Shown: one piece after another, positions 1 through 64,000 of the stretch
Numbering within the stretch: position 1 is the first letter of the stretch
How the letters are laid out: each line of letters opens with the position of its first letter
NCBI RefSeq assembly: GCF_000016165.1
Contig: NC_009253.1
Location: 310,001 to 374,000, forward strand
Source of the DNA: Desulforamulus reducens MI-1
Lineage (GTDB): Bacteria > Bacillota > Desulfotomaculia > Desulfotomaculales > Desulfotomaculaceae
Direction of reading: 5' to 3'
DNA length: 64,000 nucleotides
Program-made: the position numbers and the translations under genes
The notes under the pieces: model-generated
Database searches by the model: none
Told to the model about the DNA's origin: nothing
The model's input: the letters and a program-made list of their open reading frames with translations, nothing else

Positions 1-1422
1 CTTGAAACTTTGACCCGTCAACAACGACGTGATTTGGAACGTAAATATCAGAAGAAATTACATTCTCTTCAACGCCTGACTAGCAAAAGTGATCTTCCGA
101 TTAGCTTTGACAATACTTCTGTAACTGCTTATGGAAATTTTGGCATACTAGAGGCGTTTAAGCAAGCCATTGATTTCAAGGGTATGCTTAAAGGGGTTTC
201 CCTTAAGCGACATCATAACTGTAAATACTCTGATACAGGGTTGTTAGATACAATCATTGATGCCCTTTCCTTGGGATTATTACGGTTTTCTCATATGAAT
301 GCTCTGCAAACTGACCCTGGATACCAGAAAATTAAAGAAGTAACACAAGTGCCTGACGAAAGCACTTTGCGGAACTTTCTATCTCTTATCTGTGAGCAGG
401 AGGCATTAAACCAATTGCCTCTGGTGAATCAGGAAATGCTGTCCTTAAAGGCCAAATCCGATCAGCCCCGTGAAGTCTGGCTAGATATTAATGACAGTGT
501 CCTCACTGTTTTTGGGAAACAGGAAGGATCAAAAGTCGGTTACAATCCTCGGTACCACGGGAGGCCTTCCTACAAGGTAAAGGTAGCATTTATCTCTGGA
601 ACTTGCGAACTAGTCAATGCCGGGTTATATAGTGGGAACGTCGCCAGCAATGGCCAATTTATGGAATTCCTTAAAGAGACATTAGAGATCTTAGCTGCCC
701 AGAATATCCTCGTAAAAGGTATCCGCATAGATAAAGGTTTCTTTGATGAGGATAACTTTGCCTACCTGGAAGAACAGGGCATCGAGTATATTTGTAAGGC
801 TAAACTCACCAGTAATATGAGAAAGGTCATTAAATACCTTGATGACCAGAACCAGTGGCAGTCTTTGAGCAACCATTATGCTGCAGCAGAAATCACCATT
901 CCATTACCTAAATGGTCCAAAGCCCGCAGGTTTGTATTTATCCGTGAAACTCAAGAACCTAAGGCATGCGGCGATCAACTTAACTTTGACCTGAAGACAT
1001 TCGACTACCAGGTGATAATTACTTCTAGTGACGAGCACAACCCAGAGGAGGTATGGCACGAATACAATAAGCGTTGCAATATCGAAAACAAAATTGATGA
1101 ACTCAAGGTTGGCTTAGGCTTTGAAAAAATGAGCCAAGCAGAGATGGATCGAAACAAAGCCTTTATGTGGCTCAAAGTATTATCGTATAACCTTCTCAAC
1201 TGGTTTCGCTTGGCCTTATTGGATGGCAAAGACAGCCGTGCTGAAGTGCCCACTATCCGCCGTAAAATACTGAATGTACCTGGGAACATTGTAGGCAACA
1301 ACCGTTACCGCCATATAAAGTTAGCCCCTAATCCCTGGCTGCAAAAGGCATTGAAGAATGCTAAGGAAAAATTACAAGAATTCCTTTGCATACAGGCATG
1401 GGTTGCCGTAAGTTCAGGTTAA
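1..1422 (+). CDS. IS1380-family transposase, 5' end outside window
   Basis: DDE transposase of the IS1380 family, about 470 residues visible. The N-terminal third is the DNA-binding part; the catalytic part contains VWLDINDSV (about residues 157-165), IRIDKGFF (second Asp) and YNKRCNIENKIDELK (catalytic Glu region). The frame is open to the window edge, and copy 2 starts some 45 bases further upstream, so the TTG at 10 is probably not the start. Compared with copy 2 this copy has Asn (AAT, 490-492) where copy 2 has Asp (GAC) in the first catalytic block LDI-D/N-DS. By alignment to the (V/I)DST-type motif of related families that residue is the likely first catalytic Asp, so this intact-looking protein may be inactive. 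Family call is firm; the active-site inference is moderate. Confidence 0.85.
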   Translation, partial: LETLTRQQRRDLERKYQKKLHSLQRLTSKSDLPISFDNTSVTAYGNFGILEAFKQAIDFKGMLKGVSLKRHHNCKYSDTGLLDTIIDALSLGLLRFSHMNALQTDPGYQKIKEVTQVPDESTLRNFLSLICEQEALNQLPLVNQEMLSLKAKSDQPREVWLDINDSVLTVFGKQEGSKVGYNPRYHGRPSYKVKVAFISGTCELVNAGLYSGNVASNGQFMEFLKETLEILAAQNILVKGIRIDKGFFDEDNFAYLEEQGIEYICKAKLTSNMRKVIKYLDDQNQWQSLSNHYAAAEITIPLPKWSKARRFVFIRETQEPKACGDQLNFDLKTFDYQVIITSSDEHNPEEVWHEYNKRCNIENKIDELKVGLGFEKMSQAEMDRNKAFMWLKVLSYNLLNWFRLALLDGKDSRAEVPTIRRKILNVPGNIVGNNRYRHIKLAPNPWLQKALKNAKEKLQEFLCIQAWVAVSSG

Positions 1423-1645
1423 ACAAACTCGAGACTAATCGAATTAATCAAATATGATATCACTGATCCAAAAAAGATGGGTCTTATTAACTGCACCCTA
1501 AAATCTAGCTTTTTATTGGAGTATACAGCAGTGATAACGCTTTCCGAGTGATTAGGCATTCAGGCAACATAGCAGCTCAAGCGGTATAACCAAAAATTGG
1601 TTATTTTGGAGCTTTAACTTGGCTCGGAAAGTTACTTTCCGATTT
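1..1645 (+). mobile_element. IS1380-family insertion sequence, copy 1 (left end outside window)
   Basis: The transposase reading frame is open from base 1, so the left end lies upstream of the window. The right end is at about 1642, where a 15-bp terminal repeat (TCGGAAAGTAACTTT read inward from 1642 to 1628) matches the left terminal repeat of copy 2 at 13776-13790. The last 19 bp (1624-1642) form a near-perfect palindrome, TCGGAAAGT-T-ACTTTCCGA. Non-coding DNA of about 200 bp lies between the transposase stop and this end, as in copy 2. Confidence 0.8.
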
Positions 1646-1725
1646 GAAGATAAAAAAGATATACAACAGATAACAAAGTAATATATTAAATAAAAAAGAT
1701 ATTCGTTTGTATTTGATTTAAATGG

Positions 1726-1762
1726 CACACTATCTTTGATCAAGATAGTGTGTTTTATTTTT
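1726..1762 (+). terminator. Rho-independent terminator
   Basis: Perfect 11-bp stem CACACTATCTT / AAGATAGTGTG with a 5-base loop, followed by TTTTATTTTT. It lies between the IS right end and the accessory cassette and would insulate the cassette from IS transcription. From 1423 to 1900 there is otherwise only the IS end and AT-rich DNA without a gene. Confidence 0.85.
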
Positions 1763-1901
1763 ATAAAAATATTTTTGAGTTTTTGTTTATTGAAGGATGT
1801 CGGTTTGATTAAAAGTTGAGAATGAATTGAACAAATAACAATAAATTTTTTAATTGTATTTTTATTAGATAAATTTAAAGGATATACAAAAGTTGGATAG
1901 A

Positions 1902-2033
1902 ATGTTAGGTAAATTAAAATGGGTTAAATTTCATGATAACGCTGAAAGTACAAACATATATCAAACTAATTATAAAAACCAAATATTCAAATTTAAAATG
2001 GAGATATACGATTGTGAGAAAGAATTTATTTGA
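1902..2033 (+). other. Short ORF (43 codons) overlapping the start of the next gene; possible true N-terminus in another frame
   Basis: ATG at 1902 opens a 43-codon frame (begins MLGKLKWVKFHDNAES) ending TGA at 2031-2033 inside the next gene. Its composition looks more protein-like than the first 27 codons of the downstream frame, which are rich in Lys, Ile and Tyr. A +1 shift at ATT-TGA would join it to EKIDSKPISYLEE of the 311-residue protein. It is either a leader peptide overlapping a GTG start at 2014, the real N-terminus separated by a frameshift, or chance. Confidence 0.35.
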
Positions 2034-2868
2034 AAAAATTGATTCAAAACCAATTAGCTACTTAGAAGAAATTACAAGAATAGAATTTTTATTTTCTAAA
2101 GATCTAGTGATTGGCAGCCGAGACCTTATAGGTCGGCAACACAGATGTACTATAGAACAATATATTGATGCTTTTCTTTTTAAAAATTGGAAATACAGAA
2201 GCACTTATTTATGCATTGATGAAGTTCGACAAGATTTAAAGATTACAGAAAGAGACCTAGCAACCGCACCTACTCAAGAGGACTTACTAGCTTATTTTGA
2301 ATTTGTAGCAAATATGTTGTTACTTATAAAAAATAGATTTAATTATAGTGTATTTTTTTATTTAAACAGAGACTGTTTAGATATCCTTAGAGAAAATTTA
2401 ACAGAGGTCTTAGAAAAGATTAACTATAAAATTGTAGAATTAGATTTTGATAAAATCATTATAGTAGCAAGAAATGAAAATGCCGACGCAGTAGCAGAGA
2501 ACTTTAAAGATATTGGAGATAAGGTTATTGAATATAATAGAACAATCCTACATGGGGATATTGCTGGAAAAAGAGAGATACTACTGGTTTTGGGAGACAA
2601 ATTTGAGCCCCTGCGAAAAACATTAAAGGGACATGGATTTGGTGATTTAGAAAGTAATATAGGATTTCTTCTTAACAGTATTAATATTAGGCACAATAAT
2701 AAAGAAGGTACTAATAAAAATAAATTCGTTGTATCCGCCAAACCTGAAGAATTAGAGAAATGGTATGATACAACCTACGAACTTTTATTACTGGCGTTTT
2801 TAGCTGTAACATATATTAATAAGAAAACTGAGATAGATAACTTAAAGGCAATAATTGCAAAAAAATAA
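1933..2868 (+). CDS. Unrecognised protein, first gene of a two-gene accessory cassette
   Basis: I do not recognise this 311-residue protein. It has no signal peptide or clear membrane segment. The middle is alpha/beta-like (VELDFDKIIIVARNE, KREILLVLGDKF) and the last third is helical, with SINIRHNNKEG followed by KWYDTTYELLLLAFLA. That Arg-His-Asn arrangement ahead of a hydrophobic helix is reminiscent of C-terminal regions of abortive-infection (HEPN-like) proteins, but this is a weak resemblance. The annotated ATG at 1933 has no Shine-Dalgarno; GTG at 2014 (codon 28) has GGAG at 2000-2003, ten bases upstream, and is a better start. It is 101 bp upstream of the GHKL ATPase gene on the same strand, and both are more AT-rich than the flanking IS genes, which suggests joint transfer. 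Confidence 0.6.
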   Translation: MITLKVQTYIKLIIKTKYSNLKWRYTIVRKNLFEKIDSKPISYLEEITRIEFLFSKDLVIGSRDLIGRQHRCTIEQYIDAFLFKNWKYRSTYLCIDEVRQDLKITERDLATAPTQEDLLAYFEFVANMLLLIKNRFNYSVFFYLNRDCLDILRENLTEVLEKINYKIVELDFDKIIIVARNENADAVAENFKDIGDKVIEYNRTILHGDIAGKREILLVLGDKFEPLRKTLKGHGFGDLESNIGFLLNSINIRHNNKEGTNKNKFVVSAKPEELEKWYDTTYELLLLAFLAVTYINKKTEIDNLKAIIAKK

Positions 2869-2969
2869 CTCCAACATTTTACAGCTTTTATAGCAAGATG
2901 TGGGTGTTATGGTGATCTCAAATATCATCAAAAATTAGGATGTTTTTTAAGGGATTGATTAACTAAAAA

Positions 2970-4625
2970 ATGGAAACACTAGGGTTAAATGAGGTGTTTT
3001 GTTTGATAAAAAAATTAAATGTTAATGAAGTTTCGTTGTATAGGGAAATAGCTAAAAATTTAGTAAACCCATTGGAGGTTATTAGAGAGGCTATTAGTAA
3101 CTCTCATGATGCTCAAGCTAACGAAATAAGAATTAAGATTTACCGCAACTCTGATAATGCTCTGTGTATCCAAATAAGTGACGATGGCAAGGGAATGAGT
3201 GAAGAAGACTTTGAACGCTTTTTTAACTTAGGAGATTCTCTTAAAAAAGATAATAATATTGGACAGAAGGGTCTAGGAACTAAAACATATTTCAGAAGTA
3301 AAAAACTTTTAGTAGAGTCACAGGTTAGTGATAAGAGATATAGGGCTATCCTCCAAGAACCTTGGGAAAAGCTTAGTTCCAATGTATTGCCGGAATATGA
3401 TTTTGAACAAATTGCTATAAAACCAGGAGAGAATGGAACTTTTATTACTATTGAAGACTATAAAATTGACAAACCAGAGAATTATTTTAACTTTGATACT
3501 TTAATGGATTATATACTATGGTATACTGCTGCCGGCTCATTTAAGACTAAATTTTCTAATCAACTTAGCCTCCGTAAATATGTAAAAAACATAAACATAT
3601 CTCCGATAATATTCTTAGACGATGAAATAAACCACAAAAAAGAAGAATTTATAGGTGAACATCGCTTTTCTGATCCTAATGAAAATCCTGAAGTAGTACT
3701 TGATGAGGAAAAAAACCCTAAGTCATGCAATTATTGTAAACACTTTGGCCCTTTTCACAGGGAAACTACTATAGCAGGCAAATTTGCTTCTTTTCAATTG
3801 TATGGTACCGTTTCTGGAATCAACAAGAGGAGAGAAATTAGCCATTTTTATGTTGGAGAAACTCATAAGTCAAGGTTTGGTTTATATCTATGCAAAGATT
3901 TTATTCCAATTATCAACCGTAAAGACTTAATTAACGACTCAAATTATCAACATTATCATCTGTTACTTAATTCACAGAACTTTGATTTAACTGCTGATAG
4001 GAATAACATCTCGAATGAAGATGACCCTATCGTTAAATGGGTTTTTGAAGAAGTCGATAAGATTCTATCAAAAGATGTAAAACCAATAGCAGAAGCAGCA
4101 TATTTTAATATGAGAAGAGAAGAGGACGAGGTTTATAAGCAGAAAAAACGAGCTGATGAATTAAAAAATCGTATTGAACATTATAATAGCCTAGAGAACC
4201 TTCAAATCGATAATCTTCCAGTGGTAAAGGTTCCTAATAATGAGGCACAGGTAGCTATTCTTTTTACTTCTCTGCTATCAAAATATGGGGATTTACATTT
4301 TGATAACATAAGGATAGGGCATTATTCAGATAAATCTACTACGGACCTTATTTGTTTAGATAAAGACAATAAGCCTATCTTGGTCGAACTTGAATATAAA
4401 TTGTCGAATCTTTTTTACCATGGACACTCGTATAATACATTTGATATTGTTGTGTGCTGGATGGTAGATTTAGAGCTTAACAGTAAACGCCAGACGCCTG
4501 ATCATATTACGCTTAAACTAGTGAAGACTGAGGATAAGTGGTTCTTAAAATATGGTCCAGATAAAACAATTCCCATAATTGAGCTAAAGTCTATAGTAAA
4601 TGAAATTAACAACAAAAATAATTAG
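2970..4625 (+). CDS. GHKL (Hsp90/MutL/MORC-like) ATPase with C-terminal PD-(D/E)xK-like nuclease region
   Basis: Residues 30-120 carry the GHKL ATP-binding motifs: an N-box (REAISNSHDA, Asn about 44), the G1 box SDDGKGM (about 70-76) and the G2 lid GQKGLGTK (98-105). The ATPase transducer part continues to about residue 370, followed by a charged helical stretch (about 375-410). The last 110 residues contain TTDLI (Asp about 459), then VELEYKL (Glu 473/475, Lys 477) and FDIVVCWMVD, the spacing of a PD-(D/E)xK nuclease core. Proteins joining GHKL ATPases to nucleases are known in bacterial conflict systems and are relatives of MORC. ATG 2970 has only a distant AAGGGA; TTG at 3003 has GAGGTG six bases upstream and may be the true start, leaving the ATPase motifs intact. 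Substrate and partner are unknown; a role in phage or plasmid defence or DNA processing is inference. Confidence 0.8.
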   Translation: METLGLNEVFCLIKKLNVNEVSLYREIAKNLVNPLEVIREAISNSHDAQANEIRIKIYRNSDNALCIQISDDGKGMSEEDFERFFNLGDSLKKDNNIGQKGLGTKTYFRSKKLLVESQVSDKRYRAILQEPWEKLSSNVLPEYDFEQIAIKPGENGTFITIEDYKIDKPENYFNFDTLMDYILWYTAAGSFKTKFSNQLSLRKYVKNINISPIIFLDDEINHKKEEFIGEHRFSDPNENPEVVLDEEKNPKSCNYCKHFGPFHRETTIAGKFASFQLYGTVSGINKRREISHFYVGETHKSRFGLYLCKDFIPIINRKDLINDSNYQHYHLLLNSQNFDLTADRNNISNEDDPIVKWVFEEVDKILSKDVKPIAEAAYFNMRREEDEVYKQKKRADELKNRIEHYNSLENLQIDNLPVVKVPNNEAQVAILFTSLLSKYGDLHFDNIRIGHYSDKSTTDLICLDKDNKPILVELEYKLSNLFYHGHSYNTFDIVVCWMVDLELNSKRQTPDHITLKLVKTEDKWFLKYGPDKTIPIIELKSIVNEINNKNN

Positions 4626-4704
4626 TAAGGACTCTAAATAGGTAAGACAAAGTAAAATAAGAAATCAGATAAAAAACTTGTACAATAAAAGACAAAATAT
4701 CGTT

Positions 4705-4760
4705 AAAAATGCCACCTTTTAGGTTATTATATTGTAAATAACCAAAAGGTGGCATTTTTT
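4705..4760. terminator. Long hairpin, likely bidirectional terminator; its right arm holds the tnsA ribosome-binding site
   Basis: Arms AAAAATGCCACCTTTT (4705-4720) and AAAAGGTGGCATTTTT (4744-4759) are perfectly complementary, extended inward by GGTTATT / AATAACC. A-tract and T-tract flanks allow termination in both directions. The right arm contains AAGGTGG, eight bases before the tnsA start at 4761, so the hairpin would also hide that ribosome-binding site. 4626-4704 holds no gene. Confidence 0.75.
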
Positions 4761-4990
4761 ATGGCAAAATATACCTGGGATGAGCAAAGATACCAAAGGT
4801 ATCTAAAAGAAGTGTATTTGTCAACTCAAAATTCCCCCATGTGGCTATTAAAAATTCCCCCACTTAACAACAAGAGTTATGCTTTCATTGAATTATCCAC
4901 AGTTTTAACGTTATCTCATTAATCGTGACAATGCAAAGCATGATCGTGTCAATTTGAATACAGTATACACGAGGGGTTCTGCCTAATAAA

Positions 4991-5770
4991 TTAGGCCAAT
5001 TGCTGCTTCTGCAACCACTCCTTTGTTTCTTTCATTCGATAGGAATTACCATTCATATTAATTATGTATGATTGATGTGTTAAACGGTCAATCATAGCTG
5101 CAGTCATAACCGGATCCTGGAATATTTCCCCCCATCGCTCGAAAGAAAGGTTTGTAGTGATAATAGTTGATTTTCTCCCGGCCCGAAGTGACAGGTGGGT
5201 AAACAACAGCTCAGAACCTTCTTTGTCGAAGGAGATGTAGCCCATCTCGTCCGCGATAACCAGGTCATATTTCTCGAATCTGTTTTGGAAGGCGCGTAAT
5301 GTCTGTTCCGCTCTGCATTCCTTGATCCGGCTAATTAATAGGGGAACTGTTGTAAACCATACTTTGTAGCCTTCCATGCAAGCTTTAATACCTAGTCCTA
5401 TGGCAACATGAGTTTTACCGGTGCCAGGACTACCCGCTAAAATTACGTTCCGACCTTCCCTAAGGAAATCCAACGTCTTAAGTATCTTCAGTTTCTTCTG
5501 TGCGTCCTCCGGTAGATCCTTAATTGATAAATCCTCCAAATATTTCTTATGGGTAAATTGGGCCAGGCGAATACGGTTGTACCGTGAGGCCTCCCGCCTT
5601 GCATCACACTCCTTTTGCAGCAGTTGTGCCAGAAATTCTTCATAACAGGCATCACGCTGACAGGCTTCTTGAACATATTCCTCAAGGTATTTGCGAATAG
5701 CAGGTAGTTTTAATTCTTTGCTGTATTCTATTATGGCTTCTTTCCACTCTTTACGGGTCGCAGCACTCAC
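4991..5770 (-). CDS. istB: IS21-family helper ATPase IstB (element 1)
   Basis: AAA+ ATPase of 259 residues resembling DnaC/IstB, which assists the IstA transposase in target selection. Walker A is GSPGTGKTH (about residue 114-122), followed by VIADEMGYI as Walker B and a C-terminal DRLTHQSYIINM block typical of IstB. It overlaps the istA stop by four bases (ATGA type), indicating translational coupling. Length is normal for the family and no damage is visible. Confidence 0.93.
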   Translation of the reverse strand: MSAATRKEWKEAIIEYSKELKLPAIRKYLEEYVQEACQRDACYEEFLAQLLQKECDARREASRYNRIRLAQFTHKKYLEDLSIKDLPEDAQKKLKILKTLDFLREGRNVILAGSPGTGKTHVAIGLGIKACMEGYKVWFTTVPLLISRIKECRAEQTLRAFQNRFEKYDLVIADEMGYISFDKEGSELLFTHLSLRAGRKSTIITTNLSFERWGEIFQDPVMTAAMIDRLTHQSYIINMNGNSYRMKETKEWLQKQQLA

Positions 5771-7356
5771 GCAATGGCCTCCTTGGGTGCTAAGTTTTGG
5801 GTATTAAACAATTTATCGTACATTTTTAAATGTTGTATAGCTTGGTCAGTTATATCCTGTGCGACCTGTGAAATGATTGCAATCTCCGAGATATTTTCCC
5901 GGCGTTTAGCGCACAATGCTTTAATTTTATCCGTAGTTACATGGCTTGGGTGGATCTTACACAGTTCAGTTATACTTTTCTCTACATCCGAAAGTGATGT
6001 CCCGTCCTTTATATATTGCATTAGCTCTATAAATTCTTTCTCTTTCTTGGTATAATAGGTTTCAAAGATTTGTTTAATTTTTTGGTCTGCCTGCTGCAAA
6101 GCCATACTACCGGCTAATGCACCAGGTTTTTTCTTTAATGTCTCCAGGTAGTGACTAAGTTCCAATCGCCACTCATGGCAGCCGGTAAGCCTGGCATGTT
6201 CAGCAATTTTTGCATCTTTGTAGAAGCAGCAGATTCGGCTGGAGTAGATTTTAACCATGACAAGTTCACCAACTAAATGATCAGGAACTGAGTAATGGTT
6301 TTGGTCTACCACAATGGTGGCATACTTGTCCACACGAGCATTTACTACACGGGCTGAATCAAACATTGGGGGTAAGGTTAACAGGTTGGCACGTTCCTGC
6401 TCTAAACAAGCCAGTGCTGACTGTCCATCACGGGTATCTTGGGGCTTAGCATTTAGTTTATTACATATCTTCAGCAGGTACCTATTGGCCTCATCCAAGC
6501 TTTCAAATGTATCCCTAAAGGCAAAGGCTTTACGGCGGATCACATCTACGCTACGTTCAACATGACCTTTTTCATTACCCCTACGGACATTGCAAAACCG
6601 GTAACGAAAGCCATAGTAGATGGATAATTGTAACAATCCTTCAGTGGGCTCTTTTTCTGTGCCAACAAATCGTTTAACAGCCACCTTCATGTTGTCATAC
6701 ACTAGGGTCTGGTATACCCCACCTACTTCTTGAAAGAACCGGGCATGTGCCTCCTGAAAACATTCAGTTTTCTGTTTAGTAAACAAATATGCATATCGGT
6801 AATTACCATAGGCAGATGTAAATGCAGCCATTTGAAGTATCTGGAGCTTTCCGCCAATTGTCAGTTTTACTTCTCCCCAGTCGAACTCGCAGACATCACC
6901 CGGTATGTAAGACTCTTTAATAAAGGCTTCTTTGGCTTTCTGTTCCAGCGATCGTACAATTCGTTTAACGCTGCTATAGCTGATGTCTATATTATCTTCC
7001 ACTAGGGATTCATAAATATCAATTATTTTTTTAACTTGTTTATGTTGGCCATTCCTCCGTTTCTGTTCATTTTCATCCAAATGTTTTTTTATTAGGCTTT
7101 GAATATCTTCAGTAACTTTCCGCTTGGGTCTGTTTCCTACGGAATACTTGGGGTTTTCTACAATTTCCTGAATTAGTTCCCTGGGATCTACTAGGCCAGA
7201 GGATTGTTCCAACTCCTTTCGCTTTTCTTCGTATTTATTGATGTATCTGCGGACGGTTTTTCGATCCACACCCAACAATCTGGCAATTTCCCGCTGGGAC
7301 TTTCCCTCCCGGTAATACATGATGAGTATATTTTGTTTTTGAATCAACTTGATCAT
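5767..7356 (-). CDS. istA: IS21-family transposase IstA (element 1)
   Basis: 529-residue DDE transposase. The N-terminus has a helix-turn-helix (KSQREIARLLGVDRKTVRRYI, residues about 18-38, shown here only as its position and character). Catalytic blocks are CEFDWGEVKL, LVYDNMKVAV and NEKGHVERSV, followed by an SH3-like C-terminal domain (VDQNHYSVPDHLVG). The gene is full length and coupled to istB. The start at 7356 follows a Shine-Dalgarno-like GGGAGAG. It is the functional partner for movement of this element. Confidence 0.93.
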   Translation of the reverse strand: MIKLIQKQNILIMYYREGKSQREIARLLGVDRKTVRRYINKYEEKRKELEQSSGLVDPRELIQEIVENPKYSVGNRPKRKVTEDIQSLIKKHLDENEQKRRNGQHKQVKKIIDIYESLVEDNIDISYSSVKRIVRSLEQKAKEAFIKESYIPGDVCEFDWGEVKLTIGGKLQILQMAAFTSAYGNYRYAYLFTKQKTECFQEAHARFFQEVGGVYQTLVYDNMKVAVKRFVGTEKEPTEGLLQLSIYYGFRYRFCNVRRGNEKGHVERSVDVIRRKAFAFRDTFESLDEANRYLLKICNKLNAKPQDTRDGQSALACLEQERANLLTLPPMFDSARVVNARVDKYATIVVDQNHYSVPDHLVGELVMVKIYSSRICCFYKDAKIAEHARLTGCHEWRLELSHYLETLKKKPGALAGSMALQQADQKIKQIFETYYTKKEKEFIELMQYIKDGTSLSDVEKSITELCKIHPSHVTTDKIKALCAKRRENISEIAIISQVAQDITDQAIQHLKMYDKLFNTQNLAPKEAIA

Positions 7357-8206
7357 CTCTCCCGGCTCCTCACATAGCTGTAATTTTGCTCTATGAGGAT
7401 TATCGGCTAAGGTGGGGGAATTTTCAATGACCTTTGTGGTGTGCTTTTAAATTACCATAAACAAAGAAGGGCGTGGACAAGGTGAGGGTAAAGATTATAA
7501 ACCTTGGATAAAGGTACAAGACTTTCCTTCCAAAGGGTGGTCTACGAAGTCACCCGGATGGAACAGTAATCGACTGCATCACTTCATGTCTCAGCTTGAA
7601 TTACAGTATTTCTATTTGTTAGAGTGGTCCGATGTCCCCCTGTGTTAGGATAGTTGTCATAGACCTCTAAATGAACTATAGTTAGTAAAGCAGCTTACTA
7701 GGGAGGAAATTATGACAAGATACAGTGATGAATTTAAATACTCTATTATAAAAAGAATGATGCCCCCCAATAATGAATCCGTTAAAGCCATTTCTAAAGA
7801 AACCGGCCTTTCCGAAGGTACGCTACACGCTTGGAAGAAGAAGGCCAGAGCTAACGGCATAGCTGTTCCAAGCGGTGAGCCTGAAGCGGAAAGATGGAGT
7901 ACACAGGATAAATTTCTGATAGTTGTTGAAACAGCATCTTTAAGCGAGATTGAAATGGCTGAATATTGCCGTTCAAAAGGTCTCTTTGTTGAACAGGTGG
8001 AAGCCTGGCGAGATGCCTGTATGCAGGCCAATGGCGGTATTGCCCAACAAGCTGCTCAACTACAAAAGGATCTTCGCCAAAAAGATCGGTTGAATATTGC
8101 CATAGGAAAGAGCCAACTATGCCATATTTTTGAGCCACTTATGACATCAAATTGAACCACCGATGACATTAATAGGGCCACCACCTTTAGTAGTGACCCC
8201 AGATGG

Positions 8207-8965
8207 TTATTTTTCTAAACCATGTCGTTCTCTCATAGATATCTCCCCATCAATCAGAATAGTATAGGAATCATGGACAATACGGTCTAAAATGGAATCT
8301 GCCAAGGTTACCTCACCTATTTTTTCATGCCACCCTCTAGGATCAAACTGGGAACAAAAAATGGTTGAACCTGTCTGATGTCTTGACTCCACTATTTCCA
8401 GAAGGTCCCGTGCCTCGCTCCCCTTTAAAGGTGTTAGAAGCCATTCATCTAGTATAAGGAGATTAACTTTCTTGTATTGCTTGATAACCTTTTGGAATAT
8501 GCCCTCACCTCTGGCGATTGTTAATTCATCAAGTAGATCAGGTAGCCGTACATACCTAACTTTGTAGAATTGCCGGCATGCAGCAACTCCAAAGGCGCAA
8601 GCTAGATAGGTTTTGCCGTTACCTGAAGCGCCCATAATAATGATATTGTGGTGATCTTGAATATACTGACCTGAAGCCAACCGGAGAATTTGAGCTTTAT
8701 CAAGCTTTCTATCTGGATGATATTCTATATCCTCAATACATGCTTGGTTGTACCGGAATTGTGATCCTTTAATCAGGAGGTTCAGCTTATTATTCTTTCT
8801 CCGTGACCATTCCACATCCACAAGAAGGCTGAAGCGATCTTCAAAGGATAGTTCCCGGTAATCGGTATCATGCAACTGTTTCCTGTAGGTTTCGGCCATT
8901 GCAGTTAAACGCATATCATTTAATTTTGATATTGTATTTTCGTTAGTCATTGTTTTTACCTCCAT
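8207..8965 (-). CDS. istB: IS21-family helper ATPase IstB (element 2)
   Basis: 252-residue AAA+ ATPase with Walker A GASGNGKTY (about residues 112-120) and Walker B LLILDEWLL, ending with the IstB block DRIVHDSYTILI. Its start overlaps the 3' end of istA by 23 bases, consistent with coupled translation. It shares only family-level similarity with the istB of element 1. Intact. Confidence 0.92.
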   Translation of the reverse strand: MEVKTMTNENTISKLNDMRLTAMAETYRKQLHDTDYRELSFEDRFSLLVDVEWSRRKNNKLNLLIKGSQFRYNQACIEDIEYHPDRKLDKAQILRLASGQYIQDHHNIIIMGASGNGKTYLACAFGVAACRQFYKVRYVRLPDLLDELTIARGEGIFQKVIKQYKKVNLLILDEWLLTPLKGSEARDLLEIVESRHQTGSTIFCSQFDPRGWHEKIGEVTLADSILDRIVHDSYTILIDGEISMRERHGLEK

Positions 8966-10502
8966 AGTAAGCGGCTCCCCTAGTGAATCCGTAAGAGCTG
9001 GCTGTCTTTTTAGTTGTGTTATCCACAGTTGGATTCACCTCAGATAATTTATCTTGGCCCGTCTTTAGGATGGTTTGAATACTCTTTAGGGTGGGTCTGG
9101 GGGTATAGTCTAGAGCCCTTTTACATGCGGCTTCGATGCGTTCAACCGAATGTTTATCAGCTAGCTTCATTAGTGCTAAGCAAGATTTAAGTCCTTGCTT
9201 TTCTGTCTTGTAAGAGGCTAAAATGCTTTTAACAGTGGTTAATGTGTGTGATCCAACTTTACTTGCCCATTCAAGAATTGAATCTTGGTTGAACTCAATG
9301 TATTTTTTATGATTATCAGGCATGTGTTCTGGAATTGTGGATGCTTGTCCTACTTTCCCAGAAAGCCTTTTATGGGAGGCAATACGGAAATGTTTGAAGA
9401 AAATTTCCACCACATTCTTCGTAATCCGGACATCAACTAGTTGTTTGATATATTCATAAGGAACTGAGTAATATATTTTATCCACAGATATATGATAATC
9501 ATATTGTACGGTGGCTTTTTTCCAAGTAGCTAGCTCGTATGGGGAAGCAGGCAGTGGAATTAGCGCAAATTTCTCCTCTTCCGTGAAAGCGGAAAGCCTG
9601 TTTCCTGGCTTTTTTTGAAAAGATTTGGTGTTGTATTCCGTTAATTTTTTGTGGATGGCTTCATTGAGTTCTTTAATTGAGAAAAACTGCTGATTGCGGA
9701 GAGAGGCAATAATCCAAGTGGAGATGATACCTACAGTACCTTCTGCACTAGGTTTATCTTTAGGGTGACGTACTCTGGCTGGCATAATAGAGGTGTTGTA
9801 ATGTTCAGCCATTTCCTGATACGTGCGGTTAATAATGGGATCAGTCTGGGAGGACTTTTCCACACCAGTTTTTAAGTTGTCCGGTACAATCATTCTGGTC
9901 ACACCACCGAAGAACTTGAAGGCATGAATGTGAGCCGTGATCCAACTCTCGGTTTCCATCGAGAGAAAAGCTTCTACATAAGCATATTGACTGCAGGGTA
10001 ACGCTGCAACAAATACGTAAGCGGTGATATCTTCTCCTGTGATGTTATCTTTAATGGACATAGTCTGGCCTGCCCAGTCTACTTCCATTAATTCACCGGG
10101 CTTTCTTTTTATTCTCATAGTGGCTTTTGTAGTATTGGCATAATCATGATAAAACCGGCAAAATTGTCGATAACTATAAGGTATCTTATGATTCTGCCTG
10201 CAGTTCTGGCAATATTCATCCCACAAAAGCGAAAGTGTTACCCCACTTTTAGCCATTTCCTTGTGGATATACTCGCAGTCAGGCCTTCTCCTGAAGGTAA
10301 GAGAAACATTCTTTTCAGGAAACAAAACATCCTGGAGCTGACCATCTGACATATCCTTCTCAAATGGCCAAGAAATACCCTGACTTTCAGCTCGTTTGAG
10401 AACTTCGCTCACAGTGTTCCTTGAGTTGGAGCAACTTGCGGCAATGCCTCTCATACTAAGACCCTGGGCATGAAGCCTCAGGATTTCCCGGTACTTGATC
10501 AT
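8943..10502 (-). CDS. istA: IS21-family transposase IstA (element 2)
   Basis: 519-residue DDE transposase with N-terminal helix-turn-helix (LSMRGIAASCSNSRNTVSEV), catalytic blocks LMEVDWAGQTM, MIVPDNLKTGV and KPSAEGTVGII, and a C-terminal domain containing DKIYYSVPYEYI. Length and motifs are those of the IS21 family. A GGAGGTTTTTTT stretch supplies the ribosome-binding site before the start at 10502. Intact and paired with istB. Confidence 0.92.
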   Translation of the reverse strand: MIKYREILRLHAQGLSMRGIAASCSNSRNTVSEVLKRAESQGISWPFEKDMSDGQLQDVLFPEKNVSLTFRRRPDCEYIHKEMAKSGVTLSLLWDEYCQNCRQNHKIPYSYRQFCRFYHDYANTTKATMRIKRKPGELMEVDWAGQTMSIKDNITGEDITAYVFVAALPCSQYAYVEAFLSMETESWITAHIHAFKFFGGVTRMIVPDNLKTGVEKSSQTDPIINRTYQEMAEHYNTSIMPARVRHPKDKPSAEGTVGIISTWIIASLRNQQFFSIKELNEAIHKKLTEYNTKSFQKKPGNRLSAFTEEEKFALIPLPASPYELATWKKATVQYDYHISVDKIYYSVPYEYIKQLVDVRITKNVVEIFFKHFRIASHKRLSGKVGQASTIPEHMPDNHKKYIEFNQDSILEWASKVGSHTLTTVKSILASYKTEKQGLKSCLALMKLADKHSVERIEAACKRALDYTPRPTLKSIQTILKTGQDKLSEVNPTVDNTTKKTASSYGFTRGAAYYGGKNND

Positions 10503-10772
10503 AAAAAAACCTCCTGTAATCAGAATTGTACTTTTATGTACAGTGTTGATTATACAAGAGGTGGCTCTTTCGATGGCAGAACTGGCTTAAAATCATGTCA
10601 TACGTGGCTCAGAAACATGGCACGAGTGGTATATTTTGTTGTCTTTATTCAATCGTGAACTAAAAGATCTCCAAAAGGAACTTAAACGAAAAGAAGCTGC
10701 ACTTGCTGAAACTGCTGCACTTTTAGTTCTAAGAAAAAAGGCCCAAGCGATCTGGGGGGACCCCGAGGACGA

Positions 10773-11837
10773 ATGATCAGTGTCTCAGATCGCAAAAAAG
10801 CCATTTCACTGATCAAAGAAGCTGTTGCTAACGGGGCTAGAGAACCAGAGGCTTGTAAGGTACTTGGAATTACTCAACGTACCCTGCAACGTTGGCGAAG
10901 TAGTTTAACACCTATTGAAGACCAACGAAAGAATGCTAAACGGCCGGAACCTGCAAACAAGCTTAGCATAGATGAAAGACAAGCCATTATAGAAACTGCC
11001 AATCAACCTGAATTTAAGAGTTTACCACCTAGTCAAATTGTTCCCCGACTAGCCGACCAAGGCATTTACCTAGCTTCAGAGTCAACATTTTACCGGGTGC
11101 TGAAAGAAAACAACATGCAACATCATCGTGGAAGAGCTAAAAAACCATGTGCTAAGCCAATCTCAACTCATTGTGCTACAAGTCCAAACCAAGTTTGGAT
11201 GTGGGATATTACTTGGTTACCAGGTCCTGCTAAGGGCATTTTTTTCTACCTATATCTAATTTTAGACCTATTCAGCCGTAAGATAGTTGCTTGGGATATC
11301 TGGACTGAAGAGTCCTCTGAAAATGCTAGCATATTAGTACGACGGGCCATAATGTCTGAGAAACGTACTCTAGCTAATGAGCCACTGGTTTTGCATTCAG
11401 ATAACGGTAGCCCAATGAAAGGGGCAACCCTACTGGAAACACTCTATCAGTTGGGGATAACTCCATCTAAAAGTCGCCCAAGAGTTAGCAATGATAACCC
11501 TTACGCGGAATCCATTTTCCGCACTTGCAAATACCGCCCTAATTACCCGGCTAAAGGATTTGACACATTGACTGAAGCTAGGGAATGAGTACTATCATTC
11601 ACCAGATGGTACAATCAGGAACACCGACACAGTGGTCTTAATTTCCTGACCCCAAATCAAAGGCATAATGGTCTCTCAACACAGATTCTTGAGCGAAGAA
11701 AACAGGTTTATGAAGAAGCTAAATTAAAGCATCCAGAGAGATGGTCAGGCCCAATCAGGGATTGGACATTAGACGAAGTTGTTTGGCTGAATCCAGAGCG
11801 TGTTGAAGAGCCTGAATCCAAGGAAAAACATGCATAA
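10773..11837 (+). pseudogene. IS3-family orfB transposase with an internal TGA stop
   Basis: The rve-type integrase core of an IS3 transposase. MWDITWLPG (first Asp), LHSDNGSPM (second Asp) and NPYAESIFRT (Glu) form the DDE triad. Residues about 15-40 hold a helix-turn-helix. The frame stops at TGA 11586-11588, but it continues in the same frame for 83 more codons (VLSFTRWYNQEHRHSGLNFL, the conserved IS3 C-terminal block) to TAA at 11835. In related proteins this position is Trp (EAREW), so TGG has become TGA. The triad precedes the stop, but the conserved tail is lost, so the element is probably immobile. Confidence 0.88.
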
Positions 11838-11929
11838 TACACAGAAAGTAAAATACAGGCGGTTTCCCGAGAGAGGGGAAATATATCTCCAAGCAACAGC
11901 CGCCGCTTGCGGTCGGAGCGAAGCGGAGA

Positions 11930-12034
11930 GTCTTGACTCATGTGCTAAGCTGTATAAGCCCGACCGTAAATAAGTGAATTTTGGCGTATATCCGTCGGTC
12001 GGGTTATCTCACGATTAGCACATGAAGTCAAGAC
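11930..12034. repeat. 105-bp imperfect palindrome near the right end of the IS3 element
   Basis: Arm 1 (11930-11966) begins GTCTTGACTCATGTGCTAA and ends CCCGACCG; arm 2 (about 11994-12034) begins CGGTCGGG and ends TTAGCACATGAAGTCAAGAC. The arms pair over most of their length with a small internal loop and a ~27-base apex. From 11838 to 12287 I see no gene; this hairpin and the IS end are the only structure. Confidence 0.7.
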
Positions 12035-12286
12035 CGGCGGTGGGTACACAACTAAACTATCTTACAATTTCAGCGACAACTATCTTGACAAACGCCGCTA
12101 CCAGACCACTGCACATAATCAATATCTTGATAGGCTAACGAAATATTAAGCAATTCTATGAAACAGGAAGCAATACTTGTGTTTTATGTGTCTATTTAAC
12201 GGGGGACGCCGCACCTACAGAACTTGGGTTTAGATTGAAACCACACTCCGGTGACTAACGGGAGATGTCAGCAATTTGAATTTAAA

Positions 12287-12688
12287 TTAAAATTCTACTA
12301 CTTTGGGTGGTTGACCGGAAAAGTCTGCAATAACAGCGGTTCCGTGTTCAATATAAAATGCCTCAAAGACTGGATTATCTGCTGTTTGGTAAATTGATTT
12401 TACCAAAGCACTTCTTTCCAGGATTTTTTCCTTAATCCCCAGATCATTACTAAATTTTACTTCGCCGCTAAGTCTTATCCAAGCAAACTGAGGTGTAGAA
12501 GCTGAAAACTCCACAAAGGGGTTTACCTTTAGCTGTTTAAAGACATCCTTTGTATTAGCTGTGCAAAAATAGAGTTTACCATCGTCTTCAAGCATGAACT
12601 GAAAAGGTCTTACTTTTGGTTTTCCCTCTTCGGCAGTTGCTAAAAAACCGGTGCTGTTTTCGTTTAGGAACCTTACTACTTCTTGCAT
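12287..12688 (-). CDS. Pyridoxamine 5'-phosphate oxidase-like (split-barrel flavin-binding) protein
   Basis: 133-residue protein of the PNPOx-like split-barrel family, which usually binds FMN or F420/haem and has diverse small oxidoreductase roles. The pattern TGFLATAEEGKPKVRPFQF followed by GKLYFCTANTKDVFKQL and the closing QPPKVVEF is characteristic. The ribosome-binding site GGAGGTATTTAAATG is strong. It lies downstream of a marR gene on the same strand, and the intergenic region repeats the palindrome found in the marR promoter, so MarR probably controls both. Substrate unknown. Confidence 0.85.
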   Translation of the reverse strand: MQEVVRFLNENSTGFLATAEEGKPKVRPFQFMLEDDGKLYFCTANTKDVFKQLKVNPFVEFSASTPQFAWIRLSGEVKFSNDLGIKEKILERSALVKSIYQTADNPVFEAFYIEHGTAVIADFSGQPPKVVEF

Positions 12689-12756
12689 TTAAATACCTCC
12701 AAAGAGTTTTTATTTATAGTGTTTATACACACTATTTACTAAAGTTAAATATAAAA

Positions 12757-12770
12757 GTTAGATATCTAAC
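12757..12770. promoter_or_regulatory. MarR operator upstream of the PNPOx-like gene
   Basis: Perfect 14-bp palindrome GTTAGATATCTAAC, 69-82 bp upstream of the 12688 start. The same core TTAGATATCTAA lies within the marR promoter at 13253-13264. Between this site and the gene there is also TAGTGT-N6-ACACTA (12717-12734). Confidence 0.7.
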
Positions 12771-12804
12771 ATTATGCTTAAAAATATATGAATCTGTTAC
12801 AGAT

Positions 12805-13239
12805 TCATTTTTGTGCATCAAATCTAGAGTTAACATCATTCAGTAACCTTTCAAGGGCCTCTGATTCTTCTTCAGTTAAGTCTCCGTAGAGTATACCATT
12901 AAGTTTTGCGGAAATATCATCAAAGATTGGTTTTAACTCAAATCCTTTCTTGGTTAATTTTATATAGGTAACTCTACTATCCGTGTGGCTTTTTTCCTTC
13001 TCTACAAAACCGTATTGTACTAGCTTTTCTATTAATACTGTAACAGTAGGTTTTGTTCGATGGATTTTAGCTGCTAACTCCTTCATAGTAAATTTTTCAC
13101 CATGAAAAAGAATAACTAAAATATCTCCATGAGAAGGAACGATCCCTTCAACTCCGTGACTTTCTAGTTCTCTAATAATTAATTTAGTTGCCTTTTCTCT
13201 TATTCTGCTTATTATGGAAAGGGCATTTCCTTTTCTCAT
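12805..13239 (-). CDS. MarR-family transcriptional regulator, probably autoregulated
   Basis: About 144 residues with the winged helix-turn-helix of MarR: FTMKELAAKIHRTKPTVTVL (recognition region about residues 50-75) and the wing KEKSHTDSRVTYIKLT. I prefer ATG 13239 to GTG 13245. There is no Shine-Dalgarno; instead a consensus promoter places its -10 hexamer six bases before the ATG, so the mRNA is probably leaderless. The gene is followed by the PNPOx-like gene on the same strand. The shared palindrome in both upstream regions indicates autoregulation and control of the neighbour. Ligand unknown. Confidence 0.88.
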   Translation of the reverse strand: MRKGNALSIISRIREKATKLIIRELESHGVEGIVPSHGDILVILFHGEKFTMKELAAKIHRTKPTVTVLIEKLVQYGFVEKEKSHTDSRVTYIKLTKKGFELKPIFDDISAKLNGILYGDLTEEESEALERLLNDVNSRFDAQK

Positions 13240-13245
13240 AATCAC

Positions 13246-13274
13246 ATTATAATTAGATATCTAACCAATGTCAA
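13246..13274 (-). promoter_or_regulatory. Consensus sigma-A promoter of marR with embedded operator
   Basis: On the minus strand: TTGACA (13274-13269), a 17-bp spacer, TATAAT (13251-13246). The spacer holds TTAGATATCTAA (13264-13253), the operator palindrome, so a bound dimer would sit exactly between -35 and -10. The start codon follows the -10 box by six bases. Confidence 0.85.
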
Positions 13275-13424
13275 CTACTTTTACATTAAGTGCTTGCTTT
13301 GCAAAATTATCATACTCAATTAAACAAGAAATTTCAAAATATTTGCTGACAACTACCATATTAAAAAATGCTGGGTCCGATAAATATGTATTACTGACTA
13401 GATTATTTTATTTGATGTAAGTTG

Positions 13425-13568
13425 TTAAACATAATTAAGAACCCACAAATGTAATACTTTTACAAAAAACCAAAGCAAAAGATATCCAGTGGAGACTAAA
13501 ATAGACAATAGCATTAAGGGAAAGGCAACTTTCATAAAACCTATAAAACTAATACCTGAATCCGTGAG
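13425..13568 (-). pseudogene. C-terminal remnant of an SLC13/ArsB-like permease
   Basis: A minus-strand frame reading GISFIGFMKVAFPLMLLS, then a hydrophobic segment and a stop at 13425-13427. The pattern of a short F-x-x-F-M-K-V-x-F-P motif followed by a final membrane helix is typical of the C-terminus of divalent-anion/citrate-type permeases. It is closed upstream by a stop (13569-13571). Nothing else is visible in 13265-13770. Confidence 0.4.
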
Positions 13569-13775
13569 TTACCTATTCTGTAACCTTATCTTTCAGTAAA
13601 ATATGTAAAAATTTGTATTATAAGGATTGCCACTAGCATTTAATGAATCTCTCAATAGTATTGAGCTTAAATTTGGCAATAAAAATCTAAGCACTCCTTT
13701 TAGTGCAAAGTTTTATCGTTCTGTGGATATTTCTATCTTGCTAAACACACAGAGTAAGCTTGTTTAAACTTGGAT

Positions 13776-15594
13776 TCGGAAAGTAACTTTTAGAAATCCT
13801 CTAACGTCAAGGCTTCAAAGTCATTTTTACGTGTAAAAATTTTAGCAAAAAAAAGGGTACACCACTCCTTAGCTGGAAATGTTTTAGTGACCAAACCAAA
13901 TCATTCCAAAGGATGGTGACCCTCTAAAATGATGGTATCACAACTTATTACCACAAATCAACTTGAAACTATGTCCCGTCAACAACGACGTAACTTGGAA
14001 CGCAAATACCAAAAGAAATTAAATTCCCTACAACACCAGACTAGCAAAAGCGATCTTCCGCTTAGGTTTGACAATTCGTCTGTAACCGCTTATGGAAGTT
14101 TTGGTATACTAGAGGCTTTTAAGAAGGCTGTTGATTTACCCGGTATGCTTAAACGGGTCTCTCTTAAGCGGCATCATAACTGTAAATACTCTGATACAGA
14201 GTTGTTGGATACGATCATTGATGCCCTCTCATTGGGATTATTGCGGTTTTCTCATATGAATGCTCTACAAACTGATCCTGGGTACCAGAAAATTAAGGAA
14301 GTAACACAAGTGCCTGACGAGAGCACCTTGCGAAACTTTGTATCTCTTATATGTGAGCAGGAGGCATTAGACCAATTGTCTCTGGTGAATCAGGAACTGT
14401 TATCCTTAAAGGCCAAATGCGACCAATCCCGCGAAGTCTAGCTGGATATTGACGACAGTGTCCTCACTGTTTTCGGTAAACAGGAGGGATCAAAAGTCGG
14501 TTACAATCCCCGGTATCACGGGCGACCTTCCTACAAAGTAAAAGTAGCGTTTATCTCCGGAACTTGCGAACTGGTCAATGCTGGCTTATATAGTGGGAAT
14601 GTCGCCAGTAACGGCCAATTTATGGAGTTTCTTAAAGAGACACTAGAGATCTTAGCCAACCAGAATATCCTCGTAAAAGGCATACGCATGGATAAAGGTT
14701 TTTTTGATGAAGATAACTTCGCCTACCTGGAAGAACAGGGCATTGAGTATATTTGTAAGGCTAAGCTCACCAGTAATATGAAAAAAGTCATTAAATACCT
14801 TGATGATCAGGAACGATGGCAGCCTTTGAGCAACCACTACGCTGCAGCAGAAATTACTCTTCCATTGCCTAAATGGTCCAAAGCCCGCAGGTTTGTATTT
14901 ATCCGTGAAACTCAAGAACCAAAGGTATCTGGTGAGCAACTTAACTTTGACCTAAAGACATTTGATTACCAAGTGATAATTACTTCTAGCGACGAGTACA
15001 ACCCAGAGGAGGTATGGCACCAATACAATAAGCGTTGCAATATTGAAAACAAAATTGATGAACTCAAGGTTGGTCTAGGCTTTGAAAAAATGAGTCAGGC
15101 AGAGTTGGATCGAAATATAGCCTTTATGTGGCTCAAAGTATTATCGTATAACATTCTCAACTGGTTTCGCTTGGTCTTATTGGATGGCAAAGACAGTCGT
15201 GCTGAAGTGCCAACTATCCGCCGCAAAATACTGAATGTACCTGGGAACATTGTAGGCAACGACCGTTACCGCCATATAAAGTTAGCCCCTAATCCCTGGC
15301 TACAAAAGGTTTTGAAAAATGCCAAGGAAAAACTACAAGAATTTCTCTGCACACAGGCATGGGTTGCAGTAAGTTCCGGTTAAACAAACATCGGACGACC
15401 TAAATATCTGGTGTCACTGATCCCCCAAAAGGGGTCTTATTAACTGTACCCTAAAACCTAGCCTTTATTGGGGTACTTAGGAGTAATACCATATTCCAGA
15501 CGCCAAGAATTTCAGAGACCATAAAAACAGTGGTTTAATGCCCTAAAATTTGGTTATTTGAGGGATTAAGTCAAGCTCGGGAAGCTACTTTCCG
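13776..15594 (+). mobile_element. IS1380-family insertion sequence, copy 2
   Basis: Left terminal repeat TCGGAAAGTAACTTT at 13776-13790; right terminal repeat (read inward) TCGGAAAGTAGCTTC ending at 15594. Length about 1.82 kb. Its coding region is close to identical to copy 1 but differs at scattered positions, so the copies are not a recent duplication. Like copy 1 the right end is palindromic (TCGGGAAG-CTA-CTTTCCGA). No target duplication is apparent. Confidence 0.82.
13929..15383 (+). pseudogene. IS1380-family transposase, copy 2, broken by a TAG codon
   Basis: Same protein as copy 1 but with TAG at 14439-14441 where copy 1 has TGG (Trp, in REVWLDI). The frame is otherwise intact from ATG 13929 (or 13971) to TAA 15381-15383. 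The residue after the stop block is Asp (GAC 14451-14453), i.e. this copy keeps the presumed catalytic Asp that copy 1 lacks. So one copy has the stop and the other has the active-site change. A start inside the second half (14622) would make only a 253-residue fragment lacking the first catalytic block. Confidence 0.9.
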
Positions 15595-16975
15595 ATTTCA
15601 AGTTAAATGTTTCAAACCAGGGACTGTGCTTTCCAAATCGTAATTTCTTCTTTCTTGCATGTGAAACTAACCGTGATGCCAACGTGATTAAGTTCTGAAT
15701 CACCGTCCTAATCCTACGGCGTTCTGCCTGCTTTCGCAAGGGCACATGCTGCATTCTAGTTGTTGATTGTCCTATCATGCGCAACAGATTGTAGGCCACT
15801 ACTCCAAAATGTAGTATTAGGTTGTTAGTGTCAAATTTGCCAGAGGGCAGTCTTTCTAAATCCAGGTCTGTCTTAAGTTCGCTGTGAAACTGCTCACTGG
15901 TGCCATGTTCGTGGTATAGTCTTTCGATTACATGTGGAGGGTCTGGCAATGAGGTCCAATAGGTTTCTGCCTCCACCTGGGGTACGAGAAATATCTGGCC
16001 ATCTTTACCAAAGGTTCTTTCGGTAATTTTGTAAACTACCCTGATTTCTCTTTTCAGCTCCTTTTTGTATTTCATCATGGAACCATAGTAGACTTTTTTA
16101 CCTTCACGTTCCTGGCAGTAAATATCTTTATTGTTCTTTGCCAATAGTAGCCACCCTTCAGGGGTTTCTTTGCGAAGGTTTCGCTTAATAATGAAATCAG
16201 CCTTAGTATCATCATTTAAGCAAATTTCAATATTACTAGCGCTGTCATTGCCTGAGTCCATCCTTAAAAGCAAAGGCAACTGGGTAATTTTTCGGGCATA
16301 GCGAATGCTTTCGGCAACAAATTCCGAAGTATTCTTTTGGCAATGTTCACTTCCTTGGCGTAACTCAGTATTTACGCAATAACCTTCCTTTGCTAGATAT
16401 GCAAAGATGGGAGCATAACCATCAGTGCCTTTGTAGGTACGGGAGACCCCTTCTTTTTTGGTGTTAGAGTTATCAAAGGGAGACACATCAATATCCAGTG
16501 GAAGATAAGTTCTGTTTTCCAGGCCTAGGTATACTGGGGTTAGCGGTGCATTGGTTTTCTTGATTAGCCCCGCAGATTCTTCCAACAGGATATTATTCCA
16601 TTGCTTATCTTTAGCAACCATATCTAATCGTTGGCGAAGGGTTGGGCTTGACGGTGTCTCTTTGATGTTTAACGAGATTGCAAAGAAATTATCTTCTCGA
16701 AAGGGTTCAATGTGGTCAAAATCACTCTTGCCTTGGCATAACAAGCCAATGTAGGCGATACCAACACTTCCATTAGAAATATGGGGTTTCTTTTGTTCAG
16801 CAGACATTGTATTGTTCAGTCGTGTTTTTATCTTGGTATTAGTCAGTAAGGCTCCGATAAGAGCTAAGCCCGAATGGGTGGTTAGCTCTTTGTCACCTTG
16901 TTCAATTTCAAAGATAGTGAGCCTATCATCGTCTCTGTTTTTGGTTTTGATTTTCTTGTTTCTTATCTTTTTCAT
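15566..16975 (-). CDS. IS1380-family transposase (divergent)
   Basis: 469-residue DDE transposase with blocks LDIDVSPFDN (first Asp), LRMDSGNDS (second Asp) and GTSEQFHSELK (Glu). The N-terminus is Lys/Arg-rich. It shares only family-level similarity with the other two IS1380 copies. The last ten residues (SESSFPSLT and stop) are encoded by the terminal repeat of the adjacent IS1380 copy 2, so the natural C-terminus may have been replaced; the catalytic core is untouched. Start ATG 16975 is preceded by a weak CAGGGGTG site. Confidence 0.88.
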   Translation of the reverse strand: MKKIRNKKIKTKNRDDDRLTIFEIEQGDKELTTHSGLALIGALLTNTKIKTRLNNTMSAEQKKPHISNGSVGIAYIGLLCQGKSDFDHIEPFREDNFFAISLNIKETPSSPTLRQRLDMVAKDKQWNNILLEESAGLIKKTNAPLTPVYLGLENRTYLPLDIDVSPFDNSNTKKEGVSRTYKGTDGYAPIFAYLAKEGYCVNTELRQGSEHCQKNTSEFVAESIRYARKITQLPLLLRMDSGNDSASNIEICLNDDTKADFIIKRNLRKETPEGWLLLAKNNKDIYCQEREGKKVYYGSMMKYKKELKREIRVVYKITERTFGKDGQIFLVPQVEAETYWTSLPDPPHVIERLYHEHGTSEQFHSELKTDLDLERLPSGKFDTNNLILHFGVVAYNLLRMIGQSTTRMQHVPLRKQAERRRIRTVIQNLITLASRLVSHARKKKLRFGKHSPWFETFNLKSESSFPSLT

Positions 16976-17083
16976 GTTGCACCCCTGAGGTGAAGATTAG
17001 AAATATCGATTAGATGTATATTTCTACATATTCCTTCATTTCCCTATAAATTATGGGGTGAGACAGAAAATTACTTTACGGAT
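15566..17083 (-). mobile_element. Divergent IS1380-type element abutting copy 2
   Basis: A second kind of IS1380-family element. Its upstream end is probably at about 17083, where a related terminal repeat, TCCGTAAAGTAATTT, can be read inward (12 of 15 matches to the copy 2 repeat). Its other end is not distinct: the transposase stop lies inside or just beyond the right terminal repeat of copy 2, so the two elements overlap or copy 2 truncated it. Confidence 0.6.
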
Positions 17084-18161
17084 TCAGGTTATTATCTATA
17101 GTAGCCATTTTAGGAGGGATGGGGATATTTACTTTATATTCATTAGAGATGCAGGATCTACTTATGAAAGATATCTCACCATCTATTTTTACCAATAGTG
17201 TTATTTATTTCTTTATTGGCCTAACAGTACTATTAGGAATTAATTTTTTTGACTATAGAAGGCTAAAAGTTTATGGTTTTAACTTGTATGCCGGCACCAT
17301 ATTTATCTGGTTAATGCTGCTTGGGTTAGGTAAGACATTTATTAATGGAAAACCATATTTGAACTTGGGTTTTATAAACATAAACTATATTGATGTTACT
17401 CCGGTGCTGTTAACTATTGCAGTGGCGGGTATTTTTTTAAACAAAGATTGGGCCAAGCCTAATTGGTTTGTTAGTACTGTTTTTCTACTTATTGTACCTA
17501 ATATCTTGTATATCGGTAGTAGTTCTGTGGCATCGGCAATTATATACACGGTGGTTTATCTAATCCTAATGGTACTATCTGGAGCTAGAAAAAACAGTAT
17601 GTTAGCATAGCTATAATACCAATAGGTTTGTTTGTATTTGCTTTATTTCAAGAATCCTATAGATTGAATAGATTGCTTACGTTTATTAATCCCCATAATG
17701 ACCCGATGGGTAGTGGATATATCTATATCCAATCAATTGAAGCAATAAAATCCGCAGGGCTATGGGGGCAGGGGTTTACTTTTTCGGGGAATCTACCAGA
17801 AATTCACACAGATTTAATTTTTTCTTATATGGTATATACCTTTGGTTGGGTTGCCGGTGCTATTGTTATAATGCTAGCACTTGCTTTGATAGCAATTATG
17901 ACAGGTGTGTTTAGGCAGATTAAAGATAAGTTTGGTAAATTACTGGTTGCGGGTCTAACTAGTATTCTTGGGTTACATTTTCTCTGTAATATCTTAATGA
18001 CAGTAGGATTTGCACCAATCAGTGGAATAAGTTTACCCTTCTTCAGCTACGGCGGCTCCCAAACTGTTATAAACATGGCAATGATGGGTGTAGTTTTAAG
18101 TATTTACAGACGAAAAAATCTAGTTACTAATCCAATCCAGATTAATAAACACCAATTATAA
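17084..18161 (+). pseudogene. FtsW/RodA/SpoVE-family gene, truncated by the IS and frameshifted
   Basis: Two frames, to 17610 and from 17589 to 18161, belong to one SEDS-family membrane glycosyltransferase. The first part begins in mid-helix right after the IS end (LLSIVAILGGMGIFTLYS), the usual first membrane helix, so the original start is gone. The second part ends LPFFSYGGSQTVINMAMMG, the conserved C-terminal block. The frames meet at an A6 run (17589-17594); joining there gives a continuous SGARKKQYVSIAIIPIGL. The run is A-AAA-AAC in the zero frame, a classic -1 slippery heptamer, but a simple loss of one A explains it too. Because the 5' end is also missing, I treat it as a pseudogene. 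Confidence 0.75.
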
Positions 18162-18212
18162 TCATTTTGATACAATATATAACTTCATTTTGAAAGAGGT
18201 AAAAGAACCTAA

Positions 18213-18395
18213 GTAAGCAAAACCGGCAACCTTCAAGTGGCTCAAGTTCTTTATGAGTTCATTAAATCAGAGGTCCTTCCAGGCAGCGGGCTGAACCATT
18301 TTATCAATCAATATAATTTACTTCCATTTACCTTTTGGCTAAATCAGAAGAAAGGGACAAAAGGGACAATGATGATATCATTTAAAATTGAGTAG
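18213..18395 (+). pseudogene. Possible N-terminal scrap of malate synthase G
   Basis: An open stretch reading NLQVAQVLYEFIKSEVLPGS and GLNHF resembles the N-terminal (LYDFV.EVLPGTGL) pattern of malate synthase G. It has no start codon in a good context and ends after about 60 codons. The rest of the gene is absent. Nothing else is visible between 18162 and 18527 apart from a GGAGG site for the next gene. The identification rests on one short motif. Confidence 0.35.
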
Positions 18396-18527
18396 CAGGT
18401 TAGTGCACCCTTTTTTTAGATCAAAGGTGAGGATAAATGGTATTATATAATTAATGTAAAACCCTATGGTACGGTTTTTGCGAAATATTAAAGATATAAT
18501 TTTGTAGCATTATTAAGGAGGCTTCAT

Positions 18528-19328
18528 ATGAATCGATTAATTGTCATTAAAGGTGCTGGGGACTTGGCCACTGGCATTGCTCATCGTTTGCATTGCAGTG
18601 GGTTTTCTGTAGTAACCACAGAACTGCCCCAACCAACAGTGATCCGCCGCACTGTGTCCTTTGCCGAAGCCATTTATACTGGAACTGTGGTGGTGGAAGG
18701 GATAACTGCAGTAAAGACATCAATGGAGAGAACTCTGCAGGTGGTGGAAGAGGGAAAGATTCCCGTGGTGGTAGATCCAACAGGTGTAATGATAAAACAG
18801 CTACAACCTTGGGCGGTGGTGGATGCCATTTTGGCTAAACGAAACGTGGGTACCCAGATAACCGACGCTCCTATTGTGGTGGGGGTGGGTCCCGGGTTTA
18901 CGGCAGGCGTGGATGTCCACGCGGTGGTAGAGAGTATGCGAGGGCATTATTTGGGACGGGTAATTCATGCTGGACAAGCAATCCCGAATACTGGCATTCC
19001 CGGTGAACTGGGGGGTTATGCAAAGGAAAGAATTTTGCGGGCTCCCTGTGCAGGGGTATTTCGGGCAGAAAGACAAATTAGCGATTTGGTGTCCGCTGGG
19101 GAAACGGTTGCCTGGGTAAACGAACAGCCGGTGGTGGTAGCCATTTCCGGTGTACTGCGGGGACTTTTAAAAGAAGGGCTTAGTGTAGAGCCTGACATGA
19201 AGATTGGTGATGTTGATCCCCGCTGCCAGCCGGAGCATTGTTTTACCATCTCAGATAAAGCCAGATCCATTGGTGGTGGAGTATTGGAGGCATTACTTTA
19301 CTATGCCGCCAGGGCACATCAAGGATAG
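18528..19328 (+). CDS. yqeB: YqeB-type (EF2563 family) selenium-dependent molybdenum hydroxylase accessory protein
   Basis: 266-residue protein beginning IVIKGAGDLATGIAHRL, a Rossmann-like start seen in the EF2563/YqeB family associated with selenium-dependent molybdenum hydroxylases. GVGPGFTAGVDVHAVVES and RAPCAGVFRA further on are family blocks. Its biochemical role is not settled; family context suggests maturation of the Se/Mo site. AAGGAGGCTTCATATG gives a strong start. It is first in an operon with xdhC (10 bp gap) and a second XdhC-like gene, but the catalytic subunit that should follow survives only as scraps (20448-20678). Numerous GTG-rich codons make it visibly more GC-rich than the flanks. 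Confidence 0.85.
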   Translation: MNRLIVIKGAGDLATGIAHRLHCSGFSVVTTELPQPTVIRRTVSFAEAIYTGTVVVEGITAVKTSMERTLQVVEEGKIPVVVDPTGVMIKQLQPWAVVDAILAKRNVGTQITDAPIVVGVGPGFTAGVDVHAVVESMRGHYLGRVIHAGQAIPNTGIPGELGGYAKERILRAPCAGVFRAERQISDLVSAGETVAWVNEQPVVVAISGVLRGLLKEGLSVEPDMKIGDVDPRCQPEHCFTISDKARSIGGGVLEALLYYAARAHQG

Positions 19329-19338
19329 GGGTGATAAA

Positions 19339-20112
19339 ATGACGCTTTTTAAAAGGTTATTGGCGGCTACAGAGCGGGGTGAGGCCGTGCAAATGGTTAC
19401 GCTAGTGGGTGTGCCTGAGGACAATGCTAGCTCGCTGGGGCAAATGCTGTTACTTTTCCCCGATGGTAGAGTGGAGGGAGCACTATTAAATGCTGCTTTT
19501 ACCGAAAAAGTCCTAGAGATCCAGCAGCGTCAGTGGGAGCGGCCAAAGGTACTTTCTATTACCCACGATCAACAGGAATACCGGGTATTTTGGAATTCCC
19601 TAGTAAATAAAATGCGGGCAGTTATTTTAGGTGGTGGGCATATCAGTCAACCCCTGGCATTGTTTTTGTCCCAGCTGGATTATGAAGTTACTGTCATTGA
19701 CGACCGTCCAGAATTTGCCAACCGGCAGCGTTTTCCAAAGGCAGACCGCATTATTTGTGAGGACTTTGATAAAGCACTTGAACATATTACCTTTGATGAC
19801 AACACAGCGGTAATAATCGTTACCCGGGGCCACCGTTACGATTTGGCTTGTCTTAGAAGTATCGCCGGCAAAAAGGCAGGCTATATAGGGATGATTGGAA
19901 GCTTCCGGCGGGTAAAAGCTGTACTGCAGTTGTTAAAGGAAGAGGGAGTGTCAACGCAGTGGCTGAATGCCTTAAAAACCCCCATTGGCTTAGATCTGGG
20001 AGCCCAAAGTCCAGCGGAGATTGCCTTGAGCATTGTTGCAGAAATGGTGGCTCAGTTTAAAGGTGGACGGTATCTACCATTGAGTATATTGGGAGGACGC
20101 CAAAATGGATAG
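19339..20112 (+). CDS. xdhC: XdhC-family molybdenum cofactor insertion/maturation protein
   Basis: 257 residues from ATG 19339 (AGGGGTGATAAAATG); an in-frame start at 19204 would overlap yqeB and is unlikely. N-terminal XdhC_CoxI domain, then a Rossmann domain starting AVILGGGHISQPLALFLSQL (about residue 93) with the acidic DDRPEFANRQRFP that follows the second strand, and GYIGMIGSFRRVKAV near the C-terminus. XdhC proteins bind Mo cofactor and deliver a sulfurated form to xanthine dehydrogenase. The gene overlaps the next by eight bases. The target enzyme is degraded here, so this gene may be an orphan unless another copy of the enzyme exists elsewhere. Confidence 0.88.
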   Translation: MTLFKRLLAATERGEAVQMVTLVGVPEDNASSLGQMLLLFPDGRVEGALLNAAFTEKVLEIQQRQWERPKVLSITHDQQEYRVFWNSLVNKMRAVILGGGHISQPLALFLSQLDYEVTVIDDRPEFANRQRFPKADRIICEDFDKALEHITFDDNTAVIIVTRGHRYDLACLRSIAGKKAGYIGMIGSFRRVKAVLQLLKEEGVSTQWLNALKTPIGLDLGAQSPAEIALSIVAEMVAQFKGGRYLPLSILGGRQNG

Positions 20113-20434
20113 ATTAATCTTACAACGGGTTTGTGAACTTCAGGCAAAGGGGGAGCCCTTTGCCTTAATAACGATCCTATCCACCAAAGGTTCTACTCCT
20201 CGGAAGGCTGGGGCAGTAATGTTAATGGAACGAATAGGTAGAACCGTTGGGACCATTGGTGGTGGCTGTGGGGAAGCAGAGGTAAAGCAGCGGGCTTTGC
20301 TGGCGATGGATGAGCAAACTTCCTGCATCCATAGGGTGAATATGGTGAACGATGTGGCCGCAGAGGAAGGTATGGTTTGTGGTGGCAGCATGGAAGTATT
20401 CATTCAGGTCTTTGCTGGGTTCCCATGCCAATGA
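20105..20434 (+). CDS. Short XdhC/CoxI-type domain protein
   Basis: 109 residues with the XdhC_CoxI signature: ALITILSTKGSTPRKAGAVM, then VGTIGGGCGEAEVKQRAL and MVCGGSMEVFIQVFA. It overlaps xdhC by eight bases (start in the GGACGCCAAAATGG context) and is probably a partner in Mo hydroxylase maturation. It ends shortly after the GGSMEVFI block; the last residues (GFPCQ) come from the start of the deletion scar that follows, so the C-terminus may be slightly altered. Confidence 0.8.
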   Translation: MDRLILQRVCELQAKGEPFALITILSTKGSTPRKAGAVMLMERIGRTVGTIGGGCGEAEVKQRALLAMDEQTSCIHRVNMVNDVAAEEGMVCGGSMEVFIQVFAGFPCQ

Positions 20435-20680
20435 TCAATATTCACAAGATTGTCCTGACCAATTTAGAGCGGCAAATCGATATTTGGGCCACATTGTGCA
20501 TGATTGGCCCGCCCTGGTGGCCGCGGGAGAAGAGACTCGCTGTATAGGGGATGCCCTGGCGGTGCCACAGCTAGTCACTGTTTTAACCCAGATTGTTTGT
20601 GAAACCGCAGGAATTCAGCCCGAACAAATAGTTGCAGCGGTACCGGATACCTACACCACCCCCGATGGTGGTACAACCCT
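20435..20680 (+). pseudogene. Selenium-dependent xanthine dehydrogenase catalytic subunit, two joined scraps
   Basis: In one frame, RYLGHIVHDWPALVAAGEE then TRCIGDALA (20475-20561) is the N-terminal-side pattern of the molybdopterin subunit of Se-dependent xanthine dehydrogenases. It is followed directly by [18 protein letters not shown] and [13 protein letters not shown] (to 20678), a pattern found several hundred residues further on in such subunits. More than 1 kb must have been removed in frame. The right scrap then fuses to a ridA tail. No IS or repeat is seen at either joint. Confidence 0.7.
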
Positions 20681-20947
20681 GCCACTGGCGAAGTGGTGGA
20701 AGGCGGCGTGGAGGCACAAACCAAGCAGGTATTAGAAAACCTAACTGCTATACTAAATAACCAGGGCTTAGGACTGGATGCTGTTGTCAAAACCTCTGTC
20801 TTTATTAAAGACATGAATGATTTCCAAAAAATTAACGCTGTTTATGGGGAGTACTTCAAAAGCGAAGCTCCGGCCAGAGCCTGTGTCGAAGTGGCCAGAC
20901 TGCCAAAGGATGTATTGGTAGAAATTGAAGCCATTGCTGTAGTGTAA
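20681..20947 (+). pseudogene. ridA: RidA (YjgF/YER057c) family, N-terminus missing
   Basis: The frame begins at [15 protein letters not shown] and runs through [32 protein letters not shown] and [20 protein letters not shown], the conserved C-terminal two-thirds of RidA, which hydrolyses reactive enamine/imine intermediates. About 38 N-terminal residues are missing, including the strand that builds the trimer edge. An ATG at 20693 could start an 84-residue protein but has no ribosome-binding site. Confidence 0.8.
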
Positions 20948-20950
20948 TAT

Positions 20951-20995
20951 AAAAAAGTGACCCGGGATGTTAACTATACCCCGGGTCACTTTTTG
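20951..20995 (+). terminator. Rho-independent terminator
   Basis: AAAAAGTGACCCGGG and CCCGGGTCACTTTTT form a 15-bp stem with a 13-14-base loop and flanking A and T tracts. It closes the xdhC-ridA remnant region. Confidence 0.9.
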
Positions 20996-21130
20996 CGTGA
21001 GCCTGGTATGGGGCAACATAGGGCTTACTGAGTTTAAAAGGCAGGTGGGTCTGACAACTAATTACAAACCGGTCCATAACATCAAAAATTAGATTTAACA
21101 ATGTACATAAGACAAATGATATTGCTGCCT

Positions 21131-21172
21131 AAAGCCGTGCTCCTCTAAGAGGGACACAGCTTTATTTTTTTC
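21131..21172 (+). terminator. Probable terminator hairpin
   Basis: Imperfect hairpin AAAGCCGTG-CTCCTCT / AGAGGGACAC-AGCTTT followed by ATTTTTTT. The 20948-21354 gap otherwise contains only the regulated promoter of the efflux operon. Confidence 0.6.
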
Positions 21173-21201
21173 TAAAAATTAGAGTTGCGTTCTTCAGTAG
21201 A

Positions 21202-21260
21202 TATTAAGGTGGTATTAAGGGAGCATTCAGGATATTTTCAACTTTTCAATCTAAGATAAT
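21202..21260 (+). promoter_or_regulatory. Regulated promoter of the efflux operon with 11-bp-spaced repeats
   Basis: TATTAAGG (21202), TATTAAGG (21213) and CATTCAGG (21224) repeat every 11 bp, with a weaker TTTTCAAC next. GATAAT (21255-21260) lies 23 bp after the last full repeat. The same arrangement, with the same 23-bp distance, precedes the gene at 26431. Such direct repeats are typical of OmpR/PhoB-type regulators, and one is encoded at 27349. Confidence 0.75.
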
Positions 21261-21354
21261 TAATAGGTAAATTATTCTAAGAATATGAAAGGTGTGTTGG
21301 CAAATTAGAAAAGTCTAAACCGAAGGTAAATAGTATCTTATGGGGTGAGGATTA

Positions 21355-21996
21355 ATGAAACTTAATAAAACTTTATTGCTGCTGATGCTATGTTTGATTA
21401 CTGCTGCAATTGCTGGCTGCAGCAGTGGAGGTACTGGGACATCCACTGAAAAAACGGCCCAGGTAGGCAATGCTACTGCTTCAGAGGGTGAAAAGGTAGC
21501 TTTTCCAGAGGAAAAACCAGCCTTAATTGGCAAGGTTAAGGAGATTGTTGGTAACGAGGTAACTATCTACAAGGCTCAAATTACAGAAAACCAGGGGGTG
21601 CCACAAGGATTGCCAAATCAAAGCCAACCTCAAGCCGAAACGCAAACCCAGAGCCAACCCCAAGACCAAAAGCAATCCAATAATGAAGCAAGACCTGAAA
21701 ACAGAGGTTTTAGAATGAATTTTTCTGAAGAAACAGAGACCTTTACAATACCAGTAGGAACTCCCATTGTGACCATGCAAAGGGGTAGCAGGGAAACTAC
21801 ACAGGTAACACTTGCAGAGATCAAAAAGGATACCATCCTACGGATATGGAAAACTGATGATGCTGTGTCCTTTGTACAAGTTACAGGAGGAAACGTGGGT
21901 AACAGACAAGGTTCTGCGGGAAATAGGTCTGGAAATGGTACAGGTGGGGGTGGCGGCAGTCCACAGGGGATGGGTGGACCACCGCCAGGTATGTAA
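21355..21996 (+). CDS. Secreted lipoprotein, Gln/Gly-rich, of an ABC export module
   Basis: 213 residues with a lipoprotein signal peptide (hydrophobic residues 5-20, lipobox AAIAGC, Cys about 22). A folded part around residues 55-75 (LIGKVKEIVGNEVTIYKAQI) and 125-170 surrounds a Gln/Ser/Pro-rich linker, and the tail is Gly/Pro-rich. The ATTAATG start is preceded by GGGGTGAGG. It is first in the operon, one base from the ABC ATPase start. Function unknown; the recurrent position before MacAB-like genes suggests a sensor or accessory of the exporter. Confidence 0.75.
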   Translation: MKLNKTLLLLMLCLITAAIAGCSSGGTGTSTEKTAQVGNATASEGEKVAFPEEKPALIGKVKEIVGNEVTIYKAQITENQGVPQGLPNQSQPQAETQTQSQPQDQKQSNNEARPENRGFRMNFSEETETFTIPVGTPIVTMQRGSRETTQVTLAEIKKDTILRIWKTDDAVSFVQVTGGNVGNRQGSAGNRSGNGTGGGGGSPQGMGGPPPGM

Positions 21997-21997
21997 C

Positions 21998-22687
21998 ATG
22001 AAACATAACGTAAATTGTGTTATAGATGCTAATAATCTGATAAAGATTTACCAAAATGGCTCTGAAGAACTTAAGGTGTTGGATGATGTTAGCATACAGG
22101 TATATAGAGGAGATTTCATGGTCATCCTAGGGCCTTCTGGCTCGGGCAAATCTACCTTAATGAATATACTGGGCTGCCTGGATCTACCTACTTCTGGACA
22201 ATATACTTTGGATGGTTTAAATGTCCTAGAGGCTTCGGATAATGAGTTGGCCGAGATTCGCAACAAAAAGATTGGCTTTATCTTTCAAAAGTTTAATCTG
22301 TTACCCAGATTAACCGCCCTGCAAAATGTGATGCTTCCTTTGCTTTATCGAGGAGTAAAGGAAGAAGAAGCCCTGGAGGCAGCAAAGGAAAAATTAACCA
22401 TATTAGGTTTAGGGGCGAGGCTTTTCCATCGCCCCAATGAGTTATCCGGCGGGCAACAGCAGAGGGTGGCCATTGCCAGAGCAATCGTTGGTAATCCGCA
22501 ACTGCTATTGGCGGATGAACCAACTGGAAACCTGGATAGCAAATCCAGTGAAGATGCCATTAGAATTTTTAAAGAACTAAACCAACAAGGAAATACTATC
22601 GTGATTATTACACACGACGTAGAAGTTGCTCAACAGGTAAAGAAAATAGTCTATATACGGGATGGAAAACTATATGAAAATCATTAG
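21998..22687 (+). CDS. MacB/LolD-type ABC transporter ATP-binding protein
   Basis: 229 residues from ATG 21998; an upstream in-frame start (21812) lies inside the lipoprotein gene and is rejected. Walker A GPSGSGKST at 45-53, Q-loop FIFQKFNLLPRL, signature LSGGQQQR (about 147) and Walker B LLLADEPTGNLDS. This subclass powers FtsX/MacB-type mechanotransmission transporters rather than classical importers. It overlaps the adaptor gene by 26 bases or 14 bases depending on the start chosen. Works with the adaptor at 22662 and the permease at 23924. Confidence 0.93.
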   Translation: MKHNVNCVIDANNLIKIYQNGSEELKVLDDVSIQVYRGDFMVILGPSGSGKSTLMNILGCLDLPTSGQYTLDGLNVLEASDNELAEIRNKKIGFIFQKFNLLPRLTALQNVMLPLLYRGVKEEEALEAAKEKLTILGLGARLFHRPNELSGGQQQRVAIARAIVGNPQLLLADEPTGNLDSKSSEDAIRIFKELNQQGNTIVIITHDVEVAQQVKKIVYIRDGKLYENH

Positions 22688-23927
22688 GGATTGGGGATTA
22701 AAGGAGTTTATCAAGCAAAAATCAAAAAAGTCCCTTGGGATTGCATTGATCGTGGCCATTGCCTTGACCGGGGGAACAACCTACTGGTTGCAGAGACAAA
22801 GTGCAGATAAAAGTTCCGAACCTCAATATGAACAGGCCCAAGTAAAAAAGGAAGATATCATAGTAGGCTTGGACTCCGATGGAACCATTGATTTTTCTAA
22901 AGTTAAGCTGCGCTTTGGTGTTAGGGGAACCATTGCAGAAATCCTAGTGGCTGAAGGTGATGAGATACAAAAGGGTCAGATCATTGCTAGGTTAGATGAC
23001 AGGGACTATCAGGACCAGTACCAGTTAGCCCTGGCAAAACTGCAAGATGCCCAGGACGATGATACTATCAGTTTACTGGATAGCGAATTAAAGATCAAAA
23101 GTATGGAAGCTGATTTAGAAAAACTTCGGGATGAATACAAGGAAATGGAAACTATTTCTGATGCCTACTCGACAAATGAGTTAAAAATGAAGAAGTTAGA
23201 ATTGGACAACAAAGAAATGGAGTATCAAAACCTTCTCAAGAAGTATCAATTGGACAAAAGCAAGGGCTTAGACCAAAATGAACTACAAGTAAAAATGGCT
23301 AAAGAAGATTTAGAAGACACCATCGTCTATGCACCTGTTTCCGGCGTTCTTTTAAATCTAGCCAATAAAGCTGGAGAAAGTCTCACTGACGAGGACGACT
23401 TCGCAACCATCCATGAAAACAAAACTATTAAGGCGATAACAAAGGTCATTGAATACGACATTGGACAAATAAAAGTAGGACAAAAAGTTTATGTAAATGT
23501 AGAGGCGCTACCGGATAAAAAATTTACAGGGGTTGTCAGCAAGATTAATGCTTTGCCTGAAGAAGATTCCAGTGGATTGGTCAACTATTCCGTAGAAATG
23601 ACCATTAAAGACCCGGGACCGGAATTGAAGGATGGCATGACCTGTTCCGTTTCCTTTGTCTTAAAAGAAGTTGCCGATTGTTTAACTGTACCCTATAAAG
23701 CTGTAAAAATGGTCAATGGCAAACAAATGGTTACGGTGGTGGATGAAAAGGGCCAACAAGTAGAGCGGCAGATAAAAACGGGCTTTACCGATGGAACTAG
23801 CGTGGAAGTTCTGGAAGGTCTTAAGAACGGTGAGACTGTTATTTATGCAAAACCTATTACTACCAAGACAAATGCTACCCAACAAAAGACCAATTCTACT
23901 AGCCAAACGAAACGGGTGATTTTTTGA
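22662..23927 (+). CDS. MacA/YknX-type membrane fusion (adaptor) protein
   Basis: 421 residues (or 417 from ATG 22674). One N-terminal membrane helix (about 25-45), a lipoyl/barrel-sandwich half (GTIAEILVAEGDEIQKGQII), a coiled-coil hairpin of about 100 residues rich in Glu, Lys and Leu (120-205), the second barrel-sandwich half (DTIVYAPVSGVLLNLANKAG) and beta-barrel domains. It overlaps the ATPase gene at one end and the permease gene by four bases at the other, so all are translationally coupled. It should bridge the permease to an extracytoplasmic partner, here plausibly the TolC-like protein at 25123. Confidence 0.9.
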   Translation: MENYMKIIRDWGLKEFIKQKSKKSLGIALIVAIALTGGTTYWLQRQSADKSSEPQYEQAQVKKEDIIVGLDSDGTIDFSKVKLRFGVRGTIAEILVAEGDEIQKGQIIARLDDRDYQDQYQLALAKLQDAQDDDTISLLDSELKIKSMEADLEKLRDEYKEMETISDAYSTNELKMKKLELDNKEMEYQNLLKKYQLDKSKGLDQNELQVKMAKEDLEDTIVYAPVSGVLLNLANKAGESLTDEDDFATIHENKTIKAITKVIEYDIGQIKVGQKVYVNVEALPDKKFTGVVSKINALPEEDSSGLVNYSVEMTIKDPGPELKDGMTCSVSFVLKEVADCLTVPYKAVKMVNGKQMVTVVDEKGQQVERQIKTGFTDGTSVEVLEGLKNGETVIYAKPITTKTNATQQKTNSTSQTKRVIF

Positions 23928-25111
23928 AGCTAAAACAATTACTAAAAATGATTTTTTCAAATATTACCCAAAACAAGGTGCGAACCTTCCTAACGACCCT
24001 GGGAGTAATCGTGGGTACCGCCACCATATTTTTAGTGGTGGCCATTGGGAAAGGTGCGGAAGCCCAGGTTAACCAGCAATATTCCAAACTTAACGTCGGG
24101 ACCATCATTGTAATGCCCGCTACAAGGGGAAAAGTAGCTGACCCGTTAACGAAAAAAGATGCCCAATTGTTTTTGGAAAGTGAGAATATTACCCAAGCCT
24201 TTCCGATGTTACGTGGTAACGGCGATATCAACTATAACAATTATTCAACCAGTGGGAGCTTTATGGCAATCCAACCAGCGTTTCAAGGAAGTAACAACCT
24301 AACGATAGAACAGGGGAGAGCCTTTGAAGAAGAGGATGAGCAGAAAAGAAACAAATGCGTCGTCATCGGAGCAGAGTTAGCCAATACCCTTACAGAAAAC
24401 AATCCTTCAGAACTACTGGGTCAAAGCGTGAGTATTAACAACAGGAAATTTGAAGTGATTGGAATTTACAATCGCGTGGGGGATTCTGGTTCGGGCATGA
24501 GCTATGATGATGCTGCCTTTGTACCTTATTCGGCCGGGGAGAGATTTTTACTGGGCACCCGAGCAAACCCCACCATCAACGTTCAGGCCAAAGACATTGA
24601 TTCTGTGCAATCTGCCATTGAGGATATTACCAATATTTTGAATGACAATCACCGTGCTGGGGGAGCAGATCAGTTTCGTATTATGGATGCTGGCAGCAGA
24701 CTGGCAGCAGCCCAGGAATCTGCTAAATCCATGTCATTGCTCTTGCTGGCGGTGGCAGCGGTGGTCTTAGTTGTTAGCGGTATCGGTATCATGAATGTGA
24801 TGTTTGTGACAGTACGAGAAAGAACCCGGGAAATCGGCACCCTAAAGGCTATCGGGGCCAAGAAACAGGAAATATTAAACCAGTTCCTCATCGAAGCCGT
24901 TATTATCAGCCTAGCCGGGGGAATCATCGGCGTCATCATGGGTTTTCTAGCCTTGCCTGTATTACGATATTTTGGGCAAAACGTCATTGCCTCGGTAAAC
25001 GGCGTCTTATTCGGACTTGTTTTTTCAGTGGTTACAGGAGTATTCTTTGGTTTTTACCCGGCCTGGAAGGCGGCAGATTTAAGTCCCCTTGAAGCATTAC
25101 GCTATGAATAA
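23924..25111 (+). CDS. MacB/FtsX-type ABC permease
   Basis: 395 residues starting with TTG inside the TTGA overlap with the upstream stop. One N-terminal membrane helix (TFLTTLGVIVGTATIFLVVA), a large extracytoplasmic domain (about 45-265), then three C-terminal helices with VRERTREIGTLKAIGAKKQE between helices 2 and 3, the hallmark of the FtsX/MacB family, and the end ADLSPLEALRYE. It forms the channel-free mechanotransmission pump with the ATPase at 21998. Substrate (drug, peptide, lipid or siderophore) cannot be told from sequence. Confidence 0.92.
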   Translation: MKLKQLLKMIFSNITQNKVRTFLTTLGVIVGTATIFLVVAIGKGAEAQVNQQYSKLNVGTIIVMPATRGKVADPLTKKDAQLFLESENITQAFPMLRGNGDINYNNYSTSGSFMAIQPAFQGSNNLTIEQGRAFEEEDEQKRNKCVVIGAELANTLTENNPSELLGQSVSINNRKFEVIGIYNRVGDSGSGMSYDDAAFVPYSAGERFLLGTRANPTINVQAKDIDSVQSAIEDITNILNDNHRAGGADQFRIMDAGSRLAAAQESAKSMSLLLLAVAAVVLVVSGIGIMNVMFVTVRERTREIGTLKAIGAKKQEILNQFLIEAVIISLAGGIIGVIMGFLALPVLRYFGQNVIASVNGVLFGLVFSVVTGVFFGFYPAWKAADLSPLEALRYE

Positions 25112-25122
25112 AGGAGATATTT

Positions 25123-26268
25123 ATGAACAAAAAGCTAATCCTTATCCTGAGTATACTCCTGGCGTTGGGCAGTTTTTCCACCAGCTACGCTGCAGAAGAA
25201 CCTACCGCCACAGAAACGATTATTACACTAGAAGAAGCCAAAGCAAAGGCCTATGACAATAGCCGGAGCTTAAAGAAATATGAGATTAGTGTAGATAAGG
25301 CAAAGTATCAGAAGCAGCAAACCGAGTATGACTATAACAATACCCTAAATGAATACAACAGCTTAGGGAGCAGTCTGGAGTCAAATGACTACTCTGAAAG
25401 CATCCTAGAAAAAATGCAACAGCAATATGAAAAGATAGAGTCTTCGTCCGAGAGTGTGAATGATTCAGAGAACAATTACACAGACGCCCAAAAGGAGAAA
25501 GAAAATTATCGAAAACAATTAGATTATATTGTTGAAGAACTCTATACTAACATCCTTAGCCAAGAAGACTCCTTACAATCCTTAAACAAAGAATATGAGC
25601 TTAAACAATATTCCTTAAATATGGAAAGAAAAAAACTACAAATGGGCAGCAGCAGTCAAGCAGAGGTGGATCAGCTAGCTGCAGAGGTTATAAAGTTAAA
25701 CAGAAGCATTCTAGAGCAAAGGAGCCAAATTAAAATAAACAAGGGACAGCTAAACGATATGATGGGAAGAGGCTACGACGAAGCGTTACAGCTCACTTCC
25801 TTTGAGGTTTCGGTAAAGGTGAATATACCGGAGTATGACCAATTGCTCTCAAGTGCCACCCAGTCCTATTATACCCTCTCACAGCTCAAAAGGGATTTGG
25901 ATGACCTAGACGATGACCTGGATGATGAGGACGACTACTATCAGTCATTAATTATTCGGCAGAACATTAAGGAGAAAGAACTGCAGGTAGAAGATGAAAA
26001 GATAACTATAAGTGAAAAGGTCAACAACTTGGTTGCCAATGTAAGATCAAAACAGGAAAGTTACCAGTTGGCGATTACTAACTATATAACGGCTCAACAA
26101 TCTTATGAATGGGCTAAGAAGAGATTTGAATTGGGTCAGATATCCAAATTGACTCTACTGCAAAGTGAATTAGACTATCTTACTGCAAAGAACACAAAGG
26201 CAGCTAATGGGTATGCTCTTCAATTGGCGCAGCAATCTTTAATGTTGGCCCAGGAAGGAATTGTATAA
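25123..26268 (+). CDS. TolC-like outer membrane efflux family protein in a Gram-positive-type genome
   Basis: 381 residues with a Sec signal peptide (1-24, cut near SYA-AEE). Nearly all the rest is helical, with long coiled-coil segments and the OEP repeat motif seen twice, the second being WAKKRFELGQISKLTLLQSE close to the C-terminus. The acidic run DDLDDDLDDEDD (about 262-273) is unusual. No obvious beta-barrel insertion strands are seen, which fits a secreted or wall-associated variant rather than an outer-membrane channel. It follows the permease by 11 bp with an AAAGGAG site. TolC-family proteins in monoderm Clostridia are known but their working is not understood. Confidence 0.8.
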   Translation: MNKKLILILSILLALGSFSTSYAAEEPTATETIITLEEAKAKAYDNSRSLKKYEISVDKAKYQKQQTEYDYNNTLNEYNSLGSSLESNDYSESILEKMQQQYEKIESSSESVNDSENNYTDAQKEKENYRKQLDYIVEELYTNILSQEDSLQSLNKEYELKQYSLNMERKKLQMGSSSQAEVDQLAAEVIKLNRSILEQRSQIKINKGQLNDMMGRGYDEALQLTSFEVSVKVNIPEYDQLLSSATQSYYTLSQLKRDLDDLDDDLDDEDDYYQSLIIRQNIKEKELQVEDEKITISEKVNNLVANVRSKQESYQLAITNYITAQQSYEWAKKRFELGQISKLTLLQSELDYLTAKNTKAANGYALQLAQQSLMLAQEGIV

Positions 26269-26347
26269 AGTTTGTTTCTGGTTAAAGCATTTAACCCAGC
26301 ATATTTTATCAAGTTTTTCAGGTAATTTTAAGTTTAAAATCAGCAAA

Positions 26348-26395
26348 TAATCAGGAAGTATTCAGGGTATTCTCATCTTCTTCAGTTAAGATAAT
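26348..26395 (+). promoter_or_regulatory. Second regulated promoter with the same repeat arrangement
   Basis: TAATCAGG (26348-26355) and TATTCAGG (26359-26366) are spaced 11 bp; GATAAT (26390-26395) follows after 23 bp, exactly as upstream of 21355. The shared TTAAGATAATTA core supports a common regulator. Confidence 0.75.
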
Positions 26396-26430
26396 TATTG
26401 TAACAACGAAGAAAAATGGAGGTATTACAT

Positions 26431-26982
26431 ATGTTGAAAATTAGTAAAAAGATTGTTGGGCTTGCTATTGGTGGGATGTTTCTGGCCGGGTCTATTGCCG
26501 GAAATGCCTTTGCAGATTCGGACACAAAAAATGAACTGGATCAGAAAAGAGAGCAATATTACCAAAAATTTGTAGCAGACTTTGCTACCAACTTAGGGGT
26601 TAGCCAAGATCAAGTGACAGCTGCCCTTAAAGCGACGAAGAAACAAATGGTTCAAGCAGAGGTACAACAGGGAAAGATCACTCAGGCCCAGGCAGATAAG
26701 ATTCTTGAGCAAAAAGAAATTGGATTCAGTTTTGGCTTTGGCATGGGTGGCCCACGGCATGATAGAGGCGATCTTACCCAAAATACTAATTTTCTCAATG
26801 ACGCTGCCAGTGCCCTTGGCATAACTGCTGACGAACTAAAGTCTGAATTGCAATCAGGCAAAAAGTTGGATCAGGTTATAACTGATCAAGGAATGACTAT
26901 GGAACAATTCCGCCAAAAGATGCCTCAACCCAAATTTAATAAAAAAGATGCAGCCACCAAGAATATTTCAAATCAATCATAA
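26431..26982 (+). CDS. Secreted protein of unknown function (YckD/DUF2680-like)
   Basis: 183 residues from ATG 26431 (GGAGGTATTACATATG); the ATG at 26416 is part of the ribosome-binding site. Signal peptide 1-29 ending GNAFA. The mature part is helical with two similar repeats: LGVSQDQVTAALKATKKQ and LGITADELKSELQSGKKLDQ, each followed by a Q-rich helix, separated by a Gly/Phe/His segment (FSFGFGMGGPRHDRGD). This pattern is common in small secreted Firmicute proteins. Its promoter carries the same repeats as the efflux operon, so it is probably coregulated and may be an envelope-stress or metal-related accessory. Confidence 0.75.
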   Translation: MLKISKKIVGLAIGGMFLAGSIAGNAFADSDTKNELDQKREQYYQKFVADFATNLGVSQDQVTAALKATKKQMVQAEVQQGKITQAQADKILEQKEIGFSFGFGMGGPRHDRGDLTQNTNFLNDAASALGITADELKSELQSGKKLDQVITDQGMTMEQFRQKMPQPKFNKKDAATKNISNQS

Positions 26983-26995
26983 TAGAGGTAGTATG

Positions 26996-27037
26996 AACCC
27001 AAGAGACACCTGCGATCATGCAAGTGTCTCTTGGGTT
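26996..27037 (+). terminator. Hairpin terminator
   Basis: AACCCAAGAGACAC and GTGTCTCTTGGGTT form a 14-bp perfect stem, extended inward by TGC/GCA, directly after the gene. The T-tract is weak (TTGTTCG). 27038-27302 holds nothing that I recognise. Confidence 0.75.
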
Positions 27038-27302
27038 GTTCGCTGGTAAATACACCTATTGATATACATATAAGATTTAGTTGGTTACAAACCGAGCTGC
27101 TAGAAGGAAGATATTAATTAGAGTATACGTGTATTTTTCTAAGAGAGATTTATATTTGGTGAGCCAAGTGAAGTGCTCAATGACTTGATGATATTCTATT
27201 TCTGTTTTACACTGTTAGAGAAATATAGCCATAAGAGAGGTAAATAGTATTGGCATAGTGATGCTGTCTTTACGGGTCTACCAATATCAGTTTAATTAAG
27301 TT

Positions 27303-27331
27303 TTGACTACGGTAATATAAAGTAAGATAAC
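27303..27331 (+). promoter_or_regulatory. Promoter of the two-component genes
   Basis: TTGACT (27303-27308), 17-bp spacer, GATAAC (27326-27331), 18 bases before the response regulator start. No 11-bp repeats are seen here. Confidence 0.6.
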
Positions 27332-27348
27332 AAAGGGGCAGATCAGGA

Positions 27349-28032
27349 ATGAAACAATTAAAAGGAATTAGAATATTATTGGTGGACGATGAATCCAATA
27401 TTCTACAGTTTTTAGAGATTGGTCTGCAAAATGAAGGATTTGAAGTGCAAACTGCCCAGGATGGTATGTCAGCCATAACCCTGATGAAGCAATTTCAACC
27501 CCATGTTGTAATTCTGGATGTAATGATGCCTGGTATGGACGGCTTTGAAGTGTGCCGCATGCTCAAAAAAACCGAGAATGTTGCTGTAATCATGCTGACA
27601 GCCAGGGATGAAGTGGATGATCGGGTGAAGGGGCTTAATCTTGGGGCCGATGATTACATGGTAAAACCCTTTAGTTTTGAAGAACTGCTGGCCAGGATTT
27701 ATGCCAGAATTCGAAATCAATTCCCCAATTTATTTGGCAAAGTGGTAGTTGGGCCCTTCCAGATTGATGACCGTCGTAAAGAAATCCAGTTTGAAAACCG
27801 GGTCCTGGAATTGTCCCACACAGAATACGAACTCCTTAAGTTCTTAGTTCTTAATCATGGGTTGGTTTTAAGTAAAACGATGATATTGGATAAAGTATGG
27901 GGTTATGATTTCGGAGGAGAGGAAAATATTGTTGAGGTGTATATTCGTTCCTTAAGAGATAAGTTGAACGATAAAAATCATCAAATAATACGAACCCTGC
28001 GCCGTTCAGGATATCGGGTAGACCTGTCATGA
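27349..28032 (+). CDS. OmpR/PhoB-family response regulator
   Basis: 227 residues. Receiver domain 1-120 with VDDE at about 10-13, phosphoacceptor Asp 57 in VILDVMMPGMDG and Lys in the MVKPFSFEEL block; C-terminal winged helix (LSHTEYELLKFLVLNHG, then VYIRSLRDKL and TLRRSGYRV). Its stop overlaps the kinase start (ATGA). It lies close downstream of two promoters with 11-bp-spaced repeats of the type bound by this family, so it is the likely regulator of the efflux operon and of 26431. Confidence 0.95.
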   Translation: MKQLKGIRILLVDDESNILQFLEIGLQNEGFEVQTAQDGMSAITLMKQFQPHVVILDVMMPGMDGFEVCRMLKKTENVAVIMLTARDEVDDRVKGLNLGADDYMVKPFSFEELLARIYARIRNQFPNLFGKVVVGPFQIDDRRKEIQFENRVLELSHTEYELLKFLVLNHGLVLSKTMILDKVWGYDFGGEENIVEVYIRSLRDKLNDKNHQIIRTLRRSGYRVDLS

Positions 28033-29471
28033 AGAACAAGAAAACCTCTTGGTTTAAAATATGTGCACCAAATTCCCTTCGCATTCAACTGTTATCCCGT
28101 TCACTGCTAATTCTAGCTGTTTTACTTGGGTTAATTGGTCTTTTACAATATGTTTTTATGCAAGAGGTAATCTACAGAAATAAAGCGGCCAGCCTGCAGA
28201 GTCAAGTAATGTCCATTTCCCGCCATTTTTGGCAGGATTTTAGCTTGGAAAGTGAAAAAAACCGGTCGCCACGTTTTTTTATTCCTGAGGCTGATCTAGC
28301 ATTTGTGGATACTGCTGGTAATTATTTTGTATTGTCTGAAAGACACGGTAATATAAGGCCTCCCCAATTGAATATCCAAGAATATTTAGCTAGTTTCGAA
28401 GGAAGACCCCGGCTTAATTACAAGATAATTAAAGACGACAGTGGAGTGGAGCAACTGGTAGTATTACAACGGGTTTTTGACCATGGCAAGGTGCTTGGGG
28501 TTGTTCAAATAAATACTATGACAGGTCCACTTAAGGAATTGCTTTTTCGACAACTGTTCACTTTCTTGTTTCTTTCCCTCATTGCCCTGTTGATGGGATT
28601 GCTTAGTTTTTCGCCTATAATTAAAAGAACACTGGTCCCCTTATTCAACATGGTGGATACTGCGGAACAAATTGATGCGGGTAATTTAACCAAGCGTTTC
28701 CCAACTCAGCAAGGACAAATGGAGATTGATCGTTTGGCAGATTCCTTTAATGGAATGTTGGATAGGCTGGAAGCCTCCTTTGAAGCAGAAAGAGAAACAA
28801 AGGAACAAATGCGTCGCTTTATAGGGGATGCTTCCCATGAACTACGTACGCCGTTAACCTCTATTCACGGCTTCTTGGAGGTATTGCTCCGGGGTGCAGC
28901 CAATCAACCGGATCAACTAAATAAAGCCTTAAAAAGCATGTATGGTGAATCTGAGCGTATGAATAAATTAGTACATGATCTTTTGCTCTTAACCAAGCTG
29001 GATCATGCACCTCGTCTTGAAGTTAAAGAAGGTTTTCTGGATACCGTTATCCAGGAGATGGAACCTCAACTTTGCATTTTGGCTGGTAACAGAAGGCTAC
29101 AACTTATGGTTGATTCAAATATAGAATGTAAATTTGATACGGATAAGATGAAACAGGTAATTTTGAATTTGTTTCATAATGCAGTACAGCATACTGACCC
29201 TGAAAAGGGCGAAATAAAGATTTCATTATATAAAAGGACGGACGGGGTGCAACTATCTGTTGAAGATAACGGACCGGGGATTAAGGATTTTCATCTGCCA
29301 AAGGTTTTTGATCGTTTTTACCGTATTGATGCTTCCCGGACACGTAGACATGGTGGAGCCGGGTTAGGCCTGGCCATAACAAAGGCCATTATAGATGCCC
29401 ATGGAGGAACGATCAACGTTGAAAGTCTCGAAGGAACAGGAAGTACATTTCATATATGGCTTCCTGCATAA
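28029..29471 (+). CDS. Sensor histidine kinase
   Basis: 480 residues: membrane helix 1 (about 20-42), extracytoplasmic sensor (about 45-170), membrane helix 2 (about 175-200), HAMP (about 200-255), HisKA with SHELRTPLTSIHGF (phospho-His about 270) and HATPase_c with NLFHNAVQHT, SVEDNGPGIKD and RHGGAGLGLAI. Coupled to the response regulator by a four-base overlap. Probably senses envelope stress or the substrate of the adjacent exporter; the signal is unknown. No damage seen. Confidence 0.95.
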   Translation: MKNKKTSWFKICAPNSLRIQLLSRSLLILAVLLGLIGLLQYVFMQEVIYRNKAASLQSQVMSISRHFWQDFSLESEKNRSPRFFIPEADLAFVDTAGNYFVLSERHGNIRPPQLNIQEYLASFEGRPRLNYKIIKDDSGVEQLVVLQRVFDHGKVLGVVQINTMTGPLKELLFRQLFTFLFLSLIALLMGLLSFSPIIKRTLVPLFNMVDTAEQIDAGNLTKRFPTQQGQMEIDRLADSFNGMLDRLEASFEAERETKEQMRRFIGDASHELRTPLTSIHGFLEVLLRGAANQPDQLNKALKSMYGESERMNKLVHDLLLLTKLDHAPRLEVKEGFLDTVIQEMEPQLCILAGNRRLQLMVDSNIECKFDTDKMKQVILNLFHNAVQHTDPEKGEIKISLYKRTDGVQLSVEDNGPGIKDFHLPKVFDRFYRIDASRTRRHGGAGLGLAITKAIIDAHGGTINVESLEGTGSTFHIWLPA

Positions 29472-29535
29472 AACTTTTTATTTATCACCCATCGACGGCA
29501 TTTATACACTGTTTCTTGTGTGTAAGTGCCGTTGG

Positions 29536-29566
29536 AAAAAACACCCATTTGACAGGGTGTTTTTTA
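29536..29566 (+). terminator. Rho-independent terminator of the two-component operon
   Basis: AAAAAACACCC, 8-base loop, GGGTGTTTTTT. An additional hairpin pairing CGGCA-TTTATACAC with GTGTGTAAGTGCCG precedes it (29495-29532). Confidence 0.9.
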
Positions 29567-29627
29567 TGATGTATATTTAAATACGTGAAATATTTTATAC
29601 TAAAATAATTTGCAAGTAGGGGTATTT

Positions 29628-30080
29628 ATGACAGATAAAAATATGAAAGAGTACGCCAAGAGAATAGAAACTGCTTTTTCAAAAATAATGAAGAAACTGG
29701 GCCCAGAAATGTCTAAACTGGCAGAGGGTTTAACACCGCCACAGTTTTTTGTGTTAAAGCTGCTTCAGACAAATGGGCGCACAGTTACAGAAATTGCAGA
29801 GTTAATGAATGTTCAACCCAGTGCTATAACGGCAATATTAGATCGTATGTATAGGAATGGCTTTATTATACGTGAAAGAAATGAAACCGACCGGCGTGTT
29901 GTGTTAGTGCAAATTACAGAAAAGGGTAAAGAAGCATTTGTAAAATCGCAACAAAAGCGACAGGATGTCATGTTACATTTTCTAAGCTATCTTGAAAAGG
30001 AAGATTTGGATGCTTTACTTGCTATTTATGAAAAAATGGCCAAGATAGTAGAACGCCACAGTAATAAAACTAGCTCATAG
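29628..30080 (+). CDS. MarR-family regulator of the adjacent multidrug exporter
   Basis: 150 residues from ATG 29628 (AGTAGGGGTATTTATG); the TTG at 29610 is unlikely. Winged helix: RTVTEIAELMNVQPSAITAI (about 53-72), RNETDRRVVLVQITEKG as the wing. It precedes an EmrB/QacA-type exporter by 72 bp with a terminator between, an arrangement typical of MarR repressors of drug efflux. Operator not identified. Confidence 0.9.
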   Translation: MTDKNMKEYAKRIETAFSKIMKKLGPEMSKLAEGLTPPQFFVLKLLQTNGRTVTEIAELMNVQPSAITAILDRMYRNGFIIRERNETDRRVVLVQITEKGKEAFVKSQQKRQDVMLHFLSYLEKEDLDALLAIYEKMAKIVERHSNKTSS

Positions 30081-30081
30081 G

Positions 30082-30119
30082 TGCCCGTGTAAAGTTTAAA
30101 CACGGGCATTTCTTTTTTA
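30082..30119 (+). terminator. Terminator between marR and the exporter gene
   Basis: TGCCCGTGT and ACACGGGCA pair around an AAAGTTTAA loop, followed by TTTCTTTTTTAT. Placed between regulator and exporter, it could act as an attenuator as well as a terminator. Confidence 0.85.
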
Positions 30120-30152
30120 TATCATTTCCGTTAACAAGAAGGGAGATTGTTC

Positions 30153-31772
30153 ATGAATACAGATTCCAGAAGAAATATATTATTAATAGGACTAATTCTT
30201 GGCATGTTTTTTTCTGCATTAGACCAAACCATTGTTGGAACGGCCATGCCTAGAATTATTGGGGAACTTGGTGGCTTAGAAATTTTGACCTGGGTTACCA
30301 CAGCCTATATGCTATCTTCAACCACAATTGTTCCTATTGCGGGAAAACTAGCAGATTTATTTGGTCGCCGCATCTTATATGTGACCGGTATCTTTATTTT
30401 TATGCTGGGGTCTGCCCTGTGTGGCACCAGTCAGAATATGACCGAGTTAATTATCTTTCGTGGTTTGCAAGGTCTGGGTGGCGGTATTATGATGCCAATG
30501 GCGATGACAATTGTAGGGGATATTTTTCCACCCGAAAAACGTGGTAAATGGCAAGGACTTATGGGTGCCCTTTTTGGTTTTTCCTCTATTATTGGGCCAA
30601 CAATAGGTGGCTGGTTTGTGGATTACGCCTCCTGGCGATGGGTATTCTATGTAAACCTTCCGGTAGGGATACTTGCTGCAGTAACGATTTACATCGGGTT
30701 GCAGGGAGAGAAGCGCCTCAAGGATAAAGTGGTTATAGACTATTGGGGTGTGGCAACACTGGTAATAGGGATTGTATCTTTACTACTGGGTTTAAGCTTA
30801 GGGGGCAAAGATTATCCCTGGAGTTCATGGCAGATTATTGGTTTATTAAGTACTGCCTTTGTATTTTTATTTACCTTTATATTTATCGAAAAAAGGGCAG
30901 TAGAACCTATTTTAAGTTTAGACTTGTTTAGTAATAAGGTTTTTCTAGTGACAAATATTATAGGATTTTTAATGGGATTAGGTATGTTTGGTACTATGAT
31001 GTTCTTACCCTTGTTTCTTCAGGGTGTTGTGGGAGTCAGTGCCACCAGTTCAGGTAATACAATGATTCCTATGATGCTGGCTATGATGATCACCAGTATG
31101 CTTGCTGGTCAGCTGATTTCTAGAGTTAGTTTCCGTACCCTATTTGCCACCGGCATGGCTATTATGACTGTGGGTTTTTACCTGCTAAGCACCATGACAG
31201 TGCATACCACTCAGTGGGAGGCAATTGCTAATATTATTGTCCTGGGGATAGGAATGGGGCTGGTTATGCCGATACTAACAATAGCAGTACAACAAGCCTT
31301 CCCAGCGGAACAAAGGGGAGTTGCCACTTCTGCCACAACCTTCTTCCGCAGTATTGGTGGTACCCTTGGTATGACTGTTTTGGGATTGGTGATGAATCAC
31401 CAATCAGTGGAGTTACTGAAAAAGGACTTCTTTCCTGTAGTTCAAAAGATACCTGGGCTGCAGTCAGGACCCTTTAGTGGTATGCTGACAAAAGCAGAAT
31501 CTGATCCACAGGGACTATTCAATGCGCTATTAAGCCCTGAAACATTAAGTAAAATACCTGTGCAATTGCAGGAAATTATATTACCACCCCTTAAAATAGC
31601 ACTTTCAGATTCACTTCATTTAGTATTCCTGGTGGCTATGGGTATCACCATGCTTGGAATAATAGTGAGCTTATTTATGGGCAATGAGAGGGTTGTAGGA
31701 ACAAAGGAGAAGGTGCTAGATATCACGGGGGGGCTGAAGAATGCCAGTGAGTCAGCCTTGCATGAAACATAG
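30153..31772 (+). CDS. EmrB/QacA-type (DHA2, 14-helix) MFS multidrug exporter
   Basis: 539 residues from ATG 30153 (GGGAG seven bases upstream). Fourteen predicted membrane helices. Motifs: ALDQTIVGTAMP in helix 1, KLADLFGRRILYVTG between helices 2 and 3 (motif A), GLQGLGGGIMMPM (motif B) and GALFGFSSIIGPTIGGWF in helix 5 (motif C of antiporters). Drug:proton antiport is the family role. Upstream marR gene suggests substrate-induced derepression. No partner membrane-fusion gene nearby. Intact. Confidence 0.93.
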   Translation: MNTDSRRNILLIGLILGMFFSALDQTIVGTAMPRIIGELGGLEILTWVTTAYMLSSTTIVPIAGKLADLFGRRILYVTGIFIFMLGSALCGTSQNMTELIIFRGLQGLGGGIMMPMAMTIVGDIFPPEKRGKWQGLMGALFGFSSIIGPTIGGWFVDYASWRWVFYVNLPVGILAAVTIYIGLQGEKRLKDKVVIDYWGVATLVIGIVSLLLGLSLGGKDYPWSSWQIIGLLSTAFVFLFTFIFIEKRAVEPILSLDLFSNKVFLVTNIIGFLMGLGMFGTMMFLPLFLQGVVGVSATSSGNTMIPMMLAMMITSMLAGQLISRVSFRTLFATGMAIMTVGFYLLSTMTVHTTQWEAIANIIVLGIGMGLVMPILTIAVQQAFPAEQRGVATSATTFFRSIGGTLGMTVLGLVMNHQSVELLKKDFFPVVQKIPGLQSGPFSGMLTKAESDPQGLFNALLSPETLSKIPVQLQEIILPPLKIALSDSLHLVFLVAMGITMLGIIVSLFMGNERVVGTKEKVLDITGGLKNASESALHET

Positions 31773-31774
31773 AA

Positions 31775-31835
31775 ATATTTCAGCCCCTTTCATTCATGGT
31801 TAAACCGCAACTAACAATGAGAGGGGCTGAAATAT
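31775..31835. terminator. Long hairpin terminator downstream of the exporter
   Basis: ATATTTCAGCCCCT and AGGGGCTGAAATAT form a 14-bp perfect stem around a ~32-base loop, with A/T-rich flanks on both sides; it can serve the convergent gene at 31879 too. Confidence 0.8.
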
Positions 31836-31878
31836 ATAACAACCGACACTGGTTGTACGCATGTAAAGAAAACATCTT

Positions 31879-32127
31879 CTATTCAGGATGAGGCTTTTGG
31901 AAAAACAAAGTACCCTGCCTGCGTCTAAATTTCTGAAGCTCAGTGGGTTCAGTCTCCAATAGATGTGCAATATCCTCTTCAAGCAAGTTTTCTTTTATAT
32001 AAAGTAAACGCATGACGGATATACGTTCCTCGTGGTTCATTAGATGCCAAAGTTTAATTTTACCTGCACTCTTTTGTTCTTCAATACGTCTCAGTCGTTC
32101 ATTATATTCTTGAAGGTTGCTTTTCAT
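31879..32127 (-). CDS. Small protein of unknown function, Lys/Glu-rich and helical
   Basis: 82 residues from ATG 32127 (AGGGTGATAACTATG; GTG 32136 is the longer alternative). All-helical, highly charged: ERLRRIEEQKSAGKIKLWHL, then a hydrophobic segment NHEERISVMRLLYIKENLLE and a basic tail. No family recognised. It may be a small DNA-binding or sporulation-type protein, but nothing in the context says which. Convergent with the exporter gene. Confidence 0.6.
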   Translation of the reverse strand: MKSNLQEYNERLRRIEEQKSAGKIKLWHLMNHEERISVMRLLYIKENLLEEDIAHLLETEPTELQKFRRRQGTLFFQKPHPE

Positions 32128-32394
32128 AGTTATCACCCTAAAATTTGTTTTTCTTATCCGTAAATAAGATATCGACTCACTATCAGTTTATAAAAAAGTG
32201 ATAACAAAAAATATGGCATGTGTCACAGTCTAAGAAATTATTTTTTATAAAAGTCTTTTAACTGCTACCTTAAAAAAGGAATCTCACACGCTGTCTAAAT
32301 AATGATCTAGATATAAATATATTGTATCCTCTTTCAAGAGATTCATGTAAGCAACCTTTTTAGATTAGTTATATTTCATTAAAATGCAATAATA

Positions 32395-32637
32395 TTAATC
32401 CATGGTCTTACCCGATATGTAGGTACAATAGCCATAACTTATTGGACCTTCTTTGGTGGTCTCGCAGGGAAATTCAGGGCATTCAAAGCATAAGGAAATA
32501 TTTTTGATGAATGCACATTTTGAGATCTTGCAAAACTTATTATCTTTCGGCTTACAACCAACTTCTCCATTTGGACATGTCCCATTAACCATCCTAGGAC
32601 ACTTTTCACAAGCGATGCCGCATACAGCTACTTTCAT
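32395..32637 (-). CDS. Cys-rich DUF3795-type protein
   Basis: 80 residues with eleven Cys arranged in pairs (VCGIACEKCP, GTCPNGEVGCK, CKISKCAF, LCFECPEFPCE), a likely zinc- or Fe-S-binding module of the DUF3795 type. The start has AAAGGGG before ATG. Function unknown; such proteins are frequent in anaerobes. 32138-32394 and 32638-32697 hold no gene. Confidence 0.75.
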   Translation of the reverse strand: MKVAVCGIACEKCPRMVNGTCPNGEVGCKPKDNKFCKISKCAFIKNISLCFECPEFPCETTKEGPISYGYCTYISGKTMD

Positions 32638-32697
32638 AGTTTTATCCCCTTTCTTTTACAAAAAATTTAACAGACTTAAAATACCAGGGGTCAGTAA

Positions 32698-33153
32698 TTA
32701 AGCTTTAATACCTGCTGCTTCTTTTACTCCTGATTCCGGCCTGGTTGTTAAATACACACCTGTTACGATAATACAGGCACTTAGCATTTTGAACCAACTA
32801 AAGGGCTCACCTAAAAATAATAAAGATTGCATGATGGTAAATACTGGTACAAGATTAATAAAGATAGCAGCCTTGGGTGCCCCAATGTTTTGAATAGCAA
32901 TTAACTGAAACAAATATCCTAGTACCGAGGCAAAAACAGCCATATAAAGAATTGCGAGCCACCCTTCGGTTGTTGCATTTGGCAAATAAGTTAAGGGTTT
33001 CTCCCAGAGGACAAAGGGCAGGGCAAAAGAAAAACGGAAAAAAGTTAAGGCAAAGGGTGGGAATTCCCTAACAGCCAGTTTTCCTGTTATAAAGGCACCT
33101 GACCAAAAGAGAGCAGCAAGAACCATTAAGATATAGACCCGCTTAGCAGACAT
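32698..33153 (-). CDS. EamA-family (DMT) transporter, half-size through an internal in-frame deletion
   Basis: 151 residues with five membrane segments instead of ten. Residues 1-50 are the normal N-terminus (MVLAALFWSGAFITGKLAV, then FRFSFALPFVLW). From about residue 60 the sequence matches the second EamA repeat: EGWLAILYMAVFASVLGYLF, IGAPKAAIFINLVPVFTIM and the closing GVYLTTRPE. The middle 130-150 residues are missing with the frame kept. It could be an ancestral-type half transporter that dimerises, but the mixed origin of its halves favours deletion. Start ATG preceded by AGAGGTG. Confidence 0.7.
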   Translation of the reverse strand: MSAKRVYILMVLAALFWSGAFITGKLAVREFPPFALTFFRFSFALPFVLWEKPLTYLPNATTEGWLAILYMAVFASVLGYLFQLIAIQNIGAPKAAIFINLVPVFTIMQSLLFLGEPFSWFKMLSACIIVTGVYLTTRPESGVKEAAGIKA

Positions 33154-33330
33154 AGAACACCTCTGATTACTAATTAGTATTTATCTTTATTTATATTCCA
33201 TAAGTCGGTTTGGTCTTAAATTTATAAAAACAAGATTATTGTATCATGATGGTTTTTCTTTGTGTTAGTGTTTTAACCATTTATAATATTATTAATATTA
33301 CAAAAATAGGAATAAAAGGTGGATGATCTC

Positions 33331-33817
33331 ATGATTGCAGGAAAGACAATAGAAGAATGGAAAAAAAGCTTGTCCCTTATTAGAAAAAATTACTGCAACT
33401 AAAGAAGTTTTTGGCCAAATCATAAATATGGAAAATTTGCTGAGGCTGTTCAAAAGATTTCCCTTAGCGAAAAAGACGTAAAAGATGCGGGGTTGGTGGC
33501 GGACCGGGGGGTGTAACCTTTGGTTTAAAACCAGCGGGGTTTATACAGTGGATGATGACGAGCTATATCTTTTGTTAAGTTCGTTAATAGATACAGAAGA
33601 TATCCGTTTAGAACCTTCCGCCCTGGCAGGGGTCGCCGGTCCAGTTCGCTTATTTAAAGAACCGGCTGGACAAAAGTATTTAGAAGCAAACAACCTAAAA
33701 CACAAAACCTCCAATGCCACCCATATTGCCTGGGCCACCGGGGGCAGCATGGTGCCAGCGGAAGTAATGGCATCTTATTATAAAAAGGGACTTAATATAC
33801 CAGTAACTAGGAAATAA
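33331..33817 (+). pseudogene. dsdA: D-serine ammonia-lyase (dsdA) remnant with frameshifts and deletions
   Basis: Starts MIAGKTIEEWKKSL at 33331 with a GGTGG site, then continues in other frames as PLLEKITATKEVF and WPNHKYGKFAEAVQK. Next comes GVGGGPGGVTFGLK (33492-33530), the glycine-rich PLP-phosphate loop of DsdA, directly joined to SGVYTVDDDELYLLLSSL and THIAWATGGSMVPAEVM, the C-terminal block. At least two frameshifts and two deletions (about 300 residues in all) have occurred, including loss of the PLP-lysine region. The open piece from 33485 to 33817 is not a real gene. Confidence 0.75.
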
Positions 33818-33838
33818 TTTATAACCGACCAAAATGCG

Positions 33839-33864
33839 AGGACCTCCTGATTACGGAGGTCCTT
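33839..33864. terminator. Terminator of the pts operon (minus strand) and the dsdA remnant
   Basis: AGGACCTCC and GGAGGTCCT form a 9-bp stem with an 8-base loop between two convergent units. Confidence 0.75.
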
Positions 33865-33885
33865 ACTGGTATCAGTAATTGACTG

Positions 33886-35508
33886 CTATAAAGATATCTG
33901 GCGAATTTTTTGTTTTACCCTCAGTACCGCTCCCCGGGTCATGCTTAGTTCATCTAATCCCATCTTCAGCAGGTGCTCTGTATATTCCGGGTTGCCGGCC
34001 ATTTCACCGCACATACCTACCCAGATACCTGCATTATGCCCTGCCTGGACAATTCCCTCCAACAGACGGCATATCGCCGGGTGGGTGGGTTGGTATAGAT
34101 AGGCTACCTGTTCATTCATACGATCGGCGGCCATAGTGTATTGGATTAGATCATTGGTGCCAATGCTGAAGAAATCAACTTCTTTAGCAAAGATATCGGC
34201 TGCCAGGGCAGCTGCCGGGGTTTCCATCATCATTCCCACTTCCACTGGATTGGCTAACTCTACTCCTTCAGCCACCAGTTCAGCCTTTGCTGCCGCCAGT
34301 AGTTCTTTGGCCGCCTGTAATTCCTCTAGTGTAGCAATCATGGGAAACATTATGCCAATGTTTCCGTGTCTGCTGGCCCGGAGAATGGCTCTTAGCTGAG
34401 TTTTAAATAAACCCTTTTCCGTCAGAGCTAGTCGTATTGCCCGTTTACCCAAAAAGGGGTTAAGTTCTTTGGCTAGCTTTAGATAGGGTAACTCTTTATC
34501 TCCGCCGATATCTAGAGTTCTGATGATAACCCTGTGGGGAAAAGCTTCTACTACTTGTTTATAGGACTGGTACTGCTCCTCTTCGGTGGGCAGAGAGTTT
34601 CTGTCCATATATAAAAACTCTGTCCTAAAGAGACCAATTTCCTTTACGCCCACTTTCTGTGCTTCAATGATATCACTTAGTTTACCAATATTGGCGGCCA
34701 GCCTGACGGGAATACCGTTAGCAGTTACCGCTTTCTCATTAACCAAGCCTTGCAGGTCTCTTTGTTCAGCAACAAACTGTTCCAATTTTTGTTTTAGGCT
34801 GCCTAACTTAACCTGGTCAGGATCAATAAATACTTCACCGGTGCTGCCATCTACAGCTACCAGAACACCCGAACTAACTTGCTCTACAATACCAGGAATG
34901 CCCACAACTGCGGGGATACCCAGGGAACGAGCCAAAATTGCTGTATGACTGGTTCCACTGCCCACTTCGGTAACAATTGCCGCCACCCGCTCCCTGGATA
35001 GTTGAGCGGTATCAGAAGGGGTAAGGTCATGGGCTATCAGTACAGTCTGCTCGGTTAACTCGGCTAAACTCACCTCATTGCGATCAAGTAAAATATTTAT
35101 CAACCTGTGCCCCATATCCCGCATATCCACAGCCCGCTCTTGCATTTCTGGCACCGGCAGACTTTCCAACATCCGGGCCTGTGCTTCAACCGCCTGATTT
35201 ACGGCATAGGCAGCATTGTTACCGGCTTTAATTATATTAATTATCTCGCTAACCACCGTCGGGTCTTCTAAAAACATGATTTGAGCTTCGATTATATCTG
35301 CCTTTTCTTTACCGGCAGTCTGTGAAACCCTTTCCTTAATTTGCAACAATTCTTGTTTTGCCGAAGCCTGGGCCTGTTCAAACTTTTTGACTTCCGCTTC
35401 TAGATCATTTTCAACTAACTTAACCTTAGGAATAATCAAATCCTCTTTTTGATATATCACTGCTTTGGCAATGCCTAGGCCAGTGGAAACCCCAATTCCC
35501 CGTAACAT
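33886..35508 (-). CDS. ptsI: PTS Enzyme I (phosphoenolpyruvate-protein phosphotransferase)
   Basis: 540 residues, normally sized (family about 570). Phosphorylated His is in GSGTSHTAILARSLGIP (His 188); the usual GGRTSH has Ser-Gly-Thr here. C-terminal PEP-binding TIM barrel contains FRTEFLYMDR, TLDIGGDKELPYL and SIGTNDLIQYTMAADR. Transfers phosphate from PEP to HPr (35524). Last gene of the glcT-ptsG-ptsH-ptsI unit, 15 bp after ptsH, with its GGGGG-type ribosome-binding site in the gap. Intact. Confidence 0.96.
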   Translation of the reverse strand: MLRGIGVSTGLGIAKAVIYQKEDLIIPKVKLVENDLEAEVKKFEQAQASAKQELLQIKERVSQTAGKEKADIIEAQIMFLEDPTVVSEIINIIKAGNNAAYAVNQAVEAQARMLESLPVPEMQERAVDMRDMGHRLINILLDRNEVSLAELTEQTVLIAHDLTPSDTAQLSRERVAAIVTEVGSGTSHTAILARSLGIPAVVGIPGIVEQVSSGVLVAVDGSTGEVFIDPDQVKLGSLKQKLEQFVAEQRDLQGLVNEKAVTANGIPVRLAANIGKLSDIIEAQKVGVKEIGLFRTEFLYMDRNSLPTEEEQYQSYKQVVEAFPHRVIIRTLDIGGDKELPYLKLAKELNPFLGKRAIRLALTEKGLFKTQLRAILRASRHGNIGIMFPMIATLEELQAAKELLAAAKAELVAEGVELANPVEVGMMMETPAAALAADIFAKEVDFFSIGTNDLIQYTMAADRMNEQVAYLYQPTHPAICRLLEGIVQAGHNAGIWVGMCGEMAGNPEYTEHLLKMGLDELSMTRGAVLRVKQKIRQISL

Positions 35509-35523
35509 ATTGCTACCCCCTTT

Positions 35524-35787
35524 CTATTCTGTAAAGGGCTTACTTAGCAGGTTAGCCAGAGCATTTACTGCTGCTTCTGCCTGATTTCCTTCCGCACTTA
35601 CTAAAAGTTCCTCTCCGGCCTGGGCAGCTAGGCTCATAACCCCTATTATACTTTTGGCATCTATTTCTTTACCTTTATAGGCCAGCTTTATAGCGGCATC
35701 AAATTGGGCTGCCAGCTTGGCTATATGTGCCGCCGGTCTGGCATGAATTCCTGTTGGGTTAACAATAGTGACTACTTGTTTAATCAT
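35524..35787 (-). CDS. ptsH: HPr phosphocarrier protein
   Basis: 87 residues. Catalytic His 15 in GIHARPA and regulatory Ser 46 in KSIIGVMSL, as in HPr subject to HprK phosphorylation in Firmicutes. It carries phosphate from Enzyme I to the EIIA domain of the transporter encoded just upstream (33 bp gap). Start preceded by GGAGGCAT. It is also the expected corepressor partner of CcpA. Confidence 0.97.
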   Translation of the reverse strand: MIKQVVTIVNPTGIHARPAAHIAKLAAQFDAAIKLAYKGKEIDAKSIIGVMSLAAQAGEELLVSAEGNQAEAAVNALANLLSKPFTE

Positions 35788-35820
35788 TTTATGCCTCCAC
35801 TTTCTATAAACTAATTACTC

Positions 35821-37698
35821 TTAAATTTGTAAAATGGTATCTTCTCCAGAAGTTACTTCATTTGCAGGGGTTATTTCCATATCCTCAGATCCAATGATAA
35901 TTACAGGAGTAATGGTAGATAAGCCAGCCTTTTCAATCTGCTTTAAATCTACCTCAAGAAGTTTTTGTCCTACCGTAACCTTTTGCCCTTCGGAAACCAG
36001 AGCTTTAAAGCCTTGGCCCTTTAAGGAAACGGTATTAATGCCTACATGCAACAGGATTTCTATGCCGTTTTCTGTTTTTATGGTTAAAGCATGGTTGGTA
36101 GGAAATACTTGAACAACAGTTCCTGCCACAGGTGCTATAAAGGTACCCTCTACTGGCTCAATGGCTACTCCGTTGCCCAGCAGTTTTTGTTTAAAGGTCT
36201 CATCAGGTACCTGTTCTAAGGGAATAACCTTACCGCTGGCAGGAGCCTTAATCATAGTTTTGCTGGCAGAAACGTTAAGCTCAGGTAAGGGTTTAGCCCC
36301 TTCTGCTGTGGCTGAAACAGTATTAGTCATTAGACTGCGGATTTCTTCTTTTAAGCTGTCGGATTGGGTGCCAAAAATAATTTGCAGGTTTTTACCCATT
36401 TCCATAACTCCAGAAGCACCTAGAGCCTTAAACACATCTTTTTTAACCATGTCTGGATCTTTTACAGTTACCCGCAAACGGGTAATGCAAGCATCCAATA
36501 TCTCAATATTATTAGCTCCTCCCAGGGCATCTAATACCTTGTGCGCTAAATCAGAACCGGTACCTTGGTTTTCTACTGCAGTAATTTCATCTTCTCGGCC
36601 CGGTGTTTTTAAGTTCAACATTTTTATAGCGGTATTAAAGACTACAAAATACAGACCTCCGACAACCAGGCCCACTGGCCACAGCAACAGCTGGTTATGA
36701 CCATATTTATAGGACAATAGATAATCGATGAAAGAGGCAGAGAAAGTAAATCCTAAATGAATATCAAGCAAATTTGTTACAAAACCAGACACACCGGCCA
36801 TTAGTACATGGAAGACAAATAACACAGGTGCCACAAAAATAAAGGAAAATTCTATTGGTTCGGTAATACCCGTCAGGAACGAGGTAAAGGCTGCGCTGGC
36901 CATTAATCCTGCGATAGCTTTTTTGCGCTCGGGCCTGGCGTTACGGTAAATGGCAAAGGCGGCAGCGGGCAGACCAAACATCATTATGGGAAACTCGCTG
37001 GCCATAAAGGTTCCGGCTGTTGGATCCCCAGCGAAGTAACGGTTAAAATCTCCTTTTACAATTTCCCCGGCAGCAGTTACATACTGACCGAATTCATACA
37101 AGAAAGAGGGATAGTAAACGTGGTGCAGGCCAACTGGTATCAGTAAACGTTTGCCGGCGGCAAACAAGGCAGGACCAAAACTGGAACTAACCGCAACCTG
37201 ACCTACGGCATCAATGACATTCTGTATGCTGGGCCAAACCACGGCAGAAATTAAAGCAATCACTACACCGGCCACAGCGGTAATAATGGGAACAAAGCGC
37301 TTCCCGGCGAAAAAGCCCAGGTATTGGGGCAGCTTAATTTGATAAAACCTTTTATACAATAGGGCAGCGGTAATACCCATGATAATGCCGGAAAATACCC
37401 CCATGTTAATACTGGGGTCCACTGCTTTCAGTACTGCTAACAGGATTAACTGCCCTACTACAGCGGCCAGAGCGGCTACCGACTGTCCACCAGAAAAACC
37501 AATGGCAACCCCCACGGCAAATATCAAGGGTAGGTTGGCAAAGATAGCCAACCCAGCTTCCTTCATGGCAGGCATGTTGAGTAAATCTTTCTCACCAAAC
37601 CTGAGCAGTAAACCGGCAGCAGGTAACACAGATACAGGCAGCATTAAAGATTGTCCAACCATCTGTAAATACTTAAATGCTTTTTTCATGCCCTTCAC
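35821..37698 (-). CDS. ptsG: PTS glucose/N-acetylglucosamine-type transporter EIICBA
   Basis: 625 residues in order IIC (1-375, eight or more membrane helices, with GITEPIEFSFIFVAPVLF), IIB (about 385-460, phospho-Cys 404 in LDACITRLRV) and IIA (about 485-620, phospho-His 551 in ILLHVGINTV). The substrate is glucose or GlcNAc; the preceding antiterminator is of GlcT type, which favours glucose. A strong leader terminator at 37744-37779 lies 46 bp upstream of the start, the usual target of GlcT. AAGGAAGTGAAGGGCATG gives the start. Confidence 0.93.
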   Translation of the reverse strand: MKGMKKAFKYLQMVGQSLMLPVSVLPAAGLLLRFGEKDLLNMPAMKEAGLAIFANLPLIFAVGVAIGFSGGQSVAALAAVVGQLILLAVLKAVDPSINMGVFSGIIMGITAALLYKRFYQIKLPQYLGFFAGKRFVPIITAVAGVVIALISAVVWPSIQNVIDAVGQVAVSSSFGPALFAAGKRLLIPVGLHHVYYPSFLYEFGQYVTAAGEIVKGDFNRYFAGDPTAGTFMASEFPIMMFGLPAAAFAIYRNARPERKKAIAGLMASAAFTSFLTGITEPIEFSFIFVAPVLFVFHVLMAGVSGFVTNLLDIHLGFTFSASFIDYLLSYKYGHNQLLLWPVGLVVGGLYFVVFNTAIKMLNLKTPGREDEITAVENQGTGSDLAHKVLDALGGANNIEILDACITRLRVTVKDPDMVKKDVFKALGASGVMEMGKNLQIIFGTQSDSLKEEIRSLMTNTVSATAEGAKPLPELNVSASKTMIKAPASGKVIPLEQVPDETFKQKLLGNGVAIEPVEGTFIAPVAGTVVQVFPTNHALTIKTENGIEILLHVGINTVSLKGQGFKALVSEGQKVTVGQKLLEVDLKQIEKAGLSTITPVIIIGSEDMEITPANEVTSGEDTILQI

Positions 37699-37743
37699 TT
37701 CCTTTTTAATTAGTTTTTCTTTTTAATTTGTTTTTTATTTGTT

Positions 37744-37779
37744 CAAAAAAAGCTAATGGCGCGCACATTATGCTTTTTT
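37744..37779 (-). terminator. Leader terminator of ptsG, probable GlcT antitermination target
   Basis: On the minus strand AAAAAAGC-A-TAATG pairs with CATTA-GC-TTTTTT around TGCGCGC, followed by TTTG. It sits in the 5' leader between glcT and ptsG. The overlapping antiterminator (RAT) sequence cannot be assigned with confidence. Confidence 0.75.
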
Positions 37780-37810
37780 GGCAGATCAGAAAGTATAAAT
37801 TTTATATGAT

Positions 37811-37880
37811 TTGCATAAGGGCAAACTAAGCTTCCGCCGGCGTATAAAGACTTGGCGCAAGCCAAGTTTTTCTAAATTAA
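37811..37880. repeat. Dispersed structured repeat, copy A
   Basis: Begins TTGCATAAGGGCAA, contains GCTTCCGCC and GGCGCAAGCC, ends AAGTTTTTCTAAATTAA. A second copy with the same ends is at 51478-51568. It also contains a small hairpin ACTTGGC-GCAA-GCCAAGT followed by TTTTT on the plus strand. Confidence 0.65.
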
Positions 37881-37938
37881 GACATGTATAAGCAAAAAGG
37901 TATAAGTCATCAAGGTAAGCTTAAACTGAATGACAATA

Positions 37939-38787
37939 TTAAGTTTTGTTACGGCGGATTCGCTCGATATGCATAGCTAAATAACCTATTTCATCCTCCG
38001 GCACGGGTATACCTAAGCCTTCTTCCAGAATATTACTCATCTGTCTGGCTATCTCATAGGAGTTGCTAAACTCTTGCTTTAGCTTATCCAAAAACGGGTT
38101 CTCAATGGTAGTTTTATTTACTAACCTGTGGATGCAGCTTTGCAAATGCGAAAGTAGCCGGGTATATTCTAAACCCCCATGTTCTTTTATGGGACCAAAT
38201 TGGGATTCAATATATTTTACTGCACGATTTATTACTTCGGCATGCTTTAAACTTTGGCTTACGTGACGGTTATGCCTGGCTGAGTGTAAGTGTAATGCTA
38301 TGAAGCCAATTTCTTCGGGCGGAATGAAAATATTCATTTTTTCTAAAATTAATACCGCCCCTTGCTTAGCTATACTAAACTCCTTTGGATACATGGCCTC
38401 AATTTCTGCAAGAAAAGGGTTTTTAATCTCCATCCCCTGGGCTAACCTGATTAGAGTAAAATTGATGTGATCTGCCAGAGCTACATGTACCCGAGGATGC
38501 AGTCCTTCTCCTAATTGGGCTTTAGCCAGTTCAATGATGTTCTGGGTAACATTGATCACCGCAGGGTCAACCTGTTCCATTAAGGCTAAAGCCTTTTGAT
38601 CAGTAACACCTTCCGGAACAACATAAATTTTTTCATATTTTGGATTAGACAAAATATCTCCGGATTTACGACCAAAACCCATGCCTTTGCCCAGCAAAAT
38701 GACATCTTGCCCCTTTGGGGTATGAGCTATAACTGCATTATTACTAAGTACACGTTGGATAGTAAACGGACCATGAGGAGTTTGCAA
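37939..38787 (-). CDS. glcT: GlcT/LicT-type (BglG family) transcriptional antiterminator
   Basis: 282 residues from TTG 38787, which has AGGAGGG six bases upstream; the longer frame (TTG 38811) runs through that ribosome-binding site and is rejected. RNA-binding CAT domain 1-60 (FTIQRVLSNNAVIAH, LLGKGMGFGRKSGD), then two PRD domains with the regulatory histidines in VALADHIN and FIALHLHSARHN and in LLSHLQSCIHRL and YLAMHIERI. It binds nascent leader RNA to prevent termination ahead of ptsG and is controlled by PTS phosphorylation. 240 bp upstream of ptsG on the same strand. Confidence 0.92.
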   Translation of the reverse strand: MQTPHGPFTIQRVLSNNAVIAHTPKGQDVILLGKGMGFGRKSGDILSNPKYEKIYVVPEGVTDQKALALMEQVDPAVINVTQNIIELAKAQLGEGLHPRVHVALADHINFTLIRLAQGMEIKNPFLAEIEAMYPKEFSIAKQGAVLILEKMNIFIPPEEIGFIALHLHSARHNRHVSQSLKHAEVINRAVKYIESQFGPIKEHGGLEYTRLLSHLQSCIHRLVNKTTIENPFLDKLKQEFSNSYEIARQMSNILEEGLGIPVPEDEIGYLAMHIERIRRNKT

Positions 38788-38817
38788 GCATCTCCCTCCT
38801 AATTTTGCCAAAATAAA

Positions 38818-38875
38818 AGCCAGTAAGACATAATTTTATTTTAGGTATTCCTAAATAAAATTATGCTTACTGGCT
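38818..38875 (-). promoter_or_regulatory. 58-base hairpin with T-rich tail in the glcT leader
   Basis: Arms AGCCAGTAAG-CATAATTTTATTT and its complement are nearly perfect over 25 bp; on the minus strand the hairpin is followed by TTTTATTTTGG and then the glcT ribosome-binding site. It resembles an intrinsic terminator in the leader, suggesting glcT may itself be attenuated. It could also be a small mobile hairpin. 38876-39130 has no gene. Confidence 0.65.
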
Positions 38876-39130
38876 CATGCCGTCCGTTTACGTAACACGC
38901 CAGAAAATTTCTGTTAAATTTATATTAAGAATAGCATAAATATTGTAGCTAGGACAAGGTCCATTTATTGGTAGGCTTAGTTGGACGAGAGATTTAAACC
39001 AAGGCGGGTAAGTCCATCTGTGAGCTTGTAGAAAGAGTAGTTAATAGACCCTAATATTTTTGTTTTCAATAAATCACACGGAAGGGATTATTGTTAGAAT
39101 ATAGAACTTTTTTCCAAGGAGGTAAGTAAT

Positions 39131-39495
39131 ATGTCTATTAATTTGATTAAAGGTCAAAAAATAGATCTTTATAAAATGAAACCCGGAGTCAGAAGCATTT
39201 CCATGGGTATAACCCTTTGCGGCCCCATAAATAATTTTTTTGTCACAGCGATACTTACTGGCAGTTCAGGAAAGGTTGAGGATACGAAAAATTTTATTTT
39301 CTATGATAACTTAAGTAATCATGACGGTTCTGTTTTGATGACAAAGGACACCCCTCCACAAGTTAATGTTCATCTTGATAGGGTGCCCCTGGGGTTGACA
39401 GAATTGATACATATGTTAAAAATAGGCAGAAAAATGAATTCGAAAAAAACCAGATGTCACTTGGAATAGTAGATACGTCTATTTTTGGACGTTGA
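39131..39495 (+). pseudogene. Degenerate TerD-family gene
   Basis: Starts MSINLIKGQKIDLYKMKPG, the TerD N-terminus, after AAGGAGG, and keeps the order IFYDNLSNHDGSVLM / VNVHLDRVP. The Ca-binding DGDGDDEQ block is replaced by KDTPPQ, the DLDASAFLL block is missing, and a frameshift near 39420 moves the remainder (NEFEKNQMSLGIVDTS) to another frame ending at 39495. The 112-residue open frame is thus not a normal TerD. Expression cannot be excluded because the start region is good. Confidence 0.7.
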
Positions 39496-39505
39496 GGTGA
39501 AATGA

Positions 39506-39920
39506 ATGGATGAAAATATTTTTATAAGAATTTTAACCATGTGTTTTTATTATTTGTCTTCTCCGGAAGACAAAAACTACCTTGTCAACAGAATGAATCC
39601 ATTCCTATCTAAAAAGAGAATTCAGGGATCCTTAACTTTAAACACATTGGCAAAGGAAGCACCACTCTTCTCCTCTGCACAGAAACTTCTTTTAATGACT
39701 TATTCTCATATGTATATTCTCCTGCGGGATAGAAATCTACTGGAAGATACCAGTCTAAAGCAAATTCGTCAAATTTTTTCAGTTTCCGAAGACTTTGTAG
39801 CCTTTTACATGCGATCCATGCGAAGGGCCCACTACCGACAATGGATTCATGAGGATAACCTTTTGGAGTGCATATTAAATCCCTGCGAAGATTTTCGAAA
39901 GTGGGCAGAGGATACTACCT
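39506..39920 (+). other. Unrecognised coding piece fused to a radical-SAM remnant
   Basis: ATG 39506 with GAGGTGAA opens a 170-codon frame to 40015. The first ~138 residues (ILTMCFYYLSSPEDKNYLVN, FSVSEDFVAFYMRSMRRAHY, LLECILNPCEDFRKWAED) look like a genuine helical protein that I do not recognise. The last ~30 residues overlap the radical-SAM frame and are out-of-frame reading of it, so the original gene lost its 3' end in a fusion. Confidence 0.5.
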
Positions 39921-40403
39921 TTGGGGCAATACAAGAAGGTTGTAGAGGTTACCCCGAGGGTACAGTTTTGTTGGCATGGCGGAGAAACACTGCTAAGGGG
40001 ACTGGAATTTTATAAGCAGATTGTTGAATATCAAAGGAAATACAGCAGGGAGCATAACAAAATCCTCAATACCCTACAGACAAATGGAATCTTATTAAAT
40101 AGCGACTGGAATACTTGGTTTGGGAATAATCGGTTCCGGGTTGGAATCTCCTGTGACGGACCAAGTAATCATGACCAACAGAGGAAAGATCATACTGGGA
40201 GCGGGTCCTTTGAGCAGGTTGCAAAAGCTATAACGGAATGTAGGAGGAAAGATTATAGAACCCACTGTGGTGGGGTGTTGGCAGTGGTAACGCCAACTAT
40301 GCTTGATCGCCAGGAAGACATACTGGCAGAATTTTGCTTGGAAAAGAAAATGTTTTTCCAAGATGCTTTAAATTTAGTTCAGTTGGTTCGGCAAAAAATT
40401 TAA
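39921..40403 (+). pseudogene. Radical-SAM (anaerobic sulfatase-maturase-like) remnant lacking the 4Fe-4S motif
   Basis: The frame VQFCWHGGETLLRGLEFYKQ, NTLQTNGILLNSDW, VGISCDGPSNHD and GSGSFEQVAKAI is the middle part of SPASM-type radical-SAM maturases (F-WHGGEPLL, LQTNGTLL, G-S-DGP--HD). The N-terminal CxxxCxxC cluster motif is absent, since the sequence before it belongs to another reading frame, and the C-terminal SPASM domain is missing: the frame ends about 35 residues after LAVVTPTM. It must be non-functional as it stands. It directly precedes a small peptide gene (40428), the arrangement used by RiPP maturases and precursors. Confidence 0.75.
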
Positions 40404-40427
40404 ACTGGACGGAAGGAGGGAGTCCTG

Positions 40428-40562
40428 ATGGAGCTAAGTAATATTGAACTTGAATTTGCCAGAAGGTTATCATCTTCAGAACAAGCAACCTATGAAGGTT
40501 GGAATAATTATACCGATGTTGATGGTTGGGAAGAATGGGATCATTATGAGGAAGAACTATAA
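40428..40562 (+). CDS. 44-residue aromatic/acidic peptide, possible RiPP precursor
   Basis: ATG 40428 follows an excellent GGAAGGAGGGAG site, 24 bp after the radical-SAM remnant. The peptide has a leader-like half (MELSNIELEFARRLSSSEQA) and a tail YEGWNNYTDVDGW followed by EEWDHYEEEL: four Trp, Tyr or Trp-Asp/Asn spacings of the form aromatic-x-Asp/Asn (WNN, YTD). Such motifs are substrates of cyclophane-forming radical-SAM enzymes. The peptide is too short for automatic calling but its start signals are strong. Role as a precursor is inference; the local maturase is broken. Confidence 0.6.
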   Translation: MELSNIELEFARRLSSSEQATYEGWNNYTDVDGWEEWDHYEEEL

Positions 40563-40739
40563 AATTTACTATTGTATACAAAATAACGACAAATTTGCAA
40601 ATTTTAGTAGGACATCTTAGGTTTTTATAGAATATATAGTTACAATCAGGAACAAAAAGCCGTCTTATGTCTATAAGAAAATAATTAAGCTAAATTCTTT
40701 TTTTTGATAAACCAAAATAAATACGAAGGAGGATTTATC

Positions 40740-41312
40740 TTGGCTGTTAATTTGCAAAAAGGTCAAAAGGTTGACTTAACAAAAGGGAGATCTAACCTTT
40801 CAAAGGTGGTTGTTGGCCTGGGATGGGATACTAACAAATTTGATGGCCCAGACTTTGATTTAGATGCGTCTGCTTTCCTGCTTGGCGAGAACGGCAAATG
40901 CGCTAGTGCCGATGACTTTGTTTTTTATAATAACTTAAAACATGTTAGCGGTTCTGTTATGCATATGGGAGATAACCTTACTGGTGATGGTGATGGTGAC
41001 GATGAACAGATTACCATTGATTTAAGCAAAGTACCTGCCCATATTCATAAAATTGCTATTACCGTTACCATTCATATGGCCAAAGAACGTAACCAGAATT
41101 TCGGTCTGGTTTCCAATGCCTTTGTTCGTGTGGTAGACGATAGCAACGGTTCTGAGCTGCTACGCTATGATTTAAGTGAAGATTACAGCATCGAAACCGC
41201 CCTGGTATTTGCAGAACTCTACCGTCACGGTTCCGAATGGAAATTTGCTGCAGTTGGTCAAGGCTTCAACGAAGGCTTGCAAGGATTGGTTAATCTATAT
41301 GGTTTAGCCTAA
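40740..41312 (+). CDS. terD: TerD-family stress/tellurite-resistance protein 1
   Basis: 190 residues from TTG 40740 (AAGGAGGATTTATC); the upstream ATG 40704 lies before the ribosome-binding site. TerD domain: [34 protein letters not shown], Ca-binding [38 protein letters not shown] and [20 protein letters not shown]. TerD proteins bind calcium and act with TerC at the membrane in stress and metal responses. First of three tandem paralogues spaced 16 and 29 bp apart. Confidence 0.94.
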
Positions 41313-41328
41313 GGAGGGAATTAATTCG

Positions 41329-41931
41329 TTGATTAACTTACAAAAGGGGCAAAAGATTGATCTCACCAAAACCAACCCTAACCTTTCGAAGATTATGGTT
41401 GGTTTGGGTTGGGATCCAGTTAAAAGCGGTGGTGGTGGTTTCCTGGGTGGTTTATTTGGTGGAGGAAGCCCCAACATTGACTGCGATGCGTCAGTTTATC
41501 TTTTGAATGCCAATGGAAAGCTAGCCAAGGATAAAAACCTTGTTTATTTTGGTAATAAGACAAGCCCTTGTGCAAGTGTTCGTCATGCCGGCGATAATGT
41601 TACCGGGCAAGGTGATGGTGATGATGAACAAATCTTTATTGATCTGACTCAGGTACCTGCCGATGTTCACCGCTTGGTATTTGTAGTTAACATTTATGAT
41701 TGCGTGGCACGTAAACAGCATTTCGGCATGATTCAAAATGCTTTTATCCGTGTTGTAAACAGTGCCAATGGCCAAGAGTTGTGCAAGTTTAATTTATCGG
41801 AAGGTTACGAGGGAAAGACTAGCCTGATCACCGGCGAGGTTTATCGCCATAATGGTGAATGGAAGTTTGCTGCCATTGGTGAAGCTACCACAGACCCCGG
41901 TCTAAAATCCTTAACCCAAAGGTACTTGTAG
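41329..41931 (+). CDS. TerD-family protein 2 with Gly-rich insertion
   Basis: 200 residues starting TTG after GGAGGGAATTAATTCG. TerD domain with an insertion [17 protein letters not shown] near residue 33 and Cys for the second acidic site ([11 protein letters not shown]). The [18 protein letters not shown] block is intact. The Gly-rich loop is shared with the damaged gene at 48583, so these represent a distinct TerD subtype. Second gene of the tandem array, likely cotranscribed with 40740. Confidence 0.9.
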
Positions 41932-41960
41932 AAAAAAATAATTCTGAGGGGGTATATGTT

Positions 41961-42539
41961 TTGATATCTCTGGCAAAGGGTCAAAAGATTGATTTAACTA
42001 AAAGCAACCCTGGATTAAGCAAAATTCTTGTTGGTCTCGGTTGGGACACCAATAAGTATGATGGTGGTCATGAATTTGATTTAGATGTTGTTGCTTTCCT
42101 GGTGAATGCCGAAGGCAAAGCCACCGGGGACAGTGCCTTTATTTTTTACAATAATAAGCAAGATGCCAGTGGTTCCGTTATTCTCTCCGGTGATAACCGC
42201 ACCGGCGAGGGTGATGGCGACGATGAATATATAAAGATTAACCTGTCTGGTGTGCCCGCAGAAGTTGATAAAATTGCTGTTTGCATCAATATCCATGATG
42301 CGGCAACTCGCAGCCAAAACTTTGGACAAGTTTCCAATGCCTACGTTCGCGTGGTAAATGATGAAACAAATGAAGAACTTATGCGCTACGACCTGGGCGA
42401 AGATTACTCCATCGAAACGGGTCTTGTGGCCTGCGAAATCTATCGTCATAATGGCGAATGGAAATTCAATGCAGTGGGAAGTGGTTTCCAAGGGGGACTG
42501 GCATCCCTGGCCGCAACCTATGGCTTAAACGCTGGCTAA
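41961..42539 (+). CDS. terD: TerD-family protein 3
   Basis: 192 residues, start TTG after GAGGGGGTATATG. Canonical Ter[57 protein letters not shown] and [17 protein letters not shown]. More similar to paralogue 1 than 2. Last of the tandem array; terminator follows at 42560. Confidence 0.94.
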
Positions 42540-42559
42540 ATAATTGACGAACTTTACGC

Positions 42560-42590
42560 AAAGGGGTGCTGTCTAGGCACCCCTTTCTTA
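42560..42590 (+). terminator. Terminator after the terD array
   Basis: AAAGGGGTGC, 7-base loop, GCACCCCTTT followed by CTTAG. Separates the terD array from terC. Confidence 0.85.
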
Positions 42591-42716
42591 GAAAGTACGT
42601 GTCAAATTGATTAAGGGGTGGATGGTATTGGGTTTATCCGGTTTCAACTTTAGTATAAGAGAGAATAGACAAGACAATACAGGAACTTAAGGACTATTTA
42701 AGGAGGCTTTTATTAA

Positions 42717-43484
42717 TTGGAAGCTGTAACAACGTTTTTGACCGGGCTGGTTGCCAACTATGGCCATTTTTTCTCCTGGCAGGATATTCACAGGGTTATG
42801 ACTGACCCTGTGAGTTGGGGCATTGTTTTTTGGTTAGTTATCCTGGAAGGGCTGCTATCCTGTGATAATGCCTTGGTATTGGCAGTGGTAGTGAACAAAC
42901 TACCGAAACATCAACAGAAAAAAGCATTGCTCTATGGTATTTGGGGAGCGTATTTCTTCCGTTTTATTGCAATTGGCCTAGGAACATATTTAGTAAAGAT
43001 AAAATGGGTGCAAATTCTAGGTGCGGGATATCTGCTATGGATGGCAGGTAAATTCTTCCTCTCTAAGGGTGAGGAAGCAGATGAAGGTGATGGAGAAGCG
43101 AAGGTAAGCGGCTTCTGGTTAAAAATGGTTGGACCCTTTTGGGCCACTGTAATAACGGTTGAATTAATGGATATCACCTTTAGCGTCGATAGTATCCTGG
43201 CAGCCTTTGCTATGAGCAACGAAGTTTGGGTTTTGTTCATGGGAGGGATATTAGGTATTTTGATGATGCGGGGTGTAGCGACTATTTTCATCAAATTGCT
43301 TGAGAAATATCCCGAGCTGGAGGCGTCGGCATATGTTTTGATCGCTTTAATTGGCGGTAAACTGATGGGACAAGCCTTTGGCTACCATATACCCCATGGC
43401 ATTTTCTTCTCTATAATGGCGGCTGTATTACTGGGCACCATTGTGCTTCATCACTTGCGAGAAGGTGGTAATAAAGCAGCATGA
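42717..43484 (+). CDS. terC: TerC-family integral membrane protein
   Basis: 255 residues starting TTG after AAGGAGGCTTTTATTAA, with about seven membrane helices. GLLSCDNALVLAVVV and ELMDITFSVDSILAAFA carry the conserved acidic and Asn residues in membranes, typical of TerC/Alx (manganese and metal-ion handling). It overlaps the next gene by four bases, tying it to the biosynthetic genes downstream. Known comparative work places TerC and TerD as the membrane metal-sensing part of Ter systems. Confidence 0.94.
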   Translation: MEAVTTFLTGLVANYGHFFSWQDIHRVMTDPVSWGIVFWLVILEGLLSCDNALVLAVVVNKLPKHQQKKALLYGIWGAYFFRFIAIGLGTYLVKIKWVQILGAGYLLWMAGKFFLSKGEEADEGDGEAKVSGFWLKMVGPFWATVITVELMDITFSVDSILAAFAMSNEVWVLFMGGILGILMMRGVATIFIKLLEKYPELEASAYVLIALIGGKLMGQAFGYHIPHGIFFSIMAAVLLGTIVLHHLREGGNKAA

Positions 43485-44668
43485 TTCACTTTGCTTATTT
43501 CAAAGAGGAACAAAGGAAAAAGATGTTCTTTATTCCTCCGGTCGAATTACGAGAGGATCATGATAAGGACACTTTGGCCCATGCCTTAGGGGCTACCCTG
43601 TATATGCCGGGTACTGCCAACAGGGCCATTGATAAAGTGATTAACAATGAAATCCCCGGTCTTACCTCTACGGTTCTTTGTCTTGAGGATGCGGTAGACG
43701 ATCGGGAAGTTGAAGATGCTGAGGAAAACCTTGCTTTGCAGCTGGGGACTCTGCTTGCAATGGCAGAAAAGGGGAGTTCGCTCCCCTTTATCTTTGTTAG
43801 GGTTCGCAATGTGGAGCAATTTAAAAGGCTGACCCAAGTCCTTGGGGAAAGCATCCATGTGTTAACCGGTTTTGTATTTCCAAAATTTGACATGATGGCC
43901 GGTCAGGAATATTTTGCACATCTTACTACAATTAATAAAACTACGAAGAAAACTATATATGGCATGCCCATATTAGAGGGGCCATCCGTGATTCATCTGG
44001 AATCAAGGGTAAGAGAGATGCTAAAAATTAAGGAACTGCTTGATCAATACAAGGAGTTAGTATTAAATGTACGCATGGGAGCAACGGATCTTTCTGGTTT
44101 GTATGGTCTTCGCAGGAGCCCGGAACTTACCATCTACGATGTCTCTGTAATTCGAGACTTTATTGCAGATATGGTCAACATATTTGGTAGACCTCAGGAT
44201 GGTTACGTGATCTCGGGTCCGGTATGGGAATATTTCAATAACACGGCAAGGATGTTAAAGCCCCAGTTAAGAAAAACCCCTTTTCAAGAACAGTATGGCA
44301 GAGCAGGAGAAAGCTTCCGCTTAGAGCTTCTTGGCAGATACATTGATGGATTAATGCGTGAAGTTATGCTTGATAAAGCAAACGGCTTAGTGGGGAAAAC
44401 CATCATTCACCCATCCCACATTTTGCCCGTTCAGGCTATGTATGTGGTAACACACGAAGAATATTGTGATGCCAAAGATATCTTGGCCAATGGTGGAAAC
44501 GGTGGGGTAACCAAGAGTGTGTACGGTAATAAGATGAATGAAGCCAAACCTCATATTAACTGGGCAAAGAAAATCATGATTTTAGCAAAGATATACGGGG
44601 TGTTAAATGAGAGGTATGACTATACAAGCATTATCTACGAAGGAGAAAAACTACAAAATATTGGATAA
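43481..44668 (+). CDS. HpcH/HpaI-aldolase/citrate-lyase-like protein of the Ter cluster
   Basis: 395 residues of the C-C bond lyase TIM-barrel type (HpcH/HpaI relatives found in Ter operons). GATLYMPGTANRAIDKV at the N-terminus, VLCLEDAVDD metal-binding region, VRMGATDLSGLYGLRR and GKTIIHPSHILPVQ at the C-terminus are family blocks. The reaction is unknown; it is predicted to supply or cleave a C-C bond in a nucleoside-like metabolite made by Ter clusters. Coupled to terC and overlapping the next gene. Confidence 0.85.
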   Translation: MIHFAYFKEEQRKKMFFIPPVELREDHDKDTLAHALGATLYMPGTANRAIDKVINNEIPGLTSTVLCLEDAVDDREVEDAEENLALQLGTLLAMAEKGSSLPFIFVRVRNVEQFKRLTQVLGESIHVLTGFVFPKFDMMAGQEYFAHLTTINKTTKKTIYGMPILEGPSVIHLESRVREMLKIKELLDQYKELVLNVRMGATDLSGLYGLRRSPELTIYDVSVIRDFIADMVNIFGRPQDGYVISGPVWEYFNNTARMLKPQLRKTPFQEQYGRAGESFRLELLGRYIDGLMREVMLDKANGLVGKTIIHPSHILPVQAMYVVTHEEYCDAKDILANGGNGGVTKSVYGNKMNEAKPHINWAKKIMILAKIYGVLNERYDYTSIIYEGEKLQNIG

Positions 44669-45983
44669 CCTGATGGTAGGGATAAGGATGGAAGAAAATC
44701 CTTATTCCTTAACCATCGATAGCATATTCTCAATGGCAGCCAGGAACAACCCCAAGAGAAGTTTTTTATTTGTTAGTAAGTTAATCGGCAAACATATTCC
44801 GGTTCTACCCAATGTACCCCTGATAACAGGCTTTCTCTTAGCATCCCGGTTGGCTGAATTATGGGGACTTTCTGTAGGCAAGGAAACCATTAGGCATGCG
44901 GTAGCTAGTTTATCCGCTGGGGTTAATAATGAATTTCATCCACCATCCTATTCATTCCCAGGGAAGGCGTTATTTATTGGTTTTGCAGAAACAGCAACAG
45001 CCCTGGGCCACGCAGTCTTTAGTTCCTGTACAGGAAATATCAATTTCCTACATACAACGAGAGAAAACCTAGAAGGTAACCACGATACTATCTATTTTAC
45101 AGAAGACCACTGCCATGCTCCGGACCAGCGGTGTCTTATCTGTCAAGGGTCCATAATGAAAGATAATGATTTGCTGGTATTGGTTGACGATGAAATCACC
45201 ACAGGTAATACCTGTTTGAATATCATAGAGACCTTACAACAGAAATATCCGCAAAAGAGATATGTCATACTAACCATCTTGGATTGGCGTTCGGATGAGG
45301 CGATGGCAAAATATCGCCAGGTTGAGGGTGTATTAGGGGTTAAAATAGACGTCCTTTCTCTGTTAAAAGGACGGTTCTGGTACCAGGGGGAGGCTCCGGT
45401 TATTCCGCAATCACCCATTGCCCCGGAGGAAGGAATGCCTTGTGTAAGAAGCTTGTACAAGGAAATGGGTTTTCAAGTAGCTACTGTCTTGCCAGATGGC
45501 TCAAAGGTTTCCTATCTTGGTTATACTGGGCGCTTTGGCGTGGGTGTCAAGGAAACTAAACAGGCCCTGCTTAGAGCAAAGGAAATTGGCTATGAGCTTT
45601 TACAAGTTAGGAAAGGCAAGAAAACCCTTTGCCTGGGAACCGGAGAGTTTATGTATATCCCCTGTCTCATTGCCAAATACATGGGGGAAGGAATTATGGT
45701 ACAGTCCACCACCCGAAGTCCGGTGCATCCTTACCTGGGCACGGACTATGCGGTAAAATATGCCATAAACTTTGAAGATCCCCATAACCCCGATGTTAAA
45801 AATTATATATACAATATTCCTCCTAATTATTATGATGAGGTATTTGTTTTTTGGGAGCGAAAAGTTGTGCCGGAACAAGTGAAGCCCTTTGTCCAAGCAC
45901 TTCATAAACTAGGAATTGAAAACATTGTATTTGTTTACTTCACTGATGGTGCGGGAGGTGTTTCTAATCGAACAAATTGCTGA
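44607..45983 (+). CDS. Phosphoribosyltransferase-TRSP-domain protein of the Ter cluster
   Basis: Up to 458 residues. The start is uncertain: ATG 44607 overlaps the upstream gene by 62 bases, while ATG 44673 or 44688 (TAGGGATAAGG upstream) avoid it. N-terminal PRTase fold with PRPP-binding loop DLLVLVDDEITTGNT (about 193-207) and a Cys pair CHAPDQRCLICQ; C-terminal TRSP domain with LGYTGRFGVGVKETKQ, GTGEFMYIPCLIA and QSTTRSPVHPY. Predicted to make or modify a ribosylated metabolite. Overlaps the StiP-type gene by 25-68 bases depending on the start. Confidence 0.85.
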   Translation: MRGMTIQALSTKEKNYKILDNLMVGIRMEENPYSLTIDSIFSMAARNNPKRSFLFVSKLIGKHIPVLPNVPLITGFLLASRLAELWGLSVGKETIRHAVASLSAGVNNEFHPPSYSFPGKALFIGFAETATALGHAVFSSCTGNINFLHTTRENLEGNHDTIYFTEDHCHAPDQRCLICQGSIMKDNDLLVLVDDEITTGNTCLNIIETLQQKYPQKRYVILTILDWRSDEAMAKYRQVEGVLGVKIDVLSLLKGRFWYQGEAPVIPQSPIAPEEGMPCVRSLYKEMGFQVATVLPDGSKVSYLGYTGRFGVGVKETKQALLRAKEIGYELLQVRKGKKTLCLGTGEFMYIPCLIAKYMGEGIMVQSTTRSPVHPYLGTDYAVKYAINFEDPHNPDVKNYIYNIPPNYYDEVFVFWERKVVPEQVKPFVQALHKLGIENIVFVYFTDGAGGVSNRTNC

Positions 45984-47142
45984 TTTTGACAGATACGGCA
46001 CACTGAATGCTTACCCCAAAGTACCTGACCCGAGACCCCTTGGAAGTTACTCCTCCCAAGATGTTATTTTTCTCTTAAAAGATATCGGCCCTTATATTCA
46101 GGAACAAGGCAACGAGGCAAGAGAAAAGGCAATTCAAAGTGGCAAGCACTATTCAGAAATGCTTCCCATTGAATATGAGCCCACCCAAGAATATATTGAT
46201 TTGTTCCATAAGTCCCTCAAAGAAACCGGTTACAGACTGGCCCTGGCCACCGCCATTGTTGCGGAAACTATTTTAAAAAAGAGGGGCAAGAATCTGGTTT
46301 TGGTGTCCTTGGCCAGAGCCGGTACCCCCATAGGTGTCCTTATAAAAAGATACATACAGCAATTCCACGGTGTCAAAGCACCCCATTACAGCATTTCCAT
46401 TATCAGGGACAAAGGAATTGACAAGAACGCCCTGATCTATATCCTGCAGCAACACCCTGGTTGTGAGGTTCAGTTTCTGGACGGGTGGACTGGCAAAGGT
46501 GCCATTACAATGGAACTAATCAAATCAGTCAGTGAATTTGAAAAGGAATTCAAGATGCCCCCGGATACAATCAGTAAGGATATGGCTGTGCTGGCGGACC
46601 CGGGCTATTGCGCAAATATTTTTGGCACAAGGGATGATTTTTTGATTCCCAGTGCCTGCCTAAACTCCACCGTATCTGGCTTAATGTCCAGAACGGTTTG
46701 TAGAGAGGACCTACTGGGACCTTTGGATTATCATGGTGTAAAATTTTACCGTCAGCTTCAGATAAAAGACCTTTCCAATTATTTTGTTGATGTAGTATCT
46801 GATTATTTTGCGAAGGCCCAGACAAAGGCCAAAACTATACTCCAACACAATCCCCAATTTGGCATAGATGAATCGCCGGCCTGGCTTGGCCAAAAAGATA
46901 CCACTAGGGTCCAGTTGGAGTATGGCATCAAAAGCATCAACTATGTAAAACCAGGAGTGGGGGAAACAACCAGAGTATTACTGCGAAGGATTCCCTGGAA
47001 AATCCTTGTTAGAGACATGAACAGTCCGGATATAAAGCATGTGTTACTCCTGGCAAAGGACCGTGGAGTGACGGTGGAGGAACACCCTAATCTTAGCTAT
47101 TCCTGTTATGGACTGATCAAGAATCTGGAGGATAGAAAATGA
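45916..47142 (+). CDS. StiP-type (cysteine protease/PRTase-like) Ter-cluster protein
   Basis: Up to 408 residues; the TTG at 45916 lies inside the previous gene, and ATG 45946 or GTG 45958 are more likely. Blocks DFDRYGTLNAYPKVPDPRP, SGKHYSEMLPIEYEPT, VLVSLARAGTPIGVLIKR, FLDGWTGKGAI and LGPLDYHGVKFY mark the StiP family (PRTase-like fold) associated with TerD/TerC. Activity not established. It overlaps the HAD gene by four bases. Intact. Confidence 0.85.
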   Translation: MKTLYLFTSLMVREVFLIEQIADFDRYGTLNAYPKVPDPRPLGSYSSQDVIFLLKDIGPYIQEQGNEAREKAIQSGKHYSEMLPIEYEPTQEYIDLFHKSLKETGYRLALATAIVAETILKKRGKNLVLVSLARAGTPIGVLIKRYIQQFHGVKAPHYSISIIRDKGIDKNALIYILQQHPGCEVQFLDGWTGKGAITMELIKSVSEFEKEFKMPPDTISKDMAVLADPGYCANIFGTRDDFLIPSACLNSTVSGLMSRTVCREDLLGPLDYHGVKFYRQLQIKDLSNYFVDVVSDYFAKAQTKAKTILQHNPQFGIDESPAWLGQKDTTRVQLEYGIKSINYVKPGVGETTRVLLRRIPWKILVRDMNSPDIKHVLLLAKDRGVTVEEHPNLSYSCYGLIKNLEDRK

Positions 47143-47918
47143 TCTTTGCAAGTGATTTGGACCGTACTCTGATCTACTCCGGGAAGTTCCTTACTGAATT
47201 CCAGGGTAAGGTAAAAGCCGTGGAAACAGGCAAATATTACTCCTACATGACTGAACGGGCGGCGGAGTTGCTAAAGCAGGTGGCAGCTAGGATCACCTTT
47301 GTACCCTGTACTACCAGAACCATAGAGCAGTATCGACGGATTCAATTTTTTCAAGGGGAGATAGTACCTCAATTTGCCATTGTAAGTAATGGTGCCAATA
47401 TCCTGTTAGAAGGTACGGAAGATAGTACCTACAGAAATCATATTACACGAATCCTTGCAAATGAGTGTCTGGCAGGGGATGAAATTCTAAAAGAGATAAA
47501 TAAGCTGTTAAGTGCGAAGTGGGCACAACCAATGAGGCAGGCTGATGGGGTATTCCATTATTGTATAATTGACAGGGATAAGGCCCCGCTGGAAGAATTG
47601 ATTGCTTTCAGTCAATGGGCCAGCACACAGAAATGGAACGTCTCCATTCAGGGAAGAAAGCTTTATTTAGTACCTCTGGTTATCAATAAGTGGTCAGCCT
47701 TAGAAAGAGTAGCCAGCATCATAGGAGACACCAGAGTTTTTGCGGCCGGGGACTCTTTATTGGATCTGCCGCTGATGCAAGGGGCCCATTATGCCGTCTC
47801 ACCAGCCCATGGTGAACTGTACGAGCAGTTCAGTGAGTTGGGCAAGTGGACATTTACAGAGACCTCTGGGATTAGAGCCGGCGAGCAAATCCTGGAGATG
47901 GTGTTAGAGAAAATGTAA
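47139..47918 (+). CDS. HAD-superfamily phosphatase of the Ter cluster
   Basis: 259 residues of the Cof-type HAD fold. Motif I ASDLDRTLIY (Asp nucleophile about residue 5), motif II around VPCTTRT, C2-type cap in the middle, motif IV FAAGDSLLDLPLM (about 208-220). Probably dephosphorylates the metabolite made by the preceding PRTase-type enzymes. Coupled upstream (ATGA) and 17 bp from the AIM24-like gene. Confidence 0.9.
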   Translation: MIFASDLDRTLIYSGKFLTEFQGKVKAVETGKYYSYMTERAAELLKQVAARITFVPCTTRTIEQYRRIQFFQGEIVPQFAIVSNGANILLEGTEDSTYRNHITRILANECLAGDEILKEINKLLSAKWAQPMRQADGVFHYCIIDRDKAPLEELIAFSQWASTQKWNVSIQGRKLYLVPLVINKWSALERVASIIGDTRVFAAGDSLLDLPLMQGAHYAVSPAHGELYEQFSELGKWTFTETSGIRAGEQILEMVLEKM

Positions 47919-47935
47919 GACAAGGAGGGGCGAAA

Positions 47936-48619
47936 GTGAAACACAAAATTTTGTATCCAGGAGCATTTCCTTTGGTTCAGCTTAATCTGGAGCAAGGGGA
48001 ATCGGTAAAGGCTGAGTCAGACGCTATGGTTGCCATGTCTTCCACCATCGACGTGGAAGGAAAGATGGATGGTGGGCTGTTGGGAGGACTTGCCCGTATG
48101 GTAGCGGGAGAGAGTTTTTTCTTTCAGACCCTAACTGCCCGTAGGGGGGCCGGAGAAGTTCTCTTGGCTCCAGCGGTGCCCGGAGACATTATTGACGTAG
48201 AACTCGATGGCTCCTATAGCCTGATGGTACAAAAGGATGGTTTTCTTGCTGGTTCTGCGGGAATTCAGGTGTCCACTAAAATGCAAAACCTTTCACAGGG
48301 GTTATTCTCAGGGGAAGGTTTTTTCGTCGTTAAGGTTAGCGGACAGGGAATTGTATTTATTAATACCTATGGAGGAATTCATGTAATCAACCTTGAACCA
48401 GGCCAGGAATTTGTTGTGGATAACAGCCATTTAGTGGCCTGGCCTGAGTATATGAATTTTTCAATCGAAAAGGCATCCAGCGGTTGGATTTCGACCTTTA
48501 CCTCGGGGGAAGTAGCTGTCTGCAAGTTCAGAGGACCAGGACCGGTCATTATCCAAACTAGAAACCCACGGGGTTTTGGAAATTGGATACGTCAATTCAT
48601 ACCTCCTTCCAGAAACTAA
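47936..48619 (+). CDS. AIM24/TIGR00266-family protein
   Basis: 227 residues starting GTG with AAGGAGGGGCGAAA upstream. Repetitive beta structure with Gly-rich turns: DVEGKMDGGLLGGLARMVAG, FQTLTARRGAGEVLLAPAVP, GEGFFVVKVSGQGIVFINTY, ending IIQTRNPRGFGNWIRQF. Members are jelly-roll-like proteins linked to TerD systems. Its end is immediately followed by a truncated TerD gene whose own 5' part is missing. Confidence 0.88.
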   Translation: MKHKILYPGAFPLVQLNLEQGESVKAESDAMVAMSSTIDVEGKMDGGLLGGLARMVAGESFFFQTLTARRGAGEVLLAPAVPGDIIDVELDGSYSLMVQKDGFLAGSAGIQVSTKMQNLSQGLFSGEGFFVVKVSGQGIVFINTYGGIHVINLEPGQEFVVDNSHLVAWPEYMNFSIEKASSGWISTFTSGEVAVCKFRGPGPVIIQTRNPRGFGNWIRQFIPPSRN

Positions 48620-49281
48620 AGCGCACTGTTCAAGATGTCCGGGGAATGAGTTATAAACACTTAATCCGTTTTAATATGGGCAGGAATTTTAATGCAGAAA
48701 CAGCCATTGTGGTGGCTGAACTTTACAGGTATAAAGGGGAGTGGAAGTTTAACCCCATTGCCATGGGTTATCAGGGAGGGTTGGCGGCCCTTTGTGGCAG
48801 TTTTGGTATTGATGTATCAGACAATCCAACTAACCAACCAGCCCAGGCGCAAGCGGCACCCACCATAGAAAGGGAACCACAACCAAAGCCCGTACCGCCA
48901 CAACCGAAAATTAACCTTTCTAAGATTGAATTAAAGAAAAAGGGTGAAAAGATTAACCTAGAAAAGAAAGTAAATAATCGGTTAGGCGAAATCTTAATCA
49001 ACCTAAATTGGAGTCGGAAACCAATTAATCAGGGCGGTGGGGGATTCTTTGCCAGTATTTTTGGCAGTGGGAATAAAGGAATTGACTTGGATTTAGGCTG
49101 CATGATAGAAACAAAAGACGGCCGCAAAACGGTTGTTCAGGCCCTGGATAATGACTTTGGTGATTTAGATTTCTGGCCCTTTGTCTCCCTTAACCCAAGG
49201 AACAGCTTCTTTGTGTCACGGTGCAAGGACGTATGTATGAACGAAGAGGCTGGGAAAATAAAGAAGGCGAATAGTAGTTAG
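48583..49281 (+). pseudogene. Two-domain TerD protein, truncated at both ends
   Basis: The frame joins out-of-frame start codons from the AIM24 gene to the C-terminal half of a TerD domain (RFNMGRNFNAETAIVVAELY, GEWKFNPIAMGYQGGLAAL), a Pro/Gln-rich linker and the first two-thirds of a second TerD domain (KGEKINLEKK, GGGGFFASIFGSGNKGIDLD, DGRKTVVQALDNDFGDLD). After SLN the sequence no longer matches the family (PRNSFFVSRCKDVCMNEE). The missing N-terminal half and altered C-terminus indicate two deletions. TTG/ATG start at 48583 overlaps the previous gene. Possibly still translated. Confidence 0.7.
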
Positions 49282-49440
49282 CGCCGGAATATTTTATCCA
49301 TGTGTTTGCTACGGTTTTTTACTATTTTAAAGATTTCTGTGCGTTGGGTAATAGCGATAGTGAAAACTAACGATGTTGCCAATGCTGCCAAAAACTCACT
49401 CACACCAATCACCTGCCAGCAATCTTGTACTTTAGTTATA
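49278..49440 (-). pseudogene. C-terminal scrap of a membrane protein
   Basis: A minus-strand frame reads CWQVIGVSEFLAALATSL, VFTIAITQRTEIFKIVKN and RSKHMDKIFRR, ending in a stop at 49278-49280 that overlaps the TerD stop. One hydrophobic helix and a basic tail. No start is visible. I cannot name the family. 49441-49719 holds only a hairpin. Confidence 0.4.
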
Positions 49441-49481
49441 TTATAATTGTCTAATTATAATACCCTGTAATATTCACCAAA

Positions 49482-49524
49482 AAAGGAAGGGAGCATGATA
49501 CATGATACCGGGTAATGCTCCCTT
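49482..49524. terminator. Hairpin terminator
   Basis: AAGGGAGCAT and ATGCTCCCTT pair around an ~18-base loop; on the minus strand it is followed by CCTTTTTTGG, so it suits minus-strand transcription better than plus. Confidence 0.65.
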
Positions 49525-49719
49525 CGACAATTAGAAATGTTTTAATTAATATGGTATAGTCAATACCTGTTACTGATGAGATAGCTAGAAACTTTTACTT
49601 ATATTTTACTTGATATTAGTAAAATGACATGGTAAAATAAAATTTTTGCCGTTGCTTGAGGCAGTGAGAAAACTACCAAAAAACTTTCACTTGAAACAAA
49701 GCGAGAGATATGGTAAAGG

Positions 49720-50934
<1,215 letters not shown>

Positions 50935-51108
50935 TTAGGCCATGTGCCATGAGCCGTGAGCTAAGGTTAAGAATATATGACGCAATACTAAATAGCTGTT
51001 CAGTTTTGAGAGAACATAAATTGTTTGCTCAAAGGAAAAGCCAAAAAGCTCATGGCCCAAGGCCCACAGCCCATGGCTGACCTAAAAGTAATACCCAATA
51101 GCATAAAG

Positions 51109-51316
51109 TTTCTGGTGGCGATACCGGAGGGGGTACACCTGTTCCCATCCCGAACACAGCAGTTAAGGATCGCAACGGCTTTGAAACGATTGGCTTAATA
51201 ACAAGGTTATTAATTAGCCATTGCGGGTGAAGCTTTTATTATTTGTCCAGAGATAGTTATATGGGCCGATGGTACTTGGAGCTCACGCTCCTGGGAGAGT
51301 AGGTCGTCGCCAGAGT
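51109..51316 (+). rRNA. 5S rRNA gene with a ~96-nt insertion
   Basis: TTTCTGGTGGCGATACCGGA at 51109, GTTCCCATCCCGAACACAGC AGTTAAG to 51167, then the insertion, then GGGCCGATGGTACTTGG (51263-) and CTCCTGGGAGAGTAGG to 51316. Without the insertion about 112 nt remain, close to 5S size, but the 3' strand of helix II (CCCCTCCGGT-type) is shortened by some eight bases. It follows the 23S remnant after a 175-nt spacer and is followed by a terminator. Function doubtful, but the ends are well preserved. Confidence 0.85.
51168..51263 (+). other. Structured insertion inside the 5S rRNA gene
   Basis: Contains an outer stem CGCAACGGCT (51171-51180) / AGCCATTGCG (51216-51225), 9 of 10 pairs, and an inner perfect hairpin TTAATAAC-AAG-GTTATTAA (51195-51213), followed by an unpaired T-rich stretch. 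The organisation is that of an rRNA intervening sequence. Position is right after GTTAAG in loop C/helix II. Confidence 0.8.
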
Positions 51317-51322
51317 AATTTT

Positions 51323-51361
51323 TAACACCCACAGTCATAGGCTGGGGGTGTTGTTTTTTTA
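51323..51361 (+). terminator. rRNA operon terminator
   Basis: AACACCCACAG, 6-base loop, GCTGGGGGTGTT, then GTTTTTTTA. Confidence 0.9.
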
Positions 51362-51477
51362 GGCAAATAATAAGTTTTAGGGGTATTTTGACAAAAAACT
51401 ATATCAATAAGGCCAGATTTGCCTGGACAGAGATAGAAAAAGCAAAGTGGTGTTTAGAAAATTATAAAACTTTCCGA

Positions 51478-51568
51478 CTTGCATAAGGGCAACTAAGGCT
51501 TACGCCGTCGCTAAAGGCTCTCGTCACCTATAGGGTATGGCGTAAGCCAAGTTTTCTTTAAATTAAAA
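51478..51568. repeat. Dispersed structured repeat, copy B
   Basis: CTTGCATAAGGGCAACTAAGG at the left and GTAAGCCAAGTTTTCTTTAAATTAA at the right match copy A (37811-37880). The hairpin GGCTTACGCC / GGCGTAAGCC is perfect here. 51361-51719 otherwise shows no gene. Confidence 0.65.
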
Positions 51569-51719
51569 GGGTGGTATGACGATAATTCTGGTGTGGGAGT
51601 CCAAAAAGGTTACTAGTCTAAGGAGTTACATTTTCGACCGAGTCGGTAAAGTTTTGGTCGAGTTATAAAAACAATGATCCCTTGAGAAAAATAATAACTG
51701 AATATTGAAAAAATAACTG

Positions 51720-51892
51720 TTGATATTTGAGCAATAAATTGGTATTCTCATTTTAAGTTGTGGCTTTCTAGTCACCACGTAGAGCAGGATAGGGTGAACT
51801 GCCAAAGTTTTTGTACCTATGCTGCTCCCATGATAACAAAAGCCGCCTCCTGCTTAGATTATAAAGCATTAGACGGCTTTTCTTTATTTGGT
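51720..51892 (+). ncRNA. Candidate small structured RNA with its own promoter and terminator
   Basis: Promoter TTGATA (51720-51725), 17-bp spacer, TATTCT (51743-51748) predicts a start near 51755. The transcript would fold GTGG...CCAC (51760-51778) and GAGCAGGATAGG...CCTATGCTGCTC (51782-51827), then end at a terminator, AAAAGCCG...CGGCTTTTCTTTATTT (51838-51890). About 130 nt, no ORF. It could be an sRNA or a riboswitch-like leader for the sigma-54 activator 150 bp downstream. I do not recognise the class. Confidence 0.5.
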
Positions 51893-52047
51893 GTTATTTT
51901 TCCACATTACCACATAATCTTTCACCCATTGTCTTGATATTGTATCCTTTACCGAACATTCTGCATGGGAAAACAATTATCATAAATTAAACAAATATTA
52001 ATTAATTATAAAATCTTTTAGGAGGGAGGTACTTAGCCATTAATAAT

Positions 52048-53454
52048 TTGAATGATCGAAAAAGAATTGAGCGGGAATTTAGAGAAAATCCAGTACTAGC
52101 CGGCGTTCTTATAGATAATCCTTATGAAGGGTTTATTGTTGTTAATAAAGATGGTTTTGTAACATTTATTAGCAATCTTTACCTTGATACTATAAATTTA
52201 ACAAGAGAGGATACTATAGGTAAACATATTACAGAGGTTCATGAAAATACAAAACTAACCCAAGTTCTAGAGACAGGAAAACCAATTTCATATGATTATT
52301 GGGAAACTAAAGGAATGACACTTATTGTTGTACGTTTTCCAATACTTAACAATGCAGGCGATTTAATTGGAGCAGTTGGAAAGGCAGTTTTTGTTGATAT
52401 ACCCTCAGGAAAAACGTTGGCCAATAAACTAAAACAATTGGAAAAAGAAGTAGAATTTTACAGGCAAGAGTTATACAAATTTTACAATGCAAAATACACT
52501 TTTAATGATATGATCGGAGAAAGCGATGCAATTAAAAAAGTAAAAAAAATAGCTCAAAAAATTGCATTATCTGAATCAACGGTATTAATTACAGGGGAAA
52601 GTGGGACAGGTAAGGAGTTGTTTGCCCAAGCTATTCATAATGCCAGTTACAGGTCTCGGTTTCCCTTTGTACGAATAAATTGTGCGGCTGTACCGGAGAA
52701 CCTTCTTGAGGCAGAGTTATTTGGATATGCTGAAGGGGCCTTTACTGGAGCTAAAAAGGGTGGAAAGCCGGGCAAATTTGAATTGGCCCAGGGGGGTACA
52801 ATTTTCCTCGATGAAATTGGTGAATTACCCTTAAGTATGCAATCCAAACTTCTAAATGTTTTGCAGGAACGGGAAATAGAAAGGGTAGGAGGAATCCGAA
52901 CGGTTAGTGTTGATTTTAGAGTTATTGCAGCAACCAACCGTAATCTTGAAGACATGGTAAAAGAGGGTACTTTTCGTGATGATCTTTATTATAGATTAAA
53001 TGTAATTTCTTTAAAAATACCTTCGCTGCGTGAACGGCAGGATGATATACCTCTTTTGGTGAATTATTTTACCGATAAACTTAATAATAAACTAAAGTGT
53101 AGTGTAGAGAGATTTACTGAAGAAGCAATGTTAGTTCTTTCAAAACACTACTGGCCTGGGAACATTAGAGAACTACAAAATACTTTGGAGAGAGTTTTTA
53201 TATTGTCAGATGATAATATAATATCTGTGAACCATTTACCTTTTTCTATAAAAATGAGAAAAGGCAATATTATACAATCTAAAAGACTTACTTTAGATGA
53301 GATGATAGATCAAACTGAAAAAAGAATAATTTTAGATACATTAAGTAATGTAAAAGATGACCGTATTGCTGCTGCTGAACTTTTAGGGATACACCTTTCC
53401 TCACTCTATAGAAAAATGAAGAAGCATGGTATTAAAAAAAGTTTCACCTCTTAG
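52048..53454 (+). CDS. PAS-domain sigma-54-dependent transcriptional activator
   Basis: 468 residues: PAS domain (about 15-130, YEGFIVVNKDGFVTFIS), coiled linker, AAA+ sigma-54 interaction domain with Walker A GESGTGKE (about 182-189), the GAFTGA loop (about 230), FLDEIGELPL, and a C-terminal Fis-type helix-turn-helix (AAAELLGIHLSSLYRKMKKH). No ATG start is present: TTG 52048 or, nearer to the AGGAGGGAGG site, ATT 52039. It is upstream of a -24/-12 promoter and a fatty-acid oxidation operon, so it likely activates that operon in response to a small ligand or CoA-related signal. Confidence 0.93.
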   Translation: MNDRKRIEREFRENPVLAGVLIDNPYEGFIVVNKDGFVTFISNLYLDTINLTREDTIGKHITEVHENTKLTQVLETGKPISYDYWETKGMTLIVVRFPILNNAGDLIGAVGKAVFVDIPSGKTLANKLKQLEKEVEFYRQELYKFYNAKYTFNDMIGESDAIKKVKKIAQKIALSESTVLITGESGTGKELFAQAIHNASYRSRFPFVRINCAAVPENLLEAELFGYAEGAFTGAKKGGKPGKFELAQGGTIFLDEIGELPLSMQSKLLNVLQEREIERVGGIRTVSVDFRVIAATNRNLEDMVKEGTFRDDLYYRLNVISLKIPSLRERQDDIPLLVNYFTDKLNNKLKCSVERFTEEAMLVLSKHYWPGNIRELQNTLERVFILSDDNIISVNHLPFSIKMRKGNIIQSKRLTLDEMIDQTEKRIILDTLSNVKDDRIAAAELLGIHLSSLYRKMKKHGIKKSFTS

Positions 53455-53470
53455 AGGTGAGACTTTTTTA
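53444..53470 (+). terminator. Terminator overlapping the activator stop codon
   Basis: TCACCTC-TTA-GAGGTGA followed by GACTTTTTTATT; the stop codon lies in the loop. Confidence 0.85.
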
Positions 53471-53534
53471 TTATATCAAGAAAAATTTTTCTCTGTATCC
53501 CTCAATAGTAAAGCAATTTTCTTGAAATTAAAAA

Positions 53535-53556
53535 ATATTCTTAAAATTAAGAATAT
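53535..53556. promoter_or_regulatory. 22-bp palindrome, candidate upstream activator site
   Basis: Half-site ATATTCTTAA is repeated inverted around AA. It lies about 180 bp upstream of the -24/-12 promoter, the normal distance of a sigma-54 enhancer. Confidence 0.5.
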
Positions 53557-53710
53557 AGTCCGAATCAACTATAAGGAGTTTTTTTTTTGCAAATACAAGA
53601 AAAAATATTTTAAATATTCAGAATTTAATAATAATTAATTTTCGGAAAATATTAGTAAATTACTTCTGATTTCTTCAAATTTCTTAATATTTTTTATGGA
53701 TTGAATATTT

Positions 53711-53728
53711 CAGGCATAAAAAATGCAT
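53711..53728 (+). promoter_or_regulatory. Sigma-54 (-24/-12) promoter of the fatty-acid oxidation operon
   Basis: AGGCATAAAAAATGCAT carries GG (53713-53714) and GC (53725-53726) separated by 10 bases, matching TGGCAY-N5-TTGCW at most positions. A sigma-54 activator is encoded directly upstream. Confidence 0.75.
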
Positions 53729-53786
53729 TTAACTAATTGTCAAACAAACAAATTAAACATTAATTATATCACGAGGGGAGGGGCAC

Positions 53787-53846
53787 TTGATCATTAACTA
53801 TGACTTTATGGGAGGTCTAAAAAAGGATTTTATTGAGGAAGGCTAA
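53787..53846 (+). other. Short ORF (19 codons) in the operon leader
   Basis: TTG 53787 follows GAGGGGAGGGGC and encodes MIINYDFMGGLKKDFIEEG before TAA. With such a strong ribosome-binding site it is probably translated, either as a leader peptide or as the remaining start of a lost gene. It lies 60 bp downstream of the sigma-54 promoter. The rest of 53847-53989 is non-coding. Confidence 0.4.
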
Positions 53847-53989
53847 GCTAATTTTTAGAACGTAATACAACTGGAAAAACCACTGAAAAAATAAGACTGT
53901 TTTGGAAATCTACCCAATTTGTAAACTATTACCTTCGTTACTAACTGGTATAAGGAATCAAATATTAAGGTTAAAGGAGGAACAAGAAG

Positions 53990-56413
53990 ATGAATCGCAG
54001 CATTAACAAGGCCGCAGTACTTGGTGCTGGTGTAATGGGTGCAACCATTGCTGCACATTTGGCCAATGTGGGTATCCCCACTTATTTACTAGACATTGTA
54101 CCAAACAAGCTTACTCCAGAGGAGGAAAAAAAGGGGTTAACTCTGGATAGCCCCCAAGTAAGAAATCGTTTTTCTATAAATGGCTTAAATGATCTGCAAA
54201 AGTCAAGACCAGCAGCCTTTTATGTATCGGAAAATGCAGCACTTATCACACCAGGTAACTTTGAAGACAACATAAATGTACTTGCTGAGTGTGACTGGAT
54301 TATTGAAGTAGTTGTTGAAAGGCTTGATATTAAGCAAAGTTTGTTCAAAAAGGTTGAAGCCTACCGTAAGCCTGGGTCAATAGTAGCCTCTAATACATCA
54401 GGTATATCCATAAATAAAATTTGCGAGGGATTATCACAGGAATTCAAAGAACATTTCCTAGGGACACACTTCTTTAATCCACCCCGGTATATGAAACTGC
54501 TGGAGATCATACCTTGCAATGAAACTTTACCGGAAGTAATAAGCTTTATGCAAGATTTTAGTGAACGTGTATTGGGTAAAGGTGTTGTAATCTGTAAAGA
54601 TACCCCCAATTTTATTGCCAACCGTATTGGTGTTCATGGCATGTGTACAGTTATCAAGACAATGTTGGAATTTAGCCTTACCACTGAAGAGGTAGATGTC
54701 TTGACGGGACAAGCCATTTGCCGTCCAAAGAGTGCATCCTTCCGTACCTTAGATATGGTTGGGTTGGATGTAATGGTACATGTGGCTAAAAATGTATATG
54801 ATGTTGCGGTTGAGCCGAATGAAAAGGCTATCTTTGAAACACCAGAGTTTATTAAAAAAATGCTGGAAATGGGTTTGCTAGGTGATAAAACTAAGCAAGG
54901 TTTCTATAAAAAAGTCAAGACAGACAAAGGCCGTGAAACATTAGTATTTGATTACAATTCCATGGTATATAGACCTAAGCAAAAAGCCAGGTTTGCGTCA
55001 CTGGAAGCCGCCAAACAAGCAGGTAAACCGCTTAATCAAATGAAGGCATTATTGTTTGGTAAAGACAAAGGTGCACAATTTGCTTGGCGTGTTCAAAGAG
55101 ATTCTCTCGTATATGCAGCCAACCTGTTAGGTGAAATTTCTGATGATATCCCGTCCATTGACAATGCCATGAAGTGGGGCTTCAATTGGGATTTTGGACC
55201 ATTTGAAATATGGGATGCCCTTGGTGTTCAGGAAGTGGCCGAACGCATTAAAGCCGAAGGGGGCACTGTTCCTAAAGTGGTTGAGGATCTACTGGCATCC
55301 GGTAGAACCAGTTTCTATAGCAAAAAAGACGGTTATAGATATATCTATGCTCAAAACACCGAAGAGGATGTGCAAGAACGGATTCCCAATGGGGTTATTT
55401 ATCTTAACCCTCTCAAGGAACAGAAAAAGGTAATTAAATCAAATAAAGGCGCCAGCTTGATTGATATTGGTGATGGCGTGGTTTGCCTGGAATTCCATAG
55501 CAAAGCCAATGCTATTGGTGATGATATTATAAGCATGATCAATACCGCCGTTACTGAAGTGGAAAAAAACTATGATGGCCTAGTCATTGGTAACTATGGC
55601 AAGAATTTCTCCGTTGGTGCAAATCTGTTCTTTATACTGATGGAAGCTGAAAACGAAGAATACGAGGAGCTAGGCCTGATGGTACATTCGTTCCAGCAAG
55701 CTAATATGCGACTTAAGTATTGCAATAAGCCTGTGGTAGCTGCTCCGCACGGTATGGTTTTGGGTGGTGGCTGTGAGGTTATCCTTCATTCGCACAGGGT
55801 TAACACTGCTGCAGAAGCCTATATTGGCCTCGTAGAAGTGGGTGTTGGCTTAATTCCTGGGGCTGGTGGCTGTAAAGAAATGGCTTTCCGGGCTGCTGAA
55901 CTGGCAACACCAAAGAGCCAGATTACTACCGGCGGTACAAATGGTATCCAACCCATGATCAATCGGGCCTTCGAAAATATTGCCATGGCAAAAGTATCCA
56001 CCAGCGGTCCTGAGGCGATAAAATTAGGCTATTTACGTTCTAATGATTGCTTTAGCCCGGACCGTGATCGTATCATTGGCGATGCTAAACGCATGGTTCT
56101 TGAGATGGCAGCAACTGGATTTAGACCGGGGCAACCCAAGAAGATGCAAGCTCTTGGGGATGCTGGTTATGCGGCAATTGAGTTAGGTATCTACTCTATG
56201 CTCTGGGGTAAAATGATTTCTGAGCATGATGCTAAGATTGCCAAAGAGATTGCATATGTGCTAACGGGTGGCCCTGTAACACCGGGAACCATTGTATCCG
56301 AACAGGATCTGTTAGATCTTGAAAGGCAAGCATTCTTGAGTTTACTAGGCGAGCCAAAGACTCTCGAACGTATGAGACATATGCTGAAGTTTAATAAACC
56401 ACTGAGGAACTAG
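53990..56413 (+). CDS. fadN: 3-hydroxyacyl-CoA dehydrogenase/enoyl-CoA hydratase (FadN/FadB-like)
   Basis: 807 residues. NAD-binding domain with AAVLGAGVMGATIAAHLANV (GxGxxG at about 11-16) and NTSGISINKICEGL, then the HCDH C-terminal domains (FLGTHFFNPPRYMKLLEIIP, DMVGLDVMVHVAKNVYD) and, from about 490, a crotonase domain (GKNFSVGANLFFILMEAEN, APHGMVLGGGCEVILHSHRV). It performs the hydration and oxidation steps of beta-oxidation. AAAGGAGGAACAAGAAGATG gives the start. First gene after the sigma-54 promoter, 12 bp from the thiolase gene. Symbol by analogy to B. subtilis fadN. Confidence 0.92.
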   Translation: MNRSINKAAVLGAGVMGATIAAHLANVGIPTYLLDIVPNKLTPEEEKKGLTLDSPQVRNRFSINGLNDLQKSRPAAFYVSENAALITPGNFEDNINVLAECDWIIEVVVERLDIKQSLFKKVEAYRKPGSIVASNTSGISINKICEGLSQEFKEHFLGTHFFNPPRYMKLLEIIPCNETLPEVISFMQDFSERVLGKGVVICKDTPNFIANRIGVHGMCTVIKTMLEFSLTTEEVDVLTGQAICRPKSASFRTLDMVGLDVMVHVAKNVYDVAVEPNEKAIFETPEFIKKMLEMGLLGDKTKQGFYKKVKTDKGRETLVFDYNSMVYRPKQKARFASLEAAKQAGKPLNQMKALLFGKDKGAQFAWRVQRDSLVYAANLLGEISDDIPSIDNAMKWGFNWDFGPFEIWDALGVQEVAERIKAEGGTVPKVVEDLLASGRTSFYSKKDGYRYIYAQNTEEDVQERIPNGVIYLNPLKEQKKVIKSNKGASLIDIGDGVVCLEFHSKANAIGDDIISMINTAVTEVEKNYDGLVIGNYGKNFSVGANLFFILMEAENEEYEELGLMVHSFQQANMRLKYCNKPVVAAPHGMVLGGGCEVILHSHRVNTAAEAYIGLVEVGVGLIPGAGGCKEMAFRAAELATPKSQITTGGTNGIQPMINRAFENIAMAKVSTSGPEAIKLGYLRSNDCFSPDRDRIIGDAKRMVLEMAATGFRPGQPKKMQALGDAGYAAIELGIYSMLWGKMISEHDAKIAKEIAYVLTGGPVTPGTIVSEQDLLDLERQAFLSLLGEPKTLERMRHMLKFNKPLRN

Positions 56414-56425
56414 GGGGGAGAAAAA

Positions 56426-57604
56426 ATGCGAGAAGCTGTAATTGTTAGTGCGGTGCGTACTGCCGTAGGTAAAGCACCGCGAGGAAAATTAAAGAATACA
56501 CGCCCTGAATTCATGGGGGCTGAAGTAATAAAGGAATTAATTAAAAGAACACCCGGCCTTAACCCTGCTGAGATTGACGATGCTGTATTTGGTTGTGCCT
56601 TCCCGGAAGGCGAGCAGGGGATGAACATGGCAAGATTACTTCTCTTAAAGGCTGGTATACCTATCGATGTTTCCGGTCTTACCATTAATCGTTACTGTTC
56701 TTCTGGACTGGAGTCCATTGCCATCGGTGCCACCAGAATTATGACTGGATTAGCTGATGTTTATATTTGCGGTGGTGTTGAGAGTATGAGTGTAGTTCCT
56801 ATGGGCGGCAACAAGGTTGCTCCAGACCCGGAACTTATGGTGACATACCCCGAGGCTTATATGGGCATGGGATATACTGCTGAAAACGTGGCTGAGAAAT
56901 ACTGCATTTCCAGGGAAGAGCAAGATCAATTTGCGGTAGATAGCCATGCCAAAGCAGCCAGGGCAATTACCGAAGGATGCTTTAAGGATCAGATTGTGCC
57001 CCTTACTATTCGTGAAAAAACTTGGTCAAAGGGCAAACTGCTTATAAAAGAAAGTGTATTTGATACAGATGAAGGTGTAAGAGCAGACACCAAAATTGAA
57101 GGACTAGCAAAATTAAAGCCTGCCTTTAAGCAGGGTGGCAGCGTAACCGCCGGGAATAGCTCGCAAACCAGTGACGGTGCTGCTGCTGTAATGGTTATGA
57201 GCAGCGAAAAAGCCAAGTCCCTTGGACTTAAGCCTATGGCTGTATTTCGTTCCTATGCTGTGGGTGGCTGTGCGCCAGAATTAATGGGCATTGGACCTAC
57301 AGTAGCTATTCCCAAGGCACTTAAATTGGCGGGTATTACTAAAGAACAGGTGGATTTGTTTGAACTGAATGAGGCATTTGCAGTTCAGGCCTTAGCATGT
57401 ATCAAAGATCTGGAGCTGGATCCGACTAAGATTAATGTTAACGGTGGAGCGATAGCGTTGGGTCACCCGCTGGGTTGTACGGGGGCTAAATTAACGACCC
57501 AGTTGCTGTATGAAATGAAGCGTCAACAGGCGCACTACGGAGTAGTAAGTATGTGCATCGGTGGTGGTATGGGGGCAGCCGGTGTATTCGAGATAGTTAA
57601 CTAA
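56426..57604 (+). CDS. fadA: Acetyl-CoA acyltransferase (thiolase, FadA-like)
   Basis: 392 residues with the complete thiolase triad: Cys 91 in [11 protein letters not shown], His 347 in [11 protein letters not shown] and Cys 377 in [12 protein letters not shown]. Cleaves 3-ketoacyl-CoA with CoA to acetyl-CoA. GGGGGGAG precedes the ATG. Cotranscribed with the upstream fadN-like gene. An IS110 element is inserted 76-150 bp downstream and separates it from the acyl-CoA dehydrogenase. Confidence 0.95.
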
Positions 57605-57683
57605 GAAGTCTAATGGATAAGTGTATAAAAATATAAAGGAGCATTCCTGTAAGGAAATAAAATGGTCTTTGTAAAAGAAAAGC

Positions 57684-57751
57684 ACCTCCTGTAATATACT
57701 GGGTGTCGAGCTATCTAGGCGACCGACCCCTAATTTAATCACACAGGAGGT
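57684..57751 (+). promoter_or_regulatory. Long-range hairpin hiding the IS110 transposase ribosome-binding site
   Basis: ACCTCCTGT (57684-57692) is perfectly complementary to ACAGGAGGT (57743-57751), the Shine-Dalgarno of the transposase at 57760. Read-through transcripts from outside would fold and keep translation low; a promoter inside the element would omit the first arm. Confidence 0.65.
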
Positions 57752-57759
57752 ACTTCAAA

Positions 57760-59043
57760 ATGAATTATAAACAAAAACAAAGAATTGAGCAACTCACTGA
57801 ATCAACTTTAATTATTGGAGCCGATATTGCCAAATCTAAACACGTGGCACGTGCCCAGGATTTTAGGGGTATCGAGTTGGGGAAACGCTTGGTCTTTGAC
57901 AACACTAGGGCGGGCTTAACCAAGCTGATGCATTGGATTAGAACCTTGATGGTAGAGCACGGTAAGGATCATGCTCTGGTAGGTATCGAACCCACAGGAC
58001 ACTACTGGTTACCAATGGCTGAGTTTTTGCGCAAAGAAGGTGTACCAGTTGTAGTTGTAAATCCGTTGCATGTTAAGAGAAGCAAGGAATTAGATGATAA
58101 CTCGCCCACAAAGAACGACATCAAAGATGCAAGGGTAATTGCCCAATTAGTAAAAGATGGCCGTTACTCAGAACCCAACTTACCCACAGGTGTCTATGCG
58201 GAACTGCGGGTGGGAATGGTTCAAAGGGACCGTCTTAATCAAGACCTTAACCGAGTAAAAGGTAGAATCCACAACTGGCTTGACCGGTACTTCCCCGAGT
58301 ACACAAGTGTTTTCAAAGATTGGGAAGGCAAAGCATCCTTGATGATATTAAATACTTGTCCACTCCCCCGGGAAGTCATCAAAACAGGCACAGAGGCAAT
58401 TGTAACCCTGTGGAAAACTGAGATTAAACGGGCAGTTGGTATAAAAAGAGCTAACAAACTAATGCAGGTTGCTAGAGAATCCATCGGACTATCCACAGGG
58501 ATAGAGTTTGCCCGTCATGAAATAAGGATGCTACTTGAACAATATGACATCCTGTGCAAACAGATGGAAATCCTGATGGAAGCAGTTCAAGAGTTACTGC
58601 AACAAATACCTGGAAGCACAGAAATGATGACCATTCCAGGAGTCGGTTTGGTTACAGTAGCCGGATTTCTTGCAGAAGTAGGCGACTTAAAAGGATATGA
58701 ACATGGGCAACAAATCATAAAGTTGGCGGGCCTAAACCTAAAAGAGAACAGTTCTGGTAAACACAAGGGACAATCACGAATCAGTAAACGGGGGCGCCCC
58801 CGGCTGCGGGCCTTGTTATTTAAGACTGTGTTAGTCATGGTTGCAAAAAACCGAGAGTTTAAGGCCATCCACCAATATTTAATAACAAGGCATGGAAATC
58901 CCTTAAAGAAAAAGCAATCCATAGTTGCCCTCTGTGGAAAATTGATTCGTATTTTGTTCACCATAGGCAGTAAACAAACTCCATATGACGCGGAGCAAGT
59001 ATTAGGCGTTGTACGCCAAGAGCAATTACAGGAAGCTGCTTAA
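57760..59043 (+). CDS. IS110-family transposase (DEDD, RNA-guided recombinase)
   Basis: 427 residues. N-terminal RuvC-like DEDD domain: IGADIAKSKHVARA (Asp about 21), LVGIEPTGHYWLPM (Glu), NDIKDARVIAQLVKDGRY (Asp-Asp). C-terminal transposase_20 domain: MTIPGVGLVTVAGFLAEVGD, LAGLNLKENSSGKHKGQSRI and SKRGRPRLRALLF with the serine typical of the family. Intact. Its ribosome-binding site can be masked by an upstream complementary sequence. Confidence 0.95.
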   Translation: MNYKQKQRIEQLTESTLIIGADIAKSKHVARAQDFRGIELGKRLVFDNTRAGLTKLMHWIRTLMVEHGKDHALVGIEPTGHYWLPMAEFLRKEGVPVVVVNPLHVKRSKELDDNSPTKNDIKDARVIAQLVKDGRYSEPNLPTGVYAELRVGMVQRDRLNQDLNRVKGRIHNWLDRYFPEYTSVFKDWEGKASLMILNTCPLPREVIKTGTEAIVTLWKTEIKRAVGIKRANKLMQVARESIGLSTGIEFARHEIRMLLEQYDILCKQMEILMEAVQELLQQIPGSTEMMTIPGVGLVTVAGFLAEVGDLKGYEHGQQIIKLAGLNLKENSSGKHKGQSRISKRGRPRLRALLFKTVLVMVAKNREFKAIHQYLITRHGNPLKKKQSIVALCGKLIRILFTIGSKQTPYDAEQVLGVVRQEQLQEAA

Positions 59044-59049
59044 AAGGCT

Positions 59050-59290
59050 ATTAAATATTAACACTTATTCACAATGAATTGGATAGACAAACGAAGCACG
59101 GAGAAGCCGGGAACTAATATTTCCATACGGGCATGACCCAGCAAAGGAGCATACCTGGCCTCCACCCCTTGAGAGGTAGAACGAAGGAATGTAAGGGCCA
59201 TATATTGGACCCCGTGAGACGTGGGAGGGTAAACCACAAGGGTACATGTGGAGATCCATTGTGCAACCATAATCTGTAAAATTAGGCGTA
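59050..59290 (+). ncRNA. Candidate bridge/seekRNA region of the IS110 element
   Basis: 240 nt of G/C-richer, stem-forming, non-coding DNA directly after the transposase: CCACA-N8-TGTGG (59235-59252), GTAGCC-N7-GGCTAC (59287-59305), and several G-rich loops. The ORFs here are short and lack start signals. IS1111-type IS110 elements carry their guide RNA in this place. Limits and guide loops cannot be fixed by eye. Confidence 0.5.
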
Positions 59291-59435
59291 GCCTTTGATT
59301 GGCTACACCCCCACCAACCATATAATGTAATTTATTTAAAATTATTCCTTTGAACCTTGTTTGTATGTGCTTGAAATTGTAAGAATGAGTGAGTAAATGA
59401 AAGAAAAATTTATTTTATTGAGGGAGGATTATACT

Positions 59436-61196
59436 ATGGAATTGCAAAAAGGGGCTTTTTATTTAATTGAAGATATTGATCCAGAGAAAATCTTTACTGC
59501 AGAAGATTTTTCAGATGAACAACGTATGATTGAAAGTATGGTGGCTGATTTTACCCAAAATGAAATTATTCCTAATTTAGAAGAAATAGATCACCAAAAA
59601 GAAGGATTAAGTAGATCCCTTCTTGCTAAAGCAGGTGAGTTAGGTCTTTTGTCTGCTGATGTTCCAGAGGAATATGAAGGGGGCGAGATGGGTAAAATCT
59701 CCTCTGCCATTATTACCGAAAATATTTCAGCTGGAGGTAGTTTTTCTGTAAGTTTCTCTGCCCACACAGGAATTGGTTCGTTACCTATTGTACTTTTTGG
59801 TACCGAAGAACAAAAGAAGAGATATCTACCCGATCTTGCTACTGGCAGAAAAATTGCTGCCTATGCCCTTACCGAACCTATGGCTGGTTCTGATGCTTTA
59901 GCTGCCAAGACAAAGGCTGTTCTTACAGAGGATGGAAAATACTACGTTCTAAATGGGGAGAAAATTTTTATTACTAATGCGTCCTTTGCTGATGTATTTG
60001 TTGTTTATGCTAAAATTGACGGTGAAAAATTTACTGCTTTTATTGTGGATAGAGATACTCCGGGCTTTTCCATTGGTCCCGAAGAAAAGAAATTAGGTAT
60101 TAAGGGTTCTTCAACTTGTTCGCTTATCTTTGAGGATGCTAAGGTGCCAGTTGAGAATTTGCTTGGTGAAATTGGTAAAGGCCATGTAATAGCCTTTAAT
60201 ATTTTAAATATTGGTCGCTACAAACTGGGATTGGGTAGTGTTGGCCTTTCCAAATCTGCCATTTCTTACGCAACTAAATATGCCTTAGAACGCCAGCAAT
60301 TTGGTATTCCTATTGCCAAGTTTGGTATGATTCAAAATAAACTTGCTCAAATGGCTGCCAAAACCTATGCTTCTGAAAGTCTAATTTACCGTTTAGTAGG
60401 TAATATCGAAGAGGCATTACATGGTAAAGTTGACGGGAGGGAAATAGGCGCTGCTATAGAAGAATATGCCGTTGAGTGCTCTATCTCAAAGGTTCATTGT
60501 TCAGAGAGTCTTGCTTATGTGACAGATGAAGCGGTGCAAATCTATGGAGGTTACGGATACACTCAAGAATTCCCGGCTGAGAGAATGTATCGAGATGCTA
60601 GAATTAATCGTATCTTTGAAGGTACAAACGAGGTGAACCGTCTAATTATTCCTGCCACCCTTCTGCGTCTTGGCATGAAAGGGCAACTGCCTTTGCTTCA
60701 AGCAGCTCAAGACCTAGCTGGTCAATTAATTTCACTTCAAGTAAAAACTTCTAGTGGGGGCGAAGTTCCTCTTGAAGTGGAGTTTGATATGTTAAATAGG
60801 GCTAAGAAACTATTCCTTTTGATAGGCGGAACTGCAGCTCAGAAGTACATGAAAAAACTTGCTAAAGAACAAGAGATTATTGAAATAATGGCAAATATGT
60901 GTATTGAAATCTACGCAATGGAAAGTGCCTTATTACGGGCCAAGAAAGCTTTAGCTAAGGATGCAGCAAGTGCTGAAACTAAGATTGAGCTGGCAATGGC
61001 CTATATTTATGATGCATTTCCGAAGCTGGAGAATTGGGCTAAACAAGCCATTGCTTACATGTTTGAAAGTAATGAAGAGGTTCGTACTAACTTGAGCATA
61101 GCTAAACGCCTTAGTAAATATCAGCCTATTAATATAATTGACATTAGGCAAAAAATTGCCAAGAAGGTTTTAGAGGCAGGAAAATACGTAGTTTAA
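59436..61196 (+). CDS. Acyl-CoA dehydrogenase (FadE/AcdA-like)
   Basis: 586 residues from ATG 59436 (GGGAGGATTATACT); the ATG at 59397 lies upstream of that site. N-terminal helical domain, FAD-binding YALTEPMAGSDALAAK and ITNASFADVFVVYAKI, C-terminal helices with ERQQFGIPIAKFGMIQ, VQIYGGYGYTQEFPAERMYR and IFEGTNEVNRL (catalytic Glu). The extra ~200 C-terminal residues are typical of the long Firmicute AcdA/FadE type. First oxidation step for the FadN/FadA pair; now separated from them by an IS110 element, so it may depend on another promoter. Confidence 0.93.
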   Translation: MELQKGAFYLIEDIDPEKIFTAEDFSDEQRMIESMVADFTQNEIIPNLEEIDHQKEGLSRSLLAKAGELGLLSADVPEEYEGGEMGKISSAIITENISAGGSFSVSFSAHTGIGSLPIVLFGTEEQKKRYLPDLATGRKIAAYALTEPMAGSDALAAKTKAVLTEDGKYYVLNGEKIFITNASFADVFVVYAKIDGEKFTAFIVDRDTPGFSIGPEEKKLGIKGSSTCSLIFEDAKVPVENLLGEIGKGHVIAFNILNIGRYKLGLGSVGLSKSAISYATKYALERQQFGIPIAKFGMIQNKLAQMAAKTYASESLIYRLVGNIEEALHGKVDGREIGAAIEEYAVECSISKVHCSESLAYVTDEAVQIYGGYGYTQEFPAERMYRDARINRIFEGTNEVNRLIIPATLLRLGMKGQLPLLQAAQDLAGQLISLQVKTSSGGEVPLEVEFDMLNRAKKLFLLIGGTAAQKYMKKLAKEQEIIEIMANMCIEIYAMESALLRAKKALAKDAASAETKIELAMAYIYDAFPKLENWAKQAIAYMFESNEEVRTNLSIAKRLSKYQPINIIDIRQKIAKKVLEAGKYVV

Positions 61197-61247
61197 ACTA
61201 TATCTATTTGCTTTCCCCTCTATTGGTTTGTACTTGTCCTGTTATAA

Positions 61248-61285
61248 TGTAAAATCGTTGAGCCGGTTGGCTTAACGATTTTACA
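61248..61285. terminator. Hairpin between the dehydrogenase and CoA-transferase genes
   Basis: TGTAAAATCGTT and AACGATTTTACA form a perfect 12-bp stem, with AGCC/GGCT inside. No long T-tract follows, so attenuation or mRNA processing is as likely as termination. Confidence 0.6.
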
Positions 61286-61422
61286 TGAATTTTCTTGAAC
61301 CACCATAGCTAAGTAGTTAACTAAATAAAAATTTTTAAAAAAAGAAGATTGAAAATTTTAAATAATCAATAAATTCCAAGCCTAGAATAATAAGATTAGT
61401 TATTAAAAGGGGCTGGTTATGA

Positions 61423-62766
61423 ATGAGTAAGTATATAGAAATGTATAAGAGTAAATTAGTATCCCCGGAAAAGGCAGTTAGCGTTGTAAAATCAGGGGAT
61501 TGGGTTGAATGGGGATCTTTTGCTTGTCGTCCTCTAGTATTAGATAGAGCTTTGGCTCAGAGAAAAGATGAACTGCAGAATGTAAAAGTTCGGGCTGTAT
61601 GTACAGCTTACGGAGTTCCTGAGATAGTAAAGGTAGATCCTACAAGAGAACATTTTTGTTATAATAACTGGCATTTTAGTGTGATAGATCGTAAGTTATC
61701 TGACAAAGGGCTATGTTCCTATGTCCCGCAACTTTATAGGGAAGCCGTCGGTTATTTTAATAATTATATTCAAGTTGATGTAGCCATGTTGCAGGTTACA
61801 CCGATGGATCAGCACGGATACTTCAACTTTGGTCCATCAGTTTCCCATGCCTATGCTACTTGCAATAATGCTAAGATTGTTATTTTAGAAATAAATGAAA
61901 ACATCCCTCGGGCCTTGGGTGGAAATTCGGAATCAATCCATATTTCTGAAGTAGATTTTATAGTTGAAGGGGAAAATACGCCGCTGCAACAGACTCCAGT
62001 AATTCCGTTTTCAGAGGAAGATCGTATGATAGCAAACCATATTATGGAAGAAATAGAGGATGGTTCCTGTATTCAGCTAGGCATTGGCGGCATGCCCAAT
62101 GTGGTAGGGAAGATGTTAGCTGAATCTGATTTAAAGGATATTGGTGTGCATACTGAAATGTTGGTGGATGCTTTTGTAGATATGTATGAAGCAGGTGCAT
62201 TAACGGGACGGAAGAAGAACATAGACCAACGTAAGATTGTATATACCTTTGCTTTAGGTTCACAAAGATTATATGATTTTATTAATAATAACCCGATGTG
62301 TGCAACATATCCGGTAAATTATACTAATAATCCCAACATTATAGCACAAAATGATAAAGTAGTGTCTATTAATAACGCCGTGGAAATAGATTTATTTGGC
62401 CAGGTTAATTCGGAAACTTCTGGAGTCAGGCAGATAAGTGGAACAGGCGGGCAAGTAGATTTTATAGATGGTGCATATAATTCAAAGGGGGGTAAAAGTT
62501 TTATTTGTCTTACTTCCACCTACAGAGATAAAAATGGAAAGAATATTTCGCGGATCAAGCCTTTTTTGTCTAACGGTTCAATTGCTACTACTCATAGGGC
62601 GGCTGTTCAATATGTAATAACTGAATATGGTAAAGCTGTATTAAAGGCGAAAACAACCTGGCAGCGGGCTGAGGCCCTAATAGCTATTGCCCACCCGGAT
62701 TTTCGGGATGAGTTGATAAAGGAAGCTGAAAAGAATGGCATCTGGCGAAGAAGCAATATGAGGTAA
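61423..62766 (+). CDS. Acetyl-CoA hydrolase/transferase family, probable butyryl-CoA:acetate-type CoA-transferase
   Basis: 447 residues. [20 protein letters not shown], then [20 protein letters not shown] (Glu 245, the position of the catalytic Glu in 4-hydroxybutyrate/butyryl CoA-transferases as I recall it), [20 protein letters not shown] and [17 protein letters not shown]. Activates fatty acids by exchange with acetyl-CoA or recovers CoA from the products. Weak site AAGGGGCTGG before ATG 61423. Fits the beta-oxidation genes upstream as a butyrate or short-chain fatty-acid utilisation set. Confidence 0.9.
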
Positions 62767-62821
62767 ATGACATACCATCCACCCGCAAGGGTTGCAAGTA
62801 AACATAGCAATTAAGTATCAA

Positions 62822-62887
62822 ACGGGCTTCTTATGAATGGAAGAGTAACTGTTTTATTCTACCATTCATAAGAAGCCCGTATTATTT
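62822..62887 (+). terminator. Terminator of the fatty-acid oxidation region
   Basis: ACGGGCTTCTTATGAATGG (62822-62840) and its exact 19-bp complement (62862-62880) followed by ATTATTTTC. Strongest hairpin in the window. Confidence 0.85.
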
Positions 62888-62907
62888 TCTGAAAGATTAG
62901 TTATTTG

Positions 62908-62958
62908 GTGCCGACGGATTTGGAACTTACGCGCCTGGGATTATCGCCAGAGTAATTC
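62908..62958 (+). pseudogene. Degenerate 3' tail of a 5S rRNA gene
   Basis: GTGCCGACGGATTTGGAAC, TTACGCGCCTGGGA and TCGCCAGAGTAATTCTTT match the last 55 bases of the 5S at 51263-51320 with substitutions and a 7-base gap. No other rRNA sequence is around; 62959-63143 holds nothing else. Confidence 0.65.
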
Positions 62959-63143
62959 TTTGTGTTTTCAATAGCTAAGGGTAAAAATAATGGGTTATGT
63001 TTTTAATGGTTAATAATTGTCTGAATAATATAAAAATAAAAAGGAAATGGCATGCTAATATCGAAAGAATAGTCAATCCATTGAACTTACATAGCAAGAA
63101 ATTTAGGAAAATAATTACATCTGATTATTAAGGAGGTAAGATA

Positions 63144-63914
63144 ATGCCCCTCGTTACCCTAAACTCCATTCAATATTATTATGATACAAATGTGCCTACC
63201 TTAGAAAAACCCCGGCAGAGGATATTGTTTGTGCACGGCGCCGGGGGAAGTCACAGGCACTGGCGTTTACAACTAGCCCACCTAAGTAAAGAATACCAAG
63301 CCATTGCAGTGGATCTGCCGGGACATGACCTATCCGAAGGAAACCCATTTAACCGTGTTGCTGAATACAGTAGGTTTATTAAGGATTTTGTCGATTGTTT
63401 ACTGGACGTTCCTTTTATTCTGGTGGGACACTCTATGGGTGGCGCCATAGCCATGGACTTTGCCCTTAAGAATTCCCACCGGCTGGCAGGGCTGGTCCTT
63501 GTGGGAACAGGTTCCCGGCTCCGGGTTATGCCACAGTTGCTGGAAAGTTTTAAAAAGAATAAATTCTTTGCTGGTCTGGAACAGTTTTTATATAGTCCGG
63601 ACAGTTCCGCTGATATGTTTTCCCGGGCAAAAAAGGAATTAGAAAGTGTTCCACCCTCTGTATTTTTTGCAGATTTCACAGCCTGTGATAATTTTAATGT
63701 TGGGGACAGGTTGGGGGAGATCACTGCGCCTACCCTGATCATTTCAGGAGAAAAGGATGTTATGACTCCTGTAAAATTTGGTCAATTGTTATTCGATCAG
63801 ATACCTGGCGCCCAGATATCTGTTATACCCAAAGCTGGGCATATGATGATGATGGAGCGTCCGAGGGAATTTAACAGAGTTGTGGAGGCCTTTGTTAAAG
63901 GTCTTATTGAATGA
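63144..63914 (+). CDS. Alpha/beta-hydrolase
   Basis: 256 residues with FVHGAGGSHRHWRLQL (oxyanion loop), nucleophile Ser 97 in LVGHSMGGAIAMDFAL, catalytic Asp in LIISGEKDVMTP and His in IPKAGHMMMME. AAGGAGGTAAGATAATG gives the start. Substrate unknown; esterase or C-C hydrolase type. Its stop overlaps the convergent motB-like gene tail by a few bases. Confidence 0.9.
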   Translation: MPLVTLNSIQYYYDTNVPTLEKPRQRILFVHGAGGSHRHWRLQLAHLSKEYQAIAVDLPGHDLSEGNPFNRVAEYSRFIKDFVDCLLDVPFILVGHSMGGAIAMDFALKNSHRLAGLVLVGTGSRLRVMPQLLESFKKNKFFAGLEQFLYSPDSSADMFSRAKKELESVPPSVFFADFTACDNFNVGDRLGEITAPTLIISGEKDVMTPVKFGQLLFDQIPGAQISVIPKAGHMMMMERPREFNRVVEAFVKGLIE

Positions 63915-64000
63915 CCTTTTGATTGATAATAACTTCTACCCGGCGGTTTTTGGCACGGCCCTCGGTGGTTGTGTTCTCAGCAATGGGTCGATATTCACCG
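63904..64000 (-). CDS. MotB/OmpA-family protein, C-terminus only
   Basis: Partial; the gene continues beyond the window. The minus strand reads GEYRPIAENTTTEGRAKNRR and VEVIINQKV and then stops at 63904-63906, the end of the OmpA-like peptidoglycan-binding domain (G-x-x-x-P-x-x-x-N-x-x-x-x-G-R-x-x-N-R-R-V-E). In Firmicutes this is usually MotB, the flagellar stator protein, but other OmpA-domain proteins cannot be excluded. Confidence 0.8.
   Translation of the reverse strand, partial: GEYRPIAENTTTEGRAKNRRVEVIINQKVIQ

Follow-up and report, generated by a model that had tools for sequence, protein, structure and literature searches.

In this study, we examined a small gene cluster in the window, meaning the whole stretch of 64,000 nucleotides analysed from Desulforamulus reducens MI-1, where a peptide gene lies among the remains of a TerD-family gene, an M48 metallopeptidase gene and a radical-SAM/SPASM maturase gene and is followed by the first TerD of a canonical Ter cluster (Table 1). 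Among these cassette genes the peptide alone is intact, the other three being broken. The peptide ORF begins 24 bp past the stop (ending 40403) of the ORF at 39921-40403, which holds the radical-SAM remnant. This ORF matches Radical_SAM (PF04055) at 8.2e-7, barely above the cut-off, and many SPASM-type maturase models match it as well, but it does not contain the CxxxCxxC motif. The profile matches thus bear out the sequence-only reading, which had described a SPASM-type radical-SAM remnant without its cluster-binding cysteines 24 bp upstream of the peptide.

Table 1. Features of the peptide gene and its neighbours, in positions of the window.
Feature	Position	Strand	Evidence
TerD1, broken TerD-family gene	39131-39495	+	53% identity to G032 TerD1 over the first 88 residues; Pfam TerD 2.5e-13
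M48 metallopeptidase gene remnant, codons 1-146	39506-39943	+	66% identity to residues 1-146 of the 432-residue G032 protein
Radical-SAM/SPASM maturase remnant	39933-40400	+	blastp to G032: residues 43-178 (55%) and 320-344 (68%)
RBS region of the peptide gene, GGAAGGAGGGAG	40411-40422	+	sequence; the G032 equivalent is AAAGGAGG
Precursor-like peptide gene, intact, 44 residues	40428-40562	+	G032 homologue 73% identical, 4.8e-17; purifying selection
Putative core, the conserved tail GWNNYTDVDGWEEWDHYEEEL	40497-40559	+	20/21 residues identical to G032
Intact TerD, first of the canonical Ter cluster downstream	40740-41312	+	Pfam TerD 1.1e-86; 88% identity to G032 TerD2

With reference to the peptide itself, it was compared with all small ORFs of 20-120 amino acids in the six frames of the whole window (n=779). 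The peptide ORF was the only one to reach a net excess of five in-phase aromatics (W/Y/F) per 18-residue stretch, and it was among the five of 779 that carry AGGAGG within about 20 bases 5' of their first start codon. Read in triads, the tail gives WNN-YTD-VDG-WEE-WDH-YEE, so that the aromatic motifs noticed beforehand at the peptide end are plainly there, and all five of its Trp/Tyr residues fall in a single phase of three (0.0021 by counting; 136 of 100,000 whole-peptide shuffles reached the phase score). The tail also holds eight Asp/Glu and no Lys/Arg. Cysteine, which the core of a sactipeptide or ranthipeptide would contain, was found in neither the window peptide nor its G032 homologue, and this argues against thioether chemistry. 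A search of Pfam and NCBIfam with the peptide matched no family.

The broken genes retain enough sequence for the losses to be followed. The N-terminal part of TerD1 lies in frame from 39131 to about 39394, its interior is missing, and its C-terminal tail (about the last 30 residues) continues in another frame at about 39397-39495, where frame +2 reads DRIDTYVKNRQKNEFEKNQMSLGIVDTSIFGR up to its stop and matches the G032 tail ARIDTFINNRQKNEYEKSQMSMGIVDTSIFGR by eye. The C-terminal extension of TerD1, ending in (M/L)GIVDTSIFGR, is well conserved between G032 (L035:12620-13285) and the window (39397-39495), the broken copy included. The M48 remnant consists of an N-terminal domain without a name, the peptidase domain being lost, and its first 146 codons are fused to the 5' side of the radical-SAM remnant. 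From the latter both the CxxxCxxC and the SPASM region (240-324 in G032) are gone, the SPASM region by an internal deletion. The sequence-only reading had not noticed the loss of the SPASM region, the fusion to M48 or the break in TerD1. At the two enzyme junctions the homologies overlap, at 39933-39943 and at 40323-40340, which suggests deletions between short repeats whose lost copies are no longer visible. Since the matched stretches of the M48 and radical-SAM remnants are free of stop codons, the erosion looks recent when set against the time since G032 diverged; the gene breaks may also stem from a fault in sequencing or assembly. Elsewhere in the window genome there are four SPASM matches, none of them close, the best other match to the remnant being 37% over 98 residues. 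Judged by vWA and PP2C, a TerY-P-like set appears to be missing from this genome too, with a best vWA match of 7.4e-4 and a single PP2C_2 gene far away. The M48 N-terminal stretch of about 146 residues (39506-39943; within L035:11312-12610 in G032) is exactly the part that the window keeps. Its window copy has no Pfam match at E 1, and none of the further M48 relatives matches it. By eye the domain is possibly TerB-like and helical; a single-sequence structure model reached a mean pLDDT of 48, too low to assign a fold.

An intact counterpart was disclosed in G032, a genome of another family within the same order. Among 100 relatives, the peptide found significant matches only in the window genome (4.1e-26) and in G032, the next value being 0.084, and at E 10 there was some match in 14 of the 100. 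The radical-SAM remnant matched something at 0.001 in 96 of the 100 relatives, with G032 at 1.3e-50 (56%, in an open frame of 369 residues) and then a fall to 6.3e-24. The genes of G032 run TerD1 (221 aa), M48 (432), radical-SAM/SPASM (367), peptide (46 from the first start codon) and TerD2 (191), which is the order of the remnants in the window, and continue with a TerD with an extension (432), vWA (220), PP2C (445), kinase (472) and a TerD with a long N-terminal part (433). The precursor gene therefore adjoins an intact modifying-enzyme gene in G032, whereas in the window that enzyme is broken. The earlier expectation that intact versions may exist in relatives is realised here, with the peptide directly after an intact radical-SAM/SPASM gene and between TerD genes. 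The same genome speaks against the two outcomes that would have undone the sequence-only reading, namely that no homologue is linked to a radical-SAM gene, or that the peptide is the tail of an unrelated gene.

The G032 radical-SAM protein has its CxxxCxxC motif at residue 17, with seven Cys in a SPASM pattern at 240-324 (Pfam Radical_SAM 2.2e-14, SPASM 2e-7), and the M48 protein has HEVAH at 273, its later part matching Peptidase_M48 at 1.6e-18. The adjacent vWA, PP2C and kinase genes match VWA at 2.4e-17, PP2C_2 at 1.2e-49 and Pkinase at 3.7e-7 (30.2 bits against a cut-off of 31.7), and the MIDAS motif of the vWA protein looks complete by eye. Neither a transporter nor a sulfatase was found by Pfam among the ten G032 genes from TerD1 to the last TerD. 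The last of these (L035:2859-4160), beside the kinase gene, encodes 433 residues, with a TerD domain at the C-terminus after an N-terminal part of about 250 residues that is beta-helix-like by eye; five other Ter loci hold relatives of it (28-35%) together with kinase and vWA genes (L156, L158, L159, L163, L168), four of them with PP2C as well. Just upstream of the G032 cassette, a repeated translated motif (ETVTFDVLK / FQYIKCDGFP) at L035:14748-16189 suggests a CRISPR array.

The comparison between the window and G032 also permits selection to be read, with synonymous sites at or near saturation in every piece (pS 0.72-1.07). Over the 21-codon tail there were 1.0 nonsynonymous changes in 53.7 sites against 10.0 synonymous changes in 9.3. 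The nonsynonymous counts elsewhere were 7.2 in 35.5 sites for the 15 aligned leader codons, 70.2 in 347.5 for the M48 N-terminal part, 98.8 in 336.7 for the enzyme remnant and 44 in 443.7 for the intact TerD that follows. Amino acid identity accordingly falls from 0.95 in the tail to 0.88 in the following TerD, 0.67 in the leader, 0.66 in the M48 N-terminal part, 0.55 in the radical-SAM protein and 0.53 in TerD1. By these counts the tail is the most constrained stretch among those compared, though it is short, and the purifying selection on it, read from two sequences, is mostly that of the period before erosion. On this evidence the peptide is a real gene and not a chance ORF, since it has a discrete G032 homologue with its own RBS and joins synonymous saturation to a conserved tail; the homologue is the decisive support for the 44-residue peptide with strong start signals that had been proposed at the outset.

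Concerning the class of the enzyme, the radical-SAM core and SPASM Cys pattern expected of a triceptide maturase are both present in the G032 protein and lacking in the window remnant. The G032 enzyme was scored against named NCBIfam maturase models, and among the best 25 of 69 families it stays below the cut-off of every one, so that we assign it to no named cyclophane-maturase family within these 25. The best model, sulfatase_rSAM, gave 204.1 of the 349.45 bits required of an anaerobic sulfatase maturase; the others, among the same best 25 of 69, include DynA (173 of 450), DarE (128 of 650), AmcB (112 of 425), YhhB (111 of 445), GrrM/OscB (103.5 of 310), FxsB (96.6 of 370) and XyeB (52 of 450). 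The nearest solved structures are anaerobic sulfatase-maturating enzymes (best PDB matches anSME 4k36/4k37), and in PADLOC the enzyme matched viperin models only, weakly, at 6.3e-11. The known substrate of an anaerobic sulfatase maturase is a sulfatase, and the substrates of the dynobactin and darobactin maturases contain Trp. The cassette resembles the DynA/DarE systems in that these are among the nearest enzyme models and act on Trp-containing substrates; it differs in that its enzyme scores under their cut-offs and its core is different.

Closer likenesses were observed with two kinds of known system. In the available portions of PMC11002830, three-residue cyclophane enzymes bond ring carbons to the C-beta two residues on, and the reported pairs include Trp-Asn, Trp-Asp, Trp-Arg and Tyr-Asp at i+2. 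The triceptide/3-CyFE systems (XncB, OscB, MscB, YxdB, HaaB, YhhB) share with the cassette a small precursor beside a SPASM radical-SAM gene and aromatic-x-polar triads, W-x-N and Y-x-D being cross-linked by known members according to the same portions. The WNN and YTD units fit the Trp-Asn and Tyr-Asp links given there, whereas WEE, WDH and YEE fall outside them and VDG has no aromatic residue; cross-links at WEE, WDH and YEE would therefore be new in their third residues. In contrast to the triceptides, the cassette has acidic tandem triads, Glu and His at third positions, TerD and M48 neighbours, and an enzyme that reaches no named model's cut-off among the best 25 of 69. As regards organisation, FxsA/FxsB-type modules comprise a small protein, a metallopeptidase and, in one type, a radical-SAM/SPASM enzyme, and accompany vWA-based conflict systems, their peptide being predicted to be a toxin or an amplifying signal (PMC7159879, as far as its accessible text goes). 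The FxsA/FxsB and metallopeptidase modules of vWA-MoxR conflict systems described in that text likewise show a better-conserved C-terminal part of the peptide, a zincin-like metallopeptidase and a vWA signalling neighbour, with one described type acidic and one bearing the radical-SAM/SPASM enzyme. By gene order and Pfam, G032 has such a peptide, metallopeptidase and radical-SAM/SPASM enzyme beside a vWA gene. Unlike those modules, the cassette adjoins TerD and vWA-PP2C-kinase genes, its M48 protein has an unnamed N-terminal domain, and there is no FxS motif; the enzyme scores below the FxsB family cut-off, and no VMAP, MoxR or AP-ATPase partner was found among the ten Pfam-scanned G032 genes. 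TerY-P triads, in the part of PMC11090510 available, are metal-sensing phosphorylation switches and parts of defence systems. G032 has the adjacent vWA, PP2C and kinase genes of such a triad and, like the Ter clusters treated in that part, keeps them together with TerD, but its cluster differs in carrying the radical-SAM/peptide cassette. In our analysis the G032 cassette is thus a combination of FxsA/FxsB-module and TerY-P ideas.

Peptide and enzyme (a remnant in the window) lie side by side in two genomes within one gene order, the tail has been under purifying selection, and the window copy is eroded. The best reading of these observations is a rare cassette, triceptide-like in its substrate and organised like the FxsA/FxsB-peptidase modules. 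We consider it likely that a Ter-linked RiPP cassette is present and has been eroded in the window, a judgement on this reading as such and not on each step within it. That the peptide and the radical-SAM enzyme form a RiPP pair is highly probable. In the intact form, a precursor of about 46 residues would be modified by the radical-SAM/SPASM enzyme encoded just upstream, with the 21-residue tail as a putative core of six tandem three-residue units. The enzyme would most likely link aromatic rings to residue i+2, for which WNN and YTD offer the best support, and, going by the pattern of motifs and the class of the enzyme, we favour such i/i+2 cross-links by a little. Cutting of the precursor would probably fall to the M48 peptidase, whose gene precedes that of the enzyme; for leader removal by it, we see the chances as evenly balanced (M48 does not turn up in a term search of a review of RiPP leader proteases, PMC10885120). 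Because the product would be strongly acidic and no transporter occurs among the ten G032 genes, it would most likely have an intracellular role, serving the Ter apparatus as ligand or signal, with the vWA protein encoded in the adjacent vWA-PP2C-kinase set as one candidate partner; action in the Ter response is a tentative proposal. In the window genome, deletions would have removed both enzymes and the first TerD and left the peptide gene, so that any peptide made is probably unmodified. The proposal made beforehand, an eroded TerD-associated RiPP pathway, is accordingly supported at the level of genes and by one intact relative, the cyclophane chemistry being suggested by motif pattern and enzyme class. 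Against this reading stand the single intact relative and the close likeness of the two peptides, too alike to reveal variable residues, besides the enzyme scores below every cut-off among the best 25 of 69 families, its likeness to sulfatase-maturating structures, the Glu and His third residues, the want of M48 in the protease review and the 44 TerD loci that lack the cassette. A bolder form would make the cassette a new RiPP family, in which an unnamed radical-SAM/SPASM subfamily builds as many as five three-residue cyclophanes, contiguous or nearly so, into an acidic ladder, trimming falls to an M48 peptidase whose N-terminal domain is specific to the cassette, and the product serves as an intracellular metal-bridged ligand, through the vWA MIDAS or TerD, that switches the TerY-P kinase/phosphatase; we regard this as quite improbable.

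Of the alternatives, the one that survives best overlaps with the RiPP part of the above: the enzyme would modify the peptide by another reaction, such as darobactin/dynobactin-type ether or longer-range cross-links, epimerisation or Thr/Tyr modification. DynA, DarE and DarW are among the best-scoring models, and the tail offers W-N and W-x-x-W arrangements; however, all model scores are far under their cut-offs, making the ranking weak evidence, and selection for i/i+2 cross-links would produce just such a strict phase-3 pattern. We rate other chemistry as rather unlikely. It is less probable still that the peptide is a small acidic Ter accessory protein, for example metal- or TerD-binding, which works unmodified while the enzyme modifies something else. 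The persistence of the peptide in the window without its enzymes, the eight acidic and no basic residues of its tail, and an anaerobic sulfatase maturase as nearest named model would suit this, but period-3 aromatics, a leader less conserved than the tail and adjacency to a SPASM enzyme in both genomes (a remnant in the window) suit a RiPP precursor better, and the ten genes of the G032 stretch include no sulfatase by Pfam. Very doubtful is an ordinary anaerobic sulfatase maturase with an accidental peptide neighbour: sulfatase_rSAM is the best NCBIfam model (204 bits) and anSME 4k36/4k37 the best PDB matches, yet the 204 bits fall far short of the curated 349, Cys is absent from the peptide and Ser from its tail, and two genomes belonging to different families both place the peptide next to the enzyme or its remnant. 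Finally, the peptide's shortness and its lack of a Pfam or NCBIfam family would suit a fortuitous ORF or the end of some unrelated gene, but this can practically be dismissed: the peptide has a discrete homologue with its own RBS in another bacterial family and shows saturated synonymous sites with one nonsynonymous change in 53.7 tail sites.

Returning to the Ter-linked RiPP cassette, we investigated its distribution, and it was found in two genomes, the window genome (eroded) and G032 (intact). Within the class, the intact G032 enzyme matched 5 of 113 genomes at 1e-30, of which no more than two are outstanding, namely the window genome (4.9e-49) and G032 itself over its full length; the remaining three are 32-34% identical. 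A set of 44 further TerD loci in 32 genomes was assembled from 14 other genomes of the class (TerD at 1e-20) and 18 further genomes of the phylum sample (TerD at 1e-30), to which G032 contributed its second cluster only. With one G032 flank added (45 stretches), tblastn at E 1 gave no match to either of the two peptides, the enzyme or the M48 N-terminal part, and the sole M48 match was a distant one (28% over 109 residues, L135). The canonical TerD-TerC cluster of G032 is a separate locus (L139) without the cassette, and no cassette was found in the Ter clusters of two other genomes of the window's genus (L127, L128). On this survey the cassette is a rare passenger of Ter clusters and not a general component, and the Ter link rests on two genomes, as the 44 other TerD loci are without it. 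Eight ORFs with CxxxCxxC near other TerD loci were considered and rejected, none matching the G032 enzyme at 1e-4; by eye we take them to be menaquinone-pathway, AmmeMemo/PflA-like and RlmN enzymes.

Wider searches gave a similar picture. In the phylum sample, 21 of 398 genomes matched the enzyme at 1e-30, none above 34% identity save the window's own, and 14 of 398 matched the peptide at 0.1, the strongest after the window's own reaching 0.0025. This match (L092) and the similar L094 were rejected, as they belong to a different small ORF with no radical-SAM gene seen nearby. That ORF (L092:1039-1170, L094:1480-1671; GLSQKL..EGW.N.TSGEIG.IVREMIRMGE) is conserved in two genomes of one family, and the gene near it is presumably a threonyl-tRNA synthetase. 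A scan of genome contigs with the radical-SAM alignment yielded 31 loci, all of Bacteroidales type (mostly Alistipes) and 26-36% identical; it used two short patterns and missed G032 itself, meaning that the collection or the patterns miss members. A tblastn of 91 loci at 0.01, among which seven window or G032 loci were set aside, detected no TerD, M48 or peptide beyond fragments of 13-15 residues (L025, L026). Among viral contigs there was no peptide match and one weak enzyme match (21%). The enzyme matched 45 plasmid records, the 20 listed all below 31% identity and 11 of those annotated as anaerobic sulfatase maturase; the peptide was found in neither plasmids nor phages. When small ORFs in the 72 loci surrounding weak enzyme matches were scanned for the phase pattern, the highest score was 5.9, against 6.5 for the two known peptides, and no precursor of this kind was among its best 25 ORFs. 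In seven genomes, peptidases some 300 residues long share 40-50% identity with residues of about 145-420 of the G032 M48 protein, but blastp of the loci concerned (L120-L126, with little flank at L125) found no TerD, radical-SAM or matching peptide, and the peptidase domain alone is therefore not a marker of the cassette. In the literature covered, which mostly excludes subscription journals, no such cassette was met under TerD with radical SAM or RiPP in the accessible portions of PMC7159879, PMC7996765, PMC12672707 and PMC5312570, and nothing was found, within the same coverage, on radical SAM, M48 and a precursor peptide together. A survey of RiPPs in anaerobes, in its available part, gives other clusters, NHLP and lasso, for Desulfofarcimen acetoxidans (PMC4289311).

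To our knowledge, it is not yet settled which cues the Ter system perceives or by what means it passes them on. As a substrate for radical-SAM cross-linking, a Cys-free acidic core made of aromatic triads in tandem is out of the ordinary, and the G032 pair is small and clean enough for direct testing. With a dedicated precursor, maturase and peptidase within a Ter cluster, the Ter system would have a definite small molecule to seek. If the bolder form given above is true, this molecule would act in the Ter stress or defence response as a second messenger, in the shape of a modified peptide.
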